This document shows positions 1 to 64,000 of a DNA stretch of 64,000 bases, one piece after another (positions within the stretch are counted from its first letter, which is position 1; each line of letters opens with the position of its first letter). This DNA comes from Bradyrhizobium zhanjiangense. GTDB lineage: Bacteria > Pseudomonadota > Alphaproteobacteria > Rhizobiales > Xanthobacteraceae. Where the stretch lies: the NCBI RefSeq assembly GCF_004114935.1, contig NZ_CP022221.1, forward strand, positions 5,539,001 to 5,603,000. The letters run 5' to 3'. Both the position numbers and the translations under genes were made by a program. The notes beneath the pieces are model-generated. The model was given only the letters and a program-made list of their open reading frames with translations. It did not search any database and was not told the origin of the DNA.

Positions 1-497
1 GCCCGCACCGTCTTGGAATCGAGCATGCCGATGATGCGATCGCTATCGCGCACCGACGAGACTTCCGGATTGGTCACGATCACGGCCTCGTCCGCGAAGC
101 GCATCGCCATGGAGGCGCCGCGCTCGATGCCGGCCGGGCTGTCGCAGATCACCCAGTCGAAGCGGCTGCGCAGATCGGCGATGACCTTGCCCACGCCCTC
201 CTCCGTCAGCGCGTCCTTGTCGCGGGTTTGGGAAGCCGGCAGCAGCCAGAGATTCTCCAGCCGCTTATCCTTGATCAGCGCCTGCGGCAGCTTGGCCACC
301 CCCTGCACCACGTTGATGAGGTCGAACACGACGCGGCGCTCGGCGCCCATGACGAGGTCGAGATTGCGCAGGCCGACGTCGAAATCGACCACGACGACCT
401 TGTCGCCGCGTTGCGCGAGCGCAGCCCCCAACGCGGCGGTCGTCGTGGTCTTGCCGACCCCGCCCTTGCCTGATGTCACGACCAGTACCTTACTCAT
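1..497 (-). CDS. minD: Septum-site ATPase MinD (3' end outside window)
   Basis: Membrane-associated ParA/MinD-type ATPase that recruits MinC to the membrane and blocks division at the poles. About 165 N-terminal residues are visible; the rest runs off the left edge. The deviant Walker A motif GKGGVGKT sits at residues 10-17, followed by the VVVVDFDVGLRNLDL stretch (Walker A' and switch region) and the VICDSPAG Walker B region, all characteristic of MinD. The start ATG at 497 has an AAAGGAG ribosome-binding site about ten bases upstream. It lies 21 bases after minC on the same strand, the usual minCDE order, so minE is expected just outside the window. Confidence 0.96.
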   Translation of the reverse strand, partial: MSKVLVVTSGKGGVGKTTTTAALGAALAQRGDKVVVVDFDVGLRNLDLVMGAERRVVFDLINVVQGVAKLPQALIKDKRLENLWLLPASQTRDKDALTEEGVGKVIADLRSRFDWVICDSPAGIERGASMAMRFADEAVIVTNPEVSSVRDSDRIIGMLDSKTVR

Positions 498-518
498 CTG
501 AAATGTCTCCTTTGCTGG

Positions 519-1214
519 TCAGTTCAGTGCTGTAATTCGCATGGTATTCCCCTGCAGCCAGGCCTGCGCCGGCTTGCCGCGCAAGGCGGCGTCGATGTCG
601 TCGGCAGTCTGATAAAATCCATCGATTGCAAGCAGTTCGGCCTCGATCTTCTGACAATAGATGCGCGCGCTGGTGTGACCGTTCACGCCCGCCATGGCGC
701 GGCCGCGCAGCGCGCCGTAGACGTGGATGGAGCCCCCGGCGACCACCTCGGCACCGGAGCCGACCGAGCCGAGAATGGTGACGTCGCCTTCGGGGAAGAT
801 CACGGTCTGGCCCGAGCGCACCGGGTTTTCGAGCAGCAGCGAGGTCGGCTTGGCTGTGACTTTGTCAGCCTTCTTGGGCGCGCTCGGCTCGACCACGCAG
901 CTGCGCCCGCCCGAGAGCAGCGGCGGCATGGATGGCGTCAGCCGGCCCTCCTCCACGCCCTCAATGCCGAGCACGCGGATGTTGCGGTCCTGCAGGCTGG
1001 TCAGCAGATGGGTGATGCCGGCTTGGCTGAGGTCGACCGAGGACAGGTCGATCACCACGGGCCGGCCGGCAAAGAAGCCCGGCGAGCGCGCAATCGTGGC
1101 ATCGATCTCCTGGAGCCAGTCCTGGATCGGGACCGTCGGCACGAACACGAAGGCCACATAGGAGCGCCCGCGCAGGCGCACCATCTGGCGTTGGACTTTT
1201 GCTGCAGCCTCCAT
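519..1214 (-). CDS. minC: Septum formation inhibitor MinC
   Basis: MinC inhibits FtsZ polymerisation and works with MinD. The 231-residue product has the two expected parts: an N-terminal domain (about residues 8-110, with the VVIDLSSVD strand) and a C-terminal right-handed beta-helix domain (about 130-205) rich in glycine turns. The C-terminal part includes the FPEGDVTILGSV and GGSIHVYGALRGRAMAGV segments seen in all MinC proteins. The linker between them is long and rich in K, P and S. First gene of a minC-minD unit transcribed leftward. Length and domain order are normal. Confidence 0.96.
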   Translation of the reverse strand: MEAAAKVQRQMVRLRGRSYVAFVFVPTVPIQDWLQEIDATIARSPGFFAGRPVVIDLSSVDLSQAGITHLLTSLQDRNIRVLGIEGVEEGRLTPSMPPLLSGGRSCVVEPSAPKKADKVTAKPTSLLLENPVRSGQTVIFPEGDVTILGSVGSGAEVVAGGSIHVYGALRGRAMAGVNGHTSARIYCQKIEAELLAIDGFYQTADDIDAALRGKPAQAWLQGNTMRITALN

Positions 1215-1347
1215 AGCGGCCGACTCGTTCCCCGTTATTGAATGGTTAACGATGCGGCGGATATGGTTAACGGCGAGTTAATTTCTCTCGGGTCATGTGG
1301 AAGGGCGCGGCATCGGGCGGATGCGGATGCGCTCGCCCCAACAGCGC

Positions 1348-1519
1348 TGTCATGCCCCGGCTTGCCGCCTTCGCTAAAGCTTCGGCGGCCGAGCACCCCC
1401 GTGGCCCCGGCGTAGCCTTGGCGGAGCCGGGACCGGGGCATCCAGTACGCCGCAGCTTCTCGGCTCTAATTCAGACGTCTCTGGAATACTGGATCGCCCG
1501 CCTACGCGGGCGATGACAG
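1348..1519. repeat. MITE-like intergenic repeat R1 with inverted ends
   Basis: Between the start of minC and the end of the next leftward gene is a roughly 170-base GC-rich element. Its ends are inverted copies: TGTCATGCCCCGGC on the left and GCGGGCGATGACA on the right. Internal inverted segments (CCCCGGC and GGGACCGGGGCATCCAG) add structure. No coding frame is convincing here. It resembles the short palindromic elements scattered between genes in Bradyrhizobium; that resemblance is from memory. Confidence is good that it is a structured repeat, low on the family name. Confidence 0.6.
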
Positions 1520-1538
1520 AGAGTATGGGGCAAGCCCC

Positions 1539-2555
1539 CTACTTCTTCACCTTGCTCGCATCCATCTTGATGCTCGGATCCAGCATCTTGGTCGTGAACG
1601 CCGTCGTCACGTCGAACGGCTTCTCCATGCCGAGATAGGTCTGGACCAGCTCGTAGTCCTTCTTCATCCGCTCGCCGTCGATCCAGCCGAGCGCCTTCGT
1701 CGTCGTGAACTCGTCGGTCATCAGGAACTTGATGCGTTCCCACTGGCGCTCCTGGTTCTCCTTGTCGAGACCGGAGACCTGATCGAGCAGCGCTTTCAGG
1801 CACGGCGTGACGTCGGCGACGCAGGCCGCAAAGGCCTTCTGCGTGACGCGCACGAACGCTTCGACCACCTTCGGATTCTTCTGGAGATAGGCGCCGTTGA
1901 CGATCAGCGAATTGCCGTAGGGGTTGAGCCCGATGTCCTTCCAGTTGACGTAGCCGAGATCGGGCCCGAACTCGATCACCTTCAGATCATGCTCGTTGTA
2001 GAAGTCGCTGATGATGTCGACGGTGTGGCTCTTCAGCGCCGCGATCTTCGCGGTCGGCCCGACATTGACGAAGCCGACGGAGTCGGGCGCAAGGCCTGCG
2101 GCCTTGGCGAAGGCCGGCCACATCACGCGCGAGGCATCGCCTGGCGGATTGCCGATCTTGTGCCCGGCGAAATCCTTCACCCCGTTCACGCCGTAGCTTT
2201 TCAGCCAGTAGAAGGTCTGGCCGGTATTGGCGTAGACGCTCATCACCGCAACGGCGTCGGCGCCCTTGCTCTTGGCCACCAGCATGGTGGCGAGATCGGC
2301 GACGCCGAACGGCGAGCCGCCGGAGCCGACCTTGGCGGCGGAGACACCGGAGCCCTTGCCGGTCTCGATCGTCAGGTCGATCCCGGCCTTCTCGTACCAG
2401 CCTTGCGCCTTGGCGTAATAATAGGGCGAGTGATCGGCCGTCGGCGTCCAGTTCAGGATCAGATTGACCGCCTCGCCCGCGCTCGCGGACACCGCCGACA
2501 CACCGAGCATCAGGGCCAACACCAGGGCAGAGCCCGCCGCCTGCAAATGCTTCAT
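1539..2555 (-). CDS. ABC importer substrate-binding protein, NMT1/THI5-like
   Basis: Periplasmic binding protein of 338 residues for an ABC importer. An N-terminal signal peptide (about residues 1-26, ending ASA) is followed by the LNWTPTADHSPYYYAKAQGW segment typical of the NMT1/SsuA/ThiY group, whose members bind thiamine-pyrimidine precursors, sulfonates or related small molecules. The substrate here is unknown. The ATG at 2555 is preferred over one 15 bases upstream because AGGAGAGG sits just before it. It is divergent from the tetR gene, with about 100 bases between the starts. The matching permease and ATPase are in the rightward operon beyond tetR, so one regulated transport locus is inferred. 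Confidence 0.9.
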   Translation of the reverse strand: MKHLQAAGSALVLALMLGVSAVSASAGEAVNLILNWTPTADHSPYYYAKAQGWYEKAGIDLTIETGKGSGVSAAKVGSGGSPFGVADLATMLVAKSKGADAVAVMSVYANTGQTFYWLKSYGVNGVKDFAGHKIGNPPGDASRVMWPAFAKAAGLAPDSVGFVNVGPTAKIAALKSHTVDIISDFYNEHDLKVIEFGPDLGYVNWKDIGLNPYGNSLIVNGAYLQKNPKVVEAFVRVTQKAFAACVADVTPCLKALLDQVSGLDKENQERQWERIKFLMTDEFTTTKALGWIDGERMKKDYELVQTYLGMEKPFDVTTAFTTKMLDPSIKMDASKVKK

Positions 2556-2638
2556 CGCACCTCTCCTCATTGCCGCGACCCCGGCTTGTCGCTCTCCCCA
2601 TGTGAGGATACCAATGCAACAAGCCCGCCCTCAACTTG

Positions 2639-2654
2639 TCAACTGTTTGGTTGG
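2639..2654. promoter_or_regulatory. Candidate TetR operator O1
   Basis: The 16-mer TCAACTGTTTGGTTGG is an imperfect palindrome lying between the divergent binding-protein gene and tetR, ending two bases before the tetR ATG at 2657. It shares TCAAC-N4-TGGTTG with the perfect palindrome at 3305-3320 on the other side of tetR. The position suggests autoregulation and control of the divergent binding-protein gene. Binding is inferred from symmetry and placement only. Confidence 0.6.
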
Positions 2655-2656
2655 AA

Positions 2657-3304
2657 ATGCCCGCAAAACGATCTGGCGACACCGTGCCGCAGCGCCGCGA
2701 TCCCGTCGCCACCCGCAACAAGCTGCTGACGGCGGCGCGCCTGGAATTCGCCCGGCACGGCTTTGCGGGGGCCCGCGTCGACGAGATCGCCGAGCGTGCC
2801 GGCGTCAACAAGCAGCTCGTCTATCACTACTTCGGCGACAAGGACGCGCTCTACCTCGCCGTGCTCGAATGGGTCTATGAGGACATTCGCGAGCAGGAGC
2901 GCAGGCTCAATCTCGAAGGCCTGCCGCCGGAAAAGGCGATCCGCAGGCTGATCGAAGCCTCATTCGACCACCTCGCGGCAAACCCTGATTTCATCGTGCT
3001 CTTGAACGACGAGAACCGCGGCGGCGCCCGCCACGTCCGCGGCTCGAGGCGGTTGGAAGCGATGCATTCCCCGCTGGTGAGAAGCGTCTCCCACATCCTC
3101 AACGAGGGGGTGCGCGCGGGCGTGTTCCGCAAGGGGATCGATCCCGTCCAGCTCTACATCTCGATCGCGGGCCTCAGCTATTTCTTCTTCTCCAACACGC
3201 CGACGCTGTCGGCGATCTTCGGCAAGGACCTTTCGAGCCGCGCCCAGCGCCGCGCCCGCCGCAGGCACGTCGCCGATCTGGTGCTGCAGTCGCTCCGGCC
3301 ATAA
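2657..3304 (+). CDS. TetR family transcriptional regulator
   Basis: One-component repressor of 215 residues. The N-terminal TetR helix-turn-helix spans about residues 15-60: RNKLLTAARLEFARHGFAG, then VDEIAERAGVNKQLVYHYF and DKDALY. The C-terminal ligand-binding part is divergent, with a C-terminal region resembling TetR_C domains. A TTG at 2636 could extend the frame by seven codons but would run through the operator-like palindrome at 2639-2654, so the ATG at 2657 is preferred. It sits between a divergent ABC binding-protein gene and the permease operon, with operator-like palindromes on both sides. It probably controls both units; the inducer is unknown but may be the imported compound. Confidence 0.93.
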   Translation: MPAKRSGDTVPQRRDPVATRNKLLTAARLEFARHGFAGARVDEIAERAGVNKQLVYHYFGDKDALYLAVLEWVYEDIREQERRLNLEGLPPEKAIRRLIEASFDHLAANPDFIVLLNDENRGGARHVRGSRRLEAMHSPLVRSVSHILNEGVRAGVFRKGIDPVQLYISIAGLSYFFFSNTPTLSAIFGKDLSSRAQRRARRRHVADLVLQSLRP

Positions 3305-3320
3305 TCAACCAACTGGTTGA
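3305..3320. promoter_or_regulatory. Candidate TetR operator O2 upstream of the ABC operon
   Basis: TCAACCAACTGGTTGA immediately follows the tetR stop codon and is a perfect 7-bp inverted repeat around a 2-bp centre. It lies 65 bases before the permease GTG at 3386. The same TCAAC-N4-TGGTTG pattern occurs at 2639-2654 before tetR. Together these are the expected layout for one repressor governing both transcription units; no binding data are available. Confidence 0.65.
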
Positions 3321-3385
3321 AACTTCCCTGAAGGCCGGTTAGGCTCGTCGCAGCGGCAGGTGACCGCGGCAACAGGGAGCAACCG

Positions 3386-4153
3386 GTGAGAGACGCGGCC
3401 CGCACCTCGCGCAGCTTTGCGATCATCCTGATCGTGCATCTCGCCGTGCTCGTGCTCTGGCAGGTCATGGTCGATGCTTTCCACGTGCCGAAATTCATCC
3501 TGCCCTCGCCGCTTGCCACCGTGCAGACGCTGGGAACCGCAGGCTATGCCTGGGGCGCCAACACGCTGGTGACCGCCATCGAGATCCTCGGCGGCTTCGC
3601 ACTCGGCGCCTTCGTCGGCGTCGCGCTTGCGGTGATCTTCAGCTGGGCGCCGTTGCTCAGTCTCGTGCTGCTGCCGCTGTTCGTGACGCTGAACATGATC
3701 CCGAAGGTCGCGCTCGGCCCGCTCGTCATCGTCTGGTTCTCCTACGGCATCGTGCCGAACATCCTGATCGCCTTCAGCATCTGCTTCTTTCCGATCCTGC
3801 TCACCACCGCGCGCGGCCTGCGCGAGGTCGAGCCTGACCTGCTCGATCTCGTCAAATCGCTGCGCGGCTCGCGCTGGACGCTGTTCCGCAAGATCCAGCT
3901 GCCGGGATCGCTGCCTTACATCTTTTCCGGCATGAAGGTCGGCGCCATACTTGCGGTCGCCGGCGCCATCGTCGGCGAGTTCATCGCCTCGGAGCGCGGG
4001 CTCGGCTACCTCATGATCCAGGTGCAGTCCTCGCTCGATACGCCGGCGATGGTGATGGCGGTCGTGCTGCTGACGCTGCTCGGGGTCGCTCTGTACGGCC
4101 TGGTGCTCGCCCTCGAACGCATGTTCGTGGTCGGCGACGCCAGGCAGAACTAA
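3386..4153 (+). CDS. ABC transporter permease (NMT1/SsuC type)
   Basis: Inner-membrane permease of 255 residues with about six hydrophobic helices, starting with a helix at residues 10-33 (FAIILIVHLAVLVLWQVMVD). The EAA loop typical of BPD_transp_1 permeases is seen around residues 150-190 (SLRGSRWTLFRKIQLPGSLPYIFSGMKVG). The P-x-F-x-LPSP motif after helix one (VPKFILPSPL) is typical of SsuC/ThiX-like permeases. The start is GTG with GGGAG about eight bases upstream. First gene of a rightward five-gene operon ending with the ATPase. It should pair with the divergent binding protein and the ATPase at 7075. Confidence 0.93.
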   Translation: MRDAARTSRSFAIILIVHLAVLVLWQVMVDAFHVPKFILPSPLATVQTLGTAGYAWGANTLVTAIEILGGFALGAFVGVALAVIFSWAPLLSLVLLPLFVTLNMIPKVALGPLVIVWFSYGIVPNILIAFSICFFPILLTTARGLREVEPDLLDLVKSLRGSRWTLFRKIQLPGSLPYIFSGMKVGAILAVAGAIVGEFIASERGLGYLMIQVQSSLDTPAMVMAVVLLTLLGVALYGLVLALERMFVVGDARQN

Positions 4154-4170
4154 GACCAAGGACCAAATCC

Positions 4171-5208
4171 ATGCTGCTCACCCGCCAGACGCTGCCGAAG
4201 ACCATTCCGGATGTCGCTGCGCTCGACGAGCTCCTGTGCCGGCCGACGCAGGCGCTGATCGACGACCTCGCCAAGGTTGAGGGCGACATCATGATCCTCG
4301 GAGTCGCCGGCAAGATGGGGCCAACGCTGGCGGGGCTCGCGAAAGCCGCCGTGCCGGACCGCCGCGTCATTGGCGTCGCGCGCTTCAGCGATGCCAGCGT
4401 CAAAGACTGGCTGCATGCGCGCGGCGTCGAGACCGTCAATTGCGATCTGATGGACGAGAGCGCAATTCAAACGCTGCCGAAGGCGCCCAACATCGTCTTC
4501 ATGGCCGGCCGCAAATTCGGTGCCGAGGGCGATCTGTCGCTGACCTGGGCGATGAACGCGCATGTGCCGGCCCTGGTCGCGCAGGCCTTCCCCTCGTCCC
4601 GCATCGTGGCGTTCTCGACCGGCTGCATCTATCCCTTCGTACCCATCGACGGCAAAGGCTCGACCGAGGACATGGCGCCGAACCCGCCCGGGGAATACGC
4701 GCAATCCTGCGTCGGCCGTGAGCGCATGTTCGAGTATTTTTCGCGCAAGTTCGGAACACCGGGCCGCCTGTTCCGGCTCAATTACGCGATCGACATGCGC
4801 TATGGTGTGCTGCACGATATCGCCACGAAGGTGCTCACGGGCACGCCGATCGACGTCAGCCTGGGCCATGTCAACTTCATCTGGCAGGGCGATGCGTCCT
4901 CCCAGGCGCTGCGCTGCCTTGCCCATTGCACGACGCCGACCTCTCCGATCAATGTCAGTGGCCACGAGATTCTGGCGGTGCGCGATCTCGCGCAAAAATT
5001 CGGCGCAAGGTTCGGCCGCGCGCCGGTGCTGACAGGCAAGGAAGAGCCGACGGCATGGCTGACCGACACGTCGAAGGCAGTCGAGCTGTTCGGCTTGCCC
5101 GTCGTCGACACCGAGCAGTTGATCGCCTGGACCGCGGATTGGGTCTCCCGCGCAATGCCGAGTCTCGGGAAGCCCACCAAATACGAGGTGCGCGATGGAC
5201 GCTACTGA
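4171..5208 (+). CDS. NAD(P)-binding epimerase/dehydratase-like protein
   Basis: A 345-residue Rossmann-fold protein resembling the extended SDR (epimerase/dehydratase) family. The dinucleotide motif GVAGKMG is at residues 44-50, a strand ends in VAFSTGCIYPF (about 146-156), and the active-site tyrosine is at Y176. The Y-x-x-x-K catalytic motif reads YAQSC: the lysine is replaced by C180, so ordinary redox chemistry may be altered or lost. It follows the permease by 17 bases and overlaps the next gene by 14 bases, so co-translation is likely. It is probably an enzyme acting on the compound imported by the locus; the substrate is unknown. Confidence 0.82.
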   Translation: MLLTRQTLPKTIPDVAALDELLCRPTQALIDDLAKVEGDIMILGVAGKMGPTLAGLAKAAVPDRRVIGVARFSDASVKDWLHARGVETVNCDLMDESAIQTLPKAPNIVFMAGRKFGAEGDLSLTWAMNAHVPALVAQAFPSSRIVAFSTGCIYPFVPIDGKGSTEDMAPNPPGEYAQSCVGRERMFEYFSRKFGTPGRLFRLNYAIDMRYGVLHDIATKVLTGTPIDVSLGHVNFIWQGDASSQALRCLAHCTTPTSPINVSGHEILAVRDLAQKFGARFGRAPVLTGKEEPTAWLTDTSKAVELFGLPVVDTEQLIAWTADWVSRAMPSLGKPTKYEVRDGRY

Positions 5209-6016
5209 TGGCCCGCCCATCATCAAGCTCGGCGTCGAGGACGCGATCGCCGGGCTGGCGCTGTCGACGGAAGCGCACTGGAACCAGACCGAAGAGGACT
5301 GGCGCGTTTTCCTGCGCGACGGCGTCGTGTTCGGCATCCGCGACGGCGCGCGACTGGTGGCGACCGCAGCACTGCTGCCCTATTCCGGCAACAACGCCTG
5401 GATCAGCATGGTGCTGGTGTCGGCAACGCATCGCCGCCGCGGCCTTGCAACACGCCTCGTCGATGCCTGCCTGGAAACAGCGCGCAGGAATGGCCTGACG
5501 AGCTGGCTCGATGCGACGCCCGACGGCGCCAATGTCTACGGGCCGCTCGGGTTCACACCGACCCTGCAGTTGCGCCGGCTGAAGCTGAAGAAATCTGCGC
5601 AGGCGTCCGCGCCGGTACCATCCGCCGCAACGCTCGAGGCGCTTTGTGCCCGGGACCGGCGCGCCACAGGGTTCGACCGGACCGCTCTGCTGACCGCCTT
5701 TGCACAGCGCTCGGGGTCACGCATCGTCACTGCAAACGGATGCATCGCGTTGGTCCGCGACGGCAGAACCGCGCGCCATATCGGCCCCTTGTTCGCAAAT
5801 CATGCAGCCGAAGCGCTGGCTCTCATTCACGCGATCGCGGGGTCCGAGGACCGGCCGCTCCTGCTCGACGCCATCGCCTCGCAGGGCGCACTCCTGGAGG
5901 GATTGATCGCCTCGGGCTGGACCATCGAGCGGCCCTTCCAGCGCATGCGGTTCGGCCCCGCCACCATTGCCGCTGAGGAAATGCCATTCGCCGTCGCCGG
6001 CCCTGAATTCGGATAG
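5195..6016 (+). CDS. GNAT family N-acetyltransferase
   Basis: A 273-residue protein with an N-terminal GNAT fold. The acetyl-CoA loop is visible as RRRGLATRLVDA at about residues 79-90, after the ISMVLVSATH strand, and the segment ANVYGPLGFTP resembles the C-terminal part of the domain. The second half (about 145-273) looks like a further domain related to GNAT fusions. The start overlaps the end of the epimerase-like gene by 14 bases and has GAGG upstream. The next gene begins 6 bases after its stop. Role inferred from context: acyl-CoA-dependent modification in the imported-compound pathway. Substrate unknown. Confidence 0.85.
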   Translation: MDATDGPPIIKLGVEDAIAGLALSTEAHWNQTEEDWRVFLRDGVVFGIRDGARLVATAALLPYSGNNAWISMVLVSATHRRRGLATRLVDACLETARRNGLTSWLDATPDGANVYGPLGFTPTLQLRRLKLKKSAQASAPVPSAATLEALCARDRRATGFDRTALLTAFAQRSGSRIVTANGCIALVRDGRTARHIGPLFANHAAEALALIHAIAGSEDRPLLLDAIASQGALLEGLIASGWTIERPFQRMRFGPATIAAEEMPFAVAGPEFG

Positions 6017-6022
6017 GACATC

Positions 6023-7078
6023 ATGCACCACAGCCAGATCAACAGCGACATCCGCAAGCTGATCGCCGAGGGCACAGTGCTGCCGGCACATCCCCTCGCC
6101 CTCACTGCCGAGCGCCAGCTTGACAAGACGCATCAGCGCGCGCTGACGCGCTATTACATCGATGCCGGCTCAGGCGGCCTTGCCGTCGGTGTGCACACGA
6201 CGCAGTTCGCGATCCGCGACGTCGGCCTCTACCGTCCCGTGCTCGAGCTCGCTGCCGAGACCGCCGCGAGCTGGACCAAGCGTCCATTGGCGATGGTCGC
6301 AGGCCTTGCCGGCCCAACCAGCCAGGCCACCGCTGAGGCCCGCACTGCACGCGACATCGGCTATCACGCCGGCCTGCTCAGCCTCGCCGCGATGAGGAAC
6401 GCCTCCGAGGACGAGATCATCGCGCATTGCACCGCGATCGCCGCCGAGATTCCACTGGTCGGCTTCTACCTCCAGCCGGCCGTGGGCGGCGTCATTCTGT
6501 CGAGCCGGTTCTGGCAGCGCTTCGCTTCGATCGACAACGTCATCGCGATCAAGATCGCGCCGTTCAACCGCTACAGGACTCTCGACGTGCTCCGCGGTGT
6601 CGCGGCCGCCGGCGCGCTCGACCGCGTCGCGCTCTACACCGGCAATGACGATCATATCCTGCTCGACTTGATGCTGCCGTTCGACCTGCGCGACAACGGC
6701 GTCACCACACGCACCTATTTCAAAGGCGGCCTGCTCGGCCATTGGTCGGTGTGGACGGCGAGCGCCATCAAACAGTTCGAGCGCTGCAAGGCCGCGCGGC
6801 ACAAGGACAGCGTTCCGGCTGACCTGCTCGCACTCGATGCTCGCGTCACCGACTGCAACAGCGCCTTCTTCGACGTCGCCAATAATTTTCACGGCTGCAT
6901 CGCGGGCTGCCACGAGGTGCTGCGACGCCAGGGCCTGATGAAAGGTTTGTGGTGCCTCGATCCGAACGAGGGCCTCAGCCCCGGCCAGAAGCAGGAGATC
7001 GATCGCGTCACTCGCGAGCACGCCGATCTCAGCGACGATGCCTTCGTCGCCGCCAACCTGAACAAATGGCTGGCATGA
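6023..7078 (+). CDS. Dihydrodipicolinate synthase/N-acetylneuraminate lyase family protein
   Basis: Class I aldolase of the DapA/NanA superfamily, 351 residues, slightly longer than the usual 290-310. The Schiff-base lysine is probably K177 in VIAIKIAPF, and the strand PLVGFYLQPAVGG carries the likely catalytic tyrosine Y149. The VHTTQF segment at residues 58-62 is in the place of the GTTGE-type loop. It is not the biosynthetic DapA by context: it is the fourth gene of an ABC-transport operon, and the ATPase start codon overlaps its stop (ATGA). Probably a retro-aldol or condensation enzyme for the imported compound. Reaction unproven. Confidence 0.88.
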   Translation: MHHSQINSDIRKLIAEGTVLPAHPLALTAERQLDKTHQRALTRYYIDAGSGGLAVGVHTTQFAIRDVGLYRPVLELAAETAASWTKRPLAMVAGLAGPTSQATAEARTARDIGYHAGLLSLAAMRNASEDEIIAHCTAIAAEIPLVGFYLQPAVGGVILSSRFWQRFASIDNVIAIKIAPFNRYRTLDVLRGVAAAGALDRVALYTGNDDHILLDLMLPFDLRDNGVTTRTYFKGGLLGHWSVWTASAIKQFERCKAARHKDSVPADLLALDARVTDCNSAFFDVANNFHGCIAGCHEVLRRQGLMKGLWCLDPNEGLSPGQKQEIDRVTREHADLSDDAFVAANLNKWLA

Positions 7079-7848
7079 CCGAAGAACCCTTCATCAGCCT
7101 GCAAGGCGTCCGGAAAGTCTACCGCAGCGGCGGTGCCGAATTCCTGGCGGTTTCCGACGTCACCATGGACGTGCAGGAAGGTGAGCTCGTCTCGCTGGTC
7201 GGCCCGTCCGGCTGCGGCAAGACCACGGTGATGAAGATTTTGGCCGGCCTGCACGGCGCCGACGGCGGCACCGTGAGAATAGGCAATGCCAAGAGCCCGT
7301 TCGATCCGACCCGCGACATCGGCATGGTGTTCCAGCAGGCGCTGCTCTTGAAGTGGCGCACTATCCTGGACAACGTGCTCTTGCCGGCCGAGATCGTCGG
7401 CCTGCCGATGAGAGCCGCGCGCGAGCGGGCGCGCGACCTGCTCAATCTGGTCGGGCTGGCCGGCTACGAGCAGAAATATCCGCAGCAGCTCTCCGGCGGC
7501 ATGCAGCAGCGCACCGCGATCGCGCGCGCCTTCATCCACGATCCGAAGCTGATCCTGATGGACGAGCCGTTCGGCGCGCTGGATGCGCTGACACGCGAGC
7601 AGATGAATCTGGAGATGCTGCGGATCTGGCGCGAGAGCGGCAAGACCATCATCTTCGTCACCCATTCGATCCAGGAGGCCGTCTTCCTGTCCTCGCATTG
7701 CGCCGTGCTGACCGCGGGACCTGCGAAGATGGCCGATTATTTTGCGATCGACCTGCCCTTCCCGCGCGATCTTCCGCTGAAGACCACGGATGCGTTCGGT
7801 GCGTATGCGCGGCGGATCTATGCGAAGCTGGGTCTGGGGGCGGTGTAG
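7075..7848 (+). CDS. ABC transporter ATP-binding protein (NMT1/SsuB type)
   Basis: Cytoplasmic ATPase subunit of 257 residues. Walker [10 protein letters not shown] is at about residues 43-51, the Q-loop at [11 protein letters not shown], the signature [14 protein letters not shown] at about 140-153, Walker [13 protein letters not shown], and the switch histidine in FVTHSIQEA. The start ATG at 7075 overlaps the upstream stop as ATGA, indicating translational coupling. Last gene of the five-gene operon. With the permease at 3386 and the binding protein at 1539 it completes an ABC importer of the taurine/thiamine-precursor class. Confidence 0.95.
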
Positions 7849-7863
7849 ACCGCTTGCTCAGGT

Positions 7864-7957
7864 CCCGTAGGGTGGGCAAAGCGAAGCGTGCCCACCAGGG
7901 CCAGCCGAGCAAGTCGTGGTGGGCACGGCGCAAGTGCGCCTTTGCCCACTCTACGGG
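7864..7957. repeat. Palindromic intergenic repeat R2 (first copy)
   Basis: A 94-base element with inverted ends CCCGTAGGGTGGGCAAAGC and GCGCCTTTGCCCACTCTACGGG, located between two convergent genes. A second, diverged copy is at 54885-54975. The arms also contain GTGCCCACC and GGTGGGCAC. It could form a long stem in RNA from either strand and may act as a bidirectional terminator; function not shown. Confidence 0.75.
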
Positions 7958-7992
7958 AGCGCGGCGCAATCGCGGCACCGCGCCCCTCAAGC

Positions 7993-9081
7993 TCAGGTCT
8001 TGCGCGTCTTGCTGAGCAGATAATTGTCGTAGAAGTTCTCCGCGATCTGCGTGTAGAACAGCAGCTCCTTCATATAGGCGTCGTGGCTGTCCTTGGTCCG
8101 CTTGAACAGGTCGCTCTTGGCGGCGAGCTCGTTCAAATGGTCCTGGGTCGCGTTGTAGCAGGCTTCCAGCACCGGCTGCGGGAACGCCTTCAGCTCCGCG
8201 CCATTGGCGATCAGGCGCTTGAGCGCCGCCGGATTCACGCTGTCATATTTCTCGAGCATCCAGGCGCCGGCCGCCGATGCGGCCTGGTTGACGATCGCCT
8301 GGTATTGCTTGGGCAGCGAGGCCCATTTCTCGTCGTTGACGACCATGTGCAGCATGGCACCGCCTTCCCACCAGCCCGGGAAATAATAGTATTTGGCGAC
8401 CTTCTGAAAACCGAGCTTCTCGTCGTCATAGGGACCGACGAATTCCGCGGCATCGATCGTGCCCTTCTCGAGGGCGGGATACACATCGCCACCGGCGATC
8501 TGCTGCGGCACGACGCCAAGCCGCGCCAGCACATGGCCGCCCATGCCGGCGATGCGGAATTTGAGGCCTTTGAGGTCGTCGACGGTCTTGATCTCCTTGC
8601 GGAACCAGCCGCCCATCTGGGTGCCGGAATTGCCGCAGAGGATGGCGTGCGCCTTGAAAGGCTTGAGCGCTTCGTTGGTGAGGCCGGCGCCGCCGCCGAA
8701 GTGCCACCACGACTCCTGATGGCGATGGTTCATGCCGAAGGGTGCGCCAGTGGCATAGGCCAGCGCGGGCTCCTTGCCGATGTAGAAATAGAGCGGCGTC
8801 TGCGCCATCTCCACGGAAGCAGTACTGACGGCATCGAGCGCCTGCAGGCCGGGCACGAGCTCGCCGGCGGCGAAGGTCTGGATCTGGAATTTGTTGTCGG
8901 TGGCTTCCGCAACGTATTTCGCAAACGTCTGCGCCGTACCGTAGATGGTGTCGAGCGATTTGGGGAAGCTCGAGGTCAGACGCCATTTGATCTCGGGCGC
9001 GCCTTGCGCGATCGCAGGGGCCGCAACCAGCGTCGTCGCGCCCGCGACCGCGCCGCCCTTGAGGAATGTACGGCGTTTCAT
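7993..9081 (-). CDS. TRAP transporter substrate-binding protein, DctP family
   Basis: Periplasmic solute-binding protein of 362 residues for a TRAP transporter. The N-terminus carries a twin-arginine signal (MKRRTFLKGG, hydrophobic core, AIAQG), suggesting Tat export. The body shows the DctP fold: EIKWRLTSSFPKSLDTIYG near the start, and DDLKGLKFRIAGMGGHVLARLG and YPALEKGTIDAAEFVGPYDD in the middle, close to the TakP-type binding proteins for keto-acids. No DctQ or DctM membrane subunits are next to it, so it is an orphan here. The neighbours are palindromic repeats on both sides. Confidence 0.92.
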   Translation of the reverse strand: MKRRTFLKGGAVAGATTLVAAPAIAQGAPEIKWRLTSSFPKSLDTIYGTAQTFAKYVAEATDNKFQIQTFAAGELVPGLQALDAVSTASVEMAQTPLYFYIGKEPALAYATGAPFGMNHRHQESWWHFGGGAGLTNEALKPFKAHAILCGNSGTQMGGWFRKEIKTVDDLKGLKFRIAGMGGHVLARLGVVPQQIAGGDVYPALEKGTIDAAEFVGPYDDEKLGFQKVAKYYYFPGWWEGGAMLHMVVNDEKWASLPKQYQAIVNQAASAAGAWMLEKYDSVNPAALKRLIANGAELKAFPQPVLEACYNATQDHLNELAAKSDLFKRTKDSHDAYMKELLFYTQIAENFYDNYLLSKTRKT

Positions 9082-9185
9082 GATGGGGTCTCTCCCTTGA
9101 AGTCAGTTTTCAAACATTGGCTGCGGTCTTCGCGGACCGTTTGCCCGTTCCGATGGCGGAGTTCAAGCTGGGACAGAAAAGGTCG

Positions 9186-9271
9186 GTAGCCCGGATGGAG
9201 CGCAGCGCAATCCGGGAGGGTGCCACTGACGCGCACGACCCCGGATTACGCTTTCGCTCCATCCGGGCTAC
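9186..9271. repeat. Palindromic intergenic repeat R3
   Basis: An 86-base inverted repeat. The left arm begins GTAGCCCGGATGGAGCGCAG and the right arm ends CGCTCCATCCGGGCTAC; a CAATCCGGG/CCCGGATT pair lies inside. It is located between the start of the TRAP binding-protein gene and the end of the DUF982 gene. The type resembles dispersed palindromes of Bradyrhizobium genomes (from memory). Confidence 0.75.
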
Positions 9272-9281
9272 GAAGCTGTCG

Positions 9282-9539
9282 CTAGAGCAGCTTCGCGCTG
9301 ACGAACAGCGCACGCACGGCGTTGGTTGCCTGCACTGCCAGCATGGCGTTACCGGCAGCGCCCTCCAGCGCCTCAACGGCGTCCTCATGCAGGGAGCGGA
9401 ATTCCATCCATTCCACCGACTTGAAGTTGGTCAGGAACTGATAGGCTTGGCCGACGGTCGCAATCGCCAGCGTGTCACCGTTCAGCTTGATCTTGAACGT
9501 CGTGCGCAGCGGGGTCTCGGAACTTGATGGATCACTCAT
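9282..9539 (-). CDS. DUF982-like small protein
   Basis: An 85-residue protein, probably cytoplasmic, with no signal peptide or membrane helix. The pattern FKIKLNGDTLAIATVGQAYQFLTNF followed by a helical stretch rich in alanine (HEDAVEALEGAAGNAMLAVQATNAVRALF) resembles DUF982, a small family common in Rhizobiales. The function of the family is unknown. It stands alone on the minus strand between repeat R3 and a Tlde1/DUF2778 gene. The assignment rests on pattern memory. Confidence 0.65.
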   Translation of the reverse strand: MSDPSSSETPLRTTFKIKLNGDTLAIATVGQAYQFLTNFKSVEWMEFRSLHEDAVEALEGAAGNAMLAVQATNAVRALFVSAKLL

Positions 9540-9605
9540 GGGCTGCTTCTGGACGAGGACGATTTAACGAAGGGGAAACGGCAGCCCCGCCGCGGCAGGC
9601 AAATA

Positions 9606-10625
9606 TCAGGAATCGGTGCTCGCGCGCTGCGAGGCGGTCGCAGACCCGCGCAGATTCGGCACCACGACCAGACGGTTGAACTCGCCATTGTCGTAGGCCT
9701 TGATGAAACGGTCATAGTCCTTGATCGAGACGCAGCCGTTGGAATCGCCGCGCGGTCCGAGCATGTAATTGTGGGTGAGCAGGCCGACGCGGCCGAGCGC
9801 GCTGGTGCCTTCGACCGGAGTCATGCGCAGCGCCCGGACGCCGTGGAACAGCTTTTCGCGCGGCTTCAGATCGTAGGTCGCCGGCGGCGTCGCACCGACC
9901 ATCCGCCGGTCGACATGGTCGGGATTGTCCATCATCGGGCCGAAGCCGGAATGGGCCTCGAGCGCCACGCCGCCAGGCAGGTAAACCGCCTTGGCCGAGA
10001 TGTCATAGACCGCCGTCCGCGAATCGTAGCCGAGGGCCGCAAGATCGGGCGCCTTGTTGAACAATCCGCTGTCGGGCGTCAGCGAGGCCAGCTTGATCTT
10101 GTCGGTGAATTTTTCGAAGAAATTGCGGTTATCGACCCGGGGGCTGGTATCGGCATACGCTTGGCTGGATGCGATCTGGGAGGCGAGATCGGCCTGGACC
10201 GGGCGCGAGCGCGGCATCGGGACGGCGTCGGCGCGCTGCGAGGGCCTCGCCTCCTCGGCCGGGGGCTGGTCGTCCTCGGTCAAGGTCGAGCGCCAGTCAT
10301 CGCCCTGCAGCTTCTCGGCAAGCATGGCCTTGGCATCGCGAAGCTTGAGCTGGACCGCGTTCAGGGCGGAGCGCTCCAGCGTCCGCAGGCCGAGTTCGCG
10401 GGCCGGCGGATTGCCGGAGGCCGAAGCGAAACGATCCTCGAATGAAGGGGCATTGGCCGGCGGCAACGCGGCGGAGACCAGCGGAGTCGAATCGCCCATA
10501 TCCGCAACCCACGCGGCAGCGCCCAGCGCCAGCGCGATCGCTGCCAGCGACAGCAAAGTCTTTTCGGCTCGCCCGACACGGCGGCGCGACAACAGCCTCT
10601 CGGCATGTGCTGCGTCGGAAACCAT
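9606..10625 (-). CDS. Membrane-anchored Tlde1/DUF2778 domain protein (L,D-transpeptidase-like)
   Basis: A 339-residue protein with one N-terminal membrane helix (about residues 20-43, TLLSLAAIALALGAAAWVA), a long proline- and alanine-rich spacer, and a C-terminal domain from about 195. That domain carries an HNYMLGPRGDSNGCVSIKDY motif like the His/Cys active site of Tlde1/DUF2778 proteins, which are related to L,D-transpeptidases and act on peptidoglycan. The ATG at 10625 is preferred to an upstream in-frame start at 10781 because GGGGA lies five bases before it and the protein then begins near the membrane helix. Likely periplasmic cell-wall enzyme. The precise reaction is not known. Confidence 0.82.
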   Translation of the reverse strand: MVSDAAHAERLLSRRRVGRAEKTLLSLAAIALALGAAAWVADMGDSTPLVSAALPPANAPSFEDRFASASGNPPARELGLRTLERSALNAVQLKLRDAKAMLAEKLQGDDWRSTLTEDDQPPAEEARPSQRADAVPMPRSRPVQADLASQIASSQAYADTSPRVDNRNFFEKFTDKIKLASLTPDSGLFNKAPDLAALGYDSRTAVYDISAKAVYLPGGVALEAHSGFGPMMDNPDHVDRRMVGATPPATYDLKPREKLFHGVRALRMTPVEGTSALGRVGLLTHNYMLGPRGDSNGCVSIKDYDRFIKAYDNGEFNRLVVVPNLRGSATASQRASTDS

Positions 10626-10758
10626 CAGATCCCCAAATCGACCCCCGGGGGCGCCCAACCCCCACCCGGAGACTCTATACCAGCTACCACATTGGGAGCC
10701 AAAAGTTAGGCATAATCGCGGCCGGCAAGGGGTCCGGTGAGGCTTCCTGAGGTATCCA

Positions 10759-11199
10759 ATGACCGATCCGTTCGATCTCAACCGCTTTGTCCAGGCCCAG
10801 GACCCGGTCTATCGCGACGTCCAGGGCGAGCTGGCCCGGGGCCGGAAGCAGACTCACTGGATGTGGTTCATCTTCCCGCAGGTCGCAGGCCTCGGCTTCA
10901 GCGCCATGTCGCAGCGCTACGCCATCGGCTCCCGTGCGGAGGCCGAGGCCTACCTCGCCCATCCCGTCCTCAGGGCGCGCCTGATCGAATGCACGAGGCT
11001 CGTGCTCGCCGTTCAGGGACGGACCATCAACGCAATCCTCGGCGCGCCGGATGATGCGAAATTCCGCTCGTCGATGACGCTGTTCGGTGCGGTGTCCCGT
11101 GAGCCCGTCTTCGATCAGGCGATCGCCCGATATTTCGCAGGCGAACGCGACGGCGCCACGCTGGAGATCCTCGCCAAGCTCGACCGGGCGTCCGGCTGA
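10759..11199 (+). CDS. DUF1810 family protein
   Basis: A 146-residue soluble protein that closely fits DUF1810. It has FDLNRFVQAQDPVY at the N-terminus, THWMWFIFPQ at about residues 32-41, the GLGFSAMSQRYAI segment and SMTLFGAV near the end. The family is often labelled calpastatin-like in databases, without experimental support. It lies alone between a divergent Tlde1/DUF2778 gene and a chemoreceptor gene. Function unknown. Confidence 0.88.
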   Translation: MTDPFDLNRFVQAQDPVYRDVQGELARGRKQTHWMWFIFPQVAGLGFSAMSQRYAIGSRAEAEAYLAHPVLRARLIECTRLVLAVQGRTINAILGAPDDAKFRSSMTLFGAVSREPVFDQAIARYFAGERDGATLEILAKLDRASG

Positions 11200-11241
11200 G
11201 TTGCGCGTAAACCCGGGATTAACATCGCCTGCCTATCTTTC

Positions 11242-13362
11242 GTGCACAATAATTCTCCCGCGCCAATTGCCCGACAGATCATGAAAATCGGTACGCTCCT
11301 GACCACCGCCATCGTCTCGCTCTCGACCGTCGGCGGCGGCCTCGCCGTCTACGTTGCCGTGACGAAATATCAGACGATGGAGCGGATCAGCGAGGCGCAA
11401 GGCCGCCTGGCGATCGTCCGCGCTGCCAGCGACATCCCGCGCTATCTCAATCCCGAGCGCGGCTTTTCCACCAACATCCTGTACGGCCCCGCCACGATCG
11501 ATCCTGCGCTGCTCGCCGAGCAGGAGAAGCTGCGCAAGCAGACCGACGGAGCCCGCGACAGGATGAACGCGCTGCGCAAGGAGCTGCCCGGCTCCTTCGA
11601 CGACGGCAGCACCATCGGCAGCAACATCGACGGCATCAATGCGAAATTCACCGCGCTACGCGAGGCCATCGACAAGGCGCTCGCGGGGCCTGCGGAGGCG
11701 CGCAAGGACGCCGCTAAGAAGATCGTCGCCGACAATGCCGTGCTCAACAGCGGCGTGACCGCGCTGCTCAACGAGCAGGTCCGCCGCATGGCGATTCTCA
11801 ACGGCGACGCCTACCGGCAGGCCAGCTACGCCAACATCGCGATGACGCTGCGCGACGTCGGCGGCTTCAATTCCAGCCTGCACAAGAATCTCGTTGGCGG
11901 CAAGCAGCCGGCGACCGACGCCGAGAAGGCCGAGATCAGCCGCTCGCAGGGCCGCAACGATCAGATCGTGATGGCGCTGCAGGAATTGCGCGGCAATCCG
12001 GCGACTCCGGCCAACGTCGCCGCTGCGCTGGAGAAGTTCAACGCGGTCTATGTCGAGGAGTTCGGCCGCGAGCTCAAGCTGGTGAAGGACGGCGCGGTCA
12101 GCGGCAAGTACGAGCACGACATGGACACCTATTACGCTGCCACGCAGCGCGGCCTCGGCACCATCATCGGCGTCCGCGACGCCTTCTACGACAACGCCGA
12201 AGAGATCCTCGCCGGCGCGTCTTCGGGCGCGCGCACCAGCTTCACCATCGCGCTTGCAGGCCTTGCCGCCGTGCTGATCGCGAGCGCCGGCCTCATCGTG
12301 ACCGTGCGCCGCCGCGTCTGCGCGCCGATTGTCAGCCTGACCACGCGGATGTCGCGGCTCGCCGACGGCGAAGTTGCGGAAAGCATCCCCGGCGCCGAGC
12401 GCTCCGACGAGATCGGGGCGATGGCCGCAGCCGTCCAGGTGTTCAAGGACAACATGATCCGGGCCGACCGGCTTGCGGCCGAGAAGCAGGCCGAGAACGA
12501 CGGCAAGATGCGCCGCGCCCAGGCGCTCGACGACCTCACCCGCGCCTTCGAGGCCAAGATTACCGAGCTCGTCGGCGGCCTCTCGCGGGCCTCCTCCACG
12601 ATGGAGACCACCGCGCAGTCGATGACGTCGACGGCGGCCCAGACCAACAGCCAGGCCGCCATCGTCGCCGCCGCCTCCGAACAGACCTCGACCAATGTGC
12701 AGACGGTTGCCAGCGCCACCGAGGAGCTGACCTCCTCGATCTCGGAGATCGGCCGTCAGGTCGCGCAATCCACCGAGATTGCCGCCCGCGCCGTCGACAA
12801 TGCTCGCCGCACCGGCGATACCGCGCGCGCGCTCGCAGAGGGCGCGCAGAAGATCGGCGACGTCGTCACGCTGATCCAGAGCATCGCCGAGCAGACCAAC
12901 CTGCTCGCACTGAACGCGACCATCGAGGCCGCCCGTGCAGGCGATGCCGGCCGCGGCTTTGCGGTGGTTGCTTCCGAAGTGAAGTCACTGGCCGGCCAGA
13001 CCGCCAAGGCCACGACTGAAATTTCCGAGCAGATCACGGCGATCCAGTCCGCGAGCGACCAGACCGTGGCCGCGATCCGCAACGTCGCCGACGTCATCGC
13101 CGAGATCGACCAGATCGGCACCGCGATCGCGGCTGCGATCGAGGAACAGGGCTCGGCGACCAAGGAGATTGCCCGCAGCGTCCAGGAGGCCGCGCGCGGC
13201 ACCCAGGAGGTCAACAGCAACATCTCCGGCGTGCAGCGCGCCGCCGACGACACGGGAGCCGCCGCCAGGGAGGTGCTGGGCGCCGCCGAGCAGCTCTCGA
13301 CCCAGTCGCGCGATCTCGCCGGCCAGTTCGACCGCTTCCTCGGCGAGGTCAGGGCGGCGTAA
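11242..13362 (+). CDS. Methyl-accepting chemotaxis protein
   Basis: A transmembrane chemoreceptor of up to 706 residues. Membrane helix one is at about residues 15-41 and helix two at about 333-352, with a roughly 290-residue periplasmic helical sensor between them. A HAMP domain (about 353-405; [16 protein letters not shown]) leads into the MCP signalling domain (about 460-690). The signalling hairpin tip contains [28 protein letters not shown]. No CheR-binding pentapeptide is visible at the C-terminus. The start is uncertain: GTG at 11242 or ATG at 11281, which begins directly at the membrane helix. No che genes are adjacent. Ligand unknown. Confidence 0.95.
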
Positions 13363-13368
13363 AGAGGC

Positions 13369-13959
13369 TCAATAAGGCGGCGCCTTGCGCGCGCGCTGTG
13401 CTTTCGCCGCCTCGATCCACCACGCCAGATCGTCGGCAAAGCGCGGGAACGAGCGCTCGATCGCCTTGCCGCCCTCGCCGATCGGCTCGCCGTCGGCTGA
13501 CAGCGTCTGCGCGATCGGGCCGACACCGATGGTGCTCGACACCACGACCATGCCCATTTCCGACAGCGTGCCGTGCCAAGCCGTCGCGGCGCGCGCGCCG
13601 GACAGACGGCCAGCGGAATAACTCGCGATCGCGGCCGGACGCCAGAACCATTCTTCGAGGAAATGGTCGGTCAGGTTCTTCAGGCCGGGCTGGATGCCCC
13701 AATTGTACTCGCCAGTGACAAAGACAAATCCGTCGGCGCCGCGGATCTGTCCGGCCAGCTTCTCGAGCGCCTCGGGCGCCGAGCCCTTGGGATATTCCTT
13801 GTACATGCGGTCGAGCATCGGCAGGCCGATTGCCTTGGCGTCGATGAATTCGACGTCCTCGCCGCGGCTGCGCAGACGATTGATGACGAAATTCGCAAGG
13901 CGGATGCCCATGCGGTCGGAACGGTAGGAACCGTAAAGGACGAGAATGCGATTGCTCAT
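13369..13959 (-). CDS. NAD(P)H-dependent FMN reductase family protein
   Basis: Flavodoxin-fold flavoprotein of 196 residues. The phosphate-binding loop LYGSYRSDRMG occurs near residues 8-18 and the flavin-ring loop at TGEYNWGIQPGLKNLTDHF (about 82-100), both features of the NADPH-dependent FMN/quinone/azo reductase family. The gene is convergent with the chemoreceptor gene, 6 bases separating the stops. Expected role: reduction of FMN, quinones or similar electron acceptors. Electron partner unknown. Confidence 0.9.
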   Translation of the reverse strand: MSNRILVLYGSYRSDRMGIRLANFVINRLRSRGEDVEFIDAKAIGLPMLDRMYKEYPKGSAPEALEKLAGQIRGADGFVFVTGEYNWGIQPGLKNLTDHFLEEWFWRPAAIASYSAGRLSGARAATAWHGTLSEMGMVVVSSTIGVGPIAQTLSADGEPIGEGGKAIERSFPRFADDLAWWIEAAKAQRARKAPPY

Positions 13960-14009
13960 GGTCGAACGGTAGCACGAAACCGGCGTTCGGCCCTACTCGA
14001 TTTGTCAAA

Positions 14010-14957
14010 CTATCGCCCGCGTCCGCGCTCCAGCGTTTGCGATGGCGTCTCGCCGAACTGGTCACGGTAGCTTCGGGAAAAATCGCTGAGATGCCAGAAG
14101 CCGAAGGCGAGCGCCACGGCCTTGACGCTGTCCGCCCCGGCGAGCAGCCGCCGTCGCACCAGCCACAGCCGGCGCAGCCGCAAATAGCGGTGCAGGCTCA
14201 TGCCGCGATAGCGCCTGACCACGTCATGCATGGTGCGGACGGACAGGCCGAGCTTGCGCGCAATCTCCTCGCTGTAGATCGGCTGTGAGAGATCGTCGGA
14301 CAGCAGCGCGCGGATATCCTGGAACATCTTGAAGTGCCGCTCGTCATTTGGCAGCGCGGTCCATCGCGCGCGGACCACACTCTCGAATGCGCCGTCAACG
14401 GCCGCAAGCAGGGATTCTTTCATTGCGGCTGCCTTGAGCGGCACGTCTGATGCCTCGATGGGCTCTGACGCCGCAACCAACACCTCGCGAACCACGCTGC
14501 GCAATCGGGCGAGGCTCGCGGCGCTCGTTTCGAAAATCTGGAAGCTCAGGGTTACTCGTGGCCAGCCGCGGCCCGTCACCTCCGGCCTGAACATCACCGA
14601 GGCAATTTGCCGCTGCACCTCCTCGATGCTCGTGTAGGCGGCTCCGCCGCTGCCAATGACGACGACTGGGCGCGCGCGCTGCGCGCCATTGAATCGAATA
14701 GGGACATCGAGGTCGTCCATCGTGAACCCGATCGCCGTGCAACTCTCGACGAGTTGTCCGTCAACCACGCGCGGAAATGCGCGCGTCAAATTTACGTCGC
14801 AACCGGGCAGCGACAAAATGGTCTGCTCAGCAGAAATCCTTCGTACGAAAGGCGTGAACTCGAAATCCAGGCCTCGTATGGCGTTCCGAAATTCGTCGAC
14901 GTCTGAAAAGCGAAATATCTTTGGTGCCAACCTTGGCACGTCATCGATGCTGTTCAT
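14010..14957 (-). CDS. AraC family transcriptional regulator
   Basis: A regulator of about 315 residues, with a C-terminal double helix-turn-helix: IYSEEIARKLGLSVRTMHDVVRRY (first) and SVKAVALAFGFWHLSDFSRSYRDQFGETP (second), ending near the C-terminus as in AraC/EutR-type proteins. The N-terminal about 200 residues form a divergent sensor domain. The ATG at 14957 is chosen; an in-frame start at 14993 is also possible. It reads away from a 300-base upstream gap and has no neighbour on the same strand within 50 bases. Target genes and effector are unknown. Confidence 0.88.
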   Translation of the reverse strand: MNSIDDVPRLAPKIFRFSDVDEFRNAIRGLDFEFTPFVRRISAEQTILSLPGCDVNLTRAFPRVVDGQLVESCTAIGFTMDDLDVPIRFNGAQRARPVVVIGSGGAAYTSIEEVQRQIASVMFRPEVTGRGWPRVTLSFQIFETSAASLARLRSVVREVLVAASEPIEASDVPLKAAAMKESLLAAVDGAFESVVRARWTALPNDERHFKMFQDIRALLSDDLSQPIYSEEIARKLGLSVRTMHDVVRRYRGMSLHRYLRLRRLWLVRRRLLAGADSVKAVALAFGFWHLSDFSRSYRDQFGETPSQTLERGRGR

Positions 14958-15259
14958 GGCAATATGGAATGCAACGTCGCAACCGACGCACATCCGGCAA
15001 CTGTGCCGGTTCGCTTCTCCCTTTGATTCGCCGTTGGACCTGATGAGTAAAGCCTAACGGGTCCTGTTCAGTTGAGAAGAGTCCAAGTGAAAGGACAAGT
15101 CGAAGGCGTCAAGTCTTGCCAAATTTCGATAGCATTTTCCCGGAATTGCGGCGGTGCATTAATACCCCGACATTTAATTTCTAAAATCAAAAATTAAGAA
15201 TTTTGAGGCGCAATAACGCTCGTTAAATCATCAAAGTTATTTCGATTCAGGCTCCTGCC

Positions 15260-16384
15260 ATGATGGCAAATTCGCCTGCTGATATTTTGGTCGAGTTGGA
15301 AGATGCGGTCGCCTCCTGTCCGCTGGACCGCTGCGCTCGGATCCTTGCGGGCATTGTGCAATTGCTCACCGGCAGTCGCCACCGGCGTCAGGAGCTGCTT
15401 GCCAATGTGGTCGACGGCGTTTTGCTGCGCTTGACGGATCGCGTCGACACCAGTGCGCTAATTCAGCTCAGCACCGCGCTTGCCGAACTCAATGTGGCCC
15501 CGCCGAAGACCTTACTGCGTCTTGCCGCACACCACGATCCGGAGGTGGCGTGCCCCATCCTGCTCAAATCGCAAACGCTCTCCAGGGTCGATCTCGAGAC
15601 GATCGCGGCCTCGGGCGGCGAACGGCAACAATGCGCCATCGCTAGCCGCGAGCGCATCGAGCCGCCGCTGACCGAGGCGCTGATCAAGGGCGGCGGCCGC
15701 GCCGTCCACCTTGCGTTGATCGGTAATCCCGGGGCCAAGCTCTCGGAGGCCGCCTATTCCACGCTGATCGCCCGAGCCGGGCAGGACGACGAGATCACGA
15801 AGGCGCTCGCGCTCAGGCCAGATACGCCCGAGCTCATCGTGCGGAAACTGCTGTCCGCCTCCAACGGCCAGGAAAGGCCGGCGAAGCTCAACGCCTCGTC
15901 AACGCCGCCGCACAACGCGACATCGAGCGCAACTAGCATCTTGGCACCGCCCAAGCTGCCCTGCCAGGCGGCCTATGCGAGCGCGAGGCCGGAGATCGTC
16001 GCCCTCAACCGCGTCGGCAAGCTCAACGATTCCACCGTCAACCGCTTCGCGATCCGCGGCGAGACCGCCAATCTGTTCACGGCACTGTCGGTGCTCTCGG
16101 GGGCGCCGCTCGACATCATCGAGCACGTCATGGCCGATGAGGATTGCGAAGGTCTGGTCATGGCCTGCCGTGCTTCGCGGCTGAATTGGCAGACCACGCT
16201 GGCCATCCTGAGCAACCGCAGTGGTCGACGGCTTTCCTTTGCCGAGCGCGAACGCGCGCAACGGATCTTCGACACGCTGCTTCTGTCGACCAGCCAATGG
16301 ACGGTGCGCTGGGGGGAAATCACCGCAAACGCCAAGACAAACGATAGGGCACATCGCAGCGCAAGATTGGGGGACAAGCAATGA
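15260..16384 (+). CDS. DUF2336 domain protein
   Basis: A 374-residue soluble helical protein resembling DUF2336, an alphaproteobacterial family with HEAT-like helical pairs. Repeated short helical units such as AELNVAPPKTLLRLAAHHDPEVACPIL, TLSRVDLETIAASGG and RPDTPELIVRKLL support this. A low-complexity linker occurs at about 200-225. The gene overlaps the start of the PilZ gene by 4 bases (ATGA), so the two are translationally coupled, and the HD-GYP gene follows. Role unknown. A function in cyclic-di-GMP signalling is inferred from the neighbours only. Confidence 0.8.
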   Translation: MMANSPADILVELEDAVASCPLDRCARILAGIVQLLTGSRHRRQELLANVVDGVLLRLTDRVDTSALIQLSTALAELNVAPPKTLLRLAAHHDPEVACPILLKSQTLSRVDLETIAASGGERQQCAIASRERIEPPLTEALIKGGGRAVHLALIGNPGAKLSEAAYSTLIARAGQDDEITKALALRPDTPELIVRKLLSASNGQERPAKLNASSTPPHNATSSATSILAPPKLPCQAAYASARPEIVALNRVGKLNDSTVNRFAIRGETANLFTALSVLSGAPLDIIEHVMADEDCEGLVMACRASRLNWQTTLAILSNRSGRRLSFAERERAQRIFDTLLLSTSQWTVRWGEITANAKTNDRAHRSARLGDKQ

Positions 16385-16713
16385 GATTCGATGGCCGCAA
16401 GGCGGGGCGCGTTCGGATGGATCACCGGCAGCCCGTCAACCTGATGGGCTCAGACGGCACTTGGCGGCGCAGCTGTGTTCTGCTCGACGTATCGCAGACA
16501 GGTGCGAAGGTCGAGGTCGAGGGTACGCTGGACGTGCTCCAGGCCAAGGAATTCTTCATGGTGCTGTCATCGATGGGGCTCGCCTTTCGGCGCTGCGAGT
16601 TGGTCTGGATCGATGGCACCACCGCCGGGCTCCACTTCGTCACCGCAGGCGGCAAGAAGAAGCCGGCGAGCGCGCCGGCAACCGCTACGCGGAATTCCGC
16701 CGAAAGCAAATAA
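16381..16713 (+). CDS. PilZ domain protein (cyclic-di-GMP binding candidate)
   Basis: A 110-residue single-domain protein with the PilZ pattern. An N-terminal arginine cluster (RKAGRVRMDHR, residues 6-16) stands where RxxxR binds the nucleotide, and DVSQTG at residues 36-41 fits the D/N-x-S-x-x-G motif. A closing strand FRRCELVWIDGTTAGLHF follows. The C-terminal tail is lysine/alanine rich. The start overlaps the DUF2336 stop by 4 bases. The next gene downstream is a HD-GYP phosphodiesterase, so the module probably combines a cyclic-di-GMP effector with its degrading enzyme. Whether it binds the nucleotide is untested. Confidence 0.85.
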   Translation: MRFDGRKAGRVRMDHRQPVNLMGSDGTWRRSCVLLDVSQTGAKVEVEGTLDVLQAKEFFMVLSSMGLAFRRCELVWIDGTTAGLHFVTAGGKKKPASAPATATRNSAESK

Positions 16714-16763
16714 GCCGAGAATTCATCCCGCACATTGGACCCCACGACATCGAAGGTCAAACC

Positions 16764-17879
16764 GTGCTGAACCCGCGAACCACGCTCAGGCCGCTCGATC
16801 GTGACATCCGGGATACCGAGGCAGCCCGTCCCTTCGTGCATGTGCTGGCCGACACGTCCGACAAGCTGGCGCGTGTCTGCTCGATTCTCGAGGAGCGTTT
16901 CGCCGTCGCGGGCGAACGGCTCGACGCCGAGGCCAAGCTGTCGCAGGTTCCATTCGCCATCGTCATCCGCGCAGAGCTTCGCGACCTCGACAACATCGCG
17001 GCCATCAAGAAACGGGCCGGCAAATTGGCCAAAGCGAAGAAGCGGATCTTCCTCATCGAGGACACGTCTCACGTCGGCGTTTCGCAAGCCTATGCGCTTG
17101 GAGCGACGCTCGTCCTGCCCGGCACGATCAGCCGGGCCAAATTGCTGTTGGCGCTGGCTGATCCGGCCGATCCGTCCTCTGCCTCGTCAGGCGAGACTGC
17201 ACAGTTTGACGACGCAGTTGAGATCGGGGCAACCGCGTTCGCCTCGATGTTCACGGCGGTCACCCTCGACCAACCGCTCGACGTGGACGGCACCAAGGAA
17301 GCCGGCCGCCAGATTGCCGATCGCATCACTGAGCATGGTCTGTCGGAATGGCTCACGACAGTGCGGCGCCATCACGAAGGAACCTATCAGCACTGCCTGA
17401 TCGTGACCGGAGTCGCCATCGACTTCGGCCTGAGCCTCGGCGTCGGAAGAGCCGATCTGGAGCGCCTCTACTCGGCGGCCATGTTCCACGACATCGGCAA
17501 GGCGCAGATCCCGCTCGCCATCCTCGACAAACCGGGTCGTCTCGATTCCGAGGAGCGCGCCCTGATGGAGACCCACCCTGCCGCTGGCTACGAGTTTCTG
17601 AAGGGGCACGCCGAGATTTCGCCGGAGATCCTCGATGCCGTGCGTCATCATCACGAATATCTCGACGGGAGCGGGTATCCGGATGCCCTCTGCGCCGAAA
17701 CCATTGGCGACATCGTGCGAATTCTCACGATTTCCGACATCTTCGCAGCGCTCATCGAGCACCGGCATTACAAGCCAACCATGCCGCGCGTGGAAGCCTA
17801 CGACATACTGCGCGGGATGGCCGGAAAGCTGGAAAAGGCGCTGGTAACCGCGTTCAAGCCGGTCGCGCTCACGAGGTGA
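16764..17879 (+). CDS. HD-GYP domain cyclic-di-GMP phosphodiesterase
   Basis: A 371-residue protein. An N-terminal receiver-like domain (about residues 20-140) is followed by an HD-GYP domain. FHDIGK places the metal-binding His-Asp at residues 242-243, HHHEYLDGSGYPD contains the additional histidines, and the GYP triplet is at residues 304-306, so the catalytic motif appears complete. The start is GTG at 16764, with AAGG about eight bases upstream. It follows the PilZ gene by 50 bases and is likely in the same operon. Expected reaction: hydrolysis of cyclic-di-GMP to pGpG or GMP. Confidence 0.9.
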   Translation: MLNPRTTLRPLDRDIRDTEAARPFVHVLADTSDKLARVCSILEERFAVAGERLDAEAKLSQVPFAIVIRAELRDLDNIAAIKKRAGKLAKAKKRIFLIEDTSHVGVSQAYALGATLVLPGTISRAKLLLALADPADPSSASSGETAQFDDAVEIGATAFASMFTAVTLDQPLDVDGTKEAGRQIADRITEHGLSEWLTTVRRHHEGTYQHCLIVTGVAIDFGLSLGVGRADLERLYSAAMFHDIGKAQIPLAILDKPGRLDSEERALMETHPAAGYEFLKGHAEISPEILDAVRHHHEYLDGSGYPDALCAETIGDIVRILTISDIFAALIEHRHYKPTMPRVEAYDILRGMAGKLEKALVTAFKPVALTR

Positions 17880-17904
17880 GCGCGTCGACGGCGCCGCGAA
17901 CCGG

Positions 17905-18108
17905 CTAGTGCGTCGCGCGATATTTGGCGCGGTGCGGAATAGAACGGCAGGCCAGCCCGTCAGCCAGCAGCTTCATGTCCTCGTGCTTGCCGCTGCGGAT
18001 CAGCCGGCCGAACTCTTCGGGTGTGAAAGGAAGACTTGGATCATCATCGATCGGGCGCCGCACTCGCGGACCGAAGAACCATCGAACCAGGCTAGCCAGC
18101 CGCCGCAT
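17905..18108 (-). CDS. Small hypothetical protein (67 aa)
   Basis: A short reading frame of 67 residues, MRRLASLVRWFFGPRVRRP at the start and a DDDPSLPFTPEEFGRLIRSGK middle. GAGGGA is placed seven bases before the ATG, which supports translation. The composition (basic amphipathic N-terminus, acidic middle) is consistent with a small soluble or membrane-associated protein. It is convergent with the HD-GYP gene, stops 25 bases apart. I do not recognise a family and cannot assign a function. Confidence 0.5.
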   Translation of the reverse strand: MRRLASLVRWFFGPRVRRPIDDDPSLPFTPEEFGRLIRSGKHEDMKLLADGLACRSIPHRAKYRATH

Positions 18109-18241
18109 CTCAATTCCCTCGCGCCAGCAACAAACCTCTCAGCCTGCATATTGTTCCTCCCGCCCCTTCGAGATTGCAAGAGCTTGCCAGCGACTCCGCA
18201 CCAAAAAAAATTTCGCCAGAGAACAATCTCCTCTTCTCGTG

Positions 18242-18919
18242 CTAATCGGCAAAACCCACGTACCGCACGAACTCCTCGTTTAGTTCGCGGTCCGAGCGAA
18301 CGGCATTCGCGGCAAAGCCGTCGTCGGGATAGCCCATCGCGACGCAGGTCATGATCACCTCGTCCTGCGGAATCTTCGCGACCTCGCGCACGATGTCGGA
18401 GCGCATGATGCCTTGTCCGTTGATCACCGAACCGAGGCCGCGATCCCACGCCGCGAGCACGATGCCGTAGCAGAGCGCGCCGAGATCGAAATGGCAGACC
18501 GCGCCGGGATCGAGCACGCGGTCGTAGGTCAAGACCAGCGAGACCGGCGCGTCGAACTGGCGGAAGCCGCGCAGCACCCAGTCCTGGCGCATCGGCTTGT
18601 CGTCGCGTGCGATCCCCATCGCGCCGAACAGCTTCTTGGCGATGTCGACCTGCCGCGTGCGATGCACGCCCTGGTACTCGCCATGGCTGACGATGTCGCG
18701 CTTGACCTTGGCGCCGGCGATCATCTCCTCCATGTTGCGGCGGCGCACCTCTTCCAGCGGGCTGCCGGTGAGCACGTGGACATGCCAGGGCTGGGTGTTC
18801 ATCGACGACGGCGCGCGCTTGGCGCTCTCGATGATCGCCTCGATCACCGCGCGCGGCATCGGCTCGTTCCTGAAGCCGCGCACGCTGCGGCGCGATTGGA
18901 CCAGCGTTTCGAATTCCAC
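18242..18919 (-). CDS. Nitroreductase family protein
   Basis: FMN-dependent NAD(P)H oxidoreductase fold, 225 residues. The N-terminal VQSRRSVRGFRNEPM carries the arginine-rich flavin phosphate contact, then APSSMNTQPWHVHVLTG matches the conserved N-Q-P-W motif of the family. A C-terminal DEVIMTCVAMGYPDD matches the GYP-type end of the domain. Typical substrates are nitroaromatics, quinones or enones; the natural substrate is not indicated by the neighbours. It is divergent from the esterase gene at 19035. Confidence 0.92.
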   Translation of the reverse strand: MEFETLVQSRRSVRGFRNEPMPRAVIEAIIESAKRAPSSMNTQPWHVHVLTGSPLEEVRRRNMEEMIAGAKVKRDIVSHGEYQGVHRTRQVDIAKKLFGAMGIARDDKPMRQDWVLRGFRQFDAPVSLVLTYDRVLDPGAVCHFDLGALCYGIVLAAWDRGLGSVINGQGIMRSDIVREVAKIPQDEVIMTCVAMGYPDDGFAANAVRSDRELNEEFVRYVGFAD

Positions 18920-19034
18920 CTCAAGACCTCCCTGCCCATTTCGTCCGGCTTCGCGGCAGGGCGCCGGTTGCCGATGCGGCGCGCAAAATCTATGCTAACC
19001 CGCAAGCAAGACCAAGAACCCTGGAGGACCTGTC

Positions 19035-19997
19035 ATGGCCGCGCCGCTCGATCCCGTGATCGCCGAGATCATTCCGCTCATGCCGATGCGCGATCCCGCG
19101 GTCATGACGCCACAGAGCGCCCGTGATTCCTTGCGCGCACTGGCTGCCTCGCGCGCGGCCATCCCGCCACCGCCCGTCGACAGCGTACAGGATATCAAGG
19201 TGAAAGGTGGCGCCGGCCCGCTCGATGCACGCGTCTACCGGGTCGGCACCACGCCCGCGCCGACCGTGGTGTTCTTCCATGGCGGCGGCTGGGTCGCGGG
19301 CGATCTCGAGACTCACGACCGGCAGGCGCGCAACCTCGCGATCGAGACCGGCGCGGTCGTCGTCTCCGTCGACTATCGCCGCCCGCCCGAGACGCGCTTT
19401 CCCGGCGCCTTCGAGGACGCCTTTGCCGCGGTGAGTGACATCTTCAACCGCGTCGCGGAATTTGGCGGCGATGCAAAGCGCTTCGGCGTTGCCGGCGACA
19501 GCGCCGGCGGCAATCTCGCGGCGACCACCGCGATCGCGTGCCGTGACGCCGGCATCAAGCTCGCCGCGCAATTGCTGGTCTATCCCGTGACCGACGTCCT
19601 CGGCAGCTATGCGGATGCGCGCGAGAACGCGCGCTATCCCTCGCGCGCCGAGAATGCCGACGGCTACTTCCTCTCCCGCGCCGTGATGGAATGGTTTTGC
19701 GGCCACTATCTCGCCGATGCCGGCCATGCGTCGGACTGGCGAGTCTCACCACTGCGCGCGGCATCCCTCGCCGGCGTCGCGCCGGCGGTCGTGACCACCG
19801 CCTGGTTCGATCCGCTGCGCGACGAAGGCGCGGCCTACGCGCGGGCACTGGAGGCCGCCGGCGTGCGCGTCAAGCACCATGAAGGCCCCGGCCTGATCCA
19901 CGGCTATTTCGGCATGGGCGACGCCTCGGACGTCGCGCGCGCCGAGGCGCAGCGCGCACGCGCCGACTTCAAGGCGCTGCTGGCGCGGGGCGTATGA
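19035..19997 (+). CDS. Alpha/beta hydrolase (HSL/Aes-type esterase)
   Basis: A 320-residue esterase of the hormone-sensitive lipase group. The oxyanion motif HGGG is at residues 82-85 and the nucleophile motif GDSAGG at 154-159 (Ser156). A later WFDPLRDEG and LIHGYFG supply the likely Asp and His. No signal peptide; cytoplasmic. It would hydrolyse short-chain or substituted esters. It stands alone, divergent from the nitroreductase gene and convergent with the cupin gene, whose stop is 5 bases away. Confidence 0.92.
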   Translation: MAAPLDPVIAEIIPLMPMRDPAVMTPQSARDSLRALAASRAAIPPPPVDSVQDIKVKGGAGPLDARVYRVGTTPAPTVVFFHGGGWVAGDLETHDRQARNLAIETGAVVVSVDYRRPPETRFPGAFEDAFAAVSDIFNRVAEFGGDAKRFGVAGDSAGGNLAATTAIACRDAGIKLAAQLLVYPVTDVLGSYADARENARYPSRAENADGYFLSRAVMEWFCGHYLADAGHASDWRVSPLRAASLAGVAPAVVTTAWFDPLRDEGAAYARALEAAGVRVKHHEGPGLIHGYFGMGDASDVARAEAQRARADFKALLARGV

Positions 19998-20002
19998 GAT
20001 CG

Positions 20003-20470
20003 CTAAATGCTCCGCGCCCGCTGCGCGTCGGTGTGCCCCCAAGTCTTGTCCCAATCCTGACCGGCGGCATCGACGACACGGCCGTCGGCTTCGAAGAACT
20101 TGTTCGGCACCTGGAAGATCGCCAGGATCAAGGCCCCGTCCGGGCACCAGGCGGCGTGCCGGCTGCCCGCCTCGCGCCAGATGAATTCCCCGGCCTTGCA
20201 GGCGATCCCCTTGGCCGGCCCTTCCTTGTCGACGAGCGCGCCCTCAATGACGTAGCTCTGCTCGATGCCGACATGCTCGTGATCGGGCAGCACCGATCCC
20301 GGCGCAAAGCGCATCAAGGCGGTCATCAGACCGCTGCTGCGATCGAACAGCAGTGTCTTGGCCTCGCAACCTGGAAACCGCGTCTTTTGCCAGTCCATCT
20401 CTTGCGGCTGAACCAGGTGAGAATGCCGGTCGGCGGCTTCCTGGTCTATCGGGATCACGGCGTCCATCAC
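20003..20470 (-). CDS. Cupin domain protein (ChrR-like)
   Basis: A 155-residue cupin. The metal-binding segments are visible as PGSVLPDHEHVGIEQSYVIEGAL (about 57-79: H64, H66 and E69 or nearby) and REAGSRHAAWCPDG (about 98-111: H104). The pattern resembles ChrR-type cupins. No sigma factor gene is adjacent, so an anti-sigma role is not supported. It may be a small metal-dependent enzyme or sensor. Convergent with the esterase gene. Confidence 0.8.
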   Translation of the reverse strand: MMDAVIPIDQEAADRHSHLVQPQEMDWQKTRFPGCEAKTLLFDRSSGLMTALMRFAPGSVLPDHEHVGIEQSYVIEGALVDKEGPAKGIACKAGEFIWREAGSRHAAWCPDGALILAIFQVPNKFFEADGRVVDAAGQDWDKTWGHTDAQRARSI

Positions 20471-20672
20471 GATGCTCCCTCTCTATCTCAACCGTCCGAA
20501 GCTAGCAGGATCGCCCGGCCTGGTCAGCGAGCAGTGCAATAAGTGGGGGGCGTTTGCCGATCGCGCCCGAAAAATCGGCAGGCCGAACTGACTACGCCCG
20601 CTCAATCCTGCTTGATTGCGCCACGATTCCCGGCTCCAATCCTCCTGCCATTTCTGGTTTAGGGAGACACCC

Positions 20673-20921
20673 ATGATGAAGCGGATTTTCCTGGCGGCGA
20701 TCGTTGCCACCTTTGCAGCGGGCTCGGCCTTCGCGCAAGAAACGTGCGAGAGCAAAGCGATCGGCAAGGACGGCAAGCCCCTGGCCGGTGCCGCCAAGAC
20801 CTCGTTCCTGAAGAAGTGCAAGGCCGACGCCTGCGCGCCCAAGGCCGTCGGCTCCGACGGCAAGCCGCTCGCCGGCGCCGCCAAGAACAGCTTTATGAAG
20901 AAGTGCGAGACCAGCGCGTAG
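20673..20921 (+). CDS. PsiF-repeat secreted protein
   Basis: An 82-residue secreted protein with a signal peptide of about 22 residues (MMKRIFLAAIVATFAAGSAFA). It is followed by two near-identical repeats containing CESKAIG-KDGKPLAGAAKTSFLKKC and CAPKAVG-SDGKPLAGAAKNSFMKKC, the PsiF repeat pattern. Each repeat has two cysteines that could form a disulfide. The start ATG has AGGGAG seven bases before it. PsiF of enterobacteria is phosphate-starvation induced, but no Pho box was recognised here. Function unknown. Confidence 0.85.
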   Translation: MMKRIFLAAIVATFAAGSAFAQETCESKAIGKDGKPLAGAAKTSFLKKCKADACAPKAVGSDGKPLAGAAKNSFMKKCETSA

Positions 20922-20940
20922 TGGCGCGTACTGCAAGAAG

Positions 20941-21076
20941 CTCGTGCTCCGGACGCAGCGCAGCGCTCTCAGCGATGCGCTGCAGAGCCGGGGCCCATGT
21001 TTCCAAAAGCAGTCCGAGAGATGGGTCCCGGCTGAGCGGCGCGTCACTGCGTGCCGCACCGCGTCCGGGACATGAG
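20941..21076. repeat. Intergenic repeat R4 (copy A)
   Basis: A roughly 135-base element between two convergent genes. Read on the minus strand it begins TGTCCCGGACGC and closes with a GCGTCCGGAGCACGAG end, so the ends are near-perfect inverted 12-mers. A clearly related copy in the opposite orientation is at 51704-51841, sharing AGCCGGGACCCATC and GGGCCCCGGCTCTGCAGCGCA. The two copies have diverged in the middle. Confidence 0.8.
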
Positions 21077-21097
21077 CCTCGCGACTAGTTCGCTGCC

Positions 21098-21973
21098 TCA
21101 CTCCCGCTTGAACTTGTAATCAAACGCCCCATCCAGCGGCTTGATCAGTCCGGCCGTCGGCGCCGGAAAATGCACCGGCAGGATCAACGTGTCGGTGTCC
21201 GCAACCGAAGCGAAGAACTTTCGCCGCGACACCGCCGATTGCTTCGGATCCCAATCCGGCTTCGCCGACCATTCCGGTTCGCGGCACTGGATCTGATGAT
21301 GCACGAGATCGCCCGCGACCACCGCGCGCTGGCCCTTCGAGACAATGTTCACGCAGCAATGGCACGGCGAATGCCCCGGCGTCGGCGTCAGCGTCACGGT
21401 GTCGTCGAGCGCGTAGTCGTCATCGACCAATAGCGCCTGTCCCGCTTCGACGATCGGCAGGCAATTGTCGCGAAACACGGTGCCGGGCGGGTTGTTTCCC
21501 TTGGAGTGCTCGGCCTCCCAGGCCGCGTACTCGCGCTTGTGGAAGACGTACTTCGCGTTCGGGAACGTCAGCACCCAGCGCCCGTCGCGCAAGGTGGTAT
21601 TCCAGCCGGTGTGGTCGATATGCAGATGCGTGCAGAACACGTAGTTGATCTGCTCGAAGCCGATGCCGAGCGCGAACAATTCGTTGCGCCAGCGCTCCTT
21701 GCCGGGAAAATCGAACGGCGGCGGATGGCCCTTGTCCTCGCCGGTACAGGTGTCGACCAAAATCGTGTAGCGCGGCGTGCGGACCACGAAGGTCTGGTAG
21801 GTGATCACCATCATGCCGCGCGCGGCGTCGAACACCTCCGGCTCCATCGTCGGCAGATGACGGGCGAACACGCCCTCGTCATAGGCTGGGAAAAAGTCCT
21901 GCGGCCGCCGCCACGGCCCTTCCCGCTCGATCACCGCATCGATGGTGATATCGCCGATCCGCAGTTGCTTCAT
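21098..21973 (-). CDS. MBL-fold metallo-hydrolase
   Basis: Metallo-beta-lactamase fold hydrolase of 291 residues. The zinc signature HLHIDH is at residues 116-121 and a second zinc histidine lies in TPTPGHSPCHCCV; VVAGDLVHH carries the bridging aspartate. It resembles the lactonase/AttM-like MBL group. The ATG at 21973 is chosen because frames further upstream would cover a non-coding gap. Repeat R4 lies just downstream and the Imm21-like gene is divergent. Substrate unknown; a lactone or ester is likely. Confidence 0.9.
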   Translation of the reverse strand: MKQLRIGDITIDAVIEREGPWRRPQDFFPAYDEGVFARHLPTMEPEVFDAARGMMVITYQTFVVRTPRYTILVDTCTGEDKGHPPPFDFPGKERWRNELFALGIGFEQINYVFCTHLHIDHTGWNTTLRDGRWVLTFPNAKYVFHKREYAAWEAEHSKGNNPPGTVFRDNCLPIVEAGQALLVDDDYALDDTVTLTPTPGHSPCHCCVNIVSKGQRAVVAGDLVHHQIQCREPEWSAKPDWDPKQSAVSRRKFFASVADTDTLILPVHFPAPTAGLIKPLDGAFDYKFKRE

Positions 21974-22117
21974 GGTTCTTCGCTCGCTTTTTCGAGCAAG
22001 CCTAGCAACTGGCATCAACAGGTCAAGGCGCCGATCATGTCCGCTCAGGTCCAAATAGCAGCACTCTGATGGACCTCCGCGAACATCCGCGTCGGGCCAA
22101 CAGAAGAAATTTCGGCT

Positions 22118-22702
22118 ATGACTAGACGTATGATGCGAACGCGCACCTGGATAGCGACAAGCGGCGGTCCTCACCTGCTGATTGCCGATGAACAACTCCC
22201 GCATTGGCGGGGGATCGAGCGATGGCGCGATCATAACGACCCAGCAGATCAAAGTGACTATGCCCGCGCGTGCAGAGTAACGACTTGGCTGGGATCGCTC
22301 GCCTGTCAGCAGGGTAGCGCTGTTGTGTTATCGGGCGATGCCGGCGACATAGCATGGTATCCGAATCGTCAAGGTGGCGGCTTTCTCGTGCAATGGCTTG
22401 GCGTTGATGACGAACGACTGATCGAGCCCGCTTTGTACGCGCCGCAACTGCGGGACCGCCTGGAGAGTTCAAGCGCTGAAAGGCTTGAATTTGAGACCGG
22501 TGCGTCCGGTACAATGTGGCTCATAGATGCATCGGATCAAGGCTACGATCTACGCAACAGCCATCAGGCTCTGGCCCTGCTACCAGGCAACTACCTTGCG
22601 AAGGCTGCCTCCTACGGCTCTCCCGGGCTGGCGATGGTCGTTCGGGAAATCTGTTGGATCAGCCCACCGGTCAACGAAGCCGCGTTGGGTCAGGAGCGGT
22701 GA
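22118..22702 (+). CDS. Imm21-like immunity protein, orphan
   Basis: A protein of 194 residues at most that fits the Imm21 (immunity protein 21) pattern: WIATSGGPHLLI and LPHWRGIERW near the start, SDYARACRV and GSAVVLSGDAGDIAWYP in the middle, and an aspartate-rich SGTMWLIDASDQGYDL. Imm21 proteins protect against polymorphic toxins. The true start may be ATG 22118, 22130 or 22133; the last would give the usual short lead-in. No toxin gene lies on either side, so it is an orphan. The identification is from remembered family pattern. Confidence 0.6.
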   Translation: MTRRMMRTRTWIATSGGPHLLIADEQLPHWRGIERWRDHNDPADQSDYARACRVTTWLGSLACQQGSAVVLSGDAGDIAWYPNRQGGGFLVQWLGVDDERLIEPALYAPQLRDRLESSSAERLEFETGASGTMWLIDASDQGYDLRNSHQALALLPGNYLAKAASYGSPGLAMVVREICWISPPVNEAALGQER

Positions 22703-22773
22703 TGCTCTCGTTGATCGGGAGACTTCCGCTTAAAGATGAGCAGCCGATCTGTGCGCCTTTATGAGGACCTGCC

Positions 22774-24396
22774 CTAGCTCCGCAACCCCGGCGCCTCCTG
22801 CCCCGTGCGCGCGACATACTCCGTGTAGCCGCCGCCATATTGGTGGATGCCCTCCGGCGTCAGCTCCAGCACGCGGTTCGACAGCGTCGCCAAGAAATGC
22901 CGGTCATGCGAGACGAACAGCATGGTGCCCTCGAAATCCGACAGCGCCGTGATCAGCATCTCCTTGGTGGCGAGGTCGAGATGGTTGGTCGGCTCGTCCA
23001 GCACCAAAAAGTTCGGCGGATCGAACAGCATCTTGGCCATCACCAGACGCGCCTTCTCGCCGCCCGACAGCACCCGGCAGCGCTTCTCGACGTCGTCGCC
23101 GGAGAAGCCGAAGCAGCCGGCGAGCGCACGCAAGGAGCCCTGCCCCGCGGTCGGAAACGCGTCTTCCAGCGACTGGAACACGGTGCGTTCGCCGTCGAGC
23201 AAATCCATCGCGTGCTGGGCGAAATAGCCCATCTTGACGCTGCCCCCGAGCGCCACCGTGCCCTCGTCCGGCTCGCTCGCACCGGCAATGAGCTTGAGCA
23301 AGGTCGATTTGCCGGCGCCGTTGATGCCCATCACGCACCAGCGCTCGCGGCGGCGGATCATGAAATCGAGGCCGTCATAGATGCGCTTATTGCCGTAGCC
23401 CTTGTGGACATTCTTCAGCGCGACGACATCCTCGCCCGAGCGCGGCGCCGGCGGGAAGTCGAACGCGACGCTCTGGCGGCGGCGCGGCGGCTCGACCCGC
23501 TCGATCTTGTCGAGCTTCTTGACCCGGCTCTGCACCTGGGCCGCATGCGAGGCGCGCGCCTTGAAGCGCTCGATGAACTTGATCTCCTTGGCGAGCATGG
23601 CCTGCTGGCGCTCGAACTGGGCCTGCTGCTGCTTCTCGTTCTGCGCCCGCTGCTGCTCGTAGAATTCGTAGTCGCCGGTGTAGGTGGTGAGCGAGCCGCT
23701 ATCGATCTCGATCACTTTGGAGATCACGCGGTTGATGAACTCGCGGTCGTGCGAGGTCATCAGCAGCGTGCCTTCGTAATCGTGCAGGAATTTTTCCAGC
23801 CAGATCAGGCTTTCGAGATCGAGATGGTTGCTCGGCTCGTCGAGCAGCATCACGTCGGGGCGCATCAGGAGGATGCGGGCCAGCGCCACGCGCATCTTCC
23901 AGCCGCCGGACAGCTTGCCGACGTCGCCGTCCATCATCTCCTGGCTGAAGCCGAGGCCTGACAGCGCTTCGCGCGCACGGCCGTCGAGCGCGTAGCCGTC
24001 GAGTTCCTCGAATCGATGCTGCACCTCGCCGTAGCGGGCGATGATCTCGTCCATCGCGTCGGCCTTGTCGGGATCGGCCATCGCGGCCTCGAGCTCGCGC
24101 AGCTCGGCCGCGACCTCGCTGACAGGACCTGCGCCATTCATCACCTCGGCCACGGCGCTGCGGCCGCTCATCTCGCCGACGTCCTGGTTGAAATAGCCGA
24201 TCGTGATGCCGCGATCGGTCGAGACCTGGCCCTCGTCGGGCAGTTCCTCGCCGGCAATCATCCGGAACAATGTGGTCTTGCCGGCGCCGTTCGGACCGAC
24301 AAGGCCGATCTTCTCACCCTTGTTGAGGGCCGCGGAGGCTTCGATGAACAGGATCTGGTGGCCGGCTTGCTTGCTGACGTTGTCGAGGCGGATCAT
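22774..24396 (-). CDS. ABC-F family ATPase
   Basis: A soluble protein of 540 residues with two ABC ATPase domains and no membrane segment. Walker A one is GPNGAGKTT (34-42) and signature one LSGGWKMRVALARILL. A charged, Q-rich linker (about 240-320) with the ABC-F type arginine/lysine helices connects to Walker A two, GINGAGKST, with LSGGEKARLVMAKML and LVLDEPTNHLD. ABC-F proteins act on ribosomes to relieve stalling or resist antibiotics, or in other roles such as Uup. This one resembles YbiT/Uup-type proteins. It has no adjacent transporter. Which ABC-F subgroup it belongs to is uncertain. Confidence 0.94.
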   Translation of the reverse strand: MIRLDNVSKQAGHQILFIEASAALNKGEKIGLVGPNGAGKTTLFRMIAGEELPDEGQVSTDRGITIGYFNQDVGEMSGRSAVAEVMNGAGPVSEVAAELRELEAAMADPDKADAMDEIIARYGEVQHRFEELDGYALDGRAREALSGLGFSQEMMDGDVGKLSGGWKMRVALARILLMRPDVMLLDEPSNHLDLESLIWLEKFLHDYEGTLLMTSHDREFINRVISKVIEIDSGSLTTYTGDYEFYEQQRAQNEKQQQAQFERQQAMLAKEIKFIERFKARASHAAQVQSRVKKLDKIERVEPPRRRQSVAFDFPPAPRSGEDVVALKNVHKGYGNKRIYDGLDFMIRRRERWCVMGINGAGKSTLLKLIAGASEPDEGTVALGGSVKMGYFAQHAMDLLDGERTVFQSLEDAFPTAGQGSLRALAGCFGFSGDDVEKRCRVLSGGEKARLVMAKMLFDPPNFLVLDEPTNHLDLATKEMLITALSDFEGTMLFVSHDRHFLATLSNRVLELTPEGIHQYGGGYTEYVARTGQEAPGLRS

Positions 24397-24811
24397 GGGG
24401 TCATTTGGGGGGATTTTTGCGTTGCAGCGTCATAGGCTATGCGAGCCGTCAGGGGAAGCCCGGCGGGGCCCGGATTCAGTCCTACCGGATGCCAATTCGG
24501 TCGTTTCACCCCGCAGCTTAGGGCTCGTGGACCTCGGCGGTCTGCATCATTGCGATCTCATGGTTGGGAGCGGAGGTGATCAGCTCGCCTAGCGCGTCGA
24601 TTGTGCGGAGATGCGCAATCGGTGCGCAGCACGGCCGAGCACCGAAGCATTCGAAACTAATGCGAAGCCAAAAGCGAAATTCATTTCACTCAGGCGCGCC
24701 GCCGGAACCTAATTAACTGCCAACAAACGACAAATTTAGTTATTTCCGATAATCATGGTGACTCCATCATAAAATACAAAAATATGTTGGGGAAAACATG
24801 GGAGGTTTGGA
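24397..24811. other. Non-coding gap before the 45-residue protein
   Basis: About 415 bases with no convincing gene. The right half is AT-rich (around 24700-24795), a plausible promoter region for the small gene at 24812. On the minus strand, 24518-24683 holds a 55-codon open frame with protein-like composition (ending MMQTAEVHEP) but no ATG, GTG or TTG start, so it may be a decayed gene end. Confidence 0.4.
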
Positions 24812-24949
24812 ATGGAAGCTGCCCGCCGCTTTCGCGCAATGGCGTCACTTTGCCGGCAGACCGCCGCGCTTCATCCTGACAGAAGCTGGAAACTGCTCGC
24901 AGAGGCAGAGTACTGGGAGCATCTGGCGACTGCAGCTTTAGCCCACTGA
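24812..24949 (+). CDS. Small conserved-looking protein (45 aa)
   Basis: A 45-residue protein, MEAARRFRAMASLCRQTAAL and then HPDRSWKLLAEAEYWEHLA, ending at the stop at 24949. A GGGAGG ribosome-binding site lies seven bases before the ATG, which strongly supports expression. The RFRAMASLCRQ and SWKLLAEAEYWEHLA blocks recall a group of short Bradyrhizobium proteins of unknown function; this is memory, not a search. Two amphipathic helices are likely. No membrane helix. Confidence 0.6.
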   Translation: MEAARRFRAMASLCRQTAALHPDRSWKLLAEAEYWEHLATAALAH

Positions 24950-25327
24950 CTTCGGCCTAGCGAATATTCACTTCCTTGGTCTTTTCGTCGACTTCTTGGT
25001 TCAAATCATATTCTGAGGCAGCGATGTCCAGTACTGGTCAGGTTTATACTTGCGCTGTCCTGCGCGAACGTGTGCAAGCGATTGTGGTGGGGCTTCGAGA
25101 AGTGGAGACGCTTCGAAGCAGGCTCCGAAACGCAGAAGCGAGAACAATCGGCCGAAGACGGCGTGCCAAAGTGGGCCGCAGAGCAAGAGCCGTTTGAGGG
25201 CGCCCGGTCACCTAAATATCGACCCGCATTGGGCTCACTCGCACGTCTTCGACGTGTGCCATCAAGGGAACATCGCGAGCTCAGCGCGCATTGAAGGACC
25301 ATCAGAATACGTTCGATGGAGGCCCTC
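24950..25327. other. Gap with one weak short frame
   Basis: About 380 bases between two small genes. The only frame with some support is ATG 25024 to stop 25197 (57 residues, arginine-rich), preceded by GAGG. No family was recognised and the arginine-rich composition argues for chance. Nothing else is seen apart from the promoter region of the DUF992 gene. Confidence 0.3.
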
Positions 25328-25852
25328 ATGATTGGGACAACGCGGAACGAAACAAGGCTGACCAATTTGGCGACAGCGTGCGCGGCCCTGGCTCTCGTGC
25401 TCGCCACGGTTCCGGCAACGGCGCAGGAGACCGGACGACCGAGAGTCGGCACGCTCACGTGCAACATATCGCCCGGAGTCGGCATGATCGTTGCTGGACA
25501 ACGGCAGTTGAGCTGCATCTATGCATCGGCGAGAGGCAGGGCGCGCGAGGCTTACGAAGGCACCGTCAGCACGCTTGGTCTCGATATAGGAGCCACGTCC
25601 GGCGGTCAGCTCGTTTGGGCCGTTTATGCTCCGACCGCGGTTCGCCACGCCGCGTTGGCCGGAACCTATGCCGGCGCGACCGCCGGCGGCACAGTTGGTG
25701 CCGGAGTTGGCGCCAACCTCCTGGTGGGCGGCTCGGATCGCACGATCGCCTTGCAGCCGGTATCCGTCCAGGCGCAAACAGGTATGAACATCGCAGCAGG
25801 CATATCGAGAATGGAATTGCGGCCGGCCGCTGCGCCTTTGCGCCGCAGGTGA
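25328..25852 (+). CDS. DUF992 family secreted protein
   Basis: A 174-residue protein with a signal peptide (about residues 5-29, cleaved after ATAQ). The body matches DUF992: VGTLTCNISPGVGMIV, SCIYASARG, LGLDIGATSGGQLVWAVYAPT, and a glycine-rich GTYAGATAGGTVGAGVGANLLVGG ending in a TIALQPVSVQAQTG strand. The start ATG at 25328 has GGAGG five bases upstream; another ATG 12 bases earlier lacks one. The family is common in Rhizobiales and of unknown role, probably periplasmic. Monocistronic. Confidence 0.88.
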   Translation: MIGTTRNETRLTNLATACAALALVLATVPATAQETGRPRVGTLTCNISPGVGMIVAGQRQLSCIYASARGRAREAYEGTVSTLGLDIGATSGGQLVWAVYAPTAVRHAALAGTYAGATAGGTVGAGVGANLLVGGSDRTIALQPVSVQAQTGMNIAAGISRMELRPAAAPLRRR

Positions 25853-26087
25853 CCGCCGTCGCCGGCGGATTGAAGTAGAAATGGCGCTTGTCGGTGAGTC
25901 CGGGTCCGCAGTGGCCACCGGTGCCCTCAGGAAAGTTGAACCGCTCGCTCCTGCGCGCAATGGAGGATTGATTAAAATTCGCTCGCCCCGGAACGGTCCA
26001 GAAATGCCAACGTTTGCTCGCGTAGGATCGCACCTGTGACGGAGGGCATAGGATCCGACCTCACCAACAACAACGATGGAGCAACTA

Positions 26088-26684
26088 ATGGCCAATCCAC
26101 GCCAGGAGGAAAAGTCTACCCAAAGCCCTGAGGACACAATCCGCCGCGCCGCCGAGAGGACCGCGGAGCAGACCAGACGGATCGGCCTAGCTACCGCTGA
26201 GGCCGGCGAAGAGGTCGCCCAAGCCAGCAGCCATCTACTGCAACAAAATGCCGAGATGCTGCAAAACACTTGGCGCTTCGGCGTCGACATGGCCACCGCG
26301 ATGATGGGCCGCTCGACTGATCAGCTTGGTCGCACGTTCGGTTTGACGGGCAATGAAGCGCAGCGGGCAACGGAACGCTCGGTCCGCAACGCCGAAGCCA
26401 TCATGTACTCTACGACCGCAGTCGCCAAAGGAATGAATGGCGTGTCACGCGAGTACTTTGATTTCGTTCGACAGCAGATCGATCGGACCATGGATCGCAT
26501 GAACGAACTCTGGCGCTGCCGAACTCCTCACGATTTGGCGGCCGTGCAGACTGATCTGATGCGCGACACGATCAGTAGCGCCTTGGACACCAGCCGCCGG
26601 ATGGCGGACATGTCTCTGAAGGTGGCTGACGATGCCGGAAACCATATAACCCAGAGTATCGAACGCATGCGGCACGCAGCCTAG
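26088..26684 (+). CDS. Phasin family protein
   Basis: A 198-residue amphipathic, mostly helical protein resembling phasins, the proteins that coat polyhydroxyalkanoate granules. Long helices rich in alanine, glutamate and methionine cover residues 20-190, including the FGVDMATAMMGRSTDQLGRTFG segment. No membrane helix or signal peptide. The ATG at 26088 has GGAG seven bases upstream. No phaC or phaP neighbours are visible. Granule binding is a family property, not shown here. Confidence 0.8.
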   Translation: MANPRQEEKSTQSPEDTIRRAAERTAEQTRRIGLATAEAGEEVAQASSHLLQQNAEMLQNTWRFGVDMATAMMGRSTDQLGRTFGLTGNEAQRATERSVRNAEAIMYSTTAVAKGMNGVSREYFDFVRQQIDRTMDRMNELWRCRTPHDLAAVQTDLMRDTISSALDTSRRMADMSLKVADDAGNHITQSIERMRHAA

Positions 26685-26792
26685 CGCGCTGGCATAATCA
26701 TGGCGTACGTGCGCGGCTGAACCTCAGCCGCTCACCGCGCCGCTAAACCTGACGGCCTTGTTCTCTCGCAGAGCTGAGGGCCGAAACAATGA

Positions 26793-26823
26793 GGGCCCCG
26801 ACGTATTGGACGCGTCGGGGCCC
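26793..26823 (-). terminator. Hairpin downstream of the small secreted protein gene
   Basis: An 11-bp perfect stem, GGGCCCCGACG paired with CGTCGGGGCCC around a 9-base loop. It lies 20 bases downstream of the minus-strand gene at 26843. The tail after the stem on that strand is only weakly T-rich, so termination is a guess. Confidence 0.4.
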
Positions 26824-26842
26824 AAACCGTTACTCACTGCGG

Positions 26843-27073
26843 TCAGTCGCAGATGCGGCGGCGAACCACAATATCCTCACCGAACCGGTTGATCCGGTGT
26901 TCGACGATGGTGCGGCAACCGCCGTAGTATTCGTTACCGTAGTCACGGTAGTATCGGTCCGGGCCGACATAGACGCCGCCGGGACCGATGCCAAACTCAA
27001 CAGCGTTTGCTGTTGTTACCGCTCCCGCAGCTAGAGCAGCCACTGCGGCGAGCGCGAGGATCGTTCGCTTCAT
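26843..27073 (-). CDS. Small secreted protein, unknown
   Basis: A 76-residue protein with a signal peptide of about 23 residues (MKRTILALAAVAALAAGAVTTANA). The mature part is short, glycine- and tyrosine-rich (FGIGPGGVYVGPDRYYRDYGNEYYGGC) with two cysteines near the end that could pair. GAGGAG lies seven bases before the ATG at 27073; a GTG/ATG further upstream would break the signal. The Gly/Tyr-rich pattern is common in small rhizobial secreted proteins. No function known. Confidence 0.72.
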   Translation of the reverse strand: MKRTILALAAVAALAAGAVTTANAVEFGIGPGGVYVGPDRYYRDYGNEYYGGCRTIVEHRINRFGEDIVVRRRICD

Positions 27074-27358
27074 TTGGCACTCCTCTCGCAAGTGACGGAG
27101 CATTGGGCCAACGATCGGGCCGGAGATTGGTTTCGTGACAATGAGCGGGGACCAATCGAGAAAATCGTCGTTCCACTATGAACAGCGCGTTCACGAAGGA
27201 ACGCAGGATCAACGTAGAAGCAAATCTGGTCCGCCATGTCTCAACGAACGGACCTCCGTTAGACGACGGGTTGCTTCGCTGATGGACCAAACCCGCGTGG
27301 CCTTTGTGCCACGGCTGGGGGCGATGCACGCCGACAACATGTGCGATCGCCTCCCCCA

Positions 27359-27763
27359 TCAGGACCGGACCGGCTGCCCGATTCCAAGAAGATTGCCTTC
27401 GCTGTCGCGGAACCACGCGCCTCGCTCACCGATACCCTTGCTGGCGTAATTCCCGGCTATCTCGGCGATCCCCTCAACGGTCTTCAGACCGGGCAGGTCA
27501 TATTCCTCGAACTTGACTCCCCGCGCGCGAAGCTCGCACACCGTTGCCTCGATATCCTCAACTTCCCAGCCCATCTGCGTGTGCGTGCCGGATTGCACTC
27601 CGGCCGAGACGAATATCGCAAACTCGCCACTTGCGCAGATGTAGCGCAGTCCACCTTCGCGTTGTTCGACAGGGTCGAGCCCGAGTTTTTCGGAATAGAA
27701 CGCCCGCGCCCGATCTAGGTCCTTGGCTGGAAGACGGGTGGCCACCTTCGCGTTCGCTAGCAT
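27359..27763 (-). CDS. VOC (glyoxalase-type) family protein
   Basis: A 134-residue single-domain member of the vicinal-oxygen-chelate superfamily. It starts ATRLPAKDLDRARAFYSEKLGLDP, the classic first beta-alpha unit, and ends with FRDSEGNLLGIGQP, the second metal-binding strand. Most such proteins act in glyoxal detoxification, ring-cleavage or drug binding. The particular activity cannot be read from the sequence. It is divergent from the cyclase gene, about 210 bases apart. Confidence 0.85.
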   Translation of the reverse strand: MLANAKVATRLPAKDLDRARAFYSEKLGLDPVEQREGGLRYICASGEFAIFVSAGVQSGTHTQMGWEVEDIEATVCELRARGVKFEEYDLPGLKTVEGIAEIAGNYASKGIGERGAWFRDSEGNLLGIGQPVRS

Positions 27764-27976
27764 TCTTCTCTCCCTCTGAGTTTAATAAGAGTTGGGCGCG
27801 TCGCATCCTCGGTCAAGCCAAAGTCCGCTCAGGGTCCAATCGGCGACATAGAGGCGTCCACTGAACAATCGGTCAGAGCAGCTAACGTTTTAACGATGGG
27901 ACCGCTCAGGGTGGACATCGCACGGTTGGCACTGTCACGCATCCGTCGTAAAAATGAGCGGGTTGGAGAGCCGGCC

Positions 27977-29875
27977 ATGGTGCAGGAGCGGCCAGCCCGG
28001 ATCGCGCGCAGGCTGTCGGCGATATTGGCCGCTGACGTGGCCGGCTATTCGCGGCTCATGCACAATGACGAAGAGGCAACGCATGCCAAACTGACTGCGC
28101 TTTTGACGGACGCAGTCGCCCCGGCAGTTGCCGAACACGGTGGCCGCATCGTCAAGAACACCGGCGATGGCTTCTTGGCGGAATTTCCGAGCGCGGTCGA
28201 AGCGGTTCGAGCTGCGGTACAATTTCAGACCCGTGTCAAGGAACTGACAATCGATGATCCAGAAGCCAAGCGCATAGTCTTCCGCGTGGGAATTAATATC
28301 GGCGATGTGATTGTCGAGCCGAATGACATCTTTGGCGATGGCGTGAATGTTGCGGCGCGGCTTGAAGGCATCGCGAAGGCCGGGGGCATCTGCATATCTT
28401 CGGCCGCCTACGATCAAATCCGTGGCAAGGTCGGGGTCGAGTTCGCCGATCTGGGCGAGCAGAACCTCAAAAATATCGCTCTCCCAGTCCGAGTCTATGC
28501 TTCGCAGCTCTCCGATACGCTGCCGGTCATTTCGGGCTTTCCGTTTGTCCAGTGGCCTGCGCATAGCCGGCGAGCTCGGATGGGTCTTACAATGGCGCTT
28601 CTCCTGCTCATGGCTGGCGGCGGTCTTGGTTACTGGTACATGCGATGGAATGAGCCACAATTGGTGAAGCATCGTCTATCGATTGTCGTGCTGCCATTCA
28701 CGAATTTGAGCAACGAACCCGAGCAGGAGTACTTTGCGGAAGGTGTTGCTGATGATCTAAGCTCCGATCTCTCGCGGATCGAGGACAGCTTCGTGATCGC
28801 GCCGAGTACAGCCCGTGCCTATAAGAACGTTGACCCAAAGCGCGTTCGCCGCGAACTCGGCGTCCGTTATATCCTCGACGGTAGCTTGCGCCGAACGGAG
28901 TCGATTGTCCGGATCAACGCCCGGCTGATCGATACGCGAACCGGCGCCCAGATCTGGTCGGAGAGCGTCGACGGTGAGTGGTCCAAATCGTTGCAGCTTC
29001 AGGATGTCATCACGGGTGGATTGGCGCGGCGGCTTGATCTCGAGTTGACTGACCACGAAAGCCGCGACGCGGAGGTTGCGCGGCCCAACAATCCCGACGC
29101 GGTCGATCTTACAATGCAGGGCCTGGCCGTGCTCAATCGTCCCTATTCGCGCGAACAGGTAGCCGAGTCGGGTGCCCTCTTCGAGCGCGCACTGCAGATC
29201 GATCCCGGCTACCCTAAGGCCCTCGTGGGGTTGGCAGATACTTTGGCAATACAAGTCAATTATCGTTGGACCGATGCACCCGCCGATAAGTTACGGCGCG
29301 CTGAGAAAACGGTGGATCAGGTTCTGTCCCAGTTTCCCAGCGACGCAATGGCACATTTTGTAAAGGGCGAGATCCAACGCGCCAAGGGCAGGAATCTCGA
29401 CGCTGCTGTCAGCGAGTATATGGCGGCAATCGGGATAAATCCTAGTCTAGCCCCGGCTCATGGCGCGCTGGGCGCTGCCAAGATACGTGTTGGCCGATCT
29501 GCGGAGGCGTTCGCCCCTCTCCAAATGGCCATCCAGCTCAGCCCCCGCGATCCGCTCCTAAGCACGTGGTACTTCTATGCCTGTCATGCGCACAGCCATC
29601 TCGCCCAATATGATGAAGCGATAGACTGGTGCAGCCGCTCCATTACAGTGAATCCCTTTTGGATTGCCTATGCAGATCTCGCCGCCGCCAACGCATGGAC
29701 GGGACATGAGCCCGAAGCTCTTGCCGCCATCGGCGAGCTTCGTCGGCTCAGGCCCGATTACACTGTTGCCCTTTGGTTGCAGGATGGGTCTGCGTGGTCC
29801 GATAACGTCGTTTTCCTTGCCGAATTTCAGCGCATCGCTGAGGGTCTGCGTAAGGCGGGCCTTCCTGAACGGTGA
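27977..29875 (+). CDS. Adenylate/guanylate cyclase with TolB-like and TPR domains
   Basis: A 632-residue protein. The N-terminal class III cyclase domain (about 15-165) has the metal aspartates D20 (ILAADVAGYSRL) and D64 (NTGDGFLAEF) and the GDGVNVAARL transition-state motif. A membrane helix (about 203-220) and then the TolB-N-like segment LSIVVLPFTNLSNEPEQEYFAEG (around 235-260) follow. The C-terminal part (about 370-620) consists of TPR-like helical repeats. This architecture is a common rhizobial cyclase type, probably sensing a signal through TolB/TPR parts. ATG 27977 is favoured by GGAG upstream; a frame from 27896 is longer. Cyclic-AMP synthesis is likely but unproven. Confidence 0.9.
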   Translation: MVQERPARIARRLSAILAADVAGYSRLMHNDEEATHAKLTALLTDAVAPAVAEHGGRIVKNTGDGFLAEFPSAVEAVRAAVQFQTRVKELTIDDPEAKRIVFRVGINIGDVIVEPNDIFGDGVNVAARLEGIAKAGGICISSAAYDQIRGKVGVEFADLGEQNLKNIALPVRVYASQLSDTLPVISGFPFVQWPAHSRRARMGLTMALLLLMAGGGLGYWYMRWNEPQLVKHRLSIVVLPFTNLSNEPEQEYFAEGVADDLSSDLSRIEDSFVIAPSTARAYKNVDPKRVRRELGVRYILDGSLRRTESIVRINARLIDTRTGAQIWSESVDGEWSKSLQLQDVITGGLARRLDLELTDHESRDAEVARPNNPDAVDLTMQGLAVLNRPYSREQVAESGALFERALQIDPGYPKALVGLADTLAIQVNYRWTDAPADKLRRAEKTVDQVLSQFPSDAMAHFVKGEIQRAKGRNLDAAVSEYMAAIGINPSLAPAHGALGAAKIRVGRSAEAFAPLQMAIQLSPRDPLLSTWYFYACHAHSHLAQYDEAIDWCSRSITVNPFWIAYADLAAANAWTGHEPEALAAIGELRRLRPDYTVALWLQDGSAWSDNVVFLAEFQRIAEGLRKAGLPER

Positions 29876-29985
29876 ACGAGCAAATGACCGAGCCGATCCT
29901 CACCCTCGCGGCGTGCCGGATAAGAGCTCGCCGGATCTCGCTCAGGCATATTAGAAGCGGCCCGGAAGCCTGATCCGGGTCCGGA

Positions 29986-30771
29986 CTACCAATTACCCTG
30001 AAGTCCAGAATGCCGTTCCGTCCACGGGGGCGGAAGTGCGGCTGCCTTCTCAAGTTCGTTGTTGGGTGCAGGTTCGTTGGATCGCGCGAAAACAAAACGG
30101 GACGTGGCGGCACTTTCCGCTTCGTCCCTCCCGTCTTGGCCGATCAGGATCAATCCAGCTCCGCCATTCGCGACGTTCAGAATAGTCGGTTCGCCGCCCC
30201 ACGTCTTGATTGGCTTCATTGCGATGGTGAGAAATTCGCCCATAGGCTGGTCCAGATACTGAATCCGCAATTGCGGACCGACCTCTGCGTCGGCGAGCCT
30301 AAAGCCGATCTGCATGGCGCGCGCGTAAATAGCAGCCAAAGTCACGGTATCCGTCTTGAACCCAAGCTCGGCTACTCGCACAACGACAAGCTTCACTTCG
30401 GCTGTCTTAGAAGCAACGGTGAAGGTCGGTCGAGCGAGGATTTCGGCAGCCGTGCCACCGACACCGCACCGCATGGCGTCCAGCACGTTACGCAGCGCAA
30501 CAGAATTGGCAAAGGTGCCGATCCTAATTGTCTTCCACGTCGGAACATCGCGCGCGGACTTGAGCTGTTGGAGCGCATAGGATGGACGCGGCTTGTGCGC
30601 CTTCATCTCGTTTTGCAGGACATCGCGAGCTGCACATTGAGCCCACGCATCCTCTGCCAATGAAACGATGCAAGTGGCGCACACTATCGAAGCGATCAGG
30701 TGACGACGGTTGCGCCCTGCAGAACGCTGATTGACCGCGCCGCGATCGGCTCGACTTTCCAGAATGGACAT
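29986..30771 (-). CDS. Hypothetical secreted protein
   Basis: A 261-residue protein with a long basic N-terminus then a hydrophobic segment (about 25-42, LIASIVCATCIVSLAEDAWA) typical of a signal peptide with AWAQ cleavage. The mature protein contains several cysteines (CAARDVL, AMRCGVG) and an amide-rich body with no recognisable domain. The start is uncertain because several codons precede the hydrophobic segment. A 69-base fragment of this gene is repeated at 31340-31408. Function unknown. Confidence 0.6.
   Translation of the reverse strand: MSILESRADRGAVNQRSAGRNRRHLIASIVCATCIVSLAEDAWAQCAARDVLQNEMKAHKPRPSYALQQLKSARDVPTWKTIRIGTFANSVALRNVLDAMRCGVGGTAAEILARPTFTVASKTAEVKLVVVRVAELGFKTDTVTLAAIYARAMQIGFRLADAEVGPQLRIQYLDQPMGEFLTIAMKPIKTWGGEPTILNVANGGAGLILIGQDGRDEAESAATSRFVFARSNEPAPNNELEKAAALPPPWTERHSGLQGNW
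30106..30174 (+). repeat. 69-bp repeat, original copy inside the secreted-protein gene
   Basis: These 69 bases within the secreted-protein gene match 31340-31408 at 67 of 69 positions, same orientation. The downstream copy is outside any clear gene, so this is probably the parent. Confidence 0.8.
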
Positions 30772-31454
30772 GTCGAAAATCGATTTGTTGGTTACGCCTG
30801 ACCTAAAATGCCCGCCTCCGAGTCAAGGGGAATGTCGGAGGGTAACGTGTCTAGAAACATTGCCCGGCCGACTTTGAAATGGGTCCGGAGGCGGGGCACC
30901 AGCTGAAGTATTCCAATTACAAATGGCAGGCGGCAGTCCGTAAGCCTGATCGCGCCCGCACCATCATACCAACGAGGAATGATGTCGTTCAACGATAGCA
31001 CCGTCATTCCCTTGGTTCAATTCTGATTCAAGGGCACGCTGGCCATCCAGACTTGTTCGACGGCTTTGGGGCAAAGCGTCACTCGGACGATTGGCCGGCC
31101 GCTTCCGCTCGATCCCGATGGGCCGACAATTTGACGCTACGCTTGGAGTTCGTATTCGGGCCACAACCTGACCCTGCGCTATTCGATCACTTCGTCGGCC
31201 CGTCGAGCATTATGACGGCTTAAGGCCAGGGGCAAACGTGGTGATTTTGACCGGCACTGGGCTATAATCCCCACAGTCAGCTTATGCCGTCCTTTTCGTC
31301 AGCCCGTGCGTAGAGGATTTGATCAATGACCAACGGATAGGCGGCACTTTCTGCTTCGTCCCTCCCGTCTTGGCCGATCAGGATCAATCCAGCTACGCCA
31401 TTCGCGACCGCGCCGCAATCGGTGATCGTCTCGCGATCCGGACAGGCGAATAGT
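30772..31454. other. Gap containing a duplicated gene fragment
   Basis: About 680 bases with no convincing gene. It holds the 69-bp fragment at 31340-31408 and, at 31406-31422, 17 bases matching 30733-30749 near the 5' end of the secreted-protein gene with one mismatch. Short frames on the minus strand (30792-31007, 30964-31164) lack family features. It looks like decayed sequence. Confidence 0.4.
31340..31408 (+). pseudogene. Gene fragment copy (remnant of the 29986 gene)
   Basis: 69 bases that match the inside of the secreted-protein gene (30106-30174) with two mismatches and no surrounding frame. The neighbouring 31406-31422 matches the gene's 5' part, out of the normal order, as expected for an internally deleted or rearranged relic. 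Origin inferred. Confidence 0.65.
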
Positions 31455-31658
31455 CTACGAACAGCACACCCCGCTCGTTTGAATCGGGGGGCATGGAACG
31501 GTCCCGTAGGAACAGAAGACGCAGCAGTCGCCCGACTTGGGCTTTAGCCGTAGGCCGCACCTCCTGCAGTCGTAAAAGAACTGGCAGGCATCCGTCGGCA
31601 TGGTCTCGATCTGTTGATGGCCACACGCCGGACACGTGAGGGTCGACTCTAGCTGCAT
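31455..31658 (-). CDS. Cysteine-rich GDCC-type protein
   Basis: A small protein of 67 residues with nine cysteines. TLTCPACGH is a zinc-ribbon-like half, FYDCRRCG is the second half, and GDCCVFCSYGTVPCPP follows. This pattern recalls a small family often annotated GDCCVxC and seen near heavy-metal resistance genes (memory). ATG 31658 is chosen with CAGG upstream; an in-frame TTG at 31676 overlaps the phosphorylase stop. It is the last gene of the leftward run ArsR-rhodanese, phosphorylase, Cys-rich protein. Likely role: binding metal or thiol species; not proven. Confidence 0.75.
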   Translation of the reverse strand: MQLESTLTCPACGHQQIETMPTDACQFFYDCRRCGLRLKPKSGDCCVFCSYGTVPCPPIQTSGVCCS

Positions 31659-31672
31659 TTGTTGCCTGCGGT

Positions 31673-32512
31673 TCAAGCGTTGTCCGAGATCCTCGCGTCA
31701 TTCTGCCAGCCGCGCGCCGCAGCGGCAACGACGGCAAGCGTGGCCTTGGCGCCGTCGGCCTCGCCCTTCTCGAAGTCGCCCTCGGTCTGCGCCATCGAGT
31801 TCGTGACGTGGGCGAAGCAGACGATCGAGTTGCCGCTCGTCGTGCCGAAGGCGTAGAGCGCCGCAGCTTCCATCTCCACGGCGAGCGTCCCCAGCTCGCG
31901 CGCTCGCGAGATCGCCGCTTCGGTCTCGCGATAGGGAGCATCCGTCGTCCAGGTCGAACCGCGATGCAGTTTCTCCGGCAGCGATCGGCCCGCCCGCTCG
32001 ACGCGATCCAGAAGCGACATGTCGGGTGCTGCCGCGAAAGTCGAGCCAGCCAGGTAGTGATAACTCGTCCCCTCGTCGCGCAGCGCGCGGTCGATCAGGA
32101 CGAAATAGGGAGTAGGTCCGATGGGATTGATCTGGCCTGCCGAGGTGACGCTGACGAGCAGTCGGCAGTTCGACGCGAAGAGCTGCTCGGCGACCAGGAC
32201 GGCGAAGGGTGCCCCGACCGCGCAGCCGACGATCCCGACCTCGCCGATGTCGTCGAGATCGAAGGCAAGAAGCTCGGTGTGGTAGCAGGCCCAACCTTTA
32301 TGGATGCGGCCGACGCCGGTCCGCTTGAGGTGACGGACGACGTCACCATCCGGATCGAGCACGCAGATTTCGGGCACAGCTACGAGCGGCAACTGTCTCT
32401 GCCGGCGCGCCTCCCTCAACAGGGATTCAGGCCGGAACACCGAGGGCGCCTTGTGATCCTTTACGCCAACGATCGGCCACGCGGGTTCCGTGCGATGAGG
32501 CTTATCATCCAT
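31673..32512 (-). CDS. Nucleoside phosphorylase family protein
   Basis: A 279-residue PNP/UDP phosphorylase-fold protein. Key points are VGIVGCAVGAPFAVLVAEQL (about 92-111), a STAGQ-like SAGQINP segment, and the conserved nucleoside-binding EMEAAALYAF (about 223-232). It probably cleaves a nucleoside with phosphate, such as methylthioadenosine, inosine or uridine; specificity cannot be decided. Its stop overlaps the possible start of the Cys-rich gene and it follows the ArsR-rhodanese gene by 21 bases, suggesting one operon. Its presence in a sulfur/metal cassette would fit salvage of a thio-nucleoside; that is speculation. Confidence 0.85.
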   Translation of the reverse strand: MDDKPHRTEPAWPIVGVKDHKAPSVFRPESLLREARRQRQLPLVAVPEICVLDPDGDVVRHLKRTGVGRIHKGWACYHTELLAFDLDDIGEVGIVGCAVGAPFAVLVAEQLFASNCRLLVSVTSAGQINPIGPTPYFVLIDRALRDEGTSYHYLAGSTFAAAPDMSLLDRVERAGRSLPEKLHRGSTWTTDAPYRETEAAISRARELGTLAVEMEAAALYAFGTTSGNSIVCFAHVTNSMAQTEGDFEKGEADGAKATLAVVAAAARGWQNDARISDNA

Positions 32513-32533
32513 GATGCACCTGATCGACCTGTT

Positions 32534-33202
32534 TCAAGCAACGGATTCGACCGGCAGGCCGGCGGCCTTCCACTCCGGGTAACCGTCCTCAAGGCGGCGA
32601 ATGCGATAGCCGCGCGCCCGCAGTGCCGCCACGGCTTCGAACGAAAGAACGCAATAGGGCCCGCGACAATACGCAATCACTTCACGGCCTTGCGGCAACT
32701 CGCCCAAACGTCTTTCCAGTTCAGCCAGAGGAATGTTGAGCGCCCCCGGCAGATGGCCCAGCGCGAACTCATCCTCGGGCCGCACATCGAGCAACGTAAC
32801 CAGATCGTCTCGCAATCGCGCGACCAGGTCGTCGCGCGAGACGGGCTCAAGCGCATCACGGGCTTGGAAGTAATCGGTCACAACACGACCGATCTCGGCG
32901 ACATTCCGTTCACCGACCCGACCCAGCGCCTTGATCAGCGTCACTACTTCGGCATCGCCAGCAAGGCGATAGAGAATGTGCTTGCCACGACGCTCCGTTT
33001 CGACGAGGCGCGCGCGCCTCAGTATCTGCAGATGCCGCGACGTGTTGGCGAATGTCAGATGTGCCCGAGCCGACAGCTCCTCGACGGTGCGTATCCCCTG
33101 CGCAAGGTGCTCCAGCAGCTCAAGCCGGTGAGCATGGCCGAGCGCCTGCGCCACCTCGGCAAGGTTTTCATAGATCTCCTGTTTCGGTCCTGAGCTTGAC
33201 AC
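32534..33202 (-). CDS. ArsR-type regulator fused to a rhodanese domain
   Basis: A 222-residue two-domain protein. The N-terminal ArsR winged helix (about 1-105) includes LGHAHRLELLEHLAQG and RAHLTFANTSRHLQILRRARLV. The C-terminal rhodanese domain (about 120-222) has the active loop CRGPYC (179-184), so C179 is the likely sulfur-accepting cysteine. There is no cysteine in the DNA-binding half, unlike BigR/SqrR persulfide sensors. GTG start at 33202 with AGGA five bases upstream. It is divergent from the MBL gene, with a symmetric sequence between the starts. Probably represses the cassette until persulfide or an oxidised thiol modifies the rhodanese loop. Confidence 0.9.
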   Translation of the reverse strand: MSSSGPKQEIYENLAEVAQALGHAHRLELLEHLAQGIRTVEELSARAHLTFANTSRHLQILRRARLVETERRGKHILYRLAGDAEVVTLIKALGRVGERNVAEIGRVVTDYFQARDALEPVSRDDLVARLRDDLVTLLDVRPEDEFALGHLPGALNIPLAELERRLGELPQGREVIAYCRGPYCVLSFEAVAALRARGYRIRRLEDGYPEWKAAGLPVESVA

Positions 33203-33210
33203 GGCGGTCC

Positions 33211-33242
33211 TTCAATATATCATTCAGCAGATTGATTGAATG
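33211..33242. promoter_or_regulatory. Candidate ArsR operator
   Basis: The 74-base interval between the two divergent starts holds TTCAATATATCATTCA on the left and TGATTGAATG on the right. CATTCA at 33221-33226 pairs with TGAATG at 33237-33242 around 10 bases. An AT-rich centre and this symmetry are typical of ArsR/BigR-type operators. The site is 34 bases before the MBL start, so the regulator could control both directions. Confidence 0.5.
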
Positions 33243-33275
33243 TATCTAGCGTTTCTCTCGAGGGAGTGCAAGTCC

Positions 33276-34016
33276 ATGATTCTCCGCCAGTTCTTGCATA
33301 GCGATCCAGTCGGTATCTCCTACCTTTTCGGCTGCGGCGGCAAAGCTGCCGGCGCGGTCGTTGATCCGGTCGGCGATATTCAGCCCTACCTGCAGGCGGC
33401 CGACAATACCGGCATGCGGATCCATTTCGTCATAGACACTCATGTCCATGCCGATCACCTGTCAGTGGGCCGGGCGCTCGCCGCCGCAGCGGGAGCTGAG
33501 TACGTGCTCTCGACGGAGGCTGGTGTATCGTTTCCCTACAAGGGTGTGCACGACGGCGACGTTCTTCCCCTCGGCAACGTGTCGGCGACGGTGATGCACA
33601 CGCCGGGTCACACGCCCGAGCACATCTGCATCCTTGTTACAGACCAAACACGCGCCAACGAACCCTGGTTCGTCTTCACCGGTCACACGCTCATGGTCGG
33701 CGATCTCGGCCGCACCGAACTTGCCGTGAGCGCGGAGGAAGGCGCCAGGCAACTGTTCCGAAGCGTGAGTCGGCTGAAGGAGCTTCCTGACTACGTCGAG
33801 GTGCTGCCGGGCGCCTATGCGGGCTCGGTTTGCGGTCGGCGCCTGAGCGGCAAGCCATCCTCCGCGATCGGCTTCGAGAAGCGGCACAATCAGGCGTTTA
33901 CGATCGAGGACGAAGCCGAGTTTGTTCGGTTCATGGTCGCCGAGATTCCGCCGGCGCCGCCAGAGGCCGCGCGGATCAGGGCTGCAAACTCAGGCATGGC
34001 GGCGGCCGCGGCCTGA
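33276..34016 (+). CDS. ETHE1-like MBL-fold protein (persulfide dioxygenase candidate)
   Basis: A 246-residue MBL-fold protein. DTHVHADHLSVG (54-65) gives the metal motif H56-x-H58-x-D60-H61, HTPGHTPEH gives H112, and FTGHTLMVGDLGRTEL contains H137 where ETHE1-type enzymes have an aspartate ligand (FTGD). The pattern is close to persulfide dioxygenases and Blh proteins that oxidise glutathione persulfide. GAGGGAG precedes the ATG at 33276; a start at 33240 would overlap the operator. Divergent from the ArsR-rhodanese gene and 4 bases before the MFS gene. Persulfide oxidation is inferred from the rhodanese context. Confidence 0.85.
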   Translation: MILRQFLHSDPVGISYLFGCGGKAAGAVVDPVGDIQPYLQAADNTGMRIHFVIDTHVHADHLSVGRALAAAAGAEYVLSTEAGVSFPYKGVHDGDVLPLGNVSATVMHTPGHTPEHICILVTDQTRANEPWFVFTGHTLMVGDLGRTELAVSAEEGARQLFRSVSRLKELPDYVEVLPGAYAGSVCGRRLSGKPSSAIGFEKRHNQAFTIEDEAEFVRFMVAEIPPAPPEAARIRAANSGMAAAAA

Positions 34017-34020
34017 ACTA

Positions 34021-35280
34021 ATGACCGAAGCTGTAACTGGCCCACAGATTGCCTCGTCTGTCCAACTGGGGCTGAAAGAGAACTGGCCGCAGTTCGCATT
34101 GCTCGTCCTGATCAACGCCTTCGTCGGCGGGATGGTCGGGATCGAGCGCACGGTCGTGCCGTTGATCGGCTCCGAGGAATTCAGGATCAGTTCGACGACG
34201 CTCGTCGTTTCCTTCATCGTCAGCTTCGGCGTCGTGAAGGCTTGCGCCAATCTGATCTCCGGCCAGCTCGCCGACGCCTCGGGACGCAAACGTGTTCTGA
34301 TCCTCGGCTGGCTCGTCGGCCTGCCGGTGCCGCTCATGATCATGTGGGCGCCGAGCTGGGGATGGGTCATCGCAGCAAACGCCCTTCTCGGCATCAACCA
34401 GGGTCTTGCCTGGTCGATGACGGTAATCATGAAAATCGATCTCGTCGGACCGAAGTCGCGGGGACTTGCCGTGGGCCTGAACGAGTTCGCCGGTTATCTC
34501 GCGGTAGGCGTGACCGCTTTCCTCACTGGATATCTTGCCTCGAAATACGGACTGCGGCCGGCACCGATCTACCTCGGCGTTGCCTATGCGATCCTAGGCA
34601 CAGTGCTCTCGATCCTGCTGGTGCGCGACACACGCGAGCACGTTCGGCTGGAGACCGCAGCGCATGCGCGTCAAGCGCCCCCGATCAGCTTCAGGGAGAT
34701 ATTCGTCCTCACGTCGTTCGGAGATCGCAATCTATTCGCCGCGTCGCAGGCTGGGCTCGTCAACAATCTGAATGATGGAATGAGCTGGGGCATCTTTCCG
34801 CTGTTCTTCGCCTCGTTCGGCCTCCCCGTCGACCGGATCGGCATACTGAAGGCCGTCTATCCGGCCACTTGGGGCATCCTGCAGATCGCCACGGGCCCTC
34901 TTTCTGATCGGTGGGGCCGCAAGGGCTTGATCGTGGCCGGCATGTGGGTCCAGGCCGCGGGTCTATTCCTGAGCGCTGCAACAAGCCATTTCGAATGGTG
35001 GCTGGTCGGCAGCCTGCTTCTCGGACTTGGTACGGCCATGGTGTACCCGAGCCTGATCGCTGCCGTGTCCGACGCTTCGCATCCCAGCTGGCGCGCACGC
35101 TCACTCAGCGTCTATCGCTTCTGGCGCGATCTCGGTTACGCGATCGGGGCGCTATCGGCCGGCATCATCGCCGACCTGTTCGGCATGGCCTGGGCGATCG
35201 GAGCGATCGGCGCGCTCACTTTCGTCTCGGGGGCGATAGTATTCGTCGCTATGGAGGTCAGGCCCGGAGCACGAACGTGA
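34021..35280 (+). CDS. Major facilitator superfamily transporter
   Basis: A 419-residue inner-membrane carrier with about 12 predicted hydrophobic helices. The MFS loop motif G-x-L-A-D-x-x-G-R-K is visible as SGQLADASGRKR (about 80-91), and the second-half GPLSDRWGRKG is its repeat. No specific substrate signature. It begins 4 bases after the MBL gene and overlaps the GFA gene by 4 bases (GTGA), so the three are probably one operon. It could export a sulfur compound or a metal-chelating product, but this is only context. Confidence 0.92.
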   Translation: MTEAVTGPQIASSVQLGLKENWPQFALLVLINAFVGGMVGIERTVVPLIGSEEFRISSTTLVVSFIVSFGVVKACANLISGQLADASGRKRVLILGWLVGLPVPLMIMWAPSWGWVIAANALLGINQGLAWSMTVIMKIDLVGPKSRGLAVGLNEFAGYLAVGVTAFLTGYLASKYGLRPAPIYLGVAYAILGTVLSILLVRDTREHVRLETAAHARQAPPISFREIFVLTSFGDRNLFAASQAGLVNNLNDGMSWGIFPLFFASFGLPVDRIGILKAVYPATWGILQIATGPLSDRWGRKGLIVAGMWVQAAGLFLSAATSHFEWWLVGSLLLGLGTAMVYPSLIAAVSDASHPSWRARSLSVYRFWRDLGYAIGALSAGIIADLFGMAWAIGAIGALTFVSGAIVFVAMEVRPGART

Positions 35281-35657
35281 GCGAAACCTTTTCAGGACGT
35301 TGCGGGGCGGTGCGTTTCGAGGCGCGAGGCCGGCCGAAGGGAATCTTCTGGTGTCACTGCGATAGCTGCCGCCGCCATTCCGGCGCGCCCGTTAGCGTGT
35401 TCGTCGGGTTCGAGAACGACTCTGTCACGGTGACCGAAGGCGCCATCACCACGTTTAAATCATCGCCGGGAACGACGCGCGGTTTCTGTGCCCGCTGCGG
35501 CTCGACGCTGACCTGCGCTACCGTGCACTTTCCGACGGAGACGCACTATCACGTCGGTGCCTTCGACCGGGCGGCGGAGCTCCAGCCGAGCAAGCATTTT
35601 TTCGCCAACGAGCAATTGCCCTGGCTGAAGCTTAGCCACAACGAGCAAGGTAAATGA
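35277..35657 (+). CDS. GFA family zinc-binding protein
   Basis: A 126-residue single-domain protein of the GFA (glutathione-dependent formaldehyde-activating enzyme) group. The zinc cysteines occur in FSGRCGAVRF, FWCHCDSCRRHSGAP and GFCARCGSTL, giving the usual six or seven Cys. The start GTG at 35277 overlaps the MFS stop (GTGA). True Gfa adds glutathione to formaldehyde, but most members have unknown functions. Last gene of the operon MBL-MFS-GFA. A glutathione link would fit a persulfide pathway; inferred. Confidence 0.88.
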   Translation: MSETFSGRCGAVRFEARGRPKGIFWCHCDSCRRHSGAPVSVFVGFENDSVTVTEGAITTFKSSPGTTRGFCARCGSTLTCATVHFPTETHYHVGAFDRAAELQPSKHFFANEQLPWLKLSHNEQGK

Positions 35658-36048
35658 CTGCGACGATGCGGCCGATCTATCCGGATTTCAACGCGAGCAC
35701 ACCGGTTGATCCAGCCGCGGCGCTGTGAGTAGACGCCCTACGCCCGCCGCATCAGCTTGAGCGAAGCTGCAAGGCGCAGTCTGCGCTTGCCGGCGAGCGC
35801 GGACGTCGTCGTCCAATTTACCTGCTTTGGGTCATCAGCGCCGATTGTGCCCTGCACTCGATTAAGCCCGGTCTGACCCTGCCATCACCGTCCAAGAACC
35901 GCGTAGAGTCAGAAGCGGTCCATCGATCGGCAGCGGCCAGGTGTTTCGGCAGCAACTTAGGGAGCAATGGATAGAGCCAGCCCGCTGCGGCAGATGGCGA
36001 CTGCCGCAGCGATCGAGAGCAACATTCAATTAGGCCGGACTCTCGCGA
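35658..36048. other. Gap holding the left copy of the 78-bp repeat
   Basis: About 390 bases between the GFA gene and the haloperoxidase gene, with no reading frame worth calling. The notable content is the left copy of the 78-bp GrlR 3'-end repeat at 35724-35801. The rest carries no recognised signal. Confidence 0.5.
35724..35801 (-). pseudogene. 78-bp direct repeat: copy of a GrlR-like gene 3' end
   Basis: These 78 bases match 40165-40242 with four mismatches, same orientation. The right copy is the last 20 codons plus the stop and 14 bases after it of the GrlR-like gene at 40179. On the minus strand the left copy still encodes LAGKRRLRLAASLKLMRRA and a stop. Only the end of the gene is present, so it is a relic or insertion scar. 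It flanks a segment of about 4.4 kb. Confidence 0.85.
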
Positions 36049-37788
36049 CTAAACTATTGCCGAAAGCTTTGCCGCCTCGAGAGCAGGATCAAGGTCGTCG
36101 TCACCATCGAGGACAAGGGCTCCGTCGTAGGTGACCCTGTCCTGCTCTATCTCAACGACCTTTTTGCCGAAGCTCAAGTAGCTGAACTTCCAGGGACGCT
36201 CATGGTAGTCCCGCCGGAGGTGATACAGGACGCTCGTCGCGATCCGCTGCCCTAGAAGCATGGACGCGCTGTAGTCGGTACGCCAGTGAACGCCCGCCAT
36301 GTTGCGTCCGATTGCAATGTTGGACGCGACCTTGTCGAGTTCGCCTGCAATCGTTAGCTGGTCAGCATCTGGCACTCCGACAGTTGTCAGGTCTGTTCCT
36401 TGGGACGTCGGGATAACCGGCGTAATCCCAACATCCTTGAGCTTCTGTGTTCCTGCAAAATAAGCCTTCAGCGCGGTGACGCATGCGCCGGCGACAGTGG
36501 CATGGCCCGCACCGTAGGAGCCGTGCGCCGGTGAGCCGTCGGCGAAACACATCGGCAGCAAGTAGCTGTCGCTGTTGGCGCCGTGAGCGGCGTTCGCTTG
36601 CCTGATTCTTGCAACCGCGCCGCCCGAGGCGTTGGACGCCTGCAACACACCAAGCCCGCTTGATAGCGCCAATTGCGCCTCGGCGGCCTTCAAACCCGTG
36701 GGGTGCAGCGCACGATGGACCAAACCGCCATAGGCTTCCGGGCGCAGGCGCAGGTTTCCGATAAATTTCTGGTACCACACCGCCTTCAACGCACATGTCG
36801 CCACCTCGCAGACCAGCGAAAGTATGAACGGCGAGCCAAAGGTGCCGAAGCCCTCCTCATGCGGGAAGACCGGCGCATCCCGGTTGTAGGGATTTCCCGC
36901 ATCCAGCTTAACGCCAGGGCTACCGAGCAAGATCAGGGCAGCGTTCAGGTAGGCTTCATACAGTGCGTCAAGATGGACGTATCGCGCGATGTCGCCCGCG
37001 TTCTGAATGTACCGCGGGGTGGCCGGGAGTTCGATCGATGACGGAAAGGCTTTTCCTCTCTGCACGTCGAGCCAATCGGCCCATGCGATCATGTGAGGGA
37101 CGCCTCCAGACTGATAGTCGGTGTTTACAACCCGCCCTTCGGTTTGCTTGATCCGCAAAGACCCGTACGGCACGTCAAGCCAGAGAAATTGTGAAACGAG
37201 CGGCCCAAGATGCTCCTGGTTCGTTTGTCCCGCTGGCGTCCATTCGCCGCCTCGAAAAAGCGTTGCCGGCGTGACGGGCCGGGCAGTGTAGTTGGGATGA
37301 TTACTCGAGTCGGGATGGGCATATAGCTTGAGAGCGCTCAGTTCGCTGGCTGCGGCTTGTGCCAGGGCGTTGCTCGGATAATCCAGAAAATTGACGTCAC
37401 GGAGCAATGCCATCCAGTAAAGCTCGATCATCTCCGCGGCTGCAGTCTCATGCTTCCCGTCCTGCTCCGGTGGTTTCGGAATGCGGAAATGCCAACCAGC
37501 CGAGGTGAGTCGATCGGCGGCCAGACCTGCTTGCGGATTTACGAGCGGACGGAGGCCGGCTGACTCGATGTTCTGAAAATCCGTCGGGCGATGCTCATTC
37601 AGAGCTGCTAAAAATGATTTGAATGAGCTCGGGATCACTCGCCCGTCGTCGTCGTGCTTTAGCGACTTGTGAAAGTGCAACTCCGCCGCCTGGACAAGAT
37701 CATTGGGTGGAGTGTGGACCAGCTTATGTACAGCAGTAATAGCTGGAGCAGGTGATGGTGGATGTGGCTTTGGATAAGAAATTGCCAT
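36049..37788 (-). CDS. Vanadium-dependent haloperoxidase-like protein
   Basis: A 579-residue protein of the PAP2/vanadium haloperoxidase superfamily. Vanadate-pocket residues are all visible: K341 and R349 in WYQKFIGNLRLRP, H422-S424 and H429 in AHGSYGAGHA, and R495 and H501 in GRNMAGVHWR. Length and helical make-up fit algal-type bromo- or iodoperoxidases. ATG 37788 is preceded by AGGAG; longer starts have none. It would oxidise halides with hydrogen peroxide. The neighbouring peroxiredoxin gene fits peroxide handling. No signal peptide is apparent. Halide specificity cannot be read. Confidence 0.88.
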   Translation of the reverse strand: MAISYPKPHPPSPAPAITAVHKLVHTPPNDLVQAAELHFHKSLKHDDDGRVIPSSFKSFLAALNEHRPTDFQNIESAGLRPLVNPQAGLAADRLTSAGWHFRIPKPPEQDGKHETAAAEMIELYWMALLRDVNFLDYPSNALAQAAASELSALKLYAHPDSSNHPNYTARPVTPATLFRGGEWTPAGQTNQEHLGPLVSQFLWLDVPYGSLRIKQTEGRVVNTDYQSGGVPHMIAWADWLDVQRGKAFPSSIELPATPRYIQNAGDIARYVHLDALYEAYLNAALILLGSPGVKLDAGNPYNRDAPVFPHEEGFGTFGSPFILSLVCEVATCALKAVWYQKFIGNLRLRPEAYGGLVHRALHPTGLKAAEAQLALSSGLGVLQASNASGGAVARIRQANAAHGANSDSYLLPMCFADGSPAHGSYGAGHATVAGACVTALKAYFAGTQKLKDVGITPVIPTSQGTDLTTVGVPDADQLTIAGELDKVASNIAIGRNMAGVHWRTDYSASMLLGQRIATSVLYHLRRDYHERPWKFSYLSFGKKVVEIEQDRVTYDGALVLDGDDDLDPALEAAKLSAIV

Positions 37789-38118
37789 TTGAATTTCTCC
37801 TGTAGCCATCCCGCCACAATTGACGAGACCGGGCATCGGTGCCCTTGCGGAGTCGTATCGTGAATACTACACAACCTTTGTGGGATACCTCACACGAGCA
37901 CTTTTTCAATTGGATCGAATACGGCAGCCGGACTCACCAAGTTGTGCTGAGCACTCAGAAAAGAGTAACGGCTAGGCAAAATGGCCGCAGATTGTTTCTG
38001 CGGCCTTAGATTGTCGCGCGCCGCCTCAGTTCAGCGATCACCAGCAGCGAGCCTGGAATCTTTCGGAAAGCGGTAGCGCTAACGTTTGAGGCTGCGGGAT
38101 CGAGACGGGCTCAACGTC
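37789..38118. other. Gap upstream of the haloperoxidase gene
   Basis: About 330 bases with no gene. It contains the haloperoxidase promoter region and the terminator-like hairpin at 37983-38005. Nothing else was recognised. Confidence 0.5.
37979..38005 (-). terminator. Intrinsic terminator after the peroxiredoxin gene
   Basis: On the minus strand, GGCCGCAG pairs perfectly with CTGCGGCC across a 7-base loop, followed by ATTTTG. It is about 115 bases downstream of the peroxiredoxin stop, suitable as a terminator, though the T-run is short. Confidence 0.5.
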
Positions 38119-38655
38119 TTAAATCGCGCCGTTATATTCTCCTCTGGCTGGATAGTCGTTCTTGATGACGAAATCCAACGCCTGGACCATTTCAGAGAAG
38201 TTGGGCCTGACGAACGGCATGGATTGGACGGAGAGATAGTAGATCGTTTGATCCGGCCTGATTAGAAACACGCCGGGTTCAGAGAACAAAGAAGGTTCTT
38301 CGATTCCGATCGAGGTCTTTCCCCGAGATGTCGATATATACAGACCCCAATTGCGAGCATCGCTCAGTCCTAGACCATATCCGACACGCAAATTCTTGGC
38401 TTGGATCTTGTCCGCCATCTGGCGAGCTCGCTCCTCCCCATCTGAACTAATAGCGACGGTGGTGACGCCGCGGATGGCAAATTCCGGCGTCAGGCGTTCT
38501 AATTCCTTCAGGTAGTTGGCACAGATCGGGCAATGCAAGCCGCGATAGAAGCAGACGAGCGACATGCGCTCTGGGCTCTCGGTTGCCAGGTCGAAGGGAC
38601 CATGGTCGAGCGTGTTTACGACAAGGGGCGGCGCTTTCTGGCGAGGTATAAGCAT
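38119..38655 (-). CDS. Peroxiredoxin-like (AhpC/TSA) protein
   Basis: A 178-residue thioredoxin-fold protein of the AhpC/TSA group. The active site FYRGLHCPICANYLKEL carries C42 and C45 as a CPIC pair. Segments TTVAISSDG and GVFLIRPDQTIYYLSVQ match the body of the family. It lacks the usual TP-x-C motif, so it belongs to a redoxin-like subgroup. ATG 38655 has AAAGGA seven bases upstream. It is divergent from the AraC gene, with 76 bases between starts, so coregulation is likely. Expected role: reduction of peroxides or disulfides. Confidence 0.88.
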   Translation of the reverse strand: MLIPRQKAPPLVVNTLDHGPFDLATESPERMSLVCFYRGLHCPICANYLKELERLTPEFAIRGVTTVAISSDGEERARQMADKIQAKNLRVGYGLGLSDARNWGLYISTSRGKTSIGIEEPSLFSEPGVFLIRPDQTIYYLSVQSMPFVRPNFSEMVQALDFVIKNDYPARGEYNGAI

Positions 38656-38731
38656 TTGGATTCCTTTCACGGACCAAGGGGCAGCACAGGACCGGTTGCT
38701 CCCAGATCCAGCTCATGCCACACTGGAGAGC

Positions 38732-39544
38732 ATGAATGGTCCCCGAAACATGATTGAGAGTCCTGTGACGGCCAAGCACGACAGGCTTTCCGCCTTCTTC
38801 GACGCCTTCCAAATGTCGGTTACGGTCGCTGCGAAAGATGCCCGAGACGCGGTCGCAAACCTTGTTGTTGTTGGAGAGGGTGGCTGCGCAAGGAGCGTCG
38901 TCTTCTGCCCCCACCGTGATGCGATGCCCGATCGCGGCGGCGATATCCTGGCTGCAGCGACCATCGAGTTCGGGGGCATCACAAACCCGCTCATGAATGC
39001 AATGCCCGAGCGGATCGTGATCCCCCTCGGCGAGTCCCCTACCCTACAAGCTCTGACTGCAGCCTTTGTAACCGAGGCCTCGGACATGCGATGCGGCAGG
39101 CAAGTCGCTCTCGACCGCTTGTGCGAGGTGATCATCTTGCTTGTGCTTCGGAGAGCAATCGATATCGGCTCAACGCGACCAGGACTTCTTGCCGGCCTAT
39201 CCCATCCAGCGATCCATAAGGCTCTGGTCGCTATGCACGATCAACCCTCTCGCCCGTGGCACACCGAGGAGCTTGCGAGTATCAGCGGACTCTCGCGGAG
39301 CCGCTTCATGACTCTGTTTCCCAAAGTGACCGGCACTACACCGGCTGCCTATCTTAAGGCGTGGCGGCTGACACTTGGCCAGCGTGAGCTCCAGCGCGGC
39401 GAGCGCGTCAAGTCGGTCGCGAGGCGCGTGGGTTTTGGCAGCGCAGCGGCGTTCTCGCGCGCATACGCATTGGCATTCGGCCATTCACCGATCTCTTTGC
39501 GTAAGCCAGGTCCTGCGTCGCGGGATGTCGCTGCTGCCAATTAG
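38732..39544 (+). CDS. AraC family regulator with cupin-type sensor
   Basis: A 270-residue regulator. The N-terminal half is a cupin-like sensor (AraC_binding_6 or similar), with CPHRDAMPDRGGDILAAATIEFGG and ERIVIPLGESPTLQAL. The C-terminal double helix-turn-helix runs through WHTEELASISGLSRSRFMTLFPKVTGTTPAAYL and VKSVARRVGFGSAAAFSRAYALAFGHSP. ATG 38732 has GGAGAG just before it. Divergent from the peroxiredoxin gene, which it probably controls. The effector may be a peroxide-linked or halogenated compound given the haloperoxidase neighbour, but that is speculation. Confidence 0.9.
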   Translation: MNGPRNMIESPVTAKHDRLSAFFDAFQMSVTVAAKDARDAVANLVVVGEGGCARSVVFCPHRDAMPDRGGDILAAATIEFGGITNPLMNAMPERIVIPLGESPTLQALTAAFVTEASDMRCGRQVALDRLCEVIILLVLRRAIDIGSTRPGLLAGLSHPAIHKALVAMHDQPSRPWHTEELASISGLSRSRFMTLFPKVTGTTPAAYLKAWRLTLGQRELQRGERVKSVARRVGFGSAAAFSRAYALAFGHSPISLRKPGPASRDVAAAN

Positions 39545-39571
39545 CTGTTACCGCCGACAGATCGTCAAGCG

Positions 39572-39862
39572 TCAGGCGAAAAGGTCCGTCAAGCGGTCGT
39601 CTATGCGTGAAGGCGTAATCTCGAGGATCTCGGCAGTAACAACTTCCGCCGCGACAAATGGATCGAGAGCGACGCACTCCTCGACCTGCGAACGAGAGAG
39701 GCGACCGCTCAGGAGTATGGCTCCGCCAAGGTTCGGCTGAAGACTCCCTGCCATCAGGAATGCGCCGTCGTCGAAGCCGCGCTTGAGCCAATCGTTGTGG
39801 CCTTGCATGAACTGGCCGGCTTGTGCCTTGTTAGATCCAAATTTCAGAAGAGCAATAAACAT
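39572..39862 (-). CDS. YCII-related protein
   Basis: A 96-residue single-domain protein starting MFIALLKFG and containing HNDWLKRGFDDGAFLMAGSL, like YCII-related domains (alpha/beta ferredoxin-like, possibly with a conserved histidine/aspartate pair). The ATG at 39862 has AAAGGGA seven bases upstream. It is convergent with the AraC gene, 27 bases between stops. YCII proteins are small enzymes or stress proteins of largely unknown function. The peroxide-linked neighbours may place it in the same response. Confidence 0.7.
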   Translation of the reverse strand: MFIALLKFGSNKAQAGQFMQGHNDWLKRGFDDGAFLMAGSLQPNLGGAILLSGRLSRSQVEECVALDPFVAAEVVTAEILEITPSRIDDRLTDLFA

Positions 39863-40164
39863 CGCGGTCCCTTTTATGAGTGATGCATGGCACGCCGGCG
39901 CCCGAGCATACGCTGACGACCCGGCTGCGTTGCAGCGGTTTCTAGGTCGGTGAGCCACGCGGACATGGCCTGGATTTCATTTCGGACAAATCGTTCGTCG
40001 TGAAGGGCGTTGGCTAGGACGTTCTGAAAAAGACAAAAGCCGCAGTGTCACGGGAGCGCAGCGGAGCGTGCGTCGACTCGGGCGGTCGGAGATGGGGCGC
40101 TCGCTGACATTGCCCGGAGCGACGCGTAAAGCCTGCTTCACCCCAGCAGAGGACATCGGACATT

Positions 40165-40242
40165 TGTGAGTAGACGCCCTACGCCCGCCGCATCAGCTTG
40201 AGCGAGGCCGCAAGGCGCAGGCTGCGCTTGCCGGCGAGTGCG
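40165..40242 (-). repeat. 78-bp direct repeat, intact copy
   Basis: The last 20 codons, stop and 14 trailing bases of the GrlR-like gene at 40179. It matches 35724-35801 at 74 of 78 positions. It marks the right edge of the segment carrying the haloperoxidase, peroxiredoxin, AraC and YCII genes. Confidence 0.85.
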
Positions 40243-40883
40243 ATGCCTTCGAGCTCACCGCTATCGGCCGTGCAGGTGCCGGAGAAGCCGATCCCGACCT
40301 CGAGGCCGCCAAACACGGGATTTTCGCCTTTCGCCGGCGTGTGCTCCTGGTTCAGCATCTCGCCCTTCCAGCGGCCGTCCGCGGAGGAATAGGAGCCGAG
40401 ATAGTAGAAGAACGCATCGCCGCCGAGGATGCGGCCGTCGATCAGCAGCATCACGCCGGAGAGTCCGGCATCCACGCCATCGAGCGCGCGCAGGCTCATC
40501 CCATAGAGCCCGTTGGCGATCCCGCCCGGACCGACGGCTCCGCTCGGCGGCAGCGCCTCGTCGTCGAGCGGGGTGAGATTGGCCCAGAAATTGGCGCCCG
40601 GCATCGTGTCCGCGCTGCCCTGAAGGCGGATCTGGTTGCCGTACAGCCGGCCGCGTGCTCCGATCGAGGCGACGTCGGCGCCCATCAGCGGCTTGTAGTT
40701 GGGATCCTGGTTATGCCGCTCGGTGATGACCTCGGCGATGATCTCGCCGTCGCGCTCGACATAGGTGCCAAGATGCGCAAAGCCCGAATTGCCGCCCAGC
40801 ATCTTGCCGTCGTGCAGGCACATGATGCTGCGGCCGAACGCATCGTTGACGCCGTATTCAACCTTGTACAGTCCGTCCAGCAA
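40179..40883 (-). CDS. GrlR-like regulatory protein (two-domain)
   Basis: A 234-residue protein made of two similar halves. The first starts LDGLYKVEYGVNDAFGRSIMC and includes GKMLGGNSGFAHLGTY; the second includes NGLYGMSLRALDGVDAGLSGVMLL and GRILGGDAFFYYLGSY. The pattern recalls GrlR-type repressors (lipocalin-like folds) of type III secretion. No secretion genes are close, so the regulated target is unknown. The start is TTG with no clear ribosome-binding site. A paralogue with the same two-repeat build is at 42912, and the gene's 3' end is duplicated at 35724. Confidence 0.75.
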   Translation of the reverse strand: MLDGLYKVEYGVNDAFGRSIMCLHDGKMLGGNSGFAHLGTYVERDGEIIAEVITERHNQDPNYKPLMGADVASIGARGRLYGNQIRLQGSADTMPGANFWANLTPLDDEALPPSGAVGPGGIANGLYGMSLRALDGVDAGLSGVMLLIDGRILGGDAFFYYLGSYSSADGRWKGEMLNQEHTPAKGENPVFGGLEVGIGFSGTCTADSGELEGIALAGKRSLRLAASLKLMRRA

Positions 40884-41140
40884 CGTCTTGAACCTGCAAA
40901 ATCGGAAAAAACTGGGGGCTACCTAGCACCGTCGCCGCATTGAAGCCACCCGGCTTTCGCGCAGGGCCGCTCACGGGGCGTTCGCTGTCATGATGCCATT
41001 ATGCCCCTGTTTTGCCCGACGGGTCAATTTGAATTTCGATTAATCCGCAATGCGTGCGATTTCAAACCCTTGGCTACTGTGCATGGGGTTGTTTTCGCAT
41101 GTTTTGTTTTGCCGGGCTCCTGGACGGCATTCGCCGTCCA

Positions 41141-41290
41141 TCAGTGCCGCTTGAAGTACTGCACCTCGCGCTCGTGCTTCTCGGCCGCCGCGCGGCTCTT
41201 GAAGGTGCCGAGATTGCGGCGCTTGCCGGTCTTCGGATTCACCTTGCGTGAATAGAGGCGGTATTCGCCCGATGCCAGTTTGCGGATCAT
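41141..41290 (-). CDS. Small basic protein (49 aa)
   Basis: A 49-residue protein, MIRKLASGEYRLYSRKVNPK and then TGKRRNLGTFKSRAAAEKHE, strongly basic. GGAG lies seven bases before the ATG, supporting translation. The N-terminus resembles an AP2/integrase-type arm (GEYRLYSRK with a G-TF step), as in small DNA-binding or phage-type proteins. No membrane helix. Function unknown; DNA or RNA binding is a guess from composition. Confidence 0.65.
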   Translation of the reverse strand: MIRKLASGEYRLYSRKVNPKTGKRRNLGTFKSRAAAEKHEREVQYFKRH

Positions 41291-41355
41291 GATCGCGCTC
41301 CGTTGTGTCTTGATATCAACGGCGTAGGCGCGAGCCAGGTTCCGGCAGTGCGGGC

Positions 41356-42177
41356 TCAGAAGCACAGCGTGGTGACGAGCTTGCCCTGCTTGTCCTTGAT
41401 GGCATAGGGGCAGCGAATGCGCTCCAGCGCCTTCTTGGCGTCATCGTCGCCGAGCGCTGCGGCGCGCTCGTAATAGGCTTTGGCGGCATCCTTGTCCTTC
41501 GGCCCGCCGCGGCCGCCTTCCGCGAAGGCGCCCATCCGCTCCAGCGCGCCGGGATGGTTTTGAGCCGCGGCCTTCTCGAACAGCGCGCGCGCCGCGGCGT
41601 CGTCCCTCTCCCCGCCATTGCCGCTCGCAAGCATCAGGCCGAGCTGGTACTGCGCCTCCGCATTGGTCTCGGCGGCCCTGCCGAGCAGCGCGCGCGCCTG
41701 CGCGGGATCGGCCGGCGCAGCGCCACCTGCGCCTCCGAGCGCGGCGAGATTGCTGACGCCGCGGGGATTGCCTGATTGCGCCGCCTTCTCGAACAGCTTG
41801 CGCGCTTGTGCTTCGTCCTTCGCAACGCCGGAGCCGGTGCCATAGGCGACGCCGAGCTCGACCATCGCAGAGCTCGATCCCTTGTCGGCAGCCTTGCGCC
41901 AGGCGGCGATCGCCTCGCTCGTCTGCCGGTTGGCGGCATAGGCGCGGCCGAGCGCGAACATCGCCCTGCGCGAGGAGGAGGCGGCCTGCCTGCAGAACTT
42001 GATGGCGGTCGCGACGTCGGAGGAAGCTATCTCCGTCACGCCCTTCACGTCGGCCGGCTTGTCGGGATCGCTGGGATCGGCCGCCACCCGGTCGCACAGG
42101 ACGAGATCAGCCGATTGCGCCTGCGCCGCCAAGGGCGCGGCGAGCGCGAAGAGGATGGCAAGGAGGTAAGTCCGCAT
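41356..42177 (-). CDS. Secreted Sel1-type repeat protein
   Basis: A 273-residue protein with an N-terminal signal peptide (MRTYLLAILFALAAPLAAQA) and four to five Sel1-like helical repeats (about 65-245), each with the A-x-x-x-L-G-x-x-Y pattern: AMFALGRAYAANRQTSEA, AMVELGVAYGTGSGVAKDEA, AQYQLGLMLASGNGGERDDA and ALERMGAFAEGGRGGPKDKDAA. Sel1 repeats bind proteins. It is likely periplasmic. The region after the last repeat carries two cysteines. It precedes the ModA-like gene on the opposite reading of the same strand. Confidence 0.8.
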   Translation of the reverse strand: MRTYLLAILFALAAPLAAQAQSADLVLCDRVAADPSDPDKPADVKGVTEIASSDVATAIKFCRQAASSSRRAMFALGRAYAANRQTSEAIAAWRKAADKGSSSAMVELGVAYGTGSGVAKDEAQARKLFEKAAQSGNPRGVSNLAALGGAGGAAPADPAQARALLGRAAETNAEAQYQLGLMLASGNGGERDDAAARALFEKAAAQNHPGALERMGAFAEGGRGGPKDKDAAKAYYERAAALGDDDAKKALERIRCPYAIKDKQGKLVTTLCF

Positions 42178-42209
42178 GGTCGTCACGTTGCGTCCCCGCC
42201 CCGGCAAAT

Positions 42210-42899
42210 TCAAGGCTCGAGTCCCGATTGGCGCAGCACGGGCACGACCTCCGGCGAGGCCAGATAGCGCAGCAGCCTGTCGGCGGCCTCGGCGTGTGTC
42301 GCATTCGTCATGCGGCCGGCGGAGAACACGGCCGGCGTCTGCAAATCATGCGGGATCGGGCCGACGACCTCGATGCCGCCAACCTGCTTCAGCTCGCTGA
42401 TCTGCTGTACGGCGAGATCAGCCTCGCCGTTGACGAGCCGCTCCGCCGTAAAGCCCTGCTGCACGATGGTGGCCTTGGCGTTGATCTCGACCGCGATGCC
42501 CAATCGCTGGATCAACTGGGCAAAGTAGATTCCGCTGGCGCCGAGCCGCGAATAGGCGACGGATCGCGCCGCAAGCAGCGTTGCGCGCAACGCGGCTTCG
42601 CTGGTGATGTCGGGATGCGCCTGCCCTGCCCGCACGGCAATGCCGACGTAGGAACGTGCGAGGTCAGCCGCGCTGTCGGCGACCACGCGGCCCTCACCGA
42701 TCACCGCGTCGAGCCCCTCGCGGGTGAGGATGACGAGATCGGCCGCCTCGCCATCGCGGAGCCGTTTCAGCAGCGCCTGGGTCGGCGCGAAATCGGCGTC
42801 GATGCGCACGCCCGTCGCAGCTTCATACGCAGACGACAGGCTGCGCATCGCACCCATCAGGCCGAGCGTCGAGAGCATGCGAATGTTGTCCAAATGCAA
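42210..42899 (-). CDS. ModA-like substrate-binding protein without signal peptide
   Basis: A 229-residue protein resembling the periplasmic molybdate-binding fold: STLGLMGAMRSLSSAYEAATG, ADLVILTREGLDAVIGEGRVV, SRLGASGIYFAQLIQRLG and TAERLVNGEADLAVQQISELKQV. No signal peptide is visible at the N-terminus, so it may act in the cytoplasm. No ModB or ModC genes are nearby. The ligand is unknown. It sits between the Sel1-type gene and the second GrlR-like gene. Confidence 0.75.
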   Translation of the reverse strand: MHLDNIRMLSTLGLMGAMRSLSSAYEAATGVRIDADFAPTQALLKRLRDGEAADLVILTREGLDAVIGEGRVVADSAADLARSYVGIAVRAGQAHPDITSEAALRATLLAARSVAYSRLGASGIYFAQLIQRLGIAVEINAKATIVQQGFTAERLVNGEADLAVQQISELKQVGGIEVVGPIPHDLQTPAVFSAGRMTNATHAEAADRLLRYLASPEVVPVLRQSGLEP

Positions 42900-42911
42900 T
42901 TCCTGTCGCGA

Positions 42912-43613
42912 TCAGGCGCGGTGCAGCAGCTTGAGCGCAGCGGTCAGGCGTAGGCTGCGCTTGCCGGCGAGCGCCGTTGCCTCCAGCACCGCCTCTTCCG
43001 CGTCATAGCGGCCGGAGAAACCGATGCCGACCTCGTGGCCGCCGAAGATCGGATCGTCTTTGGCCGGCGTGTGCTCCTGATTGAGGATCTGGCCTTTCCA
43101 GCGGCCCTTCGCGGCGGTGTAGCTGCCGAGATAGTAGAACGCCGCATCGCCGCCGAGGATGCGGCCCTGGTTGAGCAGCATCACGCCGGTGAGGCCGCCA
43201 TCGAGGCCGTCGAGCATGCGCAGATGAATCGAATAGAGGCCATCGGCGATCCCGGCCTCACCAACGCCGCCGACGATCGGCACCTCGTCTTCGGTGATCG
43301 GCGTCATCAGCGACTGGAAGGGTACGCCCGGCAGCTCTTTCAGCTCGCCCTTGAAGCGATAGAGATCGCCATCGGCCCAGCCCTTCGCGATCAAGGTCGC
43401 ATCGTCGGTGCCGGCCATGGCGCGGTAGTTGGGATCGGGGTTATGGCGGACGGTCTTGATCACGACGTCGACGCCGCTGTCGGTCTTGTCGTAGGTGCCG
43501 ATATGGGCGAAGGCCGAATTGCCGCCGAGCATCTTGCCATTGCCGGCATGCATCACGCTCCGGCCGACCGCGTCGCCGAGCTGAAATCTCACCTTGTAGA
43601 AGCCTTCAAACAC
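42912..43613 (-). CDS. GrlR-like protein, paralogue
   Basis: Second two-domain GrlR-like protein of about 233 residues: VFEGFYKVRFQLGDAVGRSVMH, GKMLGGNSAFAHIGTY and, in the second half, GRILGGDAAFYYLGSY, ending LAGKRSLRLTAALKLLHRA. It clearly resembles the protein at 40179 along its whole length. GTG 43613 lines up with the other protein's start; an upstream start at 43670 is possible. It is next to the ModA-like gene and about 200 bases from glnII. Function unknown. Confidence 0.75.
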   Translation of the reverse strand: MFEGFYKVRFQLGDAVGRSVMHAGNGKMLGGNSAFAHIGTYDKTDSGVDVVIKTVRHNPDPNYRAMAGTDDATLIAKGWADGDLYRFKGELKELPGVPFQSLMTPITEDEVPIVGGVGEAGIADGLYSIHLRMLDGLDGGLTGVMLLNQGRILGGDAAFYYLGSYTAAKGRWKGQILNQEHTPAKDDPIFGGHEVGIGFSGRYDAEEAVLEATALAGKRSLRLTAALKLLHRA

Positions 43614-43730
43614 CCGCCGTGTCCCCGGCCCTGCGCGCATCCGGGGGCACTCTCCCGCATTCGAACGCAATCGACAAGCTTCGCGCGGGAAGAGGCCGGC
43701 GGGTCACAGGAACAGCTGCCATCAGAATGC

Positions 43731-43766
43731 AAAAATCCGCCGGAGCCTTGCAGCTCCGGCGGATTT
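43731..43766 (-). terminator. Terminator of glnII
   Basis: A 14-bp perfect stem, AAATCCGCCGGAGC and its complement around a 6-base loop, with a five-T run on the minus strand. It lies 44 bases downstream of the glnII stop. Strong rho-independent terminator by structure. Confidence 0.85.
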
Positions 43767-43810
43767 GAGACCAACCCGGGCCAGCCCCCCAGGCCCGGGC
43801 CGGGAGGATC

Positions 43811-44845
43811 TTAGGCCGCGGCCTTCTTGTCGGTCGGCACGGACGCGATCGTCTTCAGGATCTGCGAAGCGATCTGGTAGGGGTCGCCTTGCGAGTTCGG
43901 ACGGCGGTCTTCCAGATAGCCCTTGTAGCCGTTGTTGACGAAGGAGTGCGGAACGCGGATCGAAGCGCCGCGGTCGGCCACGCCGTAGCTGAACTTGTTC
44001 CAGGGCGCGGTCTCGTGCTTGCCGGTCAGACGCTTGTCGTTGTCCGGGCCGTAGACGGCGATGTGGTCCATCAGGTTCTTCTCGAAGGCCGCCATCAGCG
44101 CCTCGAAATACTCCTTGCCGCCGACTTCGCGCATATAGGCGGTCGAGAAGTTGGCATGCATGCCCGAGCCGTTCCAGTCGGTGTCGCCGAGCGGCTTGCA
44201 GTGGAACTCGATGTCGATGCCGTACTTCTCGGTGAGGCGCAGCATCAGGTAGCGAGCCATCCACATCTGGTCGGCAGCGGTCTTGGAGCCCTTGCCGAAG
44301 ATCTGGAATTCCCACTGACCCTTGGCGACTTCCGCGTTGATGCCTTCATGGTTGATGCCGGCAGCGAGGCAGAGGTCGAGATGCTCTTCGACGATCTTGC
44401 GGGCGACGTCGCCGACATTCGAGTAGCCGACGCCGGTGTAGTACGGACCCTGCGGGGCCGGATAGCCGGCAGTCGGGAAGCCGAGCGGGCGGCCGTCCTT
44501 GTAGAAGAAGTATTCCTGCTCGAAGCCGAACCAGGCGCCGGCGTCGTCGAGGATGGTGGCGCGCTTGTTTGACGGATGCGGGGTCTTGCCATCGGGCATC
44601 ATGACTTCGCACATCACAAGCACGCCATTGGTGCGCGCGGCGTCCGGGAAAACGGCGACCGGCTTCAGCACGCAATCGGAGCTATGACCTTCGGCCTGCT
44701 GGGTGGAGGAGCCATCGAAGCCCCAGAGCGGAAGCTGCTCGAGCGCCGGGAACGACGCGAATTCCTTGATCTGAGTTTTGCCGCGCAAATTCGGAGTCGG
44801 CGTATATCCGTCGAGCCAAATGTACTCGAGCTTATACTTGGTCAT
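43811..44845 (-). CDS. glnII: Glutamine synthetase type II (GlnII)
   Basis: A 344-residue glutamine synthetase of the eukaryotic-like type II, half the size of GlnA. It begins YKLEYIWLDGYTPTPNLRGKT. The catalytic segments include WGFDGSSTQQAEGHSSDCVL, FGFEQEYFF, INHEGINAEVAKGQWEFQIF and DTDWNGSGMHANFSTAYM, plus GASIRVPH near the end. The enzyme joins ammonium to glutamate using ATP. In Bradyrhizobium glnII is transcribed under nitrogen control from a sigma-54 promoter; a matching promoter lies upstream at 44931. The ATG has GAGAGG five bases upstream. The divergent neighbour is the DUF2735 gene. Confidence 0.97.
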   Translation of the reverse strand: MTKYKLEYIWLDGYTPTPNLRGKTQIKEFASFPALEQLPLWGFDGSSTQQAEGHSSDCVLKPVAVFPDAARTNGVLVMCEVMMPDGKTPHPSNKRATILDDAGAWFGFEQEYFFYKDGRPLGFPTAGYPAPQGPYYTGVGYSNVGDVARKIVEEHLDLCLAAGINHEGINAEVAKGQWEFQIFGKGSKTAADQMWMARYLMLRLTEKYGIDIEFHCKPLGDTDWNGSGMHANFSTAYMREVGGKEYFEALMAAFEKNLMDHIAVYGPDNDKRLTGKHETAPWNKFSYGVADRGASIRVPHSFVNNGYKGYLEDRRPNSQGDPYQIASQILKTIASVPTDKKAAA

Positions 44846-45384
44846 TGAGCCTCTCTGTAGATGATGCGAAAGGTTGGGGGCCCTGGGGTCCCCGCACGTT
44901 TGTACCCGGCCACCATCGGCCGGCCCTCTACAAGCATTTAACGTGCCAAAAGGCCGCACTGCGGGAGGTTTTCCACCGCGGCCGGCGTCGCCCTGGCGCT
45001 GGCTGACCGCCCCCAGCGTCGTGCGTCATAGCCGCGCACCTTCGCGTGAAGCTGCACCGCAAAAACTCCGCGGAAACCGCCCGATTCTGAAGCAGGCGGC
45101 GCAGTGCGGGATATTGCCGATGAAACGCGCATCAACGTCCAGCAACTTTCGTAAAGCCCCACAGCACTGACCAGCAACCTTTGGAATAGCCCAGGCGTTG
45201 ATCACCGACACGCTGCCTTGGGAGATGCAGCAGGCGACCTGCCTATAAATTGGGCGGCAACTGATTTCCTTTTCAGCACTTTCCAATTCGGGGCGCGGGG
45301 CCGATATGGGGATTTCAGTAACCACAATCGAACGAGTCGGGCGCAGCATGGAGGCCAAGGCGCTTCGACCAAGGAGAAATCGTA
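44846..45384. other. Divergent control region of glnII and the DUF2735 gene
   Basis: About 540 bases between two divergent starts with no gene. It holds the sigma-54 promoter of glnII at 44931-44948. No second sigma-54 site for the rightward gene was recognised by eye. NtrC-type elements were not clearly identified. Confidence 0.5.
44931..44948 (-). promoter_or_regulatory. Sigma-54 promoter of glnII
   Basis: Read on the minus strand, TGGCACGTTAAATGCTTG has GG and GC ten bases apart, the -24/-12 rule for RpoN promoters (consensus TGGCACG-N4-TTGCA; one mismatch in the -12 box). It is about 86 bases before the glnII ATG. Nitrogen-controlled expression from such a promoter is established for Bradyrhizobium glnII. 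Upstream NtrC sites were not clearly identified. Confidence 0.75.
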
Positions 45385-45588
45385 ATGATGAACAATGGTC
45401 TGAGTCACGGATCTGCGAAGATCTACCAATTCCCTGCCGGGGGCCGCGCAGCTCTTGGGGGACGCCGCTATGGCGAGACTAGCCTTCCCGCCGATCACGC
45501 TTCGCTTCCCACGAACGTCTCGATCTGCAGCGACAGCTGGTACCACCAGGACGCTGTGGACGAAGCCAAGCCGAAATGGGATCGCTGA
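45385..45588 (+). CDS. DUF2735 family protein
   Basis: A 67-residue protein resembling DUF2735, a rhizobial family often found beside glnII. It has SHGSAKIYQFPAGGRAALGGRRYGET and ends SWYHQDAVDEAKPKW. Start ATG 45385 (or 45388) has AAGGAG about nine bases upstream. Divergent from glnII, about 540 bases apart. The family's function is unknown; the position suggests a link to nitrogen regulation. Terminated by the hairpin at 45643. Confidence 0.82.
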   Translation: MMNNGLSHGSAKIYQFPAGGRAALGGRRYGETSLPADHASLPTNVSICSDSWYHQDAVDEAKPKWDR

Positions 45589-45642
45589 TGCCGGTGGCTG
45601 GTTTGATACCGCCGCGCGCTCGCGAATGCAGGCGGCAGTTTG

Positions 45643-45678
45643 AAAAAGGGTCGAAACCACGGTGTTTCGGCCCTTTTT
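45643..45678. terminator. Bidirectional terminator
   Basis: AAAAAGGG-t-CGAAAC and GTTTCG-g-CCCTTTTT form a stem with one mismatch around a 6-base loop, with T-runs in both directions. It lies between the DUF2735 gene (rightward) and the MliC-like gene (leftward), ending both. Confidence 0.85.
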
Positions 45679-45697
45679 GATTCAGTACAGAAAACGT

Positions 45698-46009
45698 TCA
45701 GATCACCGCGCAGGCCGTCACCGGCCGCTTCAGATGTCTGATCGTGGTGGTCCCGGTCCTGCCGATCGTCAGCGTGATCCCGGCCCTCGAATAGCGCGCG
45801 CCAGAGACCGTCAGCCGCTTGGCAAGCGTCACCGGCTCGCCGTCGATCTGGAGGAAGGCGCGCTTGTCGCCGTCATAAAACCCGATGATGAACTGCGTAC
45901 CATCGGCACAGCGATAGGTCTGGAATGTCTGCGCATCGGCCGGTCGACTATGGAGAATTCCGGCCGACAGCATGGTGATAGCCAAAACAATGGCCTTGTG
46001 TCGGACCAT
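45698..46009 (-). CDS. MliC-like secreted protein (lysozyme inhibitor candidate)
   Basis: A 103-residue secreted protein with a signal peptide (about residues 1-26, ending ADA). The mature part begins QTFQTYRCADGTQFIIGFYDGD and includes AFLQIDGEPVTLAKRLTVSGARYS and an ITLTIGR strand, matching the MliC/PliC fold of c-type lysozyme inhibitors (a conserved Ser/Gly/Tyr loop SGARYS). Two cysteines could form the usual disulfide. It would protect the cell wall from host lysozyme. Inhibitor activity is inferred. Confidence 0.72.
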   Translation of the reverse strand: MVRHKAIVLAITMLSAGILHSRPADAQTFQTYRCADGTQFIIGFYDGDKRAFLQIDGEPVTLAKRLTVSGARYSRAGITLTIGRTGTTTIRHLKRPVTACAVI

Positions 46010-46079
46010 GGTCGCCCCCTGTAATGGACTTTAAGGATGCCGCAGCGCATCCGGTGGAACCATAACCCAAGCTGATCTC

Positions 46080-46823
46080 ATGTCCGACTCCCCTGCCCGC
46101 CACCTCGCCTTGCAAGGCGCCAGCAATTTTCGCGATCTCGGCGGCTATCCAACCACCGACGGCCGCATCACGCGCTGGCGGCACATCTTCCGCTCCAACC
46201 ATCTCGGCCAACTCACCGCAGCCGACATCGAGATCGTCCGCGCGCTGGGGGTGCGAAGCGCATTCGATTTCCGTGGGCTGGAGGAGCGCGCGGCCGGCGT
46301 CTGCGTCATGAACGAGATCACCGTGCACTCGCTGCCGATCGAGCCGACGGTCGTCGCTGCGCTGCGCGCCGAGCTCGCGAGGGGCACGCTGACGGCACCG
46401 GTCGCGCTGGAGCTCATGCGCGAATCCTATCGCAACTACGTTCGCCACAACACGCACAGCTTTCGCGACCTGTTCGGCCATCTCCTGGAAGACCGCGCGC
46501 CGCTCGTGATCCACTGCACTGCAGGCAAGGACCGCACCGGCTTTGCCTGCGCGCTGATCCTGCATGCACTCGGCGTCCCCGATGACGTCATTGCCGAGGA
46601 CTACCTGCTCACCAATCAGCATTACAAGCGCGATGCGACGGCTGCCACCGACCTGCCGGAGGACGTACGCAATGCCATCGGCAGCGTCGAAGCCTCTTAC
46701 CTTGCTGCTGCGTTCGAAGCCGTCGGCAAGGAATACGGCGATATCGAAACCTATTTGCGCGACGGGCTCAAGCTCGGCGCAGCCGAACGGACTGCGCTGA
46801 AGGCGCGTTATCTGCAAGCGTGA
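46080..46823 (+). CDS. Tyrosine-protein phosphatase family (Y_phosphatase3)
   Basis: A 247-residue protein phosphatase-like protein. The P-loop HCTAGKDRTG (145-154) provides the catalytic C146 and R152, and NFRDLGGY (16-23) is the typical early motif of the Y_phosphatase3 group. GVRSAFDFRGLEER forms the second conserved strand. Members dephosphorylate phosphotyrosine or phosphoinositides. The gene starts with ATG 46080 and lies divergent from the MliC-like gene. No kinase nearby. Confidence 0.92.
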   Translation: MSDSPARHLALQGASNFRDLGGYPTTDGRITRWRHIFRSNHLGQLTAADIEIVRALGVRSAFDFRGLEERAAGVCVMNEITVHSLPIEPTVVAALRAELARGTLTAPVALELMRESYRNYVRHNTHSFRDLFGHLLEDRAPLVIHCTAGKDRTGFACALILHALGVPDDVIAEDYLLTNQHYKRDATAATDLPEDVRNAIGSVEASYLAAAFEAVGKEYGDIETYLRDGLKLGAAERTALKARYLQA

Positions 46824-46838
46824 TCCGCGGCGGACGCC

Positions 46839-47558
46839 TCAGGCCGTCAGCCCTATGGCCTTGATCATCGCGCTCTTGAGGGCCAAGGAGATCTGCTGGG
46901 TGCTCCAATCGCTTTGGTGCAGCTTGTCAGGATCACCTGGGTCCAGCAATTGCTCGAACGAAACGTTGTTTTGCACGTGCCAATGCCGCATCAGTGCCCA
47001 ACGCTGAAACAGATTCACCTCGGCCTCATTGGCAGCATCGCGGATCAGCCGGACCATCTTGTCCGAAAGCTCAGCACGGTCGTCCCAGAGCATCTTCGTC
47101 ACATATTGCGGATCAATCAGCAGAACCTCGAAACCGCGAGCGCGCAATTGCGCCAGGCCCTTCCTGATATTCCCGGCAACAGCGTCCACGTCGTACTGGT
47201 CGTTGTGAAAGACCGCGTTCGTTCCAACCTGCCAGATGACCAGTGCCGGATCATCATGAAAGATATCGGCCTCAAAGCGTACGAGCTCTTCGTTTGCCTC
47301 TTCTCCGCCCTTGCCGCGGTTCAGCACATCAATCCGAATGTCCGGCCGGTGGACGACGTCCTTGAAGTATTGCCGTAGATACATCTCCAACCGATAGGGA
47401 TACGGCACAACATCGGCTCGTCCGGCTGTTGATGACGACCCCATGGCTACGATGCGAACGGGACCCTTCCCGTCCAGAGCCTGCCGGAGCCGCATCAGCG
47501 GATATTTTAAGTCGACGATCGCAGCGGGAAATTCGATGGTTGGCAAATTGTCGGACAT
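46839..47558 (-). CDS. SGNH/GDSL-type hydrolase
   Basis: A 239-residue hydrolase of the SGNH superfamily. GSSSTAG (about 39-45) supplies the block I serine, NRGKGGEE the block II glycine, WQVGTNAVFHND the block III asparagine region and DPDKLHQSDW the D-x-x-H end with the catalytic histidine. ATG 47558 has AGGAGG seven bases upstream, better than the start 60 bases earlier. No signal peptide, so cytoplasmic. Likely an esterase or acetyl-transfer type enzyme; substrate unknown. Divergent from the SDR gene. Confidence 0.85.
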   Translation of the reverse strand: MSDNLPTIEFPAAIVDLKYPLMRLRQALDGKGPVRIVAMGSSSTAGRADVVPYPYRLEMYLRQYFKDVVHRPDIRIDVLNRGKGGEEANEELVRFEADIFHDDPALVIWQVGTNAVFHNDQYDVDAVAGNIRKGLAQLRARGFEVLLIDPQYVTKMLWDDRAELSDKMVRLIRDAANEAEVNLFQRWALMRHWHVQNNVSFEQLLDPGDPDKLHQSDWSTQQISLALKSAMIKAIGLTA

Positions 47559-47677
47559 GAACAACCTCCTCACCGATCTAAAGTTGTAACTATAGCCCAG
47601 CCTTGAAGCTGCCGCCATTGCAAGTCCAATTCGCTGGACGCAATAGTCGCCGGCAAAGCGAAACCACGGAGAGCACC

Positions 47678-48358
47678 GTGCAAGGAAAAGTCATTGTCGT
47701 GACCGGCGCGCTTGGAGCGCTGGGCAAGGTGGTCGCCGAGACGGCGCGGGCACGCGGCGCGCGCGTGGCCGGCATCGATTACGCGCCATCGCAAGCCCCC
47801 GCAAAGCCTGAAAACATCGAGATTGGCGGCGTCGACCTGTCCGATGCGGCGCAGGCGAAGACGGCGATCGAGGCCGCGGCAAAGCACTTCGGCAAGCTCG
47901 ATGCACTGATCAACATCGTGGGCGGCTTCGCCTTCGAGACCGTCGGCGACGGCGACACCGCGACGTGGCAGCGTCTGCATGCGCTGAATGTCCTGACCAC
48001 ACTCAACACCTCGCGGGCGGCGCTGCCGTATCTCGCCGCCTCCAAGGCCGGCCGCATCGTCAACATCGGCGCCATGGGTGCGCTCCAGGCCGGCTCCGGC
48101 ATGGGCCCTTATGCGGCGTCGAAGGCAAGCGTGCATCGCCTCACCGAGGCGCTTGCCAACGAGTGGAAGGGCAAGGTGACCGTCAACGCCGTGCTGCCGT
48201 CGATCATCGACACCAGGGCCAACCGCGCCGACATGCCGAAAGCGGACTTCTCCAAATGGGTGACGCCGCAGGAGCTCGCCGAAGTCATCCTGTTTCTCGC
48301 CAGCGACGCCGCGAGCGGCGTCACCGGAGCGCTGATCCCGGTCGGCGGACGGGTGTAG
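47678..48358 (+). CDS. Short-chain dehydrogenase/reductase
   Basis: A 226-residue Rossmann-fold oxidoreductase. The TGALGALG loop is at residues 9-16 (G10, G13, G16), NIVGG is the adenine-ring loop and Y145-x-x-x-K149 (YAASK) is the catalytic pair. A serine expected before the tyrosine is replaced in NIGAMG, so the active site may be modified. GTG 47678 with GGAGAG five bases upstream; an earlier frame from 47603 lacks one. Substrate unknown. Confidence 0.9.
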   Translation: MQGKVIVVTGALGALGKVVAETARARGARVAGIDYAPSQAPAKPENIEIGGVDLSDAAQAKTAIEAAAKHFGKLDALINIVGGFAFETVGDGDTATWQRLHALNVLTTLNTSRAALPYLAASKAGRIVNIGAMGALQAGSGMGPYAASKASVHRLTEALANEWKGKVTVNAVLPSIIDTRANRADMPKADFSKWVTPQELAEVILFLASDAASGVTGALIPVGGRV

Positions 48359-48464
48359 GCGTATCGCGCTCCGAATCTCTGCCAGACAGCCCTGATTCAA
48401 TCGGAGCCGAGAAGGCTCTAAACTGCCTGCAACTGATTCTCCGATCGGACATCACACTCGGAAC

Positions 48465-49157
48465 TTGTCTTTGGAAACCGCGCTCTATCTGCCCGTCAAA
48501 CGCTTCCTCGAAGAGCTCGGCTTCACCGTGAAGGGCGAGATCGGCGGCTGCGATCTCGTGGGCCTCAGCGCCGGCGATCCACCTGTCGTGGTGATCGGCG
48601 AGCTCAAGCTCGCCTTCAATCTCGAGCTGATCCTCCAGGCGGTCGACCGCGCGCCGGCCGGCGACGAGATCTGGATCGCCGCAAGAATGTCGGCCCGCGG
48701 CAAAGGGCGTGAGAGCGATGCGCGCTACCGCAATCTCTGCCGCCGGCTCGGCTTCGGCATGCTCGGGGTGACCGATCGCGGCCAGGTCGAGGTGCTGGTG
48801 AAGCCGCCGACGGCGGCGCCGCGCCGCGAGCCGAAGATTCGCTCGCGGCTCGTCGCCGAACATCAGCGCCGCCAAGGCGATCCCGTGCTCGGCGGCAGCA
48901 CCCGTTCGCCGATCATGACGGCCTATCGGCAGCAGGCGCTGGCCTGCGCCTCGGCGCTCGCCGAAGGCCCGCGGCGAGTGAGCGAGTTGCGCGAACGCTG
49001 TCCCGATGCCGGTAAGATCTTGCTTAACAATGTGTACGGCTGGTTCGAGCGTGCTGAGCGGGGAATTTACGGGCTCACCGAAGCCGGGCACGCGGCACTG
49101 AAACGCTGGCCACAGCAAGGGATTGAAGTCGGTGCAGGTGTCGCGGCACCGCCCTGA
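48465..49157 (+). CDS. DUF2161 protein, PD-(D/E)xK nuclease-like
   Basis: A 230-residue protein resembling DUF2161. The N-terminal half, MSLETALYLPVKRFLEELGF, GGCDLVGLSAGDPPVVVIGELKLAF and LQAVDRAPAGDEIWIAA, has the D...E-x-K pattern of PD-(D/E)xK nucleases. A C-terminal winged-helix segment (about 155-215: RRVSELRERCPDAGKILLNN, RGIYGLTEAG) may bind DNA. The start is TTG at 48465. The family is labelled as a phosphodiesterase-type nuclease in some databases. Role unknown; DNA repair is a guess. Confidence 0.8.
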   Translation: MSLETALYLPVKRFLEELGFTVKGEIGGCDLVGLSAGDPPVVVIGELKLAFNLELILQAVDRAPAGDEIWIAARMSARGKGRESDARYRNLCRRLGFGMLGVTDRGQVEVLVKPPTAAPRREPKIRSRLVAEHQRRQGDPVLGGSTRSPIMTAYRQQALACASALAEGPRRVSELRERCPDAGKILLNNVYGWFERAERGIYGLTEAGHAALKRWPQQGIEVGAGVAAPP

Positions 49158-49252
49158 CACCCGACCGGTGCATAGCTGAGATGTCACACCGATTCCATAT
49201 TGCAATGCAACATTGGCGGCACTAGGTATCCCGGCATCAAAACGAGGCCGTT

Positions 49253-49558
49253 ATGAGCGCAGACTGGAATACCAAATATGGCACGCGGCGCGTGCGTCAC
49301 GATCCGCCTACCCTGGACGAGGCGATCTTCGCCGCCGTCGGCATCACCGACGACCAGGAGCAGCAGGCCGAGATCGCGGCAGCGCTGATGGGCATGCCGC
49401 TCGATGTCGTGCAGGCCGAGGTCAAGAAGCAGGCCCGCACCAACAGCCGCATCACCGCAACCCGCGTGATTGCCGGCGAACAGGGCGCGCAGCGCTCCGT
49501 GGTGGTCGAGCGCCGCGTCGTCCGCCGCTTCGGCAACGACAAGCGCACCGGCACCTGA
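49253..49558 (+). CDS. Small conserved-looking protein (101 aa)
   Basis: A 101-residue soluble protein with an acidic first half (DPPTLDEAIFAAVGITDDQEQQAEIAAALMG) and a basic C-terminus (VVVERRVVRRFGNDKRTG). ATG 49253 has GAGG six bases upstream, good support. Probably helical throughout, no membrane helix. I do not recognise a named family. The strong terminator at 49585 follows it. Confidence 0.7.
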   Translation: MSADWNTKYGTRRVRHDPPTLDEAIFAAVGITDDQEQQAEIAAALMGMPLDVVQAEVKKQARTNSRITATRVIAGEQGAQRSVVVERRVVRRFGNDKRTGT

Positions 49559-49584
49559 GCGCTCATTTCACTAACTAGAATACG

Positions 49585-49618
49585 AAAGCGGACCGGCCTT
49601 GCCGGTCCGCTTTTTTGT
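49585..49618. terminator. Strong rho-independent terminator
   Basis: GCGGACCGGC and GCCGGTCCGC form a perfect 10-bp stem around a 3-base loop, followed by TTTTTT on the plus strand. It ends the 49253 gene and lies just before the convergent GNAT gene end at 49620. Confidence 0.9.
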
Positions 49619-49619
49619 T

Positions 49620-50225
49620 TCAGGCGGCACGATTGCCGTACATGCTGGAGATGATCTTCCAGCAGGTCGAGTTGAAGCTGAGCAGGGCCCGGCCGGCCGT
49701 GAACGGCGAGGCCGCGAGATCGGCAAGCTCCGCCTCGGGCGTCTTGGCGAGATCGATCGTCCCGGTCGATTCGCCGTGGCGGAAAGCCAGATGCGCGCCG
49801 AACTTTCTGGCGAGCGCCCGCATGGCGTGGTTCTCGGCGCCGGTGGTGACGCGAAGGCGCTTATAGCCCTTCCAGCGCGCCTCCGCGATCAGACGGCGGA
49901 ACAGCACGGTTCCGACGCCCTGACGGCGCGCGGAGGCCTCCACACTGAAGGCGACCTCGGGCAGCGAATCATCCTCCGGCGGATGCAACTCGGCCGCACC
50001 GCGGACCACGCCATCGACGATGTAGGCGACGATCACGGTGCCGTCTTCGGCGCAGCGGGCGGCGTAACGCTCGATGAAGCTGTCGTCGAGAAAACCGTTG
50101 AAACGGTCGTGCCGGCTTCCGGCATCAAGCCTCAGCAGGTGATCGCGCAGAAGCGGCAATTCTTCCTGCTGGATCAGGGTCCGCACGTAGCCCGGAGCGG
50201 TGCGGACGGTCTCTTCAAGTACCAC
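49620..50225 (-). CDS. GNAT family acetyltransferase
   Basis: A 201-residue GNAT protein. The acetyl-CoA motif is ARRQGVGTVLFRRLIAEA (about 98-115), preceded by PEVAFSVEA and followed by YKRLRVTTGAENHAMRALARKFGA, typical of the fold. The start GTG at 50225 has GAGGAG nine bases upstream. The C-terminal region (about 165-200) is an extra helical tail. Substrate unknown. It is transcribed toward the terminator at 49585. Confidence 0.88.
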   Translation of the reverse strand: MVLEETVRTAPGYVRTLIQQEELPLLRDHLLRLDAGSRHDRFNGFLDDSFIERYAARCAEDGTVIVAYIVDGVVRGAAELHPPEDDSLPEVAFSVEASARRQGVGTVLFRRLIAEARWKGYKRLRVTTGAENHAMRALARKFGAHLAFRHGESTGTIDLAKTPEAELADLAASPFTAGRALLSFNSTCWKIISSMYGNRAA

Positions 50226-50376
50226 GTCAAAACTCCTCTTGGTGTCCCTCGAGGAGGCGTTCGAATCCCTAGGCCGCCTATATTGTGCATCGCAGCAAGC
50301 TTTTCAAGACGGGAGCCTGCCCAAGTAAGCGGCACCAGACGCGATTATTTCGTTAACAAAATCAAGGCCCCCCGTT

Positions 50377-50778
50377 TCATACGAGGATGAGCTGCGTCTG
50401 GGTCACGATGGCCACCAGCTTGCCGTCCTCGGTTTCCAGCCGGGTGGTCCAGACCTGGGTCCGCCGGCCCCGGTGGACTGGGGTGGCGGTGGCGATGACC
50501 GTGGTTCCTTCCTTGGCCCCACCGATGAAGTTGGTCTTGCTCTCCAGCGTCGTGGTGCCTTTGGCATCGTCCGGCAGGTTGATCACGGTCGCCGCCGCTC
50601 CGACGGAATCGGCCAGCGCCATCAACGCGCCGCCATGGATGGTGTGATGAAGCGTGCAGAGGTCGGGCCGGACCGTCATCCGCGCCACCACGCGATCTTT
50701 CTCGGCCTCGACGAACTCGACGCCTTTGAGCTCGGCGAACGGCATCTTCATCACTTTAAGTTTCTCGAGCGGCGTCAT
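50377..50778 (-). CDS. PaaI-type hotdog thioesterase
   Basis: A 133-residue hotdog-fold protein. HTIHGGALMALADSVGAAA (about 45-63) is the PaaI-type thioesterase motif with the catalytic aspartate in ALADS; the final VTQTQLIL strand closes the fold. It hydrolyses acyl-CoA thioesters, often phenylacetyl-CoA type in the namesake family. ATG 50778 is preferred, with GGAG upstream, to TTG at 50793. Substrate unknown. Confidence 0.88.
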   Translation of the reverse strand: MTPLEKLKVMKMPFAELKGVEFVEAEKDRVVARMTVRPDLCTLHHTIHGGALMALADSVGAAATVINLPDDAKGTTTLESKTNFIGGAKEGTTVIATATPVHRGRRTQVWTTRLETEDGKLVAIVTQTQLILV

Positions 50779-50896
50779 CGGATCTGCTCCCAATTCATTG
50801 TTGTCTCAGCGTGAATTGCTTCGCGCGGCAAAGCAATGACGTCCGAGGTAATAGGCGGGCTGACATCGGCGCAGACATTGTGCATAGGCTCTTCGC

Positions 50897-51685
50897 ATGC
50901 GCCACTTCCCACCCCACCGCATCGTCTGCCTGACCGAGGAGACGGTCGAAACGCTCTATCTGCTCGGCGAGCAAGACCGCATCGTCGGCGTCTCCGGCTA
51001 CGCCGTGCGCCCGCCCCAGGTGCGACGCGAGAAGCCGCGGGTGTCGGCGTTCGTCTCGGCCGACATCCCGAAGATCCTGGCGCTGGAACCGGAGCTGGTA
51101 CTGGCCTTTTCCGATCTGCAGGCCGGCATCGTCGCAGATCTCGTCCGCGCCGGTGTCGACGTCCATGTCTTCAACCAGCGCGACATCGCCGGAATCTTAG
51201 CGATGATCCGCACCCTCGGTGCGCTGGTCGGTGCGGCCGAGCGCGCGGAAGACCTCGCGCAAGGTTTCGAGCGGCGCCTCGCCGCGATCGCGGCAACGCC
51301 CCGCCCCTCGCCGCGACCAAGAATCTATTTCGAGGAGTGGGACGATCCGCTGATCTCGGGCATCGGCTGGGTCTCCGAGCTGATCGAAATCGCCGGTGGC
51401 GCGGATGTGTTCCCGGAGCTGCGGTCGCGGCAGGCCGCAAAGGACCGCATCGTCTCGGCGGAAATGGTGCGCGAGGCAGCGCCGGATGTGATCCTCGCGT
51501 CGTGGTGCGGCAAGAAGGTCGTCCCTGCCCGTATCCGCGCGCGCGACGGCTGGAGTGCGATTCCGGCGGTGCGCGATGATCGTATCGTCGAGATCAAGTC
51601 GACGATCATCTTGCAGCCAGGACCGGCGGCGCTGACGGATGGGCTCGATGCGATCCTGCAGGCGCTGTGGGGCGAGCGAAAATAG
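50897..51685 (+). CDS. BtuF-like cobalamin/siderophore-binding protein without signal peptide
   Basis: A 262-residue protein with the BtuF/FepB periplasmic-binding fold: RIVCLTEETVETLYLLGEQDRIVGVSGY, SADIPKILALEPELVLAFSDLQAGIV, RPRIYFEEWDDPLISGIGWVSELIEIAGG and RDDRIVEIKSTIILQPGPA. There is no signal peptide and it has no ABC partner genes nearby. Such stand-alone cytoplasmic members are annotated as cobalamin-binding proteins and have an unproven role. Repeat R4 copy B lies downstream, convergent with kynU. Confidence 0.8.
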   Translation: MRHFPPHRIVCLTEETVETLYLLGEQDRIVGVSGYAVRPPQVRREKPRVSAFVSADIPKILALEPELVLAFSDLQAGIVADLVRAGVDVHVFNQRDIAGILAMIRTLGALVGAAERAEDLAQGFERRLAAIAATPRPSPRPRIYFEEWDDPLISGIGWVSELIEIAGGADVFPELRSRQAAKDRIVSAEMVREAAPDVILASWCGKKVVPARIRARDGWSAIPAVRDDRIVEIKSTIILQPGPAALTDGLDAILQALWGERK

Positions 51686-51703
51686 CCTGACTGCACACAC
51701 TCT

Positions 51704-51841
51704 TGTGTCCCGGACGCGCTGCAACGCCTCAGCGTTGCTGCGCTGAGCCGGGACCCATCTTGCGATGGATTTCGGTGCGGCGTGGGCCCCGGCTCTGCAG
51801 CGCACCGCTGAAGAAGCGCTGCTCTGCGTCCGGGGCACGAG
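51704..51841. repeat. Intergenic repeat R4 (copy B)
   Basis: A 138-base element between convergent genes, reading TGTCCCGGACGCGCTGC at one end and GCGTCCGGGGCACGAG at the other: inverted ends of 12 bases with one mismatch. It is the opposite-orientation relative of the element at 20941-21076, sharing AGCCGGGACCCATC and GGGCCCCGGCTCTGCAGCGCA. Confidence 0.8.
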
Positions 51842-51848
51842 ACCTTCC

Positions 51849-53057
51849 TCACGTCACGGCGTTCACGACCTGGTATTCCGGCCGGCGCCACACATCGCCC
51901 GCGATTACCTCCTCGATGATCTCGGCGGCGCGGACGATCTCATCCTCCCCGATATAGAGCGGCGTGATCCCGAACCGCATGATATCTGGTGCACGGAAAT
52001 CACCGATGACGCCGCGGGCAATTAGCGCCTGCATGGCGGCGTAGCCGCCGCCGAAGGCGAAGGAGATTTGCGAGCCTCGATGCTCATGCGCGCGCGGGGT
52101 CACCAGCTTAAGGGATGGGCAGCGACGCTCGACTTCGGCGATCAGGAGATCACCGAGCGCCAGCGAACGTGCACGGACCTCGGCGATATCGATCCTGTCC
52201 CAGATGTCGAGCGAGGCCTCCAGCGCCGCCATCGCCAGCACCGGCGGTGTTCCGACACGCATGCGCTCGACGCCGCCCGCGGCTGCATAGGCAAGCTCGA
52301 ACGCAAACGGCTTGGCATGGCCCATCCATCCCGACAGAGCGGCGCGAGCATTGTTTGCGTGGCGCGGCGCGACGTAGAGAAAGGCCGGCGCGCCAGGGCC
52401 GGCGTTGAGATATTTGTAGGTACAGCCCGCAGCAAAATCTGCTCCGCAACCGGAGAGATCGACCGGCAGCGCACCGGCGGAATGGGCAAGATCCCAGACG
52501 GTTACGATGCCGAGCGCATGCGCTTTCGCGGTCAGCTTCGCCATGTCGTGGCGACGGCCGGTACGGTAGTCGACCTCGGTGATGTAGAGCACCGCGATCT
52601 CCTCCGACAGCGCGGGCTCGATCTCCTCCGGCGCCACCAGACGCAATCGATGGCCGCGCCCGAGCGTTTCGATCAGGCCTTCGGCCATGTAGAGGTCGGT
52701 CGGGAAATTGCCGGTGTCCGACAGGATCACCTTGCGCGAGGCATTCATATCGATCGCGGCCGCGAGTGCCTGGTAAACCTTGAGCGATAACGTGTCTCCG
52801 ACCATCACCGAGCCGGCTTCCGCGCCGATCAGTCGCGCAATGCGATCGCCGACATGACGCGGTTGGGCATACCAACCTGCGGTGTTCCAGGCACGGATCA
52901 GCTCGTTGCCCCACTCGGCCGTGATGACGCGATTGACGCGCTCGGCAACGCCAAGCGGCAGCGCGCCGAGCGAATTGCCGTCGAGATAAATCACGCCCTC
53001 GGGCAGATGGAACAAAGCCTTGGTGTCGTCATAGACGCGAAGCTTGGTCATCGACAT
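51849..53057 (-). CDS. kynU: Kynureninase
   Basis: A 402-residue PLP enzyme cleaving kynurenine to anthranilate and alanine. DGNSLGALP (26-34) is the family start, VWDLAHSAGALP contains D189 and H192, and TYKYLNAGPGAPAF holds the PLP lysine K215. All typical segments are present. The start at 53057 lies 3 bases after the stop of the upstream kynA gene, so both are co-transcribed. Part of a three-gene tryptophan-to-anthranilate pathway with the dioxygenase (53060) and formamidase-like hydrolase (53935). Confidence 0.96.
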   Translation of the reverse strand: MSMTKLRVYDDTKALFHLPEGVIYLDGNSLGALPLGVAERVNRVITAEWGNELIRAWNTAGWYAQPRHVGDRIARLIGAEAGSVMVGDTLSLKVYQALAAAIDMNASRKVILSDTGNFPTDLYMAEGLIETLGRGHRLRLVAPEEIEPALSEEIAVLYITEVDYRTGRRHDMAKLTAKAHALGIVTVWDLAHSAGALPVDLSGCGADFAAGCTYKYLNAGPGAPAFLYVAPRHANNARAALSGWMGHAKPFAFELAYAAAGGVERMRVGTPPVLAMAALEASLDIWDRIDIAEVRARSLALGDLLIAEVERRCPSLKLVTPRAHEHRGSQISFAFGGGYAAMQALIARGVIGDFRAPDIMRFGITPLYIGEDEIVRAAEIIEEVIAGDVWRRPEYQVVNAVT

Positions 53058-53059
53058 CT

Positions 53060-53899
53060 CTACAGAATCGTACGCACGCGCCAGAGCTCGGGGAACAGCT
53101 CGATCTCCAGCATCCGTTTGAGATAGCTGACGCCGCCGGTACCACCGGTGCCGCGCTTGAAGCCGATGACGCGCTCGACCGTCGTCACATGGTTGAAGCG
53201 CCAGCGGCGGAAATAGTCTTCGAAATCGACCAGCTTCTCGGCGAGCTCGTAGAGCATCCAGTGCGTCTCCGGCGCCTCGTAGACGATACGCCAGGCCTGG
53301 AGCACGCCTTCGTTGAAGCTGTGGGTTTCGCGGACGTCGCGGGCCAGCACAGGCGCAGGCATCTTGAGCCCGTTGCGGTCGGCGAGCCGCAGCACCTCGT
53401 CATAGAGGCTTGGCGTCGCGAGCTCGGCTTCGAGCAGCTTCGTCGTCTCCGCATCGTGCGCGTGCGGCTTGAGCATGGCGTGGTTGCGGTTGCCGAGCAG
53501 GAATTCGATCAGCCTGTATTGACGCGACTGGAAGCCCGAGGACTGCCCGAGTTGCGAGCGGAAGCGCGTATACTCGCTCGGCGTCATCGTCCGCAGCACG
53601 TCCCAGGCGCCGTTGAGCTGCTCGAAGATGCGCGACACCCGCGCCAGCATCTTCATGGCCGGCTGCACCTCGTCCCTGGCGATCGCGCGGCGCGCGGCGC
53701 TGAGCTCGTGGATAGCAAGGCGCATCCACAGCTCCGTGGTCTGATGCTGGATGATGAACAGCATCTCGTCATGCGCTTCCGAGAGCGGATGCTGCGCCCC
53801 GAGGATCGCATCCAGCGCCAGGTAGTTGCCATAGGACATGCGCCGGGCGAAATCCGTCTCGGCGCCTTCGCTTGCAGGATCGTAATCGCTGGACGTCAT
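53060..53899 (-). CDS. kynA: Tryptophan 2,3-dioxygenase
   Basis: A 279-residue heme dioxygenase that opens the indole ring of tryptophan to N-formylkynurenine, the first step of the kynurenine route. Family signatures are [18 protein letters not shown] (21-38), [19 protein letters not shown] (48-66), [18 protein letters not shown] and [29 protein letters not shown], which carries the heme-ligand histidine. The order in the cluster is formamidase, dioxygenase, kynureninase, read leftward. Length and motifs are normal. Confidence 0.97.
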
Positions 53900-53934
53900 T
53901 GACAGGCCCTCTCGATCGATCGTCCCTCGCCTCG

Positions 53935-54744
53935 TCAGTCGAGGCCGATCAGGCGCGCGGTGATCTGCGACGACGGATCCTTCAGCCCGTCGATCACGGT
54001 AAAATGGTTGAGGCCGGGATCGATCACGAGGTGCGTCGGCACGTCGAAACCGGTCCAGACATTGGCCATCAGGTCGGATTGGCGAATGAATTCAGGGCGC
54101 TCGTTGCCGCCGACCCAAGCCGTCACCGGCGAATGCCCCCGTGGCAGATGCAGCGCCGCGCTCTCGAGCGCCGCCTCCTCCATGGTCATGTGCAGCGTCT
54201 CGTTCATCTTTGTCTTCAAGAGCGGCCGCAGATCGTGCAGGCCGCTGATCGAGAGGGTACCGGCGACGCGATCGTAGACGGCGGGCTCGAGCCGGCTGTC
54301 GTCGCACAGCATGCGCGTGACGAGGTGGCCGCCGGCGGAATGACCGGCGAGCCGGATCGGCCCCGCCACCAGCGAGGCCGCCTTGGCGATCGCGGCGGTG
54401 ATTTCCGCGGTGATGTCGGAGATGCGCGCAGCCGGCGTCAGCGTGTAACTCGGCAGCGCCACGGTCCAGCCATGATGCCGTGCGCCCTCGGCCAAATCGC
54501 TCCAGGCCGACTTGTCGAAGCGCATCCAGTAGCCGCCATGGACGAACACGACGAGGCCCTTGCTGTCGCCGTCGGGCAGGATCAGGTCGAGGCGCTGCCG
54601 CTCACCGGCGCCATAGGCGACGTCGGGACGAAAATCCTTCAACCCCGCACGGTAAGCCGCCGCCCGCTCGGCCCACAGCACCGGCATTTTGTCCGAGCCC
54701 GGGATATGGGCCGAATTGGCATAAGCATCATCCCAATCGCGCAT
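53935..54744 (-). CDS. Alpha/beta hydrolase, kynurenine formamidase candidate
   Basis: A 269-residue serine hydrolase. [11 protein letters not shown] is the oxyanion motif with a tyrosine-tryptophan pair, [14 protein letters not shown] the nucleophile elbow (HSAGG) and [13 protein letters not shown] the histidine end. HGGYW is typical of the eukaryotic-type arylformamidases (AFMID), different from the metal-dependent bacterial KynB. Its place before kynA and kynU makes it the likely enzyme for N-formylkynurenine hydrolysis. The ATG at 54744 has GAGG seven bases upstream; longer starts have no support. Inferred from context, not proven. Confidence 0.85.
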
Positions 54745-54884
54745 CGTGATTTCCTCGGCGGACTCAGGCCCTGCGAGCCGGACGCCAGTCTGCCACCGGC
54801 AAGGCCGCCATCCTAGCTTTATTTTAAGCTTAAAGGATGTGTCTGCGCGTATTTCGGACAACAGATCCTGCCCCAACCGGAGCG

Positions 54885-54975
54885 CGTAGGGTGGGCAAAG
54901 CGATGCGTGCCCACCATTCGTTCGGAATTGAGGATGGATGGTGGCACGGCGCAAGGGCGCCTTTGCCCACCCTTG
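54885..54975. repeat. Palindromic intergenic repeat R2 (second copy)
   Basis: Another R2 element: GTAGGGTGGGCAAAGCGA at the left and GGCGCCTTTGCCCACCC at the right, inverted. It is related to 7864-7957 but differs in the spacer. It sits upstream of the IS110 element. Confidence 0.7.
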
Positions 54976-55017
54976 TAATAGCGCAATCAGATATTGTCGG
55001 CGTGTTCCGTGAGGAAT

Positions 55018-55048
55018 GGCCTGCCGCGGCTGCAACCCGCGGCAGGCC
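55018..55048 (+). ncRNA. Strong hairpin in the IS110 leader (bridge RNA candidate)
   Basis: GGCCTGCCGCGG and CCGCGGCAGGCC form a perfect 12-bp stem with a 7-base loop, about 130 bases before the transposase ATG. The IS110 family is known to encode a structured bridge RNA in a non-coding end. Whether this stem belongs to it, or is just another palindrome, is not decided. Confidence 0.4.
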
Positions 55049-55179
55049 GCTGGCGATCGGATCGCGCCCACCCTGAGCAGTTTGTGGCTGCCCCGTAGCA
55101 GGATCGCGCCAGCACCTTCATCGGACCCGGATGGTTGCCGGAACAATCAGGTTCGCTTCACAAGGCAGGGTCGACGAAG

Positions 55180-56133
55180 ATGGCACAGACTAGCACGACG
55201 ACAGCGGGAATCGATACGTCCAAGGCGAAGCTCGACATTGTAGTTCATGGTCGAGACGAGGGTTGGGAGGTCGCCAACGACCTTCCCGGTTGGCGGAAGC
55301 TGGTGCAACTGCTGACCAAAGCTGGCGTCAAGCGAGTCGGGATCGAAGCGACCGGCGGTTACGAGCGTGGGGTAGTGGAGCATTTGCGTGCGGCCGGCGT
55401 CATCGTGCTGGTGCTGCAGCCGATCCAGGTCAAGGCGTTCGGCCGCTCCCGATTGCGTCGCGCCAAGAACGATACGCTGGATGCCGCGCTGATTGCTGCC
55501 TGCGCGGCATCGCTCGAAGAGGTGAGGAGTGCGCCGGATCCGCGCTTGGCGGAGCTCGCCGAGCAGCTCACCTTCCTCGAGCAGATCGAGGACGACATCA
55601 AGCGCTTCAAGACCCGGCTCGAGCATCTCGAGAAGCCTCGGCTACGCCGCATCGTGCTGGATGACATTGCCCGGTTGAAGGCAAGGCGGCTCTCCCAAAT
55701 CCGTCACCTCGCCAAGCAACTACGCGCTCACCACGATCTCGCTGTCCGCCTTGACCTCGTGATGAGCATTCCCGGGATCGGTGAGCGCACGGCACTGGCC
55801 CTCCTGGTCCGCATGCCTGAACTCGGCCGTGTCAGCCGGGAGGAAGTCGCAGCCCTTGCCGGGCTGGCTCCCTTCGACAACGATAGCGGGCAGTACAAGG
55901 GCCAACGCCGTATCGCCGGCGGCCGCGCTCGCCTGCGTCGCTCTCTGTTTGCGGCAGCCCTGCCTGCGGCCTTCCGCTGGAATAAGGCCGTCATGGCCCT
56001 CTATGCCCGCCTGACTGCGGCCGGAAAGGCTCACAATGCCGCTCTCATCGCATGCGCGCGCAAGCTGCTCATCTATGCCAACACCGTCGTGCAACGCGGA
56101 ACGCCGTGGACTGAAAAACTCCTCGGCGTTTAA
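55180..56133 (+). CDS. IS110-family transposase
   Basis: A 317-residue DEDD-type recombinase. The N-terminal RuvC-like domain starts GIDTSKAKLDIVVHG (D12) and includes GIEATGGYERGVVEHLRAAG and RSRLRRAKNDTLDAALIA. The C-terminal transposase_20 domain has SIPGIGERTALALLVRMPEL and LAGLAPFDNDSGQYKGQRRI, with a final ARLRRSLFAAALPA helix. Length fits a complete enzyme. ATG 55180 is preferred to a frame from 55135. No frameshift is seen, so it may be active. Confidence 0.92.
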   Translation: MAQTSTTTAGIDTSKAKLDIVVHGRDEGWEVANDLPGWRKLVQLLTKAGVKRVGIEATGGYERGVVEHLRAAGVIVLVLQPIQVKAFGRSRLRRAKNDTLDAALIAACAASLEEVRSAPDPRLAELAEQLTFLEQIEDDIKRFKTRLEHLEKPRLRRIVLDDIARLKARRLSQIRHLAKQLRAHHDLAVRLDLVMSIPGIGERTALALLVRMPELGRVSREEVAALAGLAPFDNDSGQYKGQRRIAGGRARLRRSLFAAALPAAFRWNKAVMALYARLTAAGKAHNAALIACARKLLIYANTVVQRGTPWTEKLLGV

Positions 56134-56156
56134 TGGTTGCTACGGGCCCTCCTCCC

Positions 56157-56240
56157 GTCATTGCGAGCGCAGCGAAGCAATCCAGAGTCTTTACGCGGAG
56201 GGATTCTGGATTGCTTCGTCGCTTCGCTCCTCGCAATGAC
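56157..56240. repeat. Palindromic intergenic repeat R5
   Basis: An 84-base near-perfect palindrome: GTCATTGCGAGCGCAGCGAA and the inverse GCTCCTCGCAATGAC, with CAATCCAG and CTGGATTG inside. It lies between the convergent IS110 transposase and the M20 peptidase gene. Its type is common in Bradyrhizobium intergenic regions (memory). Confidence 0.8.
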
Positions 56241-56265
56241 AGCGGAGAGAGCAAAGCCCGGTTGC

Positions 56266-57543
56266 TTACGCCTTCTCCACTCCGCACCACTCCGCGATGA
56301 ACAGCGCCATCGCCTTGGTCGTCTTCTTCAGCGACTCCAGGTCGACGAACTCATTGAAGCCGTGCATCTCGCCGCCGCTCGCGCCGAAGCACAGGCTCGG
56401 GATGCCGTGATTGAGGCCGTAGAAGCGGGTATCGGTGAGCGCGGTGAACACGAGGTCCTCGACTGCGCCACCGTAGACCTTATTGAAGGCCTTGCCGAAC
56501 GCGGCCTCGGGCGCGGCGGCGTCGGTCAGTTCATACCCCTCCGACAGGAAGCCCGACCATTCGACCTCCGGTGGATTGTTGGCGAGGAAGCGGTGGTTGC
56601 GCGCAGCGGCCGCGACGCAAGCCACAATCTCCTTCTGGTGATCGGCGATCGACCAGCCCGGCAACACGGCAATCCGGCAGTCGACGTCGCACCAGGCCGG
56701 CACGCTGGAAGCCCAGTCGCCGCCCATGATGATGCCAGGGTTGAAATTGATGGGATGGTTGAGCGTCTTGAAATGGCGATCGGCTTTCGCGCGCTCGTTC
56801 CACTCGTTCTCGAGCTTTTGCAGGGCCTGGATCAAATGATAGGCCGCCATGATCGCATTCGCCCCGGAGCCAGCAAAGGCGACATGGGTCGGGTGGCCTT
56901 TTACGCGCAGCCGAAACCAGATCACGCCGACCTGCGAACGCACCATCTTGCCGCCGGTCGGCTCCGGGATGAAGCAGGCATCGGCGCGGTAGCCGCGCTG
57001 AAGCGTCGACAGCGCGCCGACGCCGGTGCTCTCTTCCTCGATCACCGATTGGAAGTGGATCCGCGCCGTCGGCTTGAAACCCGCGGCGCTGATCGCATCC
57101 AGCGCATAGAGCGCACCGATCGTGCCCGACTTCATGTCGCAGGCGCCACGGCCGAACATCTTGCCGTCCTTGATGACGGGTGAGAAGGGCGGCGTGTCCC
57201 ACAAATCCAGCGGCCCTGCGGGCACCACATCACAGTGGCCCTGGAGGATCAGCGATTTTCCAACGTTGGTTTGCGGACGGTAGGTGCCCACCACTGAACG
57301 CGCTTTCGAAAAATCATGCTCGATCGGGCCGAAGCCGCGCAGATCCTTGAGGTCGTCGACATTGATGTGCCAGTCGTCGACCTCATAGCCGCGTTCGCGC
57401 AGGAGGTCGCCGATCATGTCCTGGCATGGTCCCTCCGCTCCGCGGGTCGAGGGGATCGCGACGAAATCACGTGTGGTCGCAAGCTGGGCTTCGAAGCTGG
57501 CGTCGACGGCGTCAACAATCCTCTGTTGCGTTTCGGCATTCAT
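56266..57543 (-). CDS. M20 family deacylase (ArgE/DapE type)
   Basis: A 425-residue zinc-dependent amidohydrolase. LQGHCDVVPAG is the first metal motif, FGRGACDMKSG the second with the aspartate bridging the zincs, and VIEEESTGVGAL the glutamate pair. FIPEPTGG and SLCFGASGGEMHGFNEFV complete the pattern of the acetylornithine deacetylase/succinyl-diaminopimelate desuccinylase group. The start ATG 57543 has GGAG eight bases upstream. Substrate could be N-acetyl-ornithine or a related N-acyl amino acid. It stands alone. Confidence 0.9.
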   Translation of the reverse strand: MNAETQQRIVDAVDASFEAQLATTRDFVAIPSTRGAEGPCQDMIGDLLRERGYEVDDWHINVDDLKDLRGFGPIEHDFSKARSVVGTYRPQTNVGKSLILQGHCDVVPAGPLDLWDTPPFSPVIKDGKMFGRGACDMKSGTIGALYALDAISAAGFKPTARIHFQSVIEEESTGVGALSTLQRGYRADACFIPEPTGGKMVRSQVGVIWFRLRVKGHPTHVAFAGSGANAIMAAYHLIQALQKLENEWNERAKADRHFKTLNHPINFNPGIIMGGDWASSVPAWCDVDCRIAVLPGWSIADHQKEIVACVAAAARNHRFLANNPPEVEWSGFLSEGYELTDAAAPEAAFGKAFNKVYGGAVEDLVFTALTDTRFYGLNHGIPSLCFGASGGEMHGFNEFVDLESLKKTTKAMALFIAEWCGVEKA

Positions 57544-57597
57544 CAGGCAACTCCAATCGGGCATTCAGATCATCGATGGAGCGCAAGCTAGCCGATT

Positions 57598-58323
57598 TCA
57601 GCCGTTCGGGTACTCTACAAAATAAGCATCCCGCAATGCATCGTCGAGCAGCCGGCCTTCGAAGTAGCCATTCAAACCCGCGGGCCGGCTGACGCCGTCG
57701 AGCAGGCGCGGACACGGCTCGGGCGCGCCGAGCACCGTGCGGACTGGGATGCGCTCGGCATAGATCGGCAGTTCGTAATCCTCATCGTCATCGGCCACGC
57801 CCTTGGCCCGGATCTTGGCCGAGGCCTCCTCGATCTCCATCGCGATGAAGGAGGTCGCCTTGGTCTCCTGCGCGGTGCTCTGACGCAGGCTCGCGGTGCG
57901 GCCCGGGAAGAAGCGGTCGACCATCGCGATCACCGCGCGCTCCTTCTCCTCGGCGTCGGTGACGAGATAGGCGGTGCCGAACGCCATCACCGCGCGGTAA
58001 TCGGCGGAGTGGTTGAAGCCGCAGCGCGCCAGCACGAGACTGTCGAGATGGGCGACCGTCAGGCAGACGCGCTCGCCCCTGGTCTGGTTGCGCAGCATGC
58101 GGCTGGCGCTGCTCCCATGCCAGTACAGCTTCGTGCCTTCGCGCCAGAAGAAGGTTGGCGTGCAATAGGGCTGGCCGTCGATCACGTAGGACACGTGGCA
58201 AAGCATCGAGGAATCCAGGATGCGGTGAACGGTCGCGTGGTCGTAGAAGCCGCGATCGTGACGGCGCTTCACCTGGTTGCGCGCTGACGTCGGATAGGAA
58301 TTTGAATTTTCAACCTGGCTCAC
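57598..58323 (-). CDS. Pyridoxamine 5'-phosphate oxidase-like flavoprotein
   Basis: A 241-residue split-barrel flavoprotein. The core is HVSYVIDGQPYCTPTFFWREGTKLYWHGSSASRMLR, a heme/FMN-type split barrel typical of the PNPOx-like group, followed by RCGFNHSADYRAVMAFGTAYLV. The GTG at 58323 is chosen with GAGG seven bases upstream; a longer frame would run into the divergent promoter. It is divergent from a MocR-type regulator with a palindrome between them, so it is probably the target of that regulator. Cofactor-handling or reductase activity likely. Confidence 0.85.
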   Translation of the reverse strand: MSQVENSNSYPTSARNQVKRRHDRGFYDHATVHRILDSSMLCHVSYVIDGQPYCTPTFFWREGTKLYWHGSSASRMLRNQTRGERVCLTVAHLDSLVLARCGFNHSADYRAVMAFGTAYLVTDAEEKERAVIAMVDRFFPGRTASLRQSTAQETKATSFIAMEIEEASAKIRAKGVADDDEDYELPIYAERIPVRTVLGAPEPCPRLLDGVSRPAGLNGYFEGRLLDDALRDAYFVEYPNG

Positions 58324-58336
58324 GGCCGCACCTCGG

Positions 58337-58351
58337 GGATTGGAGCAATCC
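58337..58351. promoter_or_regulatory. Candidate MocR operator
   Basis: GGATTG-GAG-CAATCC is a perfect 6-bp inverted repeat with a 3-base centre, in the 73 bases between the divergent PNPOx-like and MocR genes. Its place suits a shared operator; MocR regulators often bind direct repeats, so the fit is only fair. Confidence 0.45.
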
Positions 58352-58396
58352 AGAATAGTTGTAGCTGCCGATTTGGTCTGCGATAGTGCCAATTCC

Positions 58397-59863
58397 ATGC
58401 GAAAAATTCCGACCAATTCTCCCTCGCCGGCCAAGGCCGAGCTGCCGCTCGACCTCACCGGTCCGCACATCACGGTGAGCGCTTCTGCCGCGCACCGGCT
58501 CTACCAGGCACTGTGCGAGATGATCGTCTCCGGCCTCGTCAGGCCCGGCGAGCCGTTGCCGCCCTCACGGGCGCTGGCGCAGCAGACCGGCTTTGGCCGC
58601 AACGCCGTCGTCACTGCCTATGAACGGCTGATCGCCGACGGCTTTGCCGAGGCAACCGTCGGCTCCGGCACCTTCGTCGCAGCGCGCATCCCAGCGCGAG
58701 CGGCTGAGGCGAACAAACCCAAGGCGGTTGTCGAGGCGCCGCGGCAAGGCGCATTCGCGCTCGGCTGCACCCATATCGACGAGCGCGCCGTGCAGCGCTT
58801 CCGCGCCTTCGTCGGGCGTCGCATGCGCGCATTCGGACCCGAGCATCTGCATTATGGCGATCCCCGCGGCAGCCGCGAGCTGCGTGCGGCAATCGCTGAT
58901 CACCTGTTGTCGGCGCGAGGCCTGCGCTGCGACCCCGACCAGATCATGCTCACATCAGGCACGCTGCATGCGCTGCGCATCGTGCTGAGCGCGATCCTGA
59001 AGGCGGGCGACCAGGTCTGGTGCGAGGACCCCGGCTATCCGATCGCGCGCCAGACGATCGGACAATGCGGATATCGCACCGTGCCCATTCCGGTCGACGC
59101 GCACGGCCTGCACGTGGCTAGGGGTCGTGCGGCGGCACCGTCTGCGCGCGCGGCCTATGTCACCCCGTCGCACCAGTTTCCGCTAGGCGTCCAGATGTCG
59201 ATGCCGCGGCGGCTCGAATTGCTGGACTGGGCGAAGCAGGCCGGCGCCTTCGTGCTCGAGGACGATTACGACAGCGAGTTCCGCTACGACGGCGCGCCGC
59301 TGATGTCGCTCGCCGGCATCGATCACCTCCAGCGCGTGATCTACCTCGGCACCTTCGCCAAGACCTGGTTTCCGGGCCTGCGCATCGGGTATTGCGCCCT
59401 GCCCGAGCGCCTGATCGCGGACGTGACGGCTGCACGGGCTGCGCTCGATCGCTTTCCCGGCACGCTGATGGAAGGCGCGGTGGCCGACATGCTCAATTCC
59501 GGCGCCTTCGCCGCGAACCTGAAGCGGGTGCGCAAGCTCTATCGCGAGGCGCGTGATGCGCTGGCCGCGACGCTGGAAGCCAAATCAGACGGCGCGCTCT
59601 CCGTGCCGGTGCCGTCGCAAGGACTGCATCTTGTCGCCCGGTTCGATCCCTCGGTCGATCCGTCGCGGGCGGCCGAGGCCAAGCGGGCGGCTGGCGCGGA
59701 AGGCTGGCTCCTGGCCGACACCTATTCTCGCGCGCGTCCCCTGCCCGGTTTCGTGCTGGGATTTTCGGGGCATACGGTTCCGCAACTGGTGGCCTCGGCC
59801 GAACGGCTGGCACGGGAATCGCGCTCAGTCCTGCGCGCGAGGAGTTCAGCCCGACGGGCGTAA
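58397..59863 (+). CDS. MocR family PLP-binding transcriptional regulator
   Basis: A 488-residue protein with an N-terminal GntR winged helix (about 25-95: RLYQALCEMIVSGLVRPGEPLPPSRALAQ, NAVVTAYERLIADGFAEATVGSGTFV) joined to an aminotransferase-like domain (about 115-480). That domain has HYGDPRGSRELRAAIADHL, LEDDYDSEFRYDG and YLGTFAKTWFPGLRIGY; the lysine in TFAKTWF is the likely PLP anchor. MocR proteins sense PLP or amines. The ATG is at 58397. It is divergent from the PNPOx-like gene, as PdxR-type regulators often are. Confidence 0.95.
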   Translation: MRKIPTNSPSPAKAELPLDLTGPHITVSASAAHRLYQALCEMIVSGLVRPGEPLPPSRALAQQTGFGRNAVVTAYERLIADGFAEATVGSGTFVAARIPARAAEANKPKAVVEAPRQGAFALGCTHIDERAVQRFRAFVGRRMRAFGPEHLHYGDPRGSRELRAAIADHLLSARGLRCDPDQIMLTSGTLHALRIVLSAILKAGDQVWCEDPGYPIARQTIGQCGYRTVPIPVDAHGLHVARGRAAAPSARAAYVTPSHQFPLGVQMSMPRRLELLDWAKQAGAFVLEDDYDSEFRYDGAPLMSLAGIDHLQRVIYLGTFAKTWFPGLRIGYCALPERLIADVTAARAALDRFPGTLMEGAVADMLNSGAFAANLKRVRKLYREARDALAATLEAKSDGALSVPVPSQGLHLVARFDPSVDPSRAAEAKRAAGAEGWLLADTYSRARPLPGFVLGFSGHTVPQLVASAERLARESRSVLRARSSARRA

Positions 59864-59930
59864 CGAAGCTTCACTATCAGAATCGCCTGACGCTCCCTAG
59901 ATTGCGGCATCGATGCCGGGACCTCACACT

Positions 59931-60176
59931 ATGCTGCTGCGCCGCGCGACCTGCCTTTCGCTCCTGATTTCCCTCGCGCTTGCCTCGACGGCGCGTGCAG
60001 CAACAGTCGGTCGCGAACAGGACATCGTGGACCTCAAGCTAGGCCAACGTGTGCAAGTGGATGACGGAACCTGCCCTGCCGGACAGGTCAAGGAAGTGCG
60101 CGGCGCCAAGATGACCGACAAGGGCGTGGCGCGCACGAGCGCCTGCGTGCCGCGATACGGTCCGAAATCGAAGTAG
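59931..60176 (+). CDS. Small secreted protein, possibly DUF6719
   Basis: A secreted protein of about 81 residues, with a signal peptide of about 23 residues (MLLRRATCLSLLISLALAS). The mature part includes REQDIVDLKLGQRVQVDDGTC and two cysteines that may pair. It recalls a Bradyrhizobium family that I believe is DUF6719. ATG 59913 is an alternative start. Role unknown. Convergent with the next gene. Confidence 0.7.
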   Translation: MLLRRATCLSLLISLALASTARAATVGREQDIVDLKLGQRVQVDDGTCPAGQVKEVRGAKMTDKGVARTSACVPRYGPKSK

Positions 60177-60180
60177 CGGG

Positions 60181-60552
60181 CTAAGAGCCCTGCTTCGCAG
60201 GGTCGAACATGCACTGCAAGGTCGGCTTGGCGATCTTGGTGAAGGTCGAGCCGATCTCGCCCTGCTTGGACGTCGGCACCCAGTCGGTCTCGATCGTCGG
60301 CACGCCGGTCTCGCTGATGCCGCGCAGCAGCGCCTCGCGCAAATCGCGGTCCTCGACGACGGCTGCGGCATGGTCGTGCAGGCAGCCGCAGACCTCTTCT
60401 GGATGCTCCCAGCGCCCGAGCATGCGCGGCGCACACTGACGCACGAATTCGCTACGGGGATCGGGCAACCTGGAGGGAGCGCGCACCTGCGCCTGAGCGG
60501 CACTGAGCGTCAAAACGAATATGAACGCTGCGGCGCAGAAACGAACAATCAT
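60181..60552 (-). CDS. Hypothetical secreted protein (123 aa)
   Basis: A 123-residue secreted protein with a signal peptide (about residues 1-21, MIVRFCAAAFIFVLTLSAAQA). Three or four cysteines (FVRQCAPRM, EEVCGCLHDH, LQCMFDP) may form disulfides. The stop lies four bases from the stop of the convergent gene at 59931. I recognise no domain. Function unknown; likely periplasmic or outer-membrane linked. Confidence 0.7.
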   Translation of the reverse strand: MIVRFCAAAFIFVLTLSAAQAQVRAPSRLPDPRSEFVRQCAPRMLGRWEHPEEVCGCLHDHAAAVVEDRDLREALLRGISETGVPTIETDWVPTSKQGEIGSTFTKIAKPTLQCMFDPAKQGS

Positions 60553-60586
60553 GATGGGCTTTGCCGGCTGCTTTTCTTGTTGGCGA

Positions 60587-60752
60587 TCAGAAGCGCGTGG
60601 CGACCATGATCGGCTGAGGTGCCGTGATCGTCAGCGGTGAACCGCTGTACTGGAAGGTGCCAACACCGGGCAGACTGCCGTCCGGCGAGCCCGCGAACGA
60701 GGAGCCGGCGAGCAACGAAGCCGAAGGCAAGGATGAAGCTGAGCGCGCGCAT
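60587..60752 (-). pseudogene. Frameshifted small secreted protein gene
   Basis: ATG 60752 starts MRALSFILAFGFV, a good signal peptide, but the frame then goes to RRLLVRG. One base shift at about 60711-60717 would continue as LAGSSFAGSPDGSLPGVGTF and finish with a stop at 60587. The parts together give a typical small secreted protein. Either the gene has decayed or the sequence has a base error. Confidence 0.65.
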
Positions 60753-61316
60753 GATCTTGTGTCCCGATTTCGTGGCCGGCGGTGTGCCGTCGTCGTTGTG
60801 AAGCTGATAACCATGGGCGGTTTCGCACGTGATGCGCCAAAAGCGGAAAATGGTTTCATCTTTCGTGAGAATTGTTTCGTCCTGCCCGAGACGACGAAAC
60901 ATTCGCCGGAAAATCCCAATCATTTCAGGTGAGCCGCGCCACGGCCCAAAGTGGCCTGACAGGTTCCCGCTCGAGCTTGGACCGGCCGCGGACGCGATCG
61001 CCGTCATGCTCTCGCCTTACGCGCTTCACACGCATTTTACGTTTTTCTGCTGAAGAGAAGCCGAAATCGAGACGCTGGGATCACCGGGCGCGTTCACGTG
61101 AGGGATGGCCATCATGATGGCGAGGGATCGCGCAGCGACGCGCGAGGCGGAGCAACGGACGGGCCGCGGAGATCAACGATCCGTCCGCGAGAGCGCCACA
61201 TCACTTGGCAATACGTCACCTGGTGAAATGGCGCTGCAAGCGAACCGCGGCCTTGAAGCCACGCCGCAGACATTCGTGCGGCTGACCGGTTCGCATCTTG
61301 CAAAGCCGCGCTGTCG
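60753..61316. other. Gap without a gene
   Basis: About 560 bases. Several overlapping frames exist, but none has a ribosome-binding site or recognisable family. A 72-codon rightward frame at 61105-61323 was considered and not accepted. Nothing else is seen. Confidence 0.4.
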
Positions 61317-61865
61317 TCAGTGAGTGAAGAACTCGCCGCACTTCTGGACATTTGAGTCCGCCGGTCCCCATGGCATGATCGGTACCGTCGAGGTCGAGTT
61401 CTTCGGTGAGCCCTCGATCAGCTTGTCCGAATAGACCATGTAGACCAGCACGTTGCGCTTGGCGTCACAGCCGCGCACGATCTGCATCTTCTTGAAGAAC
61501 AGTGAGCGACGCTGGCGGAACATGTCGTCGCCCTGCTCCATCTTGTTCTTGAACTTGATCGGGCCGACCTGGCGACAGGCCAGCGAGATGTCCGAAACCT
61601 CCTCGGCAAGGCCGAGCCAGCCCTTGAAGCCGCCCTTCTCCGGCACGGTGAAGTGACAGGCGACGCCCTCCACCTCGGGATCATCGAGACCGTAAGTCGC
61701 GAGCTTGTCGTTCGGGCTCATCCATTTGAATACGGTCGAGCGGCGGAAGATGAGATCCGGCTCGTCGGCGGCGGAGGCGGAAGCCACCGGCACGGCCAGA
61801 GCCAAGAGGAATAAAGCGAGGCCTTTCAAGCGGATGCCGAAAAGACCGGGGAAACGAGATGACAT
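61317..61865 (-). CDS. creA: CreA family protein
   Basis: A 182-residue secreted protein with a signal peptide (about residues 1-31, ending ASA). The body has VACHFTVPEKGGFKGWLGLAEEVSDISLACRQVGPI and the KKMQIVRGCDAKRNVLVYMVYSDKLIEGSPKNSTSTVPI stretch typical of CreA. CreA is conserved in proteobacteria and of unknown function. The ATG 61865 has GGAGAA seven bases upstream; an ATG 18 bases earlier has less. Alone on its strand. Confidence 0.88.
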   Translation of the reverse strand: MSSRFPGLFGIRLKGLALFLLALAVPVASASAADEPDLIFRRSTVFKWMSPNDKLATYGLDDPEVEGVACHFTVPEKGGFKGWLGLAEEVSDISLACRQVGPIKFKNKMEQGDDMFRQRRSLFFKKMQIVRGCDAKRNVLVYMVYSDKLIEGSPKNSTSTVPIMPWGPADSNVQKCGEFFTH

Positions 61866-62061
61866 GAAGTTCTCCGGTAACAAGTCCCCGCAATGTAGGC
61901 ATCAGGCGGCCGATCAGGAAGACGAGCGACCAGTCGCCACGGCCGCCGTTTACCGCTCTGTGAGGCTTTTTTGCTACGCGTTGAACAAAAGTAGCTGACG
62001 GCAGAACCGCCTTGGTGGTGAACGCGTATCCTCTTTGCGAGACTAACGTCTGATTTGGATT

Positions 62062-63663
62062 ATGGATTCGAGGATGAACAGCGTGAATGAGTCCGGTTTT
62101 GCTGCCAAGCCAACGCGTTTTTGGCAGGTCGCCATTTTGACGGCTGCGGGTGCGATCGGGACGGCAAGCCAGGCTGACGCAGCGTTTTATTATTGGACGG
62201 ATTATTCCGACGGCTCCTATTACGCCCGGCAGGATCGGTATCCCGAAATACCGCGCCAGAAGCCGCAGAAGCGCGGCGCGGCGGGCAAGAAGGAGATCGT
62301 CGCCGAGAAGGAAGCCGGCACCAAGCCGCAAGGCCCGCTCGTCATCGTCGTGTCGATCGACCGGCAGAAGGTGACGGTCTACGACAGCAAGGGCGTGTTC
62401 GCGGAATCCCCGGTGTCGACAGGCATGAAGGGCCATTCGACGCCGATGGGTGTGTTCAGCGTCATCCAGAAGCACAAATTCCACCATTCCAACATCTATA
62501 GCGGCGCCCCGATGCCGTACATGCAGCGGATCACCTGGTCCGGCGTTGCCATGCATGCCGGCGTGCTGCCGGGCTATCCGGCCTCGCATGGCTGCATCCG
62601 GATGCCGATGGCGTTCGCGGTGAAGATGTGGAACTGGACCAGGATGGGCGCGCGCGTCATCGTCGCGCCCGGCCAGATGTCGCCGCAAAGCTTCTCGCAT
62701 CCCCTGCTTGCTGCGGTGCGCATGCCGCCGCAGCCCGCGGCCAGCCTCGCGCCGCAGATCAATGTCGGCGACAAAGCCGATAAGGGCGCGGCACAAACCA
62801 ACGTCACTGAAGCCAAGCCGCCGGTCGAGACGAAGACCGCCAGTGCAGACAGCCTGTTCGAGCTGCGCGCCTCGGTCGGCCACACCGTGATGTCGGATGT
62901 GACCACCGGTAATGCGCCCGCCCGCGAGGAAGCGGCTGCGCCGACCGACAAGATCGAGACCAAGACCGCCGAGCCCGAAGAAACTGCCAAGCGCGCGAAC
63001 ACAGACGCGAAGCCCATTGAAGCCGCGGAAGCGCTCAAGGCCTCGACGGCGACCGACAACAAGCTCGACGCCGCCAAGACTGAAGCTGCCGAAACCGCGA
63101 AGAAGCCTGACGCCACGGCGTCGGCACTCGCCGCCTCGCCCGACGCGAAGAAAGACGACACCAGCGTTGCCGATCCCGCGCCGGCGGCGAAGCCGGACGC
63201 GCCGAAGCGGGCCGGCCAGATCGCCGTCTTCATCAGCCGCAAAGATTCCAAGCTTTACATGCGGCAGAACTTTGCGCCGCTGTTCGAGGTGCCCGTCACG
63301 ATCGCCGCGAGCGACCGGCCGCTCGGTACGCATGTCTTCACAGCCGAAGTCGACAAGACCGACTCCAATGCGCTGCATTGGTCGGTGGTGTCGCTGCCGG
63401 TCTCCGTCCGCGCAGCTGCGCGCGAGGACGACAGTCGCGTAACACGTCGCCAGGGCGGCGCTGCCGTGATCCCCGTTGCTGCAAAGCCGGTGGTCACGCC
63501 GAACAGCCCGGCTGAGGCCCTCGACCGCATCGCGATCCCTGCCGACACCATGGCGAAGATCAACGAGATGCTGACATCGGGTGGCTCGATCATCGTCTCC
63601 GACCAGGGCATCAACCAGGGCGAGACCGGCGAAGGCACCGATTTCATCGTCCGCTTGTACTAG
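62062..63663 (+). CDS. L,D-transpeptidase (YkuD domain) with long tail
   Basis: A 533-residue protein. A signal or anchor helix at about residues 22-40 is followed by a YkuD domain (about 90-205): VVSIDRQKVTVYDSKGV, STPMGVFSV and the catalytic ASHGCIRMPMAFA with H and C. A long alanine/lysine-rich linker (about 215-395) leads to a second, YkuD-like segment from about 395 (IAVFISRKDSKLYMRQNFAPLF, RPLGTHVF) without a clear catalytic cysteine. It cross-links peptidoglycan in the periplasm; the second half is probably non-catalytic. Confidence 0.9.
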   Translation: MDSRMNSVNESGFAAKPTRFWQVAILTAAGAIGTASQADAAFYYWTDYSDGSYYARQDRYPEIPRQKPQKRGAAGKKEIVAEKEAGTKPQGPLVIVVSIDRQKVTVYDSKGVFAESPVSTGMKGHSTPMGVFSVIQKHKFHHSNIYSGAPMPYMQRITWSGVAMHAGVLPGYPASHGCIRMPMAFAVKMWNWTRMGARVIVAPGQMSPQSFSHPLLAAVRMPPQPAASLAPQINVGDKADKGAAQTNVTEAKPPVETKTASADSLFELRASVGHTVMSDVTTGNAPAREEAAAPTDKIETKTAEPEETAKRANTDAKPIEAAEALKASTATDNKLDAAKTEAAETAKKPDATASALAASPDAKKDDTSVADPAPAAKPDAPKRAGQIAVFISRKDSKLYMRQNFAPLFEVPVTIAASDRPLGTHVFTAEVDKTDSNALHWSVVSLPVSVRAAAREDDSRVTRRQGGAAVIPVAAKPVVTPNSPAEALDRIAIPADTMAKINEMLTSGGSIIVSDQGINQGETGEGTDFIVRLY

Positions 63664-63754
63664 CGCTCCGCACCGTGTCCGATAACGCGGTGTTGAGCGG
63701 CCCGGTCGTTCCGGCGGAGTAACATGAGCCCCGGATCATTTCGGGGGACGCCGC

Positions 63755-64000
63755 ATGATGAACCGCAGGACCATGCTCGCCGCGGCCCTTGCGGGCGCCA
63801 TCGCGCCACCGACGCGCGCGTTTGCCGACGGCGGCATGAGCCGGATCTCGGCCTATGCCTTCTCCTTCCCCGCATTGTCCGGCGACGACATCCGCCTTGC
63901 CGCGTTCACGGGCAAACCGCTGCTGGTGGTGAACACCGCCTCGCTCTGTGGCTACACCCCGCAATATGCCGGCCTGCAAGAACTATGGGGCGAGTTTCGC
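63755..64000 (+). CDS. Glutathione peroxidase (3' end outside window)
   Basis: The first 82 residues of a secreted glutathione peroxidase. A signal-like segment NRRTMLAAALAGAIAPPTRAFA is followed by SAYAFSFPALSGDDIRLAAFTGKPLLVVNTASLCGYTPQYAGLQELW. NTASLCGYTPQY is the glutathione peroxidase active-site region with cysteine instead of selenocysteine. The ATG at 63755 (or 63758) has GGGGGA before it. The rest is cut by the window edge. Its likely job is reduction of peroxides in the periplasm. Confidence 0.88.
   Translation, partial: MMNRRTMLAAALAGAIAPPTRAFADGGMSRISAYAFSFPALSGDDIRLAAFTGKPLLVVNTASLCGYTPQYAGLQELWGEFR

Follow-up and report, generated by a model that had tools for sequence, protein, structure and literature searches.

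The closest known class I pyruvate aldolases to the one described here belong to the DHDPS/NanA superfamily (DapA, NanA, HOGA and MosA), MosA being a fold relative of it, and among extended SDRs the nearest solved protein is TerB (6nd7, 6d2v). Inositol and rhizopine catabolism relies on the enzymes IolG/MocA and IolE/MocC. With regard to TetR-type regulators, an excerpt of PMC10891134 describes RutR as binding a palindrome of approximately 16 bp; an excerpt of an S. meliloti paper (PMC12542648) carries a table line on the neighbours of a solved isomerase relative. We surmise from its sequence, with about even confidence, that the locus analyzed here is a catabolic cassette under local TetR control, in which an imported oxidized sugar-like acid, perhaps an amide-bearing one, would be cleaved to pyruvate and an aldehyde.

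In the window, i.e. the whole 64,000-nucleotide stretch of DNA analyzed, the open reading frame list places a seven-gene locus at 1539-7848, with every ORF exactly where a sequence-only reading of this DNA had put it:

1539 to 2570, reverse strand: NMT1/THI5-like periplasmic substrate-binding protein of an ABC importer, 343 residues (Pfam NMT1 139.6 bits, above the gathering score of 20.5)
2636 to 3304, forward strand: TetR-family regulator, TetR_C_29 (Pfam TetR_N 58.5 bits, TetR_C_29 137.8 bits)
2639 to 2654, no strand: putative degenerate second operator copy, TCAACTGTTTGGTTGG (3 mismatches vs. the palindrome)
3305 to 3320, no strand: predicted TetR operator, perfect palindrome TCAACCA-AC-TGGTTGA (from the sequence pattern)
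3386 to 4153, forward strand: ABC importer permease, 255 residues, GTG start (Pfam BPD_transp_1 94.8 bits)
4171 to 5208, forward strand: non-canonical extended SDR, 345 residues, with YxxxC, K115 and R71 (Pfam Epimerase 37.0 bits)
5195 to 6016, forward strand: GNAT-type acetyltransferase, 273 residues (Pfam Acetyltransf_1 49.1 bits, Acetyltransf_18 41.0 bits)
6023 to 7078, forward strand: DHDPS-superfamily class I aldolase/lyase, 351 residues, Schiff-base K177 (Pfam DHDPS 32.5 bits, above the gathering score of 22.1)
7075 to 7848, forward strand: ABC importer ATPase, 257 residues (Pfam ABC_tran 109.8 bits)

The overlaps of 14 and 4 bases and the gaps of 17 and 6 bases between these genes are precisely those claimed in the sequence-only reading, and each of its gene calls is backed by Pfam. 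Scans of the locus for promoters (0 vs. 0.7 expected) and for terminator-like sites (2 vs. 3.8 expected) were uninformative.

The model of the aldolase has the DHDPS/HOGA fold, and its Schiff-base lysine K177, found in 34/34 homologues, lies opposite the corresponding lysine of both NanA 8u8w and DHDPS 3pud in profile alignments. Y149, which is present in 32 of the 34 and missing from two actinobacterial aldolases, is opposite the tyrosine of DHDPS 3pud, but it is F148 that falls opposite the tyrosine of NanA 8u8w. T59 (T in 27, S in 5 and A in 2 of the 34) aligns with the carboxylate-site threonine of NanA, and the adjoining T60 is invariant (34/34); the position of DapA Arg138, which serves in binding the second substrate, is occupied by V in 32, A in 1 and C in 1 of the 34, and NanA likewise has no arginine there. 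With 351 residues the protein exceeds E. coli DHDPS (292) by ~60, its identity to the DHDPS/NanA superfamily is 13-21% among the 50 rows listed, and it scores below all equivalog cut-offs, as exemplified by 19.9 bits vs. 382 for NanA.

The SDR had been called as SDR-like, which held for the fold, with the Rossmann glycine motif and the whole extended-SDR fold present, and needed refinement at the active site, which is without the canonical catalytic lysine. The YxxxK pair is broken, as evidenced by Y176 in 32/32 homologues together with C (30) or V (2) at the +4 position, and both K115 (in the 32 homologues) and R71 are invariant. TerB, in contrast, keeps the YxxxK lysine in the alignment, the cassette SDR having C or V there and the invariant K115 instead. 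We speculate from these residues that the SDR perhaps uses a lysine relocated from the YxxxK motif.

Turning to the regulator, ATG 2657 is the likelier start of the TetR, since the upstream TTG start would overlap with the degenerate operator copy at 2639-2654. The palindrome TCAACCA-N2-TGGTTGA at 3305-3320, immediately downstream of the tetR stop codon, is likely the operator of this TetR, and a palindromic predicted operator adjoining tetR is what the sequence of a locally acting regulator would look like. The palindrome has a single exact copy in the whole 9.34-Mb genome. A search of the window and 112 loci for copies with at most 2 mismatches gave 64 sites near cassette gene starts and 7 elsewhere, vs. 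0 sites for the reversed-palindrome control; such copies precede cassette genes in 32/32 same-order loci, and 2-mismatch copies occupy the position of the second copy, in the same gap, in L065-L068, L070 and L072. A wider TetR regulon was set aside, with 1 exact site and, at 1 mismatch, 3 further positions vs. 2 for the reversed control, and the sister operon described below had no operator at up to 2 mismatches in L145. Operator sites were present in 46/113 stretches (the 32 same-order loci, the window and some other loci) and absent from most other-order loci, and therefore mark the cassette type rather than the aldolase family. Simple inheritance may account for the operator in the 23 Bradyrhizobium-type loci.

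The coupled import-plus-enzyme unit with its TetR gene, as proposed earlier, is conserved and has gained a predicted local operator: the seven genes are in the same order in 32/89 fetched loci, 9 of these outside the Bradyrhizobium group and 2 betaproteobacterial. The 89 loci are the best-scoring relatives, with 80 named loci being the best 80 of 592 confirmed matches and leaning to close relatives; one Tistrella plasmid stretch is counted twice, as L030 and as L130, and L028 hardly differs from L073, so that locus counts lack independence. The 24/289 class genomes with the aldolase are exactly those with the SDR (Fisher p 1e-35, relatedness ignored), and each enzyme is present in 17/224 genera; this co-occurrence and the conserved order together rule out chance clustering. 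Within one contig, the two genes are 165 kb apart in G182 and about 3.2 Mb apart in G028, and in G044, G087 and G231 they are on separate contigs of draft assemblies. The aldolase was found in 96/146 genomes of the genus and in 20 plasmid records, and the SDR-aldolase pair in 9/9 plasmid records examined from four phyla, its occurrence in Actinomycetota, Bacillota and Planctomycetota being seen in plasmid records only. The GNAT, counted earlier as a member of the unit, is one here and is not a constant one in relatives, where it lies near the aldolase in 24/36 named loci and in 15/19 and 3/8 of other locus sets. In a tree of 51 aldolases, the 13 same-order rows do not form one clade, with 5 changes needed, 3 of them forced by well-supported branches (L028 and L029 keep the order too, yet are not among the 13 labels); this spread may stem from inheritance with loss or from transfer.

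What had been read as a single unit is more accurately one of two related operons in its own genome, the second being a TetR/ABC operon with importer and TetR paralogous to those of the cassette and with enolase-like, Gfo/Idh, DUF993 and isomerase genes as its enzymes. In some relatives, the two sets form one cluster. Three Tistrella genomes (genus assigned by a matching plasmid) harbor the cassette but neither DUF993 nor the enolase-like gene, and hence the sister enzymes are dispensable in some cases. DUF993 is present in 137/146 genomes of the genus, comprising 94/96 aldolase-positive and 43/50 aldolase-negative ones, a weak association within the genus and no proof of a two-operon link. 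As for genes beside the cassette, amidases adjoin it in 13/113 stretches (7 of the 13 from one group of related genomes) and an L-fucono-lactonase-like amidohydrolase occurs in 5 stretches (64.3 bits vs. a cut-off of 400), with all lactonase-like proteins beside the cassette coming from one group of related genomes; neighbours elsewhere include enolase-like proteins, the family representative of which had no Pfam match, xylose-isomerase-like TIM barrels and Gfo/Idh proteins. Alternative transporters beside the pair comprise tripartite carboxylate systems, carbohydrate ABC systems in Paenibacillus, Glaciihabitans and Streptomyces, and an MFS transporter in a Rhodococcus record, and a Mesobacillus record had no importer within the stretch viewed.

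Recognizing that importer and regulator might hint at other substrates, we weighed uptake plus degradation of a pyrimidine or thiamine precursor, as parallels to ThiY-type binding proteins and to a RutR-like regulator would suggest. The nearest solved sequences of the binding protein are 4nmy and 3ix1 (~63 bits each), an ABC binding protein and a formylaminopyrimidine-binding protein, respectively; 3ix1 and THI5 are among its seven nearest solved relatives, the TetR scores best in NCBIfam against RutR, the palindrome binder mentioned above, and amidases adjoin some cassette copies. However, the TetR is a distant relative of RutR (60.4 bits vs. an equivalog cut-off of 368), scores in general being far under family cut-offs and the NMT1 and TetR families being broad; there is no pyrimidine-ring enzyme among the annotated recurrent neighbour families, in which sugar-type transporters and isomerases are common, and we regard this reading as quite improbable. 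Import of a sulfonate or of taurine, combined with enzymes that process sulfonates, would explain why the top NCBIfam match of the ATPase is the taurine ATPase and the second-best of the permease is SsuC, but these matches reach 206.7 bits vs. a cut-off of 357 and 84 bits vs. 347, the binding protein scores 54.2 bits vs. 163.5 for SsuA and 32.1 vs. 304.25 for TauA, and no desulfonating enzyme is found among the annotated recurrent neighbour families, making it a most improbable explanation. With NCBIfam scores under the cut-offs, the pyrimidine and sulfonate readings are both unsupported; of the earlier importer label, NMT1 stands, whereas SsuA-type was too narrow.

The enzymes, in turn, might represent a known pathway in disguise, the aldolase being an already characterized 2-keto-3-deoxy sugar-acid aldolase. 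Its fold and Schiff-base lysine are indeed ordinary for the superfamily, but neither aldolase nor GNAT reached an NCBIfam equivalog cut-off, the NCBIfam search gave no match for the SDR, the aldolase profile scored no more than 39.1 bits against PDB sequences, and the open-access literature searched contained neither a description of the cassette or its families nor a characterized counterpart, in keeping with the claim that no known pathway has exactly this gene set; such a disguise is therefore unlikely. That the unit is biosynthetic or detoxifying instead of catabolic is suggested by TerB, the nearest solved relative of the SDR, acting in terfestatin biosynthesis and by GNATs often inactivating toxic amines, and we consider it improbable; the literature listed on TerB offered no helpful lead. 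The stepwise breakdown of an imported small molecule is plausible.

For the catabolic reading that we favor, we envisage that a TetR dimer on the palindrome behind its own gene would silence the permease-SDR-GNAT-aldolase-ATPase transcript, and the binding protein may come under the same control through the degenerate copy in the divergent gap. With TetR bound by the substrate or by one of its breakdown products, uptake through the NMT1-type importer would follow, the cargo being a small organic acid, most likely oxidized, sugar-like and polyhydroxylated, or its amide or conjugate. The SDR, probably NADP(H)-dependent, with NADPH as the cofactor predicted from R71, would alter the oxidation state or configuration at one carbon, and the DHDPS-type aldolase, judging from its fold and residues, would form a Schiff base through its lysine with a 2-oxo acid and split it into pyruvate and an aldehyde. 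The GNAT presumably has an auxiliary role, with an amine or hydroxyl as its target. We further postulate, with confidence somewhat short of even, that an undescribed catabolic pathway across Pseudomonadota, Actinomycetota, Bacillota and Planctomycetota has the SDR-aldolase pair as its obligate core, that in it the relocated-lysine SDR prepares the 2-oxo acid for a new DHDPS-superfamily aldolase, and that modules for transport and peripheral steps (amidase, enolase-like, DUF993, Gfo/Idh and isomerases) are added lineage by lineage, these modules residing in Bradyrhizobium in two operons with paralogous importers and TetRs. Given the wide occurrence of the pair and of the aldolase in class genomes, genus genomes and plasmids, this is probably a widespread pathway without a name. 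It lends itself to testing through the predicted operator and the strict pairing of the enzymes; the TetR inducer or the ligand of the binding protein would lead to the substrate, and functions could be assigned to DUF993, the Pfam-less enolase-like family and an SDR branch without the standard lysine.

As compared with known systems, the RutR box, TTGACCANNTGGTCAA, resembles TCAACCANNTGGTTGA. RutR and the cassette TetR are of the same DNA-binding family, each with a ~16-bp palindrome as far as the RutR excerpt goes, but the cassette TetR has its one exact genomic site beside its own operon, which is without a known pyrimidine gene. The sister operon, like inositol and rhizopine catabolism, has Gfo/Idh/MocA and xylose-isomerase-like TIM-barrel proteins, but no IolB/C/D was seen in it and the Gfo/Idh representative scores 50.5 bits vs. 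a cut-off of 355 for IolG. Oxidative non-phosphorylative sugar-acid pathways of the Weimberg/Dagley type, which combine dehydrogenase, lactonase, dehydratase and aldolase, have enzyme classes comparable to those in the loci of some relatives, and it is only in some relatives that the SDR, lactonase-like amidohydrolase, enolase-like protein and DHDPS-type aldolase appear to co-occur, at scores below family cut-offs. In contrast to this pathway type, the enzymes of the Bradyrhizobium cassette are SDR, GNAT and aldolase only, the SDR and enolase-like branches match no characterized family here, and DUF993 and amidase come as extras.

Comparison of relatives' loci with the seven-gene cassette at 1539-7848 revealed that gene order in relatives, which the sequence-only reading had named as a check, is widely conserved: the window's order of all seven genes (binding protein, TetR, permease, SDR, GNAT, DHDPS-type aldolase and ATPase), judged by the best match per gene, is kept in 32 of 89 loci. 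The 89 combine 80 named genome contigs, which hold the top-scoring of 592 confirmed matches, with 9 of 20 plasmid records that had a match. The 32 comprise 23 loci of Bradyrhizobium type and 9 others, namely L073 Ferrovibrio, L086 Maritimibacter, L096, L098, L109 Pseudochrobactrum, L130 Tistrella, L131 Sulfitobacter and the betaproteobacterial L111 Xenophilus and L126 Eoetvoesiella; in the other loci, cassette genes are rearranged, some are absent, or different transporters take their place. The tight layout that had been read from the sequence (14- and 4-base overlaps, 17- and 6-base gaps) was reproduced by an ORF check, and the family assignments of the seven genes were backed by Pfam. None of the seven genes reached a model's cut-off among the NCBIfam matches listed, which for the ATPase were the top 25 of 186; the SDR had zero matches. 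The nearest named homologues are from Bradyrhizobium, and the own genome is a single contig of 9.34 Mb. The features flanking the cassette and within it are as follows.

519-1214, minus strand: minC, flanking the cassette on one side
3305-3320: predicted TetR operator TCAACCAACTGGTTGA, a palindrome with its first base directly after the tetR stop and its end 65 bases 5' of the permease start
7993-9081, convergent with the cassette: gene for a TRAP-type DctP binding protein, flanking the other side

Of 21 Bradyrhizobium-type loci, 12 have such a TRAP DctP gene no more than 5 kb away.

The operator has a single exact match in the own genome, where allowing one mismatch adds three further positions vs. 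two for the reversed pattern. In a scan of 112 loci plus the window (2.04 Mb; L030 and L130 are one record), we found 37 sites in 36 stretches with up to one mismatch and none for the reversed control; with up to two mismatches there were 64 sites near cassette or companion genes (between 330 bases ahead of the match start and 30 bases past it), 7 elsewhere and again none for the control, covering all 32 same-order loci and 46 of 113 stretches overall. Since the motif was first spotted in these same sequences, its independent support comes from location and the empty control, from which we infer that TetR would bind the palindrome. We take the operator to resemble the RutR box. The RutR site is described as a palindrome of approximately 16 bp (PMC10891134).

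At E <= 1e-20, 24 of 289 sampled class genomes, own included, encode the aldolase, and identity across the remaining 23 is 59-69%. Within the genus, 96 of 146 genomes have it. An SDR profile (E <= 1e-40) recovered the identical 24 genomes, each gene being found in 17 of 224 genera (Fisher p 1e-35, treating genomes as independent, which they are not). The two genes share one contig but lie 165 kb apart in G182 and ~3.2 Mb apart in G028, and they sit on separate draft-assembly contigs, where distance is not readable, in G044, G087 and G231; their co-inheritance thus goes beyond mere adjacency. Near the aldolase, the SDR was found in 32 of 36 named loci from outside Bradyrhizobium that had 7 kb or more of flank on each side (ATPase 25, GNAT 24, permease 24, binding protein 23, TetR 21), in 16 of 19 class-sample loci (ATPase, permease and binding protein 17 each, GNAT 15, TetR 13) and in all 8 plasmid records (GNAT 3), where transporter counts take in weaker paralogues and GNAT counts may miss fast-evolving members. 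Adjacent SDR-aldolase pairs occur in plasmid records of Rhodococcus, Glaciihabitans, Streptomyces, Paenibacillus, Mesobacillus and Aquisphaera, with none of the window's importer in the stretches shown. From these distributions we conclude that the SDR and aldolase are probably partners in a single pathway, with the importer and GNAT as putative attachments to this core. The earlier view of an uncharacterised import-and-enzyme unit is correct as an observation and partly borne out as an interpretation, with the centre of the cassette now placed on this pair. In two actinobacterial pairs (L132 and L136), C180 of the SDR is replaced by V and Y149 of the aldolase by A or S; these adjoin CoA-transferase, enoyl-CoA hydratase and FAD-oxidoreductase genes.

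Taken together, the transporters, amidases, lactonase-like protein and isomerases hint indirectly at an oxidised sugar-like acid, possibly an amide or conjugate, as the candidate class of substrate. Alternative transporters adjoining the pair are tripartite carboxylate systems (so named by annotation) or carbohydrate ABC systems. Of 113 stretches, 13 have an amidase-signature enzyme next to cassette genes. In a group of seven related genomes it follows the aldolase by 6-14 bases; in L086 and L125 it separates permease from SDR, in L077 it lies 5' of the SDR, and in L074, L085 and L090 it lies 3' of an enolase-like gene. L028 and L073 have a weak match ~1 kb 3' of the ATPase. Five of the related genomes share a lactonase-like amidohydrolase, which scores 64.3 bits against a cut-off of 400, and neighbouring isomerases look like epimerases of ketoses and keto acids, at scores far under cut-off. 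One isomerase (L046 7198-8037) is close in sequence to the solved entries 3ju2 (uncharacterized SMc04130) and 3qc0, at 395 bits. In L044, L046 (12048-13658) and L115, a CrtO-like FAD oxidoreductase separates binding protein from GNAT; in L089 it stands 3' of the ATPase. L125, labelled Enemella evansiae (Actinomycetota), has a proteobacterial-type cassette with its amidase inserted, reflecting transfer or contamination.

A paralogous TetR/NMT1-ABC operon lies elsewhere in the same genome.

About 6.795-6.804 Mb (6,794,718-6,803,766; L145 6719-15767), one strand throughout: sister operon

Its TetR (48% identity), permease (36%), binding protein (28%) and ATPase (48%) are related to those of the window; its enolase-like protein and Gfo/Idh share 45% and 74% identity with those of L045, its DUF993 protein 67% with that of L036, and its xylose-isomerase-like protein 60% with that of L046. 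The enolase-like label follows how homologues are annotated ('mandelate racemase', 'enolase C-terminal domain-like'); Pfam gives no match for a representative. Sister-type genes join SDR and aldolase in one cluster in L036, L045, L094, L099 and L115, and aldolase-positive genomes are enriched in DUF993 (19 of 24 vs. 6 of 265 others) and the enolase-like protein (16 of 24 vs. 5 of 265). Both operons may feed one network; the cassette can stand alone, since three aldolase-positive genomes of one genus have neither DUF993 nor the enolase-like gene. On S. meliloti pSymB (L143 6997-12381), TetR, Gfo/Idh, DUF993, mandelate-racemase-like and isomerase genes, the sister enzyme set, adjoin a sugar ABC importer, with SDR and aldolase absent from the stretch shown.

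In open-access full text, searches for the cassette or its families gave no title describing such a cassette, and no paper mentioning DUF993; on this coverage, novelty is provisional. Judged by sequence, the cassette is an uncharacterised, widespread and strongly conserved system of apparently catabolic type, which pairs an atypical SDR with a DHDPS-superfamily aldolase under a predicted operator. As a kind of system it is already known; its gene combination and SDR branch are, as far as we know, new.
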